Source: a virus
Virus record (IMG/VR): IMGVR_UViG_3300037222_000162
Location: 1-20,907 of that record
DNA length: 20,907 nt
Direction: 5' to 3' (one strand)
Below are positions 1-20,907 of the stretch, piece after piece. The translations under genes and the position numbers were made by a program. The first letter of the stretch is position 1; each line of letters starts with the position of its first letter. A model generated the notes under the pieces. It was not told the DNA's origin and searched no databases. It saw only the letters and a program-made list of their open reading frames with translations.

Positions 1-350
1 CTGCCAGCGCTGGCAGTTGAAGCTCCCGCCGCCCCTCCCGCGAAGGTCACGATGCTGCCTATGCGGCTGGTAGCCGATCCACCACCATTAGCAATCAAGG
101 TGCCGGCAGCCGAGAACCAGGTGTCGTCGCCGTTGGCCCCGGAAGTCGTGCCACGGGTTCCAAGGGAAAATGCCACAGGCGTTCCGGCAGTTAGCGAAAT
201 GCTGCCTTTGGAATATCCGGCCCCGGCACCTCCACTTCCCAAGCTGGTAGTTCCAGCCTTCCCGGCACCCCACACCTCAACCGTCGCAGTGACGGTACTC
301 AGCGGTGTAAACGCGCCTACACCCTGGCCTATGAGGTAGATCGTGGTCAT
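1..350 (-). CDS. Glycine-rich phage fibre protein (partial, 3' end off window)
   Basis: The minus-strand frame opens with ATG at 348-350 (MTTIYLIGQGVGAF) and stays open to the left edge, so only about 116 N-terminal residues are visible. The translation contains VEVWGAGKAG followed by stretches rich in Gly, Ala, Ser and Thr (SLGSGGAGAGYSKGS, then NGGGSATS). This is the pattern of the glycine-rich domain found in phage tail fibres and receptor-binding proteins. It is the last gene of the leftward run and begins 8 bases after the stop of the 67-residue gene. A role as a tail fibre or adhesin is inferred from composition and position; no catalytic motif is seen. Confidence 0.7.
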   Translation of the reverse strand, partial: MTTIYLIGQGVGAFTPLSTVTATVEVWGAGKAGTTSLGSGGAGAGYSKGSISLTAGTPVAFSLGTRGTTSGANGDDTWFSAAGTLIANGGGSATSRIGSIVTFAGGAAGASTASAG

Positions 351-357
351 CTAGTGG

Positions 358-561
358 TTACAGCTTCTTCGTCACGTTAATCATGGAGACCATCAAGCGA
401 CCTGCACCGTCACGATCAATCTTGAAGTCCACTTGAATATTATTCTTCTCCTCTGCTTCGATCATCTGCCTGAGCAATTCCCCGACCGCAGCCTTAAGGC
501 CACCTGCTACTTTATGGTCCGGGAGCAGTTCCTCATACTGCTTGACTAATTTCGGTTTCAT
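358..561 (-). CDS. Small hypothetical phage protein
   Basis: A 67-residue, charged protein (MKPKLVKQYEELLPDHKV...) with an amphipathic helical first half and a Lys/Asp-rich second half. I do not recognise the family. Its ATG overlaps the stop of the upstream zinc-finger gene in an ATGA junction, which points to translational coupling and supports it as a real gene. No signal peptide, membrane segment or metal site is visible. Confidence 0.7.
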   Translation of the reverse strand: MKPKLVKQYEELLPDHKVAGGLKAAVGELLRQMIEAEEKNNIQVDFKIDRDGAGRLMVSMINVTKKL

Positions 562-869
562 TTCGCATCCTCATAAGAACGTAACGCCCTGGCGCGAGCC
601 TCTTCCGCCTGCATCTTCTTTTCCCAGGGGGTGCAAGGCTTGCTTGAACACTCCTGACAAATCGGCTTCATACATTGCCTGCACACGCCTACTGCATTTA
701 CATCAGCCTTGGGCAAAACATGCACCACCTTATTACAATGAAAACACGTATAGGTCGAAGTTTCCAGCATTGCCCCGTTGAGTTGAACCTTCAAGCCATT
801 GAGGTCCACCGTGGTACGCATGCGCCCATCCGGAAAGAATATCTGGGAATAACCGCCCTCGTTACGCAT
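558..869 (-). CDS. Zinc-finger-like phage protein, tail region
   Basis: About 103 residues. The first 40 are beta-rich (GGYSQIFFPDGRMRTTVDL). A cluster of seven cysteines in three CxxC pairs follows (C43/C46, C64/C67 and C72/C75, plus C80, counted from a GTG three bases upstream of the ATG). The protein ends in a charged helix (EKKMQAEEARARALRSYED). The cysteine pattern predicts a structural zinc site. I recall similar short zinc proteins beside tail genes of other phages, but their role is not established. The ATG at 869 lies in a TGATG junction with the upstream stop; a GTG at 872 would give one more residue. Confidence 0.75.
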   Translation of the reverse strand: MRNEGGYSQIFFPDGRMRTTVDLNGLKVQLNGAMLETSTYTCFHCNKVVHVLPKADVNAVGVCRQCMKPICQECSSKPCTPWEKKMQAEEARARALRSYEDAK

Positions 870-1225
870 CACTTATTCCGATAAACCGCGTCGTTATATG
901 CGATAGCCGCCTCAACCCAATCCCTGATCACATTTAGAGAAGGCTTGGTGCCGCCATAAGCTTGAACCGCCATAAAGCCGTGCTGCTGGTCCAGGTCGTA
1001 GAGCAAGGCGTTATAGGGCGTAGGCAACGTATCATGCAGGGCACGGGAGAACACCACGATCCAGTGATGCTCGGAACCTCCATAGCGATTGCCCGCACTC
1101 TGGCTGATGCGCCAGCCTGGCGTCACCTTGTCGAGCGCCCCCAGGAAATTTTCAGGGTTAGCCTCTAGAACCGTCAAGAGCTCCTTGAGCTTCTCGTCGG
1201 TCTTGATGTGATGCACCGTGCCCAT
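869..1225 (-). CDS. Hypothetical phage protein
   Basis: A 118-residue soluble protein (MGTVHHIKTDEKLKELL...). It has a helical N-terminal half, a central Gly/Ser-rich turn (QSAGNRYGGSEHHW) and a C-terminal helix (VIRDWVEAAIAYNDAVYRNK). I do not recognise the family. The start overlaps the upstream stop by one base (TAATG) and the stop overlaps the next start, so it belongs to a tightly coupled block. No signal peptide or transmembrane segment is seen. Confidence 0.7.
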   Translation of the reverse strand: MGTVHHIKTDEKLKELLTVLEANPENFLGALDKVTPGWRISQSAGNRYGGSEHHWIVVFSRALHDTLPTPYNALLYDLDQQHGFMAVQAYGGTKPSLNVIRDWVEAAIAYNDAVYRNK

Positions 1226-1692
1226 TAGAATTTGTCCTCCTCATCCTTTGGGTAAACGGGGCCGGAAGCCCCCAGGTAGTCCCGGTTGGTAAATTGAACC
1301 CCCGTACCCTCAAGTCCGAATGATGGCACATAAGGTAGCAGCTCTTCCCCGGGTATTGACGTGTGGTTACGGGCCGGAATGCCGCTAACCGGGGCTTGAC
1401 TAATCAGCTTCCAGCCCCAGACCGAATTACTGGCTTCGGCATCGCCGGGGTTCTCCATGACGGGTGACCATTCGTAGATCGCCAGCACCTGATCACCCTT
1501 AGTGAGCCTGACTAGCTGCCCGGCTCGGCCCATCAGCATATTTTGCGATGGGTGTCCGGCTGAGCTGATGGCGGAAGGGTGCACCGGCATCGGAAACGCT
1601 CCGAACAGGTGCCAGGTGCGCTTGGGTGCATGAAGCTGCCCGACTACCTTGGCGTTGACATAAGGCTTGTCGCTACGCTCCAGGCGGTACAC
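1225..1692 (-). CDS. Hypothetical phage protein, GTG start
   Basis: A 155-residue protein starting with GTG in a TAGTG junction with the upstream stop. It is rich in Pro, Gly and aromatic residues (KRTWHLFGAFPMPVHPSAIS, then VWGWKLISQAPVSG) and has an acidic tail (PKDEEDKF). Its composition would suit a beta-rich structural or assembly protein, but I recognise no domain. It lies between a cysteine-rich small protein and an unknown one in the tail-side accessory block. Confidence 0.7.
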   Translation of the reverse strand: MYRLERSDKPYVNAKVVGQLHAPKRTWHLFGAFPMPVHPSAISSAGHPSQNMLMGRAGQLVRLTKGDQVLAIYEWSPVMENPGDAEASNSVWGWKLISQAPVSGIPARNHTSIPGEELLPYVPSFGLEGTGVQFTNRDYLGASGPVYPKDEEDKF

Positions 1693-1919
1693 TAATTAAC
1701 ACCCAAAAAACCAGTTATTCCGCGACGAGGGCACCCAAGACCCTTACAGGTTTCTTCCGACCTCGGTGGGCAAATACACCCTTGAGTTACTGAGCCCAGC
1801 TGGGATGTAGAAGAACAATGGCAGATTGCATTAGGATCAACCCCCCAATTGCCATGGCCCAGAATTAGTTTACCACAGCCCCCACAAGTTTTATATTCAC
1901 CCAACTTAAGCGCGTTCAA
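1692..1919 (-). CDS. Small cysteine-rich (zinc-binding?) protein, TTG start
   Basis: A 75-residue protein with eight cysteines in paired arrangement: C12xxC15, C33xC35, C48xC50, and C58 with C63. This predicts one or two metal sites. The start is a TTG at 1917-1919 that overlaps the methyltransferase stop (TTGA). It is supported by a strong GGAGG ribosome binding site seven bases upstream on the coding strand. The function is unknown. It is one of several small cysteine-rich proteins in this phage. Confidence 0.65.
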   Translation of the reverse strand: MNALKLGEYKTCGGCGKLILGHGNWGVDPNAICHCSSTSQLGSVTQGCICPPRSEETCKGLGCPRRGITGFLGVN

Positions 1920-2761
1920 GCCAGGGCCTCCGTAATTTCTGCGTCAGCCACCGCGCTGCGTACCAGGCTCTTGTGGAGATGCTGAACGTGGTCCAGTACC
2001 TTGTCCAGCCGGTGCACGAACACGAGGTTTATTCCGAAACCGAACGGCCTATAGCCCTTGGGTTCGAGCAGCGCCACCAGCGGATCAATTCCGGAAGTAG
2101 TATGCTCAGCAACAATAACCGGACGATGAAGTTCGATGGTAGCTTCCGCTCCTTGTAGAGCATCCAGCTCCATGCCCTCTATGTCCAGCTTGATCAGGTC
2201 ACACCGTTCCAAATTAAGGCTGTCGATGCGGAGGCATCTGACGTTGGCGTAGTCCTTGATTTCCTGCCCGAAGTTTTCGTTAGAGCCGTTAAGGGACAAA
2301 CCGCCGAAGTTGGAGTAGATGCTGTAGTCCGGAACGGGCATCGGGATTGTGCCGTCATGATTTCCGAGCGCCGCGTGAACCGCCGCTGCATTAAAGCAGT
2401 TATTCATCGTGATATTTCCCGCCAGGGCGTAATAGATACGCTCCTGGGGCTCAAATGCGACTACCCGGCCCCAGTTGGTCATGGCCCTGGCCCAGTCCAC
2501 GGTGAAGACGCCGATATTAGCGCCGCCGTCGATCGCCAACACCCCGTCGCCCGCGTATTGCCGCTTAAGCTCCAGGATGCCCAGCAGAAGGTCGCCCTCG
2601 TTAGGCTGGTAACTGCCTTCCTCCAGGATTTCAATTCCAACGCCACAGGCTCCGGATTGCCCATCGGGCGTAGTCTGCTCCAGGGCGTCCATGCGGTTAA
2701 CCAGCATAGTGCCGTGGTCGGTAGATACCACCACGAACATCTGCTTTCTATGGTTTCTCAA
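1916..2761 (-). CDS. FkbM-family SAM-dependent methyltransferase
   Basis: A 281-residue methyltransferase of the FkbM (Methyltransf_21) family, which usually O-methylates sugars or other small groups. Visible motifs are the SAM-binding loop AIDGGANIGVF at residues 76-86, the acidic strand VVAFEPQ at 100-106, and KLDIEGMELDALQGA at 191-205, the family's post-motif. The start is a TTG at 2761, supported by GGGGAG about eight bases upstream; an ATG at residue 8 is an alternative. It directly follows the glycosyltransferase gene, so the pair probably glycosylates and then methylates a surface glycan. Whether the target is the host envelope or the virion cannot be read from the sequence. Confidence 0.85.
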   Translation of the reverse strand: MRNHRKQMFVVVSTDHGTMLVNRMDALEQTTPDGQSGACGVGIEILEEGSYQPNEGDLLLGILELKRQYAGDGVLAIDGGANIGVFTVDWARAMTNWGRVVAFEPQERIYYALAGNITMNNCFNAAAVHAALGNHDGTIPMPVPDYSIYSNFGGLSLNGSNENFGQEIKDYANVRCLRIDSLNLERCDLIKLDIEGMELDALQGAEATIELHRPVIVAEHTTSGIDPLVALLEPKGYRPFGFGINLVFVHRLDKVLDHVQHLHKSLVRSAVADAEITEALA

Positions 2762-3023
2762 GTGTAGTTCTCCCCGCGTGGTTAATACTGAAAATACTCT
2801 CTACGTAACGGCCCCGGAAATAGGCGCGGGCGGAGCCGTCGGCATGGAATTCCACTGTAACGTCGCCAGGTCCCCAAAACTCTTTAATGTCCTTGGCCCA
2901 CCTCTGTACATTCTCGGAAGTGATGCCCGTGTAAGGGTGACGAGATCCTGCTTGACCGAGGCCAATACATTGCTCCAGTCCATTGGCTGATGCTGTCGAT
3001 AAATCTTCGCACTGTCGTACCAT
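2748..3023 (-). CDS. Overlapping or frameshifted reading frame after the glycosyltransferase
   Basis: A 91-residue open frame, -1 relative to the glycosyltransferase, overlapping its last 223 bases. The segment SENVQRWAKDIKEFW and VTVEFHADGSARAYFRGR looks like genuine protein. Over the same bases the glycosyltransferase frame (RMYRGGPRTLKSFG) looks like noise. Upstream of about 2945 the situation reverses. Either this is a separate small gene starting inside the glycosyltransferase (ATG at 3023 with AGAGG four bases upstream), or a frameshift joins the two. The stop overlaps the methyltransferase start. Confidence 0.45.
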   Translation of the reverse strand: MVRQCEDLSTASANGLEQCIGLGQAGSRHPYTGITSENVQRWAKDIKEFWGPGDVTVEFHADGSARAYFRGRYVESIFSINHAGRTTLEKP

Positions 3024-4279
3024 GGTGCCTCTACGCTCCCCGATAGCCAGCGCCAGCATATATCAAAACGATTGAGAACCCAAACCGGCTTGCCCAGGGC
3101 CGCCGCCAGGTGCGCCACGGCGGAATCAACGGTGATTACCAGGTCTAGCGCGTCAATCAACTCAGCGGTCGCCTGAAGATCATTACATTCCGGCATCGGG
3201 TCGTACCAATTCGGCAGATCGATCTTTCCGAGGTCGTGGGGTTCTTCCTTCTGAAGCGACACAAACGTCACCCCCGGAATATCCATCACCTCGGCAAAAT
3301 CAGCCGTCGCAATCGACTTCTTGCGCTGCATGGTCATGGCGATCACGAAGCTGAACCGTACCCCTGACGACCAGGACACGCCGACCTTGAGGCCGGACTT
3401 CCCGGCCAGGCGTTTGCGCCAGTCAGAGCCATCCGCCTTGAGGTAGCCGCCCGTGCTCGGAATCGTCTCCAGCGTGGTTCCGAAAACCGCCCCCAGGCTC
3501 ATCATCGGGCAATGCAGGTCAAATTCCGGCTTCTGGGGGGCATCGCGGTCAATGACGGGGTGACCAAACTGCTCCAATAGCCTCATGAGCGGCCTGGGAG
3601 CCTCAAGGGTGAGGTTCAAGCCCTTCATCCGGGTCAGGTAGCGGCAGAACTGCAGATTGTCCCCCAGGCCCTGCTCGCAGTAAACCAGAATACGCTTATC
3701 GGTCTGTTGCCCGGTCCAGAGCGGCTGCTTGAAACGGTAGGGGCCTAAGACCGCCCTGGTTCCGAAACGCCACTCGTGCTCCATGAAGCCCTCGGGATAG
3801 TTTCCGAGCGAGAGTAGCGATAATCCTTTATTGTAGTGGGCGTCGCCAGAGCTCATGTTAAGGGCCAGGGCCTCATCGGCATCAGCTATCGACTCTTCCA
3901 GCTTTCCGAGGGCGTGCAGAATAACGGCGCGGCCCAGGCGGGCGGACTCATTAGTCGGTTCCAGGGCCAACGCCTGGCTGTATTCGTGGATAGCCTCGGC
4001 GTATTTTCCGAGCCATCCGAAGACAATGCCACGATTAACATAAGCGCCATAGCTGGTAGCGTCACAGGCGATGGCCTGCCCGTAGCTGTCCAGGGCCTCG
4101 GGTAGTTTGTAAAGAGCTTGTAAAGCCACGCCCCGGTTGACCCAGAGGTCGGCGCGGGGGGTATGCTCCAGGATCAGGTCGTACGCCGCCACCGCCTCAG
4201 CAAACCGGCGTTTGTGCACCAGCTTGTGGGCGATGACGGCGGGGTCGGAAACAATCCTGGAAACGTCTAAACCGCTCAC
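2801..4279 (-). CDS. TPR-repeat glycosyltransferase (GT9-like)
   Basis: About 492 residues. The first ~185 form tetratricopeptide repeats (AEAVAAYDLILEHTP, PEALDSYGQAIA, AEAIHEYSQALALEP, EESIADADEALAL). The rest resembles the ADP-heptose:LPS heptosyltransferase-like (GT9) fold, with EQGLGDNLQF, LDLVITVDSAVAHLAAALGKPVW and CWRWLSGSVEAPWYD. Such TPR-GT9 proteins transfer sugars to protein or surface glycans. I choose the GTG at 4279, which makes a GTGA overlap with the HNH stop and has CGGAA upstream. An ATG at 4315 is the longer alternative. The last ~45 residues look out of frame (see the overlapping frame). It is paired with the FkbM methyltransferase. Confidence 0.85.
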   Translation of the reverse strand: MSGLDVSRIVSDPAVIAHKLVHKRRFAEAVAAYDLILEHTPRADLWVNRGVALQALYKLPEALDSYGQAIACDATSYGAYVNRGIVFGWLGKYAEAIHEYSQALALEPTNESARLGRAVILHALGKLEESIADADEALALNMSSGDAHYNKGLSLLSLGNYPEGFMEHEWRFGTRAVLGPYRFKQPLWTGQQTDKRILVYCEQGLGDNLQFCRYLTRMKGLNLTLEAPRPLMRLLEQFGHPVIDRDAPQKPEFDLHCPMMSLGAVFGTTLETIPSTGGYLKADGSDWRKRLAGKSGLKVGVSWSSGVRFSFVIAMTMQRKKSIATADFAEVMDIPGVTFVSLQKEEPHDLGKIDLPNWYDPMPECNDLQATAELIDALDLVITVDSAVAHLAAALGKPVWVLNRFDICWRWLSGSVEAPWYDSAKIYRQHQPMDWSNVLASVKQDLVTLTRASLPRMYRGGPRTLKSFGDLATLQWNSMPTAPPAPISGAVT

Positions 4280-5025
4280 GCAGCAAGTTCCGTGCAGGTG
4301 AACTGTTGCGGACATTTATGCGGACATTTATGCGGACATCCGCCATGGCCTTCGGCGAAATTGCAGTTCATGCAGAGCAATTGGTAAATGTCTTTGGGAT
4401 AGCCCTGCTGCTTAAGCCAGAGATAAAAATAAGTACCCTTATGTCTGGTTTCGTCTGCACGGCGTTGACCATTGATATGGTCAATGGATAGGAACTCCAA
4501 GGCGGTTTCATCACAACAGACACACTTACCACCGTAAGCAGTAATGACGTTTTGCTTGGCAGTTCTATTCCACTTCTTACGCCCCACCAAAGGTTCTGTA
4601 GGCCGCCCTTTGTGAGGGCAGTAGCCGTAACGACCATGAGAATGGTTACAACTCATGCACAAAAGTTGAAAACGATCCTTAGGAAAACCTAGTTTAGCAA
4701 CCTCACGATAGATTTCACCGCCGCCGCTACCAAGTTGCTTGTAGCCAAACTCACGACGATGAGCTGCACCATCCCCGTGAATATGATCTAGTGAGAGAAA
4801 TTGAACAGTAGTTTCACCACAACAAGCACAAGCATTGCCATAAGCATTAAGTATTTGTTTCCGTAACTTAGCTCGTGTTCGCATACCGCGACTACACGCA
4901 ATTTTAGGATTTTTCTTGCGGTATTCGCGCTCATATGCGCGAAGTATTTCACGATTTCTCGCTCGGTACTCGCGCATATAGGCTGTTTTAACTGAAGGAC
5001 TTATAGATTTTGTACCAGTAGGCAT
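4276..5025 (-). CDS. HNH-type homing endonuclease with two tandem HNH units
   Basis: A 249-residue protein. A basic N-terminus (YRARNREILRAYEREYRKKN) is followed by two copies of one HNH/zinc unit. Unit 1 spans about residues 62-139 with C66-C69, the D80-H81 pair, C123/C126 and C136PH. Unit 2 spans about 163-232 with C168-C171, D182-H183, C218/C221 and C230PH. Each unit matches the free-standing phage HNH family, which nicks or cuts DNA to spread its own gene. The gene is visibly more AT-rich than its neighbours, suggesting later insertion between a virion gene and the glycosyltransferase. Its last codons contain a short tandem repeat (CPHKCPHKCP). Confidence 0.85.
   Translation of the reverse strand: MPTGTKSISPSVKTAYMREYRARNREILRAYEREYRKKNPKIACSRGMRTRAKLRKQILNAYGNACACCGETTVQFLSLDHIHGDGAAHRREFGYKQLGSGGGEIYREVAKLGFPKDRFQLLCMSCNHSHGRYGYCPHKGRPTEPLVGRKKWNRTAKQNVITAYGGKCVCCDETALEFLSIDHINGQRRADETRHKGTYFYLWLKQQGYPKDIYQLLCMNCNFAEGHGGCPHKCPHKCPQQFTCTELAA
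4308..4339 (+). repeat. 12-bp tandem repeat at the 3' end of the HNH gene
   Basis: The unit gcggacatttat occurs twice back to back (4308-4319, 4320-4331) and is followed by a partial third copy (gcggacat). In the coding strand it adds repeated Cys-Pro-His-Lys quartets to the end of the second HNH unit. It lies beside the glycosyltransferase start, so slippage here could alter both genes' junction. Confidence 0.85.
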
Positions 5026-5049
5026 TTACCTGTAAGTCCTTATTTTTAC

Positions 5050-5523
5050 TCATTGTTCTGCGACGTACAGAGTTCCAGTAGCAGTAGATGTATAACCTCC
5101 GGAGCGGGTTCGCAAGGCGAGTCCAGTGGTAGCAGTAGCGGGATAAACCAGTTCTGAACCGGGAGCCGCAACCCATCGGTATGAAGCTCTTTGGTTTACA
5201 CCGACATAAAATACACTCGCACCTGTCAGGTAGGTGCTGTCGGCGGTAGAGCACGCCAGTGACACACCCGCAAACGCAGCGTCCGCAACATCCAGCGGCG
5301 AAGGCGTCACGGCGGTTGCGGAAATGGAGATCGTCACGGAAAAGCGCGAGATGTCCCATTCCATGTAGTTGTCTGCCGGGGTACCGTTGGTGCCGACCAG
5401 CACGTCGTAAACCTTGCCACGCCTCACGGTCGAACCCGCATAGACGTTAACCAGGGTCTTATAGGTACTGGATACGGCCTGCTGCGTACCGCCCAGCGAA
5501 TCAGAAGTGTAGTAGTTTGCCAT
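5050..5523 (-). CDS. Putative virion structural protein
   Basis: A 157-residue, Ser/Thr/Ala-rich beta protein (MANYYTSDSLGGTQQAVSST...). Segments such as GKVYDVLVGTNGTPADNYMEWDISR and VGVNQRASYRWVAAPGSELV resemble a conserved family I associate with phage structural modules. Its exact place in the virion (tail tube, fibre base or head) is not known to me. The ATG is preceded by AGGAG. The 138-bp leader holds a stem-loop and an 18-base box also found upstream of the decoration-like gene at 15046-15654, suggesting shared control of two virion genes. Confidence 0.75.
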   Translation of the reverse strand: MANYYTSDSLGGTQQAVSSTYKTLVNVYAGSTVRRGKVYDVLVGTNGTPADNYMEWDISRFSVTISISATAVTPSPLDVADAAFAGVSLACSTADSTYLTGASVFYVGVNQRASYRWVAAPGSELVYPATATTGLALRTRSGGYTSTATGTLYVAEQ

Positions 5524-5538
5524 TTGAATTGGCTCCTG

Positions 5539-5626
5539 TTGGGTTTCAGAAAGACCTTGAACCCAACAGCGCGCGGGTGAGATCGGAGTTTAATGGGGCA
5601 GTACTTTTCCGCAGCATGCTGGAAAG
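5539..5626 (-). promoter_or_regulatory. Leader RNA element, copy A
   Basis: The non-coding stretch before the virion gene starting at 5523. In coding-strand order it holds three parts. The first is a stem-loop (5604-5626) with stem CTTTCC/GGAAAAG around AGCATGCTGC. After a 25-nt gap comes the box ACCCGCGCGCTGTTGGGT (5561-5578). The third is a 7-bp hairpin TTGGGTT/AACCCAA (5539-5566) ending 15 bases before the ATG. Box, gap and loop match copy B at 15691-15755, and the stem differs by compensating pairs. The role is unknown; a cis-acting RNA or a protein-binding site are both possible. Confidence 0.6.
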
Positions 5627-5661
5627 AATTCAGCGTATCAAATTCATCGTCAGATACGGTG

Positions 5662-7503
5662 CTATGAACTTATATAGCAACCGCTTAACACGATAACGGC
5701 ACCATTTGCGGGCACAAAAGGTGCCGATGTTACTGAACTCCGTGGAGCAATGTAGTTGCCAGACCCGGTATAAGCGATCAATGTTATACCAGTAACTGCA
5801 GTTTCGTCCCCACTAAGAGAAGTAGAACCGGCAACATTTGTTGGAAGTGAAATATTGGTATTCGTCGTGCCCGTTCCAACATCCGTGTAGGTCACCGTTA
5901 CGTTAACACAATACAGCTTCCCAACAGCTGTATAGGTTCCGGTAGCCGTTACTGTTGTGTAGGTACCTGATCCTGGTACAACGGTGGGGGTGTAGGTAGT
6001 AGGTGCAGTATAAACTCCAAACCCTCCGGTGGTATTTGCCCCGTTGCCGAGCGCGGGGGCAACGCCAGTGCCCACGCCGGATAGATTGCCGACTGCTGGT
6101 TGTGCTTTAGTGATTACTCCGTAAGGAGTGATGCCCGTCAGGAAATTATTGCTGGCCCCTGCGTCTGGGACAACAGTCGTCCCGGTAACATCACCAGCAT
6201 TTCGATCATTAAATCTATTATAAGTTTGATCGTAGTACCAAATTCGTGTGACGCTCGCTGAGTTTACATTAAAGGGGCCGGTGAGGGCACCCTCAAAATT
6301 ATTGGCAAATACTTCGATGCCGGTCATGGCGGCAACATTTTCGCCATAACCGTACAGACATCCGTTGCCAGCACCATTCGCCACGAAATTGCCGGTAATG
6401 CTTGAGTTGCTTCCGGTGTGCCCCAAACCATCGTCAACGCTGATGATCCCATATGGATTTTGCGATGGCCCTGATGTAACGGTCCCGCAATTATTTATGG
6501 TATTGCCAGAAATGGTGGAATGCGAACCAAAATTAGAGATGCCGGCACCAGCAACGTTGTTAATTGTGTTGCTCCCGATTGTACTATAAGGCGCTCCGTT
6601 CTCGATCCCAAGAACGGCAACGCCATTCACGTCCGTCCCCACACCATTCGAAAGGTTATTTCCTACGATAGTGGCGTAGGCGCTGTTTGCTGCATCAACA
6701 TCAATTGCAATTAAAGCGCCAAATCCCGACCCATTGACAATGTTTCTAACGATGGTGGTGTACTTTCCATTGACTTCAATGATGCTGTTCTGAACATTGT
6801 TTCCAGAAATGTCTATGTTGGTCGATGTGGATAGGGTTGATGAAACTGAAATAGCCTGCGATTCAGCCGCAGTGGTTGTAGGCCGAGAAATGTCATTATT
6901 GCGGATAGCACCAGTCTGAACGCTGTTTAACGCGGCTCCTAGAGTAGTAAAATTAATGATCGTATTATTTTCAACGTAGGCATTAGTACATTGGACGCAA
7001 ACGACAACTGGATTGCTATTTGCCGAACAATTACTTCCATCGAGGGTCATGTCACTGACGGAAGTATTATCAGCATAGCGCAGCAAGAAAATTGCACACA
7101 TCGATGACCCTGATACCAATTTCAGCGTAGTACTGGACTTTCCCTGCCCTTGGTAGCTTACCCCATCCGTTCGATTAGTTTGCAGCGATAGCGTGCTCGT
7201 GACACACGATTGAGATGACGCGGGAAACTTTAAAACGGTGTGACCGCCCGCAGCCACAGCCGTATTGTAAGCTGCAACAATCAAGTCATGATTATCGGTA
7301 GATCCGTCACAAACAAGCGGAATATTAACTATCCCAACCATTTGATTTAATGTCAGATAAGCAGAGTGCCCGCCTTGAATCGTCTCAAAGGGCTCAACGC
7401 CAGTGGGCGCAGTACCTTGGGGTAATTGCAGAATAGTTACATTTGCCGCAAATACCGGCGTAAACAGCAGAAGTATACAAGCCGCTACAAACCATTTTCT
7501 CAT
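5662..7503 (-). CDS. Tailspike-like right-handed beta-helix protein with Sec signal peptide
   Basis: A 613-residue protein. Residues 1-19 (MRKWFVAACILLLFTPVFA) form a classical signal peptide with a VFA-A cleavage site. Then comes the fibre-type motif LPQGTAPTGVEPFETIQGG. From about 70 to 430 there are regular short beta repeats rich in Asn, Gly, Ser and Val (TIINF, TIVGNNLSNG, STISGNTINNCG), typical of pectate-lyase-like helices in tailspikes that bind or cut surface polysaccharide. The C-terminal domain (about 495-613, from TYTPTVVPGSGTYTT) resembles domains ending many phage fibres. The start forms an ATGA overlap with the upstream gene. A secreted signal is odd for a virion protein, so a secreted depolymerase-like role is the alternative. 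Confidence 0.8.
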   Translation of the reverse strand: MRKWFVAACILLLFTPVFAANVTILQLPQGTAPTGVEPFETIQGGHSAYLTLNQMVGIVNIPLVCDGSTDNHDLIVAAYNTAVAAGGHTVLKFPASSQSCVTSTLSLQTNRTDGVSYQGQGKSSTTLKLVSGSSMCAIFLLRYADNTSVSDMTLDGSNCSANSNPVVVCVQCTNAYVENNTIINFTTLGAALNSVQTGAIRNNDISRPTTTAAESQAISVSSTLSTSTNIDISGNNVQNSIIEVNGKYTTIVRNIVNGSGFGALIAIDVDAANSAYATIVGNNLSNGVGTDVNGVAVLGIENGAPYSTIGSNTINNVAGAGISNFGSHSTISGNTINNCGTVTSGPSQNPYGIISVDDGLGHTGSNSSITGNFVANGAGNGCLYGYGENVAAMTGIEVFANNFEGALTGPFNVNSASVTRIWYYDQTYNRFNDRNAGDVTGTTVVPDAGASNNFLTGITPYGVITKAQPAVGNLSGVGTGVAPALGNGANTTGGFGVYTAPTTYTPTVVPGSGTYTTVTATGTYTAVGKLYCVNVTVTYTDVGTGTTNTNISLPTNVAGSTSLSGDETAVTGITLIAYTGSGNYIAPRSSVTSAPFVPANGAVIVLSGCYISS

Positions 7504-8075
7504 ATAATTACTCTGACGTCCCCATCTGTCGTGACCCGAGTATCCCCATCTGTCGTGACCCTGACCTCGATTACAGGCGAAACATCTGATACCGTCACCG
7601 AGCCATTAATCGGAGCCGAGTAAGGCAACGGGTCTCCTAGTGTCAGCGTATTGCTCATCGTGTTGATGCCCACGATAAACATCTCACCGTAGGTGGCGTT
7701 GTTCAACTGTATCCAGACGCTGTTTTCGAAAGCAAATCCGGAAGCCGAACTCACCGGCAACACTGTCGCGCCCTGAAGCACGTTCGCCGTCAGTGTGGTT
7801 TGAACCGGGCCGGTTTCCTCATAGGTGAAATTCGGCACGCGGGAATTGATAACCGGCGGCGGGTCGGGCGGCAGAATGATCGTGCGCAGCTGTTCCTGGG
7901 GTATGTCTATGCACTTAGGGCAAACAAGCGTCCCTGTGTTCCAAAGCGCAGTACCGGCCCATTGGAATTGCCACTCCGCCTTAGAGCGATTCCACCAACG
8001 GGAACATCGATCGCATTGAAAAAAACTTTCGGGATTCTGCGAATTAACTTCCGCATACTTACCGTGAGGACGCAA
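7500..8075 (-). CDS. Zinc-binding phage virion-associated protein, TTG start
   Basis: A 191-residue protein. Residues 21-55 hold two CxxC pairs (C21/C24, C52/C55) around a tryptophan-rich segment (RWWNRSKAEWQFQWAG). A proline-rich linker (ILPPDPPPVIN) and a beta-rich C-terminal domain follow. It resembles a conserved phage family found beside head-tail or tail genes; the exact function is unknown. The tail ends in two copies of an 8-residue repeat (RVTTDGD). The start is TTG at 8073-8075, just after the stop of the GIY-YIG-like gene. The stop overlaps the tailspike ATG, so the two are probably translated together. Confidence 0.75.
   Translation of the reverse strand: MRPHGKYAEVNSQNPESFFQCDRCSRWWNRSKAEWQFQWAGTALWNTGTLVCPKCIDIPQEQLRTIILPPDPPPVINSRVPNFTYEETGPVQTTLTANVLQGATVLPVSSASGFAFENSVWIQLNNATYGEMFIVGINTMSNTLTLGDPLPYSAPINGSVTVSDVSPVIEVRVTTDGDTRVTTDGDVRVII
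7519..7561 (+). repeat. Tandem repeat coding for RVTTDGD units
   Basis: The 19-mer tccccatctgtcgtgaccc occurs at 7519-7537 and again at 7543-7561, a period of 24 bp. In the minus-strand gene it encodes two successive eight-residue units at the C-terminus of the zinc-binding virion protein. Such units could vary in number by slippage. Confidence 0.85.
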
Positions 8076-8076
8076 T

Positions 8077-8379
8077 TTAAACTAGCCCCACTAAGTAAGC
8101 GAAAGCGTTTCCTCGCGTCCTGACATCAAAACGCTCTCCCGTAACTTTTCGGGGCGCTTTTCGCCCGCCGCGCTTTAAAGGAATCTGTCCGTAGCGGCGT
8201 AGGGCAGTATAAAATTTAGGGCAACCTCTTGAACCCTTAGCCGCGAGCTTCAAGTGATCTTTCTTGCGAACACCAAAAGCGTGCTTCGTCATCCCGACGT
8301 AGCGGCTACCCGTGACGGTATTGGTCGCCAAATAGACAACCAATTTCATCTGATCCATTCCCAGGTAAACGCGGCTCAT
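8077..8379 (-). CDS. GIY-YIG endonuclease-like protein, probably truncated
   Basis: A 100-residue protein. Its centre, VVYLATNTVTGSRYVGMTKH followed by RKKDHLK and KFYTALRRYG, matches the N-terminal half of a GIY-YIG nuclease: Y and YVG strands, then the Arg/Lys helix. After LRRYG the usual second half with the catalytic glutamate is missing and is replaced by a basic, low-complexity tail (LKRGGRKAPRKVTG). The protein is therefore probably an inactive remnant or a short variant. The start may be the ATG at 8379, six bases after a TATAAT, or the ATG at 8349. Confidence 0.6.
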   Translation of the reverse strand: MSRVYLGMDQMKLVVYLATNTVTGSRYVGMTKHAFGVRKKDHLKLAAKGSRGCPKFYTALRRYGQIPLKRGGRKAPRKVTGERFDVRTRGNAFAYLVGLV

Positions 8380-8385
8380 TTAGCT

Positions 8386-8391
8386 ATTATA
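8386..8391 (-). promoter_or_regulatory. Possible -10 box (TATAAT) in the divergent intergenic region
   Basis: A perfect TATAAT on the minus strand, six bases before the ATG at 8379. The hexamer 17 bases upstream (GTGCTA) matches TTGACA at only three positions. If used, the transcript would begin at about the ATG, giving a leaderless message or translation from ATG 8349. It lies in the 142-bp AT-rich gap between divergent genes. I see no clear plus-strand promoter in that gap. Confidence 0.4.
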
Positions 8392-8521
8392 CCCTAAAAC
8401 CTTTACTCTAGCACCGTTAAAACCAAAATAATTCCCAAAAACGGTCTGTTTTATACGTTTTAACCCAATAAAAGGGCGTATGTCTGTTAGACGACCCATC
8501 ATGAAACAAGGAGGCTTATTC

Positions 8522-8776
8522 ATGACAAACCATATTGTCGGTTCCCGTAAATCCAAATTCGTTCCGCAACCTATTCCGCCCCCCCCCGCGCCGCATCTCT
8601 ACCCCGACCTCATTTTCCAGGCGAACAGCCTGCCGCTGATGCCCTGTATTACCTGTGGGGATCAAATGCGCCTGGCGCTTATCGAGCAGGTAAGGCTCGG
8701 CTTCGGGCTTCACACCTTTGAGTGCAGGGCTTGCGGAGTTGCCGAGACCTACGTCGTTGAAGCGCCCCACGCCTAG
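8522..8776 (+). CDS. Small zinc-ribbon protein, lone plus-strand gene
   Basis: Eighty-four residues. A proline-rich N-terminal arm (QPIPPPPAPHLYP) precedes a compact zinc ribbon with C42xxC45 and C68xxC71 (PCITCGDQMR, then FECRACGVAETYVV). Similar small ribbon proteins are common in alphaproteobacterial genomes, function unknown. I choose the ATG at 8522 because AAGGAGG sits at 8508-8514. It is the only plausible plus-strand gene and reads against the virion operon, as an independently expressed moron would. Its stop shares the palindrome CTAG (8773-8776) with the stop of the opposing gene. Confidence 0.75.
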   Translation: MTNHIVGSRKSKFVPQPIPPPPAPHLYPDLIFQANSLPLMPCITCGDQMRLALIEQVRLGFGLHTFECRACGVAETYVVEAPHA

Positions 8777-8979
8777 CTGGCATCATGATCAGGCGCAACG
8801 TACTCTGAAGGCGCTGTGTCGATCGTCTGAGTAAAGTCAACGCTGAGGTTGATCGCATAGTCGTGGTTTGCGAAAGGCATCAGTGTGGCCTGAATCGAGG
8901 GATCGATCAGAAGGGTCGGAATTGGCTCTTCCTTCCTGGCTTTGTCTCGGAGCACGAACGGCAAAATTGTTGCAGTCAT
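8773..8979 (-). CDS. Small hypothetical phage protein
   Basis: A 68-residue protein (MTATILPFVLRDKARKEEP...) with an acidic C-terminus. The family is not recognised. The start at 8979 is chosen over an in-frame ATG at 9009 because AAAGGAG lies just before it. It ends head-on against the plus-strand zinc-ribbon gene, sharing CTAG. No membrane or metal motif is visible. Confidence 0.6.
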   Translation of the reverse strand: MTATILPFVLRDKARKEEPIPTLLIDPSIQATLMPFANHDYAINLSVDFTQTIDTAPSEYVAPDHDAS

Positions 8980-9080
8980 CTTTAGCTCCTTTGCAGTAAT
9001 TTTCATCATGCTTTGAACTCCACGTTCTGGTTTAAGAGTACGCTCGTTTCTCTACTCGGATTTGATAATACAGCATATTT

Positions 9081-9338
9081 TCAAACCAACACGTCAGTCG
9101 TGAGGAATTGCTTGATCAACTCGTGTTTGGTGATCTCCAGCTGGCCGATGCAGGAGCTGAAGTTAATGGTCTCGGAAGCCCGGTTACACCAATCGCCGTT
9201 AACGCAGCCTAGCAGTACTACTACTGAAATGATCTGGCCCGATTCAGCTTCTTCAAGGGCCTTCTTGAGGATATTGACGACCGAGGCCTTGACCTCTTCA
9301 TCCGCAGTTAACTTGGGCGCTAGAGCAATGACGTTCAT
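9081..9338 (-). CDS. Small hypothetical phage protein
   Basis: An 85-residue protein with an acidic helical first half (LTADEEVKASVVNILKKALEEAESGQ) followed by hydrophobic strands and a C-terminal helix. The pattern of a helix and then IISVVVLLGCVNGD resembles small proteins seen near phage head-tail genes, but I know no function. Its ATG overlaps the stop of the adaptor gene (ATGA), so it is co-translated with that virion gene. Confidence 0.6.
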   Translation of the reverse strand: MNVIALAPKLTADEEVKASVVNILKKALEEAESGQIISVVVLLGCVNGDWCNRASETINFSSCIGQLEITKHELIKQFLTTDVLV

Positions 9339-10009
9339 CGAAAATATGACGCCAAGCCCGGTTGAATATAGAGCGGTGCATTTTCCACCTGCTTAATCGC
9401 GACCCCATAGGCATCAGCGGCATCCTGCTTGCGCAGCTGCTCAAGTTCAGGTGCCCAGATGCGGCTTAAGCGGTGTGCCAGGCCCGCTACATAAGCATCT
9501 AACCACCAGTAGGGTATGCCTGGCTGAGAGCCGTTACCGAACGTTGCATCCTGCGTCTGGGTGTAGGCGTAGTAAAGTAGCGTGTAGGTCGCGTTACCGT
9601 CCGGCACCGGCCAGAGGTTAAGCGTAGGGGCTAAGGCACGATCCCACCAAAAGCTTGTCGGAAAGCCTTGCGTCGTTGGATTTCCGAGCGAGGCAAAATC
9701 AGTACGCGAGAAAGGTAAGATAAGCCGGTTAGACGAACCGTTGTTGATAATGACGTCCAGCACGCTCACGACGTTGGCTGGAACTGTGTAGGTCTGCGTT
9801 CCTTGAACCAGGGGTACGCTAAGTTGCTCAACCGTCCACCATAAAATTCCGTCACTACTCCATGACGCCTGAAGCAGGTTAGACTCGTTCATCGCGTCGT
9901 TAAGGTGCGTCTGGGTGATAGCCACCGGGCGTATCTGAAGGCGCTGAAACGCCATCAATGTGATACTGCCGAGATTGGGTGACCAGAGATAAGTAGAACT
10001 AGTCGCCAC
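9335..10009 (-). CDS. Putative head-tail adaptor / connector protein (P22 gp4- or T7 gp11-like)
   Basis: A 224-residue protein. The N-terminal half is helical (GSITLMAFQRLQIRPVAITQTHLNDAMNE), followed by a beta segment (VPLVQGTQTYTVPANVVSVLDVII) and PTSFWWDRALAPTLNLWPVPD. The C-terminal helix (WLDAYVAGLAHRLSRIWAPELEQLRK) completes a pattern typical of phage adaptor proteins. These proteins sit below the portal, close the packaged head and join the tail. The GTG start at 10007-10009 overlaps the preceding 53-residue gene by 11 bases. The match to a named adaptor family is from memory of the pattern, not a search. Confidence 0.6.
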   Translation of the reverse strand: MATSSTYLWSPNLGSITLMAFQRLQIRPVAITQTHLNDAMNESNLLQASWSSDGILWWTVEQLSVPLVQGTQTYTVPANVVSVLDVIINNGSSNRLILPFSRTDFASLGNPTTQGFPTSFWWDRALAPTLNLWPVPDGNATYTLLYYAYTQTQDATFGNGSQPGIPYWWLDAYVAGLAHRLSRIWAPELEQLRKQDAADAYGVAIKQVENAPLYIQPGLASYFR

Positions 10010-10160
10010 AATCTACGTCCTTAGCTAACTTAGCCTGATCCTGCTCGCTCGCCTGCGCCTGTAGCGTGTTGATAATGGCTACAACCTCTTTGTAGGGGCA
10101 GCGGCCTAGCGCCTCACCTATGTAAAGAAGGTGCTCGGACGAAAGCCTTAGCTCGTACAT
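9999..10160 (-). CDS. Small phage protein (53 residues)
   Basis: A 53-residue protein beginning MYELRLSSEHLLYIGEALG and continuing CPYKEVVAIINTLQAQ. It is helical throughout and resembles very short proteins found between structural genes in other phages. Its ATG directly follows the stop of the fibre-like gene (TGAATG) and its end overlaps the adaptor's GTG start by 11 bases. The tight packing supports it as real. Function unknown. Confidence 0.6.
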   Translation of the reverse strand: MYELRLSSEHLLYIGEALGRCPYKEVVAIINTLQAQASEQDQAKLAKDVDCGD

Positions 10161-10664
10161 TCACCAGGCCGGAATATAACGCGTAACGCCTGAGTCATCT
10201 ATTCCGATCCACTTCGTGGGGTTACCGGATGAAGGCGCAGTGAGGATCGTTCCTGCCCCAGAAGCCGCCCCGTTAGTGAGCGCCGTCGTGGCGCGAATGA
10301 AAAAAGCCGCGTTATTGCTGTAAACATCGGCGGCGCTCTTGATGGTCGTGGCAAAGGTCCAGATGGCGGAAGTGGTGATCCCGAAGTCAGCCTTATTGAC
10401 CCCATTAACCGCAGCGCCCAAACCCGTCGTACTCGCGCTCCAGAAGCCAGTCGTGCCGGTTCCGACAGCCAGAATAGGGGCCGTGACCAGGCCCGCACCG
10501 AAGTGCTGAACCGCCGACCAGGTATTAACGGTACCCGTCAGTAGCGCGATCACCTGCGCGCCCGTGTATTGAGTGTCAGTAGTGCCGCCCTGAACCCCCA
10601 CAAACGTATCAGTGGTGGCTGGCGTCGTTCCCGAGGCGATACCTGAAAGCTTGAGGACTGCCAC
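10161..10664 (-). CDS. Fibre-like virion protein
   Basis: A 167-residue, Thr/Gly/Ala-rich protein with a GTG start immediately after the upstream stop (TAAGTG). The N-terminus (KLSGIASGTTPATTDTFVGV, then VQGGTTDTQYT) resembles the attachment segment of phage fibres. The rest has beta repeats (SAVQHFGAGLVTAPILAVG). The end (GNPTKWIGIDDSGVTRYIPAW) is typical of small capsid or tail fibres. It probably forms a trimeric fibre on the virion; which part of the particle carries it is not clear. Confidence 0.65.
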   Translation of the reverse strand: MAVLKLSGIASGTTPATTDTFVGVQGGTTDTQYTGAQVIALLTGTVNTWSAVQHFGAGLVTAPILAVGTGTTGFWSASTTGLGAAVNGVNKADFGITTSAIWTFATTIKSAADVYSNNAAFFIRATTALTNGAASGAGTILTAPSSGNPTKWIGIDDSGVTRYIPAW

Positions 10665-10877
10665 TTAGCTGCTTTCTGTTACGTATAACGTTGTATTATC
10701 TTCAGCGACGTAATTGGTAGTGCCGTCCTCGGCCACGTAGTCACTACCTCCGAAATTGATCCAAAGGCCTTCGGCAACATTTCCGATCAGCAAACCTGAA
10801 CCCAGAGACTCAATACCGAGGCCAGCACGAACCCCACCAATTAGTAAACCTTCACCTGCAATACGAAACCCGGCCAT
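10665..10877 (-). CDS. Small repeat protein of the virion module
   Basis: A 70-residue, Gly-rich protein. The first half repeats GEGLLIGG, LGSGLLIGN and AEGLWIN. The second half repeats YVAEDGTT, YVAEDNTT and LYVTES. Short YVAEDGTT-type repeats occur in phage fibre proteins. The start shares one base with the upstream stop (TGATG). A minor fibre or fibre-base protein is plausible; nothing catalytic is visible. Confidence 0.6.
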   Translation of the reverse strand: MAGFRIAGEGLLIGGVRAGLGIESLGSGLLIGNVAEGLWINFGGSDYVAEDGTTNYVAEDNTTLYVTESS

Positions 10878-11530
10878 CAGGCGTCAGCCTGGATAACCGT
10901 GTAGGTGATCGAGCCCGACCCGGAATTAAGTACGACACGGGTGTAGCTCGGAACATAAGCGTAATTGCTCTGGGCGGAACTCGTAGCGCCCACCACCGCC
11001 GCATCCGGGGAGTTAACCCAGGTTACATTAACGGGCGTGACGGGCGTCCAGGGGGAATTGGGGTCGTCCAGAGTCTGTTGAATGGTGTAATTGACAGTCC
11101 CGGTAACATTCACCTGAAGCGAAATCTGAGGCATGGCCCAGCTGTCCAGGAAAATCCAGGGGCTGCCGGCCACCGTATTAGTTCCGACCGTGACATTTGT
11201 CGTCCAGCCGCCGCCTAAAGGCACGAGGGACGTAACCGTAGTATAGTCGAGCACCGTAGCCACCGTACTCACCGTGCCGCTAGGGATGGCAAGGGTCTCC
11301 GTGGCAGGCTGACCCCCAAAGGTAGTGCCCGTTACAACTAACGTACGAGCGGAGCCCTCTGAGCCGTAGGTAAGCAACACCTGGCGAGGCTTATCCAGAA
11401 TAGCTGCGCCCCCCGTCACCAGCGACCCGTTAAGGGTCAATGCGGTGCCCGAGGTAGGCGTCTGGGTATGAGCAATATTGCTGGCATTAGCGGTAACCAG
11501 CGGACCAACTGAAGTGATGATCGGGCGCAT
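10877..11530 (-). CDS. Beta-rich virion structural protein
   Basis: A 217-residue, Thr/Val/Ser-rich protein without charged clusters (MRPIITSVGPLVTANASNIA...). Alternating beta strands (VLLTYGSEGSARTLVVTGT, then VNVTGTVNYTIQQTLDDP) suggest a jelly-roll or immunoglobulin-like fold common in minor virion proteins. It has AAGGG before the ATG and sits inside the virion operon between fibre-like and Lys/Gly-rich genes. No specific family assignment can be made. Confidence 0.65.
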   Translation of the reverse strand: MRPIITSVGPLVTANASNIAHTQTPTSGTALTLNGSLVTGGAAILDKPRQVLLTYGSEGSARTLVVTGTTFGGQPATETLAIPSGTVSTVATVLDYTTVTSLVPLGGGWTTNVTVGTNTVAGSPWIFLDSWAMPQISLQVNVTGTVNYTIQQTLDDPNSPWTPVTPVNVTWVNSPDAAVVGATSSAQSNYAYVPSYTRVVLNSGSGSITYTVIQADA

Positions 11531-12298
11531 TTATTTACCCTTCTTGACGGCTTCGGCCTGCTCCAGGCGACCGACGCCTGAGCCCGCGCCCGCGTCCAGT
11601 TTGAGCCTGCCGCCGCGCTGGCGATCTATAGGCTTGCCCATGGCCGCCCAATCGTTGTTACCGGTAAAGTCCGTTGAACGGTCACGTTGCTTCGCATAAG
11701 CCTGAGCGTCGGCAGCAGCTTTAGCGTTCTGGACGCTACCCCAACGCTTAACCTCGTCGGGGTCAGGCTGCTGATCCATCCCATCGACAGGACCGCCATC
11801 AGCTCGCCACTTACGAACTTTGCCCCCACGTTTAAAGCCGCTAACCGTACCGTCGGGATGAATCTGTGAATTACCCGACTTGAAAATACCCGGATCAATA
11901 TTCTGATAACCAGGGGTAGCTTTGTAAATGCCCGGGTCTGTATTTTTGTAGCCTGCGACAGAATCTTTGTAGATACCGGGGTCACCCCCACCGAAACCAC
12001 CGAGAGCGCCAGCTAGTGCAGCCTTAAGCTGTTCAGAAGTAAGCGTTGCGCCGCCGCTGGCCCGCTTGGGCTTATCAGCGCGGGCTTTCGCAGCTTCACC
12101 CTCACCGGCAATCTTGATGCCCGGATACTTGGCGTGAACCTTGGCCTTGATCTGAGCCTTTAATTCCGGGTGGGTATGAGCCTCAGCCAGCGCCGAACGC
12201 GCATGGGTCTCATCATTGATTGGAAACGCCCTGTTCTTTGGATCAACATAATCCCTGGGCTCGATGCGCTTGCGCTGGGCGGCAGTTAGCTTGCTCAT
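11531..12298 (-). CDS. Lys/Gly-rich virion-region protein with DUF6582-like N-terminus
   Basis: A 255-residue protein. Residues 1-60 (LTAAQRKRIEPRDYVDPKNR, AFPINDETHARSALAEA) resemble the DUF6582-type domain seen in phage proteins. A segment GEGEAAKARADKPKRASGG is shared with the product of 12733-13041. Then come three DPGIYK/DPGIFK repeats (about residues 100-145). The C-terminus is basic with RGGK and RADGG motifs. The ATG at 12298 overlaps the stop of the 32-residue membrane gene (TGATG). The function is unknown; a head or internal virion component is possible. Confidence 0.65.
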   Translation of the reverse strand: MSKLTAAQRKRIEPRDYVDPKNRAFPINDETHARSALAEAHTHPELKAQIKAKVHAKYPGIKIAGEGEAAKARADKPKRASGGATLTSEQLKAALAGALGGFGGGDPGIYKDSVAGYKNTDPGIYKATPGYQNIDPGIFKSGNSQIHPDGTVSGFKRGGKVRKWRADGGPVDGMDQQPDPDEVKRWGSVQNAKAAADAQAYAKQRDRSTDFTGNNDWAAMGKPIDRQRGGRLKLDAGAGSGVGRLEQAEAVKKGK

Positions 12299-12396
12299 CA
12301 GTGTCTGAACCCGTTGGCATAAGCGGCAAGGGCTACCAGGGCAAAAATCAGTATAACCGCGCATACGCCAGCTAGAATAAGAATCGTTATCGTCAT
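12298..12396 (-). CDS. 32-residue single-pass membrane peptide
   Basis: The frame MTITILILAGVCAVILIFAL continues for 12 more residues, ending NGFRH. It is almost entirely one hydrophobic segment, so an inner-membrane peptide is predicted. The start lies one base after the upstream stop (TGATATG) and the stop overlaps the next ATG (TGATG), which argues that it is a true gene in the chain. It could be a lysis-related or other membrane-acting peptide. That is only a guess from size and topology. Confidence 0.55.
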   Translation of the reverse strand: MTITILILAGVCAVILIFALVALAAYANGFRH

Positions 12397-12397
12397 A

Positions 12398-12601
12398 TCA
12401 ATTCACCGCTGTCCTTAATCTGACGCAATAAGCCACTTCGGCTTCGGGTTCGCCTACCAGCACGTAGAGCTCACCACCAATATTGTATTCCCTGAACTTG
12501 CCGGAGAGGGCTTCAAGAATGCCCTGAGCAATCTCAACCCTGGCGTTGTCGTCTCGGCTGGTCACTACCAGGTCTTTTCCGATGGCAGTGGTTACTTGCA
12601 A
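12398..12601 (-). CDS. Small hypothetical protein, TTG start under a hairpin-embedded ribosome binding site
   Basis: A 67-residue protein (TTAIGKDLVVTSRDDNARVE ... LYVLVGEPEAEVAYCVRLR). The family is not recognised; the fold is probably alpha/beta. The TTG at 12599-12601 is chosen because GGGAGGA ends six bases upstream. That ribosome binding site forms the 3' arm of a perfect 10-bp hairpin at 12608-12644, so its translation is probably controlled by RNA structure. Confidence 0.6.
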   Translation of the reverse strand: MQVTTAIGKDLVVTSRDDNARVEIAQGILEALSGKFREYNIGGELYVLVGEPEAEVAYCVRLRTAVN

Positions 12602-12607
12602 GGAAGT

Positions 12608-12644
12608 TCCTCCCAGGCCCAGCGGGGAGCGTGACCTGGGAGGA
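12608..12644 (-). promoter_or_regulatory. Hairpin that sequesters a Shine-Dalgarno sequence
   Basis: In coding-strand order TCCTCCCAGG, a 17-nt loop, then CCTGGGAGGA: a perfect 10-bp inverted repeat. The 3' arm contains GGGAGGA, the ribosome binding site of the gene starting at 12601. No run of T follows, so it does not look like an intrinsic terminator. It could lower or time translation of that gene. Confidence 0.7.
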
Positions 12645-12732
12645 GGCTATCCGAACCCTCTTGGAGAGACGTTGCCGTCATAAGGGGAGGCACCAACGAC
12701 GGAACTTGAGCTCGGAAGCCATTCCTGAAGGG

Positions 12733-13041
12733 TTAGTGCTTGCCCATATCTTCGGCATGCTCGCCCTTCGTGACTTCCTTGATGGTCGCCGCAGTGGAGA
12801 GCGGGCGCTTGTTGGCCCCAATGGCTCCGCCCTGGGCGCGCTTGACCGAGCCGCCAGCGGCACGCTTCGGCTTGTCGGCGCGTTCCTTGGCCTTCTCGCC
12901 TTCGCCCTCGTGCTTGACCTTGCCGCCGCGCTTGCGCTCGTGGGCTTCCTTCATGACGTTGGAGTCGCCGCCTGCATAGGCAACAGCCCTGCCGCCTTCG
13001 GCCCGCTTCATCTCTTCATGCATCTTGTGACGGTGCTTCAT
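12733..13041 (-). CDS. Basic, Lys/Arg/Gly-rich virion-region protein
   Basis: A 102-residue, strongly basic protein (MKHRHKMHEEMKRAEGGRAV...). It has repeated KR-x-GG motifs (RAEGGR, RKRGGK, RAAGGS, RAQGGA) and His-rich ends. The segment GEGEKAKERADKPKRAAGG is nearly the same as one in the 255-residue protein at 11531-12298. High charge and no predicted fold suggest a DNA-binding or scaffolding-type protein of the head; this is inference. AAGGAG stands before the ATG. Confidence 0.65.
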   Translation of the reverse strand: MKHRHKMHEEMKRAEGGRAVAYAGGDSNVMKEAHERKRGGKVKHEGEGEKAKERADKPKRAAGGSVKRAQGGAIGANKRPLSTAATIKEVTKGEHAEDMGKH

Positions 13042-13054
13042 TTCAATTCACTCC

Positions 13055-14014
13055 TTAGGTGATAGCTACGGCAATGCCGGTGGATGAGCCGGTCGGAACT
13101 GCGCCCGTGCCGTAAACGTTACCGGTAGAAGCGATAGCCGTCGCACCAACCGAGATCGGGTTGTTAAGCAGTACCATGCCCCCAGCTGCGACACTGACTG
13201 TCATTCCGACTGTCATCGTAGTTGAAGAGGTTGAGATATCGTTAATAAACGCGCAGTTATCAAAATACTGGAAGCGATCTATCGAGCTAGCCGTAGCCAG
13301 CACAAACAGCGCAGAAGCCGAACTGGTCAGGCACGGGAAGATGCAGTCCTTGAAGACATTCCGGGGCGTACCGTTGATGAACTCCAGCGAAGCGTTAGCC
13401 GCACTACGCGTGACAGTATCGAGGCCGACGATGCAGTTGGTAAAGGTATTTTCACCGTTGCCACCGACACCACCAACCGTTAACGAACGCGAGCCGGTCT
13501 GAGCCGCCGCCCCAGCAGCATTACCCATTCCGAGAAACGCGCAATTATTGTACTGGTTACGCTGCCCGGCTTCCGCCCAGCAGATTCCTGTAGACGCAGC
13601 GGAGAAGCCATGAAACGCGCCGATGTTCTGGAAGATACACTCACCACCCGTAACGTTCACAAGGGGCGTGAACGCGGTCGTACCCGTCTGGGAGATGCGA
13701 GCGCGGGCTTCCGATTTAAGCTGGGGGGAGAGACCGATAAGATGGGTGCGGGAGAGGTTCCAGGCGACCGTTGCGGTGACATGCACGGTGCCAGTAAGGT
13801 AGACCACGTCGTTATTGTTGTTCTGACACTTGGCCAGAGCCTGCGTCAAGGTCTTGAACGGATCTTGCGGGCCGCCCGTATTGCCGTCGGAACCCAGGGT
13901 TTCATCAACCCAGAAGCTATTGCCTGTGAAGGGGGGGAGAGTTCCCTGAACGCCGTAAAGCGGCATCCCGAACTGGTTGGCGATATTAAGACCGCCGGAA
14001 TTGTAACCTGCCAT
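13055..14014 (-). CDS. Beta-helix virion protein downstream of the capsid gene
   Basis: A 319-residue protein. The N-terminus (GNSFWVDETLGSDGNTGGPQ, DPFKTLTQALAKC) is the entry of a pectate-lyase-like beta-helix. Repeated short strands follow (FQNIGAFHGF, YNNCAFLGMG, FTNCIVGLDT, FKDCIFPCL, FDNCAFIND), about one turn every 20-30 residues. Related proteins sit next to the major capsid gene in other uncultured phages, so a capsid surface or head-fibre role is likely, with glycan binding as the alternative. The ATG is preceded by AAGGA. A strong hairpin lies between it and the capsid gene. Confidence 0.7.
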   Translation of the reverse strand: MAGYNSGGLNIANQFGMPLYGVQGTLPPFTGNSFWVDETLGSDGNTGGPQDPFKTLTQALAKCQNNNNDVVYLTGTVHVTATVAWNLSRTHLIGLSPQLKSEARARISQTGTTAFTPLVNVTGGECIFQNIGAFHGFSAASTGICWAEAGQRNQYNNCAFLGMGNAAGAAAQTGSRSLTVGGVGGNGENTFTNCIVGLDTVTRSAANASLEFINGTPRNVFKDCIFPCLTSSASALFVLATASSIDRFQYFDNCAFINDISTSSTTMTVGMTVSVAAGGMVLLNNPISVGATAIASTGNVYGTGAVPTGSSTGIAVAIT

Positions 14015-14078
14015 TGTATAATCCTTTCATTCCTGGGAACTCGCGTCCCGGATCGTCGCGTTGGGCAGAAAGTAGTAA

Positions 14079-14107
14079 GCCCGAGGCAGGTGATGCTTGC
14101 CCCGGGC
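14079..14107 (-). terminator. Strong stem-loop after the major capsid gene
   Basis: In coding-strand order GCCCGGGGCA, a 9-nt loop, then TGCCTCGGGC: a 10-bp stem with one mismatch, nine bases after the capsid stop. The following bases (TTACTACTTTCT) are only moderately T-rich. It may be a weak terminator or a processing/stability hairpin that sets capsid message above downstream genes. Its loop (AGCATCACC) recalls the AGCAYGCTGC loop of the leader elements. Confidence 0.5.
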
Positions 14108-14115
14108 CTTAGTGC

Positions 14116-15042
14116 TTACGAAGTCGGCGTAGAGCCGTACAAAGCACGCGGATCATTGTAGCTGAAGGAGTAACGCTCCCAGCCCTTGACCAGCAGGTTA
14201 TCGGTGGTGAAGTCCACCTGCATGTCGATCTCGAACGGTTCACGCTCAAGATACAACAAACCAGGCTGATCCGTTTTGATGTACCAGGGATAAGCCGAGG
14301 TGAAGAAGACGTTCTTGGTGTAGGAAGTAACGCCACCCGCGACCGTTCCGATCACGTTCGGATCGTTCATCGCGGTACCCGGACGAAGCTCGGCACGCAG
14401 CAACCGCTGCGCGACAGGTTCATTGTTCGGGTGAATCACCAGTTCCTTGCCGGTCGCCATCATGCGGAGGCCCGCATTGTCATAGAAACCGGTCTGGATG
14501 GAGATCATGCCGTTAAGCAGGGAAGACTCATTCAAGTCAACCTGAGTAGTTGGGGTATTGGCCCAGGTGACCGGGCCAGAACCGCCCGCCGGAAGCGGGT
14601 GATTAATCGCGAGCAGGGCAACACCGTCGCCACCCACCGTGTTGTCATAGGTGGTCGAGTTGTTGAAGACGTTAGCGCCGTAAATCTCCTTGGTCTGGGC
14701 GAACGAGCGCTGAAGACCAAGGTTGGACGGACGGAACTGCGCCTTGTAGAGGTTGTCCGCAATGGTATTACGGGTGATCGCGTAACCCAGACCAATGCCG
14801 ACATGGAGCTGGTTATAGACGAACGCTTCACCGGCCCCGTTGTCGAACTGGGTCTGACCACCGTCGTTCTTGAGCGCCGCGAGCGGCAGGAAGCGCATGG
14901 AAGCAGTGCGCTCCTGTGCCATTTCCGACTTGCCCTGATCGAACAGCTTGGGCCAGATAGCGGGCCATTGCTTGTATTCACCTGTGACGCCACGAAGACC
15001 GGGAAGAAGAAGGTCACGGACTGCTGATACGTTAATTGCCAT
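14116..15042 (-). CDS. Major capsid protein (Mu gpT-like, HK97 fold)
   Basis: A 308-residue protein (MAINVSAVRDLLLPGLRGVT...). It matches the pattern of the gpT-like major head protein group: RTASMRFLPLAALKNDGGQ early, GYAITRNTIADNLYK, a central variable loop, KELVIHPNNEPVAQRLLRAE, and the end DMQVDFTTDNLLVKGWERYS. No N-terminal protease-cleaved scaffold region is evident. It follows a decoration-like gene by three bases, the usual order for head operons, and precedes a hairpin. This is the main component of the icosahedral shell. Confidence 0.85.
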   Translation of the reverse strand: MAINVSAVRDLLLPGLRGVTGEYKQWPAIWPKLFDQGKSEMAQERTASMRFLPLAALKNDGGQTQFDNGAGEAFVYNQLHVGIGLGYAITRNTIADNLYKAQFRPSNLGLQRSFAQTKEIYGANVFNNSTTYDNTVGGDGVALLAINHPLPAGGSGPVTWANTPTTQVDLNESSLLNGMISIQTGFYDNAGLRMMATGKELVIHPNNEPVAQRLLRAELRPGTAMNDPNVIGTVAGGVTSYTKNVFFTSAYPWYIKTDQPGLLYLEREPFEIDMQVDFTTDNLLVKGWERYSFSYNDPRALYGSTPTS

Positions 15043-15045
15043 GAC

Positions 15046-15654
15046 CTAGACTCCCGCGCTGTTCTTGAACATCTGGTTGTTGAACGCGACGACGACGTTG
15101 TTGTACGCCGTCGTGATGTCCGAACCATTTGCTCCGGGTGGGGAAGTTCTGAACCCAACAACCTTAAAGGGGAGGGTAGAAGTCGTGGTCGGCGTATCAA
15201 GCGCCGCCGTGGAGATGCCAGTCGTGGTGTTACCCGAACCGACAATGATGTCAGCCGTCTGACCTAAAGCAGACTGGCCAATCGGACCAGCCGCCGCCTG
15301 AACCAGGAATTCGGCATTGGGGTCGTCGCAAACGTGCGCACTAACGTCGCCCGTAGCGTCTGAACCCGGCCAATAGTTGTTCCACACAGTCTTCTTCTGG
15401 GAGGTGCTGTAGTAGGTGCACCCCAGGAAGATGCCAACCGGAATACGGGTCGCGGTTGCGCCGTCACCCTCAGCCCACAGCTCAAGATAGCCGGTGGGGG
15501 TGGCGTAATTCGTCCGGACCAGGTCACCAAAGAAGATAGCGGTGCCATAAGTGGAAGCAATTTTATACGGAGGATTTCCTCCAGATGCGAAATTGGGCGG
15601 GCCTGAGGCCGTACCAATCTGCATGAGGCCAAAGGGGCCTGCAACGTTCGCCAT
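15046..15654 (-). CDS. Capsid decoration-like protein
   Basis: A 202-residue, Gly/Thr/Ala-rich beta protein (MANVAGPFGLMQIGTASGPP...). It has a central GIFLGCTYYSTSQKKTVWNN and an Ala/Gly-rich later half. The MANVxxPxG start and a position just upstream of the major capsid gene are typical of phage head-stabilising or decoration proteins. AAGGA lies nine bases before the ATG. The leader carries copy B of the shared RNA element and a long structured 5' region, suggesting that head gene expression is controlled from here. Confidence 0.7.
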   Translation of the reverse strand: MANVAGPFGLMQIGTASGPPNFASGGNPPYKIASTYGTAIFFGDLVRTNYATPTGYLELWAEGDGATATRIPVGIFLGCTYYSTSQKKTVWNNYWPGSDATGDVSAHVCDDPNAEFLVQAAAGPIGQSALGQTADIIVGSGNTTTGISTAALDTPTTTSTLPFKVVGFRTSPPGANGSDITTAYNNVVVAFNNQMFKNSAGV

Positions 15655-15664
15655 GGATAAGCGT

Positions 15665-15755
15665 CCTTAACTTCGGCTTAAGGAGCGGGCACCCAAAAAC
15701 GCGCGGGTAGCTCTTCAGCCTGAGGGTTTGAACGCTACCGCAGCGTGCTGGTAGC
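15665..15755 (-). promoter_or_regulatory. Leader RNA element, copy B
   Basis: In coding-strand order: stem-loop 15734-15755 (GCTACC/GGTAGC around AGCACGCTGC), a 25-nt gap, the box ACCCGCGCGTTTTTGGGT (15691-15708), then hairpin CCTTAA/TTAAGG (15665-15683) just before the ribosome binding site. The box starts 36 bases from the ATG, against 37 in copy A. The box is 16/18 identical and the stem has compensating changes. On the opposite strand the stem is followed by AGGTTTTT, so it might also end plus-strand transcripts. Confidence 0.6.
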
Positions 15756-15791
15756 AGGTTTTTAGATTAGGGAGATTTAGCTCGGGGGAAA

Positions 15792-15873
15792 CTCTGCTGA
15801 ATCAAAGTGGACCTGCTCGGCCCGGTCAGCAAAGGAGTTGAATACCTGTTTGCGGAAGCTACCGCTCAACCCC
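15792..15873 (-). promoter_or_regulatory. Structured upstream part of the head-operon leader
   Basis: Two nested folds are visible. The first has arms GGGGTTGA/TCAACTCC (15866-15873 with 15834-15841, eight pairs) around an inner GCGG/CCGC hairpin. The second has arms CTTTGCTGA/TCAGCAGAG (15826-15834 with 15792-15800, nine pairs, one G-U) around an inner GGGCC/GGTCC hairpin. No open frame covers it. It is part of a 335-bp gene-free stretch (15655-15989) and would lie in the 5' leader of the decoration and capsid message. Confidence 0.5.
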
Positions 15874-15901
15874 GAAAGACGAAATTCTAAGCTGGATTGA
15901 A

Positions 15902-15930
15902 GCTATACTTGATAACTGGAACAAGAACAA
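15902..15930 (-). promoter_or_regulatory. Possible promoter for the head operon
   Basis: On the minus strand TTGTTC (15925-15930), a 17-bp spacer, then TATAGC (15902-15907). The -35 matches TTGACA at three positions and the -10 matches TATAAT at four, so it is a moderate sigma70-like candidate. It would give a leader of about 240 bases before the decoration gene, covering all the structured elements. Confidence 0.35.
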
Positions 15931-15989
15931 GGGGTTTTGGAAAATTCTTTTAAGAGCAAGGGTTATCCTTCGGACTTTAGCTTTTCCGA

Positions 15990-16094
15990 CTAAGCCAAAA
16001 AACGCATTAAGCTATAAAACACCAACAATGCCATAAACCCCATCCAGGCAATCCAACAGGGCCAAAAGATAATTGCAGGCACATTGTTAAACAA
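15990..16094 (-). CDS. 34-residue membrane peptide, TTG start
   Basis: The frame MFNNVPAIIFWPCWIAWMGF continues for 14 more residues, ending LMRFLA. It is one long hydrophobic, tryptophan-rich segment with a basic end, so a single-pass membrane peptide is predicted. The TTG at 16092-16094 has GAGAGG eight bases upstream; a GTG at residue 5 is an alternative. No homologue is recognised. The following bases TCGGAAAAGC belong to a 14-base sequence also present after another stop codon near 19975. Confidence 0.4.
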   Translation of the reverse strand: MFNNVPAIIFWPCWIAWMGFMALLVFYSLMRFLA

Positions 16095-16105
16095 AACTAA
16101 AGCCT

Positions 16106-16126
16106 CTCACTGGATTGCTGCGCCCT
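16106..16126 (-). repeat. Remnant copy of a gene end
   Basis: These 21 bases match 16924-16944 at 19 positions; there they encode the last residues and stop of the 52-residue protein. In this copy the frame is interrupted by TAG four codons earlier. It is probably the leftover of a duplication, and its end now supplies the ribosome binding site of the 34-residue membrane peptide. Confidence 0.6.
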
Positions 16127-16166
16127 ACTTAAAATTCCTGCATCGGCGGAAAATAGCGCATTTGGT

Positions 16167-16436
16167 CTATTCCGACTTATTCACAACCTTCACGCCCAGA
16201 CTATCCAGCCTGTTAAGAAGCCACTGGAGCCACTGCGCCGCATCATCCTTACTATTACACCCGGGACTATCAACGCTAAAAGAATAACTCTCATACAGCG
16301 CAACTTTTAGCTTTTCCTTTGCGCTCAGTTCCTTATCCAGCTTAAGCACGCCAAGCGCAACCAGCGTATCAACAGCCTGCCCGGCGTCACCACACCAGAA
16401 CGGCTTGGCAATCTTCTCGGCTTCATCCCGCGTCAT
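16167..16436 (-). CDS. Hypothetical phage protein
   Basis: An 89-residue soluble protein (MTRDEAEKIAKPFWCGDAGQ...). It has helices around DTLVALGVLKLDKELSAKEK and an ending DDAAQWLQWLLNRLDSLGVK. I do not recognise the family. It is the last sizeable gene of the small-gene block before the gene-free leader of the head operon. No membrane or metal motif is seen. Confidence 0.6.
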   Translation of the reverse strand: MTRDEAEKIAKPFWCGDAGQAVDTLVALGVLKLDKELSAKEKLKVALYESYSFSVDSPGCNSKDDAAQWLQWLLNRLDSLGVKVVNKSE

Positions 16437-16476
16437 AACCAGAACCTCTCGCTCGATTAGTTAAGCTTTTCTGATA

Positions 16477-16707
16477 TTACCACTTGAGACCTTCTCCATG
16501 CCATTGAACAAAGTTACGAACCTGCATGACGAATAGAACCGTGGATAGGAAAACGCCGCCCCACATCTGATACGGGATAAACAAACCAATCCACAGAAGC
16601 TCCGAAAACGCAGCCAGAAACGGACCGGATTTGCGATGGTTGCCCATCAGCCACAAACCCACCAGCAGAATGGCGGCGGCGATGAACTGCAATGAGAGAT
16701 TAATCAT
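16477..16707 (-). CDS. Small membrane protein, about three transmembrane segments
   Basis: A 76-residue hydrophobic protein. Predicted segments lie at about residues 5-21 (SLQFIAAAILLVGLWLM), 29-47 (FLAAFSELLWIGLFIPYQM) and 50-65 (GVFLSTVLFVMQVRNF). The GNHRKSG loop between the first two is basic. Small proteins of this type resemble the PnuC-like or LPXTG-free membrane proteins of phages, with no known role. It lies between two small soluble genes in the accessory block. Confidence 0.65.
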   Translation of the reverse strand: MINLSLQFIAAAILLVGLWLMGNHRKSGPFLAAFSELLWIGLFIPYQMWGGVFLSTVLFVMQVRNFVQWHGEGLKW

Positions 16708-16716
16708 TTAGGCTTT

Positions 16717-16911
16717 TCAGGGTTGGGGTATTGGATTTCGCTTTTCCGATGTCTCAGCCTCAAACAGCATTTGCAGAACCCTGTTTTCATGATCCTGCAA
16801 AGCGCAAAGGGCAATATAGAGCAAAGAATGGACTGGCTCGGATTTAAGCGCTTCAACCCGCGCCCAGATAGCTTTCCTCTCGGAATAAACACTCTCTGGT
16901 TTTTCCCTCAT
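16717..16911 (-). CDS. Small hypothetical phage protein
   Basis: A 64-residue, helical and charged protein (MREKPESVYSERKAIWARVE...) ending in TSEKRNPIPQP. GAGGGG lies upstream of the ATG. This frame is preferred over a 62-residue one overlapping it (16704-16892), which is rich in Cys and Arg without a pattern. The family is unknown. Confidence 0.55.
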   Translation of the reverse strand: MREKPESVYSERKAIWARVEALKSEPVHSLLYIALCALQDHENRVLQMLFEAETSEKRNPIPQP

Positions 16912-16924
16912 ATTCTAACACCCC

Positions 16925-17083
16925 TCACTCGGTTGCTGCGCCCTCTACGAACTTGACCAGCGCCTTATACCTGGCCTTCATCTTCTCACGGTTAACCGTT
17001 AGCTGCGAACCCTTAACTTCCAAGTAGATTGCCGTAGCCCTCAAGGCGGCGTCTGCCTGTTCATCCGTTAACTCTCTTGGCAT
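16925..17083 (-). CDS. Small helical protein (52 residues)
   Basis: The frame MPRELTDEQADAALRATAIY continues to FVEGAATE. It is amphipathic and charged throughout, consistent with a small alpha-helical protein. The start is the ATG at 17083; the ribosome binding site is weak. Its last 21 bases are duplicated, with two changes, at 16106-16126. It is the right length and in the right position to be one of the chain of small genes. Function unknown. Confidence 0.55.
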   Translation of the reverse strand: MPRELTDEQADAALRATAIYLEVKGSQLTVNREKMKARYKALVKFVEGAATE

Positions 17084-17100
17084 TACTACGCAAGGCTTGC

Positions 17101-17400
17101 TCACACCAATGCCTCACATCTACGATAAGCCGTTTTCCGGGGTTGACCGTCTCTTACATCGGTTAACATAAGCGTGTGGTACCTCAAGCGGCGAGCTATG
17201 ACTTTACGCTGGTAGCCCCTGGTTTGGATAAGATCCAGCTGTAGCAAGGCTATTACCCTCAAGCGTTCCTCCAAGGTGTAGCCGTAACGCTTGTCTTTCC
17301 CGATCTTCTGAATCGTTACAGTGGTACCGGGGTTGAGCCTGCTTAGATAAGCCCTTAACTGGTGATCGGTATAATGCCGATCATTAACTGAGTAGCTCAT
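17101..17400 (-). CDS. Basic hypothetical phage protein
   Basis: A 99-residue, strongly basic protein (MSYSVNDRHYTDHQLRAYLS...). It is helical with many Arg residues (GYQRKVIARRLRYHTLML), so nucleic-acid binding is possible but not shown. The ATG overlaps the upstream stop as ATGA. The family is not recognised. Confidence 0.6.
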   Translation of the reverse strand: MSYSVNDRHYTDHQLRAYLSRLNPGTTVTIQKIGKDKRYGYTLEERLRVIALLQLDLIQTRGYQRKVIARRLRYHTLMLTDVRDGQPRKTAYRRCEALV

Positions 17401-17690
17401 ACCTTGGCCTTCTGGCGCTTGGGTTCAAGCATAGCGGTGAATACGGAGATATCGGTCTGTACAAGGGGACGAAACCCCGATGCCACCCAACCCGGTTCGT
17501 ATAGTAACCCACCAAGTATACCCCCTGGGGCAGGAAATTCAGACAACTCCAACGTCAATTCACCAGCTTTGGCGATATAAATGTTAGTAACCGTTCCAAT
17601 TTCCCCAAAATCAGGCTCTATATAACCCCGCATAGTGATGCCAATCCTGGGCTCTACACAAACCACCTTCTGACCTATTCTGAACGACAT
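17397..17690 (-). CDS. Conserved phage protein (IGQKVVCV family)
   Basis: A 97-residue, beta-rich protein. The start RIGQKVVCVEPRIG and the end SGFRPLVQTDISVFTAML match a conserved pattern I recall from small phage and prophage proteins, of unknown function. The fold is probably an SH3-like barrel (GQKVVCVE, EIGTVTNIYI, LTLELSEF). It is coupled by ATGA to the next gene. No catalytic residues stand out. Confidence 0.7.
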   Translation of the reverse strand: MSFRIGQKVVCVEPRIGITMRGYIEPDFGEIGTVTNIYIAKAGELTLELSEFPAPGGILGGLLYEPGWVASGFRPLVQTDISVFTAMLEPKRQKAKV

Positions 17691-17693
17691 CTT

Positions 17694-17816
17694 TCACCAC
17701 CATTTAAGTACGAAGTGCAGCAGGATATATGCAATGCCGCCGTAAGCGACTATGGCAAGAACAACAGCGCAGCCAACACCAGTTAATACCATTTTAGCTT
17801 CTGCATCTTTACCCAT
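17694..17816 (-). CDS. 40-residue membrane peptide
   Basis: The frame MGKDAEAKMVLTGVGCAVVL continues through AIVAYGGIAYILLHF to LKWW. A short polar start is followed by one membrane segment of about 24 residues. GGGGGAT lies five bases before the ATG, and the gene sits one base after the stop of 17818-18042. Function unknown. Confidence 0.55.
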   Translation of the reverse strand: MGKDAEAKMVLTGVGCAVVLAIVAYGGIAYILLHFVLKWW

Positions 17817-17817
17817 T

Positions 17818-18042
17818 TTATCCCCCGTTCATGGCGTTAATTACAAAGCGATAAATCGGAAAGTAGTGTCTTGTAAAGGATGCGCCGCGCTCATTGATGT
17901 AAATATTCATCCTGATCCAGTTAATGAACTCGCGGCGCTCAGCGGGCGTATCAGAAAGCTTTTTCGCAGGATGGTACTTACGTTGCCGGAAGCTACGCAG
18001 ATCAGGCTTACACTCAACTGGTTTGTACGGCGCGGGCCTCAC
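17818..18042 (-). CDS. Small basic hypothetical protein, GTG start
   Basis: A 74-residue basic protein (MRPAPYKPVECKPDLRSFRQ...) with a central ERREFINWIRMNIYIN helix. The GTG at 18040-18042 follows the GcrA-like gene's stop by three bases, with AGGTG upstream. It is probably read from the same message as that regulator. The family is not recognised. Confidence 0.55.
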   Translation of the reverse strand: MRPAPYKPVECKPDLRSFRQRKYHPAKKLSDTPAERREFINWIRMNIYINERGASFTRHYFPIYRFVINAMNGG

Positions 18043-18045
18043 TAA

Positions 18046-18672
18046 TCACCTAAAAAGTGGCGCACGATGAACGCTCCGTTGCTGTGGAGGCTGATAAACT
18101 ACTCTCTGATGGGCTAAACACCAGGACGTTCGCCCCTCGACTTTCCGACCACAGTACAAACCCTCCCCAACTACATACCGGCACTCGGCGGGCTTTCCGT
18201 CAAAAAAAGTTAACTCGGAAATGCTGAGTGCCGCCGCTTCTTTCGCCGGTTCTACAACTAAGCTAACCTCCTCGGGGGAATAAGTTAATGGCAACTCAGT
18301 TAAGAACACTTCGCCTGCAATTTCGCCCACAATCGGATCTTTAAGCAAAGGCCAGAGTTGTGTTGACTTAACAACAGCCCCACCATTTTCAGGAACCAAC
18401 TCAGCATAAAGCTGACCTACGGACTCCGGTGTATAAGGGCGGCGCTCAATAAGCCGTACCCGAGGACGAGGCGTCTGACGCTTTTTCTCAATCAAGGTTT
18501 TACTCCTTGTGAAAACGACACCATCATGATGTCTCAGCCGGTAAAGTATACCAGCTACTTTTCCGCGCGTCAGGTTGAGTTGCTCAGCAATCAGCAGCAT
18601 CGAGACGCCTGCCTCAAAGAGCTCCTTAACCTGTTCAACCCTGGCAGGCTCCCACTGCCCAGTAAAAGTCAT
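18046..18672 (-). CDS. gcrA: GcrA-family transcription regulator
   Basis: A 208-residue protein with both halves of GcrA. The N-terminal helix-turn-helix (residues 7-46, WEPARVEQVKELFEAGVSML, IAEQLNLTRGKVAGILYRLR) binds DNA. The C-terminal segment (C164, C174, C185 and H188, ending HQRVVYQP) matches the GcrA zinc and sigma70-contacting region. Cellular GcrA activates sigma70 promoters carrying methylated GANTC and controls the cell cycle in Alphaproteobacteria. A phage copy could redirect host RNA polymerase or cell-cycle timing. AGGAAGG precedes the ATG. A TATAAT lies upstream, without a clear -35. The linker is longer than in short cellular forms. Confidence 0.85.
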   Translation of the reverse strand: MTFTGQWEPARVEQVKELFEAGVSMLLIAEQLNLTRGKVAGILYRLRHHDGVVFTRSKTLIEKKRQTPRPRVRLIERRPYTPESVGQLYAELVPENGGAVVKSTQLWPLLKDPIVGEIAGEVFLTELPLTYSPEEVSLVVEPAKEAAALSISELTFFDGKPAECRYVVGEGLYCGRKVEGRTSWCLAHQRVVYQPPQQRSVHRAPLFR

Positions 18673-18707
18673 CTCTATCGCCTTCCTGTGTGATTATAGA
18701 ACCTGTT

Positions 18708-18857
18708 TTAGACCCGCTCCTCGTCCGTAATTGTACCGGGAACGATCCAGTAAGAATAACTAGGCCACCCGGAATAGCCATAATACACCATCTTGCAGAA
18801 ATTTGCCCAACAGTAGTCAGGTTTACCGTAGATGTTCATGCTTTCTGTAAAAGCCAC
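18708..18857 (-). CDS. Small aromatic-rich protein (49 residues), GTG start
   Basis: A 49-residue protein unusually rich in Tyr and Trp (NIYGKPDYCWANFC, then VYYGYSGWPSYSYWIVPG). The GTG at 18857 shares a base with the phosphatase stop (TAGTG) and has GGAAGGGA upstream. An internal ATG at 18839 lacks such a site. The acidic tail is DEERV. The family is not recognised; the small size and aromatic content fit a protein-binding inhibitor type, but that is only a guess. Confidence 0.5.
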   Translation of the reverse strand: MAFTESMNIYGKPDYCWANFCKMVYYGYSGWPSYSYWIVPGTITDEERV

Positions 18858-19297
18858 TAAAAATTCCCTTCCTGCACTTGGGCACACATCAGCCCTGCTT
18901 CACGCCATGCCTTAACTACGGCATCCCGGTCGTCAAAAACAAAAAGTGGTGTGTAGCCGTCCGCTAATATCTGCGCCAACAGTTCGATCTTGATGACGTA
19001 GTCGTCCCGGTGATCGCCCTCTTTTCGCATGTAGAGCGCGCCATCCGGCAGATTGTAAGCCGCTAACCAGCGCAATGTGGCACGGCGGCATTCCGAGGAA
19101 CGGCCCGAGACGTAAACAATCAACTTGCCGGAATTAGCGAGGTCCTGCGCCAGGGTAATTACGGGCAGAATAGGCTTATCGCCTTCTACCTCGGAAAAGA
19201 ACGCTTTCCAGTCCTTGGGCGAACCCTGAATATAATGGAGCCGATGAGCATTATCTGCCACCGTGCCATCCAGGTCAAATAGGTAACAAGGCTTCAC
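18857..19297 (-). CDS. HAD-superfamily phosphatase, polynucleotide 3'-phosphatase-like
   Basis: A 146-residue protein with the full HAD motif set: FDLDGTVAD (nucleophile D8, acid D10), YVSGRSS (motif II), the motif III lysine in VIKIELL, and VFDDRDAVVKAW (motif IV). The sequence around DNAHRLHYI and MRKEGDHRDDY follows the pattern of the phosphatase half of phage T4-type polynucleotide kinase (Pnk). That enzyme removes 3'-phosphates during RNA or DNA end repair. The kinase half is absent here, so it works alone or with a kinase elsewhere. A general nucleotidase role is the alternative. Confidence 0.8.
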   Translation of the reverse strand: MKPCYLFDLDGTVADNAHRLHYIQGSPKDWKAFFSEVEGDKPILPVITLAQDLANSGKLIVYVSGRSSECRRATLRWLAAYNLPDGALYMRKEGDHRDDYVIKIELLAQILADGYTPLFVFDDRDAVVKAWREAGLMCAQVQEGNF

Positions 19298-19299
19298 CC

Positions 19300-19488
19300 T
19301 TAGTCCCCCACGCTATCAAGTTCTTCTTTAAAGCCAAGAAATCTAACGTGTTTTGCTGCCCCCTGATCTAATTCCCACTGGGGGTAACCATCTCTCAGCA
19401 AAGTGCCCTCAAGGGTCTCCCCCTCTAAGGGCTTATAAGCTTTAGGAAATCCGTACTTCCAACCACTAGGCGGATCATAAATCAACAT
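19300..19488 (-). CDS. Conserved small phage protein
   Basis: A 62-residue protein (MLIYDPPSGWKYGFPKAYKP...) with LEGTLLRDGYPQWELD and a Phe/Gly end. The start IYDPPxGWKYGFPK is a pattern I recall from small conserved phage proteins of unknown function. GAGGGAGCGG precedes the ATG, and the stop is two bases before the phosphatase ATG. It has no membrane or metal motifs. Confidence 0.65.
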   Translation of the reverse strand: MLIYDPPSGWKYGFPKAYKPLEGETLEGTLLRDGYPQWELDQGAAKHVRFLGFKEELDSVGD

Positions 19489-19538
19489 ATTAGCCCGCTC
19501 CCTCTAGTCCCAGCAACGCAGCAGTTGCTAAGGTAATA

Positions 19539-19569
19539 TGCCTATCCGGTTATCACCCAAAGCCACTAG
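19539..19569 (+). repeat. Left inverted repeat of the DUF6527-like cassette
   Basis: The 31-base sequence tgcctatccggttatcaccc plus aaagccactag is the reverse complement of 19917-19947 at 28 of 31 positions. The stop codon of the enclosed gene (19566-19568) falls inside it. Confidence 0.8.
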
Positions 19570-19913
19570 CATTTGCTCCACTCGCCCTTTGTGAGATATC
19601 CATGCCAGCCATCGCTTTCGGACTGCCCTGTTTTGTCGCTGATCGACGGCGTAATCGTAAGAGTTCCATCGGGCTCTTCCATGAAGACGTGAGGCGGCGC
19701 TGCAACGTATTGCCAGCTTCGCGCGCGACGCGGCGCGTCCGGGTCGTGTGCATTCGGCTTGAGCAAGAACACGCATGGGCGGTCCCCGGCGTAGCCAAGG
19801 ATTGGCCCCAAATAGTCGCCAGGCTGTTCCAGCAAGGTCGTCACCGATCTGTCGTCGCGCGCACTAAACTCTTGCTCAGTCGCCGCCGGAATTGGAATGC
19901 GTCGTCCCTTCAT
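19566..19913 (-). CDS. DUF6527-like protein in an inverted-repeat cassette
   Basis: A 115-residue protein. The C-terminal half (FMEEPDGTLTITPSISDKTG, then SDGWHGYLTKGEWSKC) resembles the DUF6527 family, often mislabelled ammonia monooxygenase, with its TxPSI and WHGYL signature. The first half (RRIPIPAATEQEFSARDDRS) is variable. It is more GC-rich than its neighbours, and 31-bp inverted repeats flank it almost exactly. It therefore looks like an acquired cassette. The ribosome binding site is weak. The biochemical role is unknown. Confidence 0.6.
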   Translation of the reverse strand: MKGRRIPIPAATEQEFSARDDRSVTTLLEQPGDYLGPILGYAGDRPCVFLLKPNAHDPDAPRRARSWQYVAAPPHVFMEEPDGTLTITPSISDKTGQSESDGWHGYLTKGEWSKC

Positions 19914-19916
19914 GAT

Positions 19917-19947
19917 CTAGTCTCTTTGGTTGATAACCGGATAGGCA
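19917..19947 (+). repeat. Right inverted repeat of the DUF6527-like cassette
   Basis: The 31 bases ctagtctctttggttgataa plus ccggataggca match the reverse complement of 19539-19569 at 28 of 31 positions; the outer 23 bases differ at only one. It lies three bases upstream of the ATG of the enclosed gene, so it forms its leader. Confidence 0.8.
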
Positions 19948-19985
19948 CGTAAGGTAGGCATACTGCCTTAGCGCGGCTTTTCCGA

Positions 19986-20249
19986 CTAAACCCCGACCTT
20001 AAGTCCCTCAGTCGAGGTTCTTTCCGCCAAGTACAGCATGTCCCTCGTAATAGGTGCAGTCCTGAATTCGCACCTCACCATTTCAGTCGGCAACTTAGAA
20101 CGTGGAATCAGGAAATTAAAGGTAAGATACTCCTCTAATTCACCCTCCATAATACCCCGCGTCACCTCATACTTAAGCTCGTTGAGAAGCCGCTCAACTC
20201 GCTCTTTCCGATAGTTCAGTTTCGTCTTAGGTAAGTCATACCCTGCCAT
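19986..20249 (-). CDS. Conserved phage hypothetical protein
   Basis: An 87-residue protein (MAGYDLPKTKLNYRKERVER...) followed by LLNELKYEVTRGIMEGELEE and a beta-rich end (FLIPRSKLPTEMVRCEFRTA). This layout matches a small conserved protein I recall from other phages; its role is not known. The ATG shares a base with the upstream stop (TAATG). It is the gene just upstream of the inverted-repeat cassette. Confidence 0.65.
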   Translation of the reverse strand: MAGYDLPKTKLNYRKERVERLLNELKYEVTRGIMEGELEEYLTFNFLIPRSKLPTEMVRCEFRTAPITRDMLYLAERTSTEGLKVGV

Positions 20250-20605
20250 TAGACCACTCCTCGATTTGTTTGAGCAACTCCGACCACAATTCGCCTAGCG
20301 GCCCAGTGCGCTTTCTTGGCAGCGCTCATCTTAGCGCAAGCCTCAGCCGACATTTTCTTACCTAAATGCGCCGCACTCATCCGCGCCGACATGGTAATAA
20401 TCTTAACATTCCCAATAACGTAAGGCCCCACATCACCCATGCGTGCCATACAATACTGATGCTTGAGGCGGCCACGTTCCTGGTAACGTCCGGAATTAGT
20501 CCAGATTAAACACCACTCCTCAAAAGTAAGCAAAAACTCTTTGCCCCGACGACGTGCATGATACCGTTGAGCTTTATATTCTTGCTTAGCTTTAAGTATC
20601 AGCAT
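20249..20605 (-). CDS. Phage endonuclease-like protein with NUMOD3-type repeats
   Basis: A 118-residue, basic protein. The first part (YHARRRGKEFLLTFEEWCLI) and the middle (QYCMARMGDVGPYVIGNVKI) match a conserved phage type usually grouped with HNH/AP2-like mobile endonucleases. Then come helix repeats (MSAAHLGKKMSAEACAKMSA) resembling the DNA-binding NUMOD3 motif of homing enzymes. A clear HNH catalytic triad is not obvious, so it may be a DNA-binding or degenerate form. The start is ATG 20605. Confidence 0.65.
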   Translation of the reverse strand: MLILKAKQEYKAQRYHARRRGKEFLLTFEEWCLIWTNSGRYQERGRLKHQYCMARMGDVGPYVIGNVKIITMSARMSAAHLGKKMSAEACAKMSAAKKAHWAARRIVVGVAQTNRGVV

Positions 20606-20617
20606 GTCCGTTTCTTG

Positions 20618-20907
20618 TCATTCTTCAATGCTTTGAGGTATCATCCTGCCGATTTCTTTATGGATACGCGGAGCTACGTCCGGAATATCGCGGGTACCCG
20701 TTCCCTTTGGAGCCATACCGAGGCGCTGCTCGGCTTCCCGCATCTGCTGATTGGACAGCTGTCGAAGCTCTTTTTTGGCCTCCAAGGTCAACTCCAGCGG
20801 GCGCTCCATCAGAATTTGCCCGCCCTTGATGATATTGGGCAGGTTGTACCCCGGTGGCAGCCAGGTTGGGTGGCGCTTCGGATCAACCGGCTCCCAGCCC
20901 TGTTCCC
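20618..20907 (-). CDS. Conserved phage protein, 5' end off the window
   Basis: The frame runs from the right edge (EQGWEPVDPKRHPTWLPPGY) without a start, then NIIKGGQILMERPLELT and a charged C-terminus (QRLGMAPKGTGTRDIPDVAP), ending at 20618. An internal ATG at 20809 is not the true start, since the frame remains coding-like upstream. The pattern WEPVD ... GGQILMERP ... LGMAPKGTGTR is one I recall as a conserved protein of many phages, function unknown. About 96 residues are visible. Confidence 0.7.
   Translation of the reverse strand, partial: EQGWEPVDPKRHPTWLPPGYNLPNIIKGGQILMERPLELTLEAKKELRQLSNQQMREAEQRLGMAPKGTGTRDIPDVAPRIHKEIGRMIPQSIEE

Follow-up and report, generated by a model that had tools for sequence, protein, structure and literature searches.

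The window analyzed here is a 20,907-nt stretch of viral DNA (IMG/VR record IMGVR_UViG_3300037222_000162) in which what looks like a single leader element stands before two different virion genes. Does this element act as an RNA or as a protein-binding site in the DNA, and what might it do for the phage? The positions originally predicted for its two copies, A (5539-5626) and B (15665-15755), are correct, and both copies are on the minus strand.

The resemblance between the copies was examined at the level of two segments. The predicted box of 18 bases is indeed identical at 16 of 18 positions between 5561-5578 (copy A) and 15691-15708 (copy B), and the core CCAGCAYGCTGCGG at 13 of 14; the core-to-box distance is 44 in copy A and 43 in copy B. 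When the 14-base core and the 18-base box were scored jointly, the copies agreed at 29 of 32 positions, as against a maximum of 22 in 60 order-1 Markov windows and 20 on the opposite strand. Additionally, we ran a loose composite pattern with the stems left out (AGCAYGCTGC-N-ACCCGCGCG) on 2.9 million IMG/VR contigs and obtained 37 matches, apparently in coding sequence. Because neither the stem of the stem-loop nor the box half TTGGGT was present at any of the 37, the pair in the window is not a chance product.

Parts of the predicted geometry had to be redrawn. The stem does pair in both copies, but the 3′ arm of copy A reads GGAAAAG rather than GGAAAG, which makes its stem TTTCC/GGAAA plus a C-G pair over a bulged A; the proposed gap of 25 bases holds if it is counted from this longer arm. 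The distances of 37 and 36 bases to the start codons are right as numbers, but they are measured to the ATG from the 3′ edge of the box and not from its start. What had been described as a 10-base loop, AGCAYGCTGC, is better drawn in both copies as CC-A-GC-AYGCT-GC-GG, with the A bulged and AYGCT forming a pentaloop. The box is itself a hairpin, with ACCC...GGGT enclosed by GAGC/GCTC in copy B and by GATC/GGTC in copy A. Predicted folds place the Shine-Dalgarno (SD) sequence in or beside a hairpin in both copies.

To place these structures, we turned to the leaders of related phages. A scan with the capsid protein yielded 80 loci, approximately 33 of them close. In about 30 close relatives, the leader of the gene homologous to the 202-aa gene downstream of copy B carries an array of hairpins, H1 to H5, with the pentaloop RNGCY closed by a C-G pair. 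The stem-loop of copy B corresponds to H4 of this array and the box to H5. A direct look for both window motifs in the relatives found none, because the stems differ. In the close relatives L016-L018 and L028, the array is kept with different loops and H4 was not recognized.

The pairing itself is well conserved. In 18 sequences of H4, 96.8% of cells are paired and six of seven pairs have changed on both sides (slid controls, 31-65%), while in 17 sequences of H1, 86.7% of cells are paired and eight of nine pairs show two-sided changes; the segments of both hairpins and the entries of the loop table were marked out manually, a procedure that favors pairing. For H4 and H5 together, 92.9% of cells are paired in nine sequences, and H5 shows little covariation in alignment A7. 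When the leader is folded as a whole, the structure of lowest energy often contains other pairings instead. Among the 19 non-Watson-Crick cells of H4, 15 are G-U, which fits pairing in the coding-sense (mRNA) strand. With covariation above that of shuffled and slid controls, and on the expressed strand, the leader can be classed as a conserved structured RNA, and the original reading of the element as a functional RNA is borne out by homologous leaders that keep the stem through many two-sided changes.

In most of the relatives' leaders, about 10-14 nt separate the end of the best -10-like hexamer from H1 (range 7-25). These hexamers are individually weak, with a combined p of 2e-5, and their predicted position suggests that the leader begins at the transcript start. 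Pairing of the SD sequence in the closest relatives (CCUC/GGGG) was seen by eye only. In L007, L010, L011, and L013, the 202-aa gene is tandemly duplicated before the capsid gene, and the RNA leader stands on the first copy only.

The loops of a genome belong together. Among the leaders before the 202-aa gene, we found 25 pairs of hairpins with the same loop and different stems, some of them counted under two loop lengths, against 0.1 expected. Loop identity is 0.76 within a genome and 0.69 between genomes, a difference matched in none of 5000 permutations. For example, most hairpins of L030 have GGGCC-type loops and most of those of L009 have GCGCUA loops. Since the loops of one genome are alike and shift in concert from genome to genome, they point to one trans-acting ligand, recognition by which would produce such likeness. 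Loop-loop pairing is a possible alternative, as many loops hold a palindrome.

A similar design with another loop is found in more distant relatives, whose capsid is approximately 61% identical. We call them the aquatic clade, "aquatic" and "soil" being working labels rather than established sample origins; MW202675 is an annotated member. In their leaders, the eight-base loop CCCGGYGY caps two hairpins spaced by about 40 nt, and these are followed by a linker, a hairpin over the SD sequence, and the ATG. In this last hairpin (c), CCUCC pairs with the SD sequence GGAG, and the pairing is conserved. One aquatic hairpin used as a search pattern recovered at least 120 stretches, and 77 of the 79 loci analyzed are directly (19-33 nt) before a homologue of the 202-aa gene. 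The other hairpin shows many two-sided stem changes, its stems having been chosen as best fits so that full pairing is partly by construction. A scan of genome contigs with the aquatic hairpin returned four MAG contigs of unrelated phyla, which we read as phage contigs, and three Microvirga matches without leader-like context, from which no host is inferred.

Some further observations were made in these leaders. A tRNA gene lies upstream of the capsid leader in two aquatic phages (L180:5153-5226, immediately upstream, and L078:8925-8996). After hairpin b comes GAUGAUGG; the GAUGG within it is a possible pairing partner of the conserved CCGUC that directly precedes the start codon. The stretch after this hairpin also contains an AUG, which starts a frame of three codons in some genomes (L058, L061). 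The linker (e.g., in L194) often has CCCGG, the same letters as in both loops, and might be a third contact or a kissing site.

Back in the window, copy B forms the end of a structured 5′ leader (15655..15910, minus strand, as are all features of both leaders) that precedes the head operon, that is, the 202-aa gene at 15046-15654 and then the major capsid protein (MCP) at 14116-15042. The latter matches phrog_371 weakly and is 61% identical to an annotated major capsid protein. In the relatives, the hairpin array is found at the same place. H4 (GCTACC-A-GC-ACGCT-GC-GGTAGC, 15734..15755), whose pairing covaries in alignment A4, is followed by H5 (ACCC-GCGCGTTTTT-GGGT, 15683..15713; -11.1 kcal/mol), at the position of the relatives' H5, and by a hairpin over the SD sequence AAGGA (CCTTAA-GCCGAAG-TTAAGG, 15665..15683; -7.7 kcal/mol) in the role of aquatic hairpin c. 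Farther upstream, position and a weak resemblance to the relatives' H1 suggest a possible H1 at 15865..15895 (CCAGCTT...GGGGTTGAG), and a putative weak sigma70-like promoter, TTGTTC-17-TATAGC, was read by eye at 15902..15930. A simple promoter scan of the window found none there or elsewhere, and a terminator scan gave two terminator-like matches, which is the chance level.

Model R1, based on nine relatives with the window left out, matched the leader at 15663-15792 with 13.6 bits (E 0.03; E 0.64 in a larger search). With model R3, from which the window was also left out, the best match in the window was H4 of copy B (17.6 bits, E 0.017). These weak scores, together with position, suggest that copy B belongs to the family.

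Copy A occupies the leader of the 157-aa gene (5050-5523), an intergenic stretch (5524..5661) between the stop codon of a 613-aa beta-helix gene (5662-5664) and the ATG at 5523. It comprises H4 (CTTTCC-A-GC-ATGCT-GC-GGAAAAG, 5604..5626) and H5 (ACCC-GCGCGCTGTT-GGGT, 5553..5584; -8.6 kcal/mol). A rival hairpin, CTGTTGGGTT/AACCCAACAG (5536..5569; -18.1 kcal/mol), shares the 3′ half of the box, touches the SD sequence AGGAG (5533-5537), and is mutually exclusive with H5. A promoter-like -10 may be present in copy A as well, namely a possible extended one (TGCTATATA, 5671..5679) read by eye and not returned by the formal scan, and so may an H1-like hairpin (ACC-GTATC...GATAC-GCTGAA, 5635..5660; -5.4 kcal/mol) that would start 10 nt after it, as in the relatives. 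Immediately downstream of the 157-aa gene, a 249-aa protein (4276-5025, minus strand) has a repeated Cys/His motif resembling two HNH-type zinc modules.

Copy A was not found by R1 or R3, and R2, used for its H4 part only, recovered no more than its H4, with a chance-level score (7.2 bits, E 3.3); copy A is therefore assigned to the family by its match to copy B. The two copies share the bulged A in H4 and a ten-base GCGCGNNNTT loop in H5, a combination seen in no relative examined. Judged by this match, copy A is a real second H4-H5 unit with the quirks of its own genome. Phage records contained no nucleotide similarity to it. We fetched 50 relatives of the 157-aa gene, and such a hairpin array was absent from the leaders that could be read, which were a part of them; likewise, two 157-aa homologues near capsid loci have no element in front. 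As far as sampled, copy A thus appears to be an addition of this lineage.

This bears on how often the element occurs in one genome. Whole-record searches with R1 and R3 gave one strong match per genome, at the leader of the capsid operon, and a genome-wide count of RNGCY hairpins showed clusters at the capsid leader only, with numbers elsewhere near chance. Further copies with more covariation, which were to support the original reading, do exist in related phages, at the capsid operon. Placement before two virion genes holds true for this window, but in the other genomes searched the element stands before the capsid operon only. So far, coordination of two operons is therefore specific to this lineage.

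What, then, could the leader do? It is an RNA whose pairing is conserved on the coding strand, it has a fixed place before the capsid operon, and its loop types are shared within a genome. We consider it somewhat probable that it is a cis-acting structured mRNA leader that controls translation of virion operons through a trans-acting factor reading the loops; what the ligand is, which way the control works, and that translation is the step controlled are our inferences. Transcription would start just upstream of the first hairpin, and the leader would fold into several hairpins of one genome-specific loop type, followed by a structure hiding the ribosome-binding site of the first gene. The repeated loops would be read by a factor, most likely a phage-encoded RNA-binding protein and possibly a virion protein giving feedback. 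This factor would shift the leader between states with the SD sequence hidden and free, and thereby adjust the timing or the ratio of head-protein synthesis. Since the last two hairpins precede the 157-aa gene of the tail region too in this phage, that gene would come under the same control. Translational control is favored because hairpins of the aquatic clade and of copy B conceal the SD sequence, and because the hairpin touching it in copy A excludes H5; sequestration of the SD sequence by conserved pairing is clear in the aquatic clade only, the window offering single examples.

Processive antitermination, in which the leader RNA would bind host factors or RNA polymerase, as the put RNA of HK022 and the lambda nut sites do, and so carry transcription through to the end of the long virion operon, is unlikely in our opinion. 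It would suit an element that heads the virion operon with H1 at the predicted 5′ end of the transcript, and the loops shared within a genome recall the pairing logic of boxB and N; however, it leaves the SD hairpins unexplained, no boxA-like motif was recognized by eye, and copy A lies 10 kb downstream, inside a run of virion genes. We give still less credence to a role in mRNA stability or processing, with 5′ hairpins that either protect the capsid mRNA against RNases or serve as a cleavage site for one. Such a role would agree with stable hairpins at the start of an mRNA expected to be very abundant, but a mere stabilizer needs neither a conserved loop sequence nor loops that change together.

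A site in the DNA, where palindromes would be bound by a phage regulator or form cruciforms, seems highly improbable, even if loops often hold short palindromes (GCGC, CCGG) and a promoter adjoins the leader. The non-Watson-Crick cells on the coding strand are mainly G-U, stem sequences vary freely while the spacing between arms is kept, and the loop palindrome is lost in many genomes (GCGCC, ACGCU, GUACU, GGGCC), which speaks against the palindromic protein-binding site offered by the original prediction. An origin of one copy as a recent local duplicate of the other, with copy A lacking a function of its own, is similarly doubtful, about as much as the stability role. No other sampled genome has the element before its 157-aa gene, as such a duplicate would lead one to expect, but a recent idle copy would be alike throughout or decay, whereas A and B have almost nothing in common in their stems, linker, and flanks and yet keep pairing, loops, and bulge.

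The element has partial parallels in known systems. At the curated threshold, Rfam 15 gave no RNA-leader match in the window, the soil relatives, or the aquatic clade, and a relaxed search gave chance-level matches only. The titles and abstracts returned by paper searches outside subscription journals and preprints contained no description of it either, in agreement with the earlier view that no such motif had been described. In lambdoid nut sites, N binds a boxB hairpin with a GNRA-like pentaloop. Like them, the element has a short hairpin whose pentaloop is specific to the phage and which recurs at the start of more than one operon, but here each leader has several hairpins and an SD hairpin, the operons are those of virion genes, and the loops are RNGCY or CCCGGYGY rather than GNRA-like; it is thus not of the lambda type, boxA having been sought by eye only. 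The put RNA of HK022 also has tandem hairpins at the transcript start, but put sites belong to early operons and work without a phage protein, and the leaders share no sequence or Rfam match with them.

The coat-protein operators of MS2 and PP7 are comparable in having a conserved-loop hairpin with a bulged A near the ribosome-binding site of a virion operon. In contrast, the phages studied here have dsDNA, and their several hairpins lie upstream of the start codon rather than over it. Mu-gpT-DE RNA of Rfam is tied to Mu gpT-like capsid genes, and some MCP relatives here are annotated as gpT, but that RNA is located downstream of its gene and has no Rfam 15 match in the leaders. Finally, bacterial ribosomal-protein leader RNAs are likewise structured 5′ leaders of operons for particle parts with plausible product feedback, but they show no homology to this phage operon leader with its repeated same-loop hairpins.

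Other features of the window are also worth recording. A GcrA-like protein is encoded at 18046-18672 on the minus strand (PF07750, E 2e-12). GcrA is a cell-cycle transcription factor typical of alphaproteobacteria, and the domain match suggests an alphaproteobacterial host; a link between late transcription and GANTC methylation is possible. A protein with a polynucleotide kinase 3′-phosphatase domain (PF25109) lies at 18857-19297 on the minus strand. Inverted repeats of 31 nt (19539-19569 and 19917-19947, 90% complementary) flank an ORF of 115 aa (19566-19913), and this unit may be a small mobile element.

In most tailed phages, control of capsid genes is assigned to promoters and terminators. 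Here, a conserved leader RNA absent from Rfam 15 precedes the capsid operon in well over a hundred environmental contigs. It would represent a new layer of control, a handle on a new phage RNA-protein pair, and a case of joint loop evolution with drifting stems. More tentatively, it may belong to a widespread and so far undescribed family of RNA operators that governs the synthesis of head proteins in these tailed phages. Each phage would have its own loop "code," recognized by a phage protein that evolves with it, and lineages may recruit a further virion gene by adding a hairpin pair in front of it, as in copy A.
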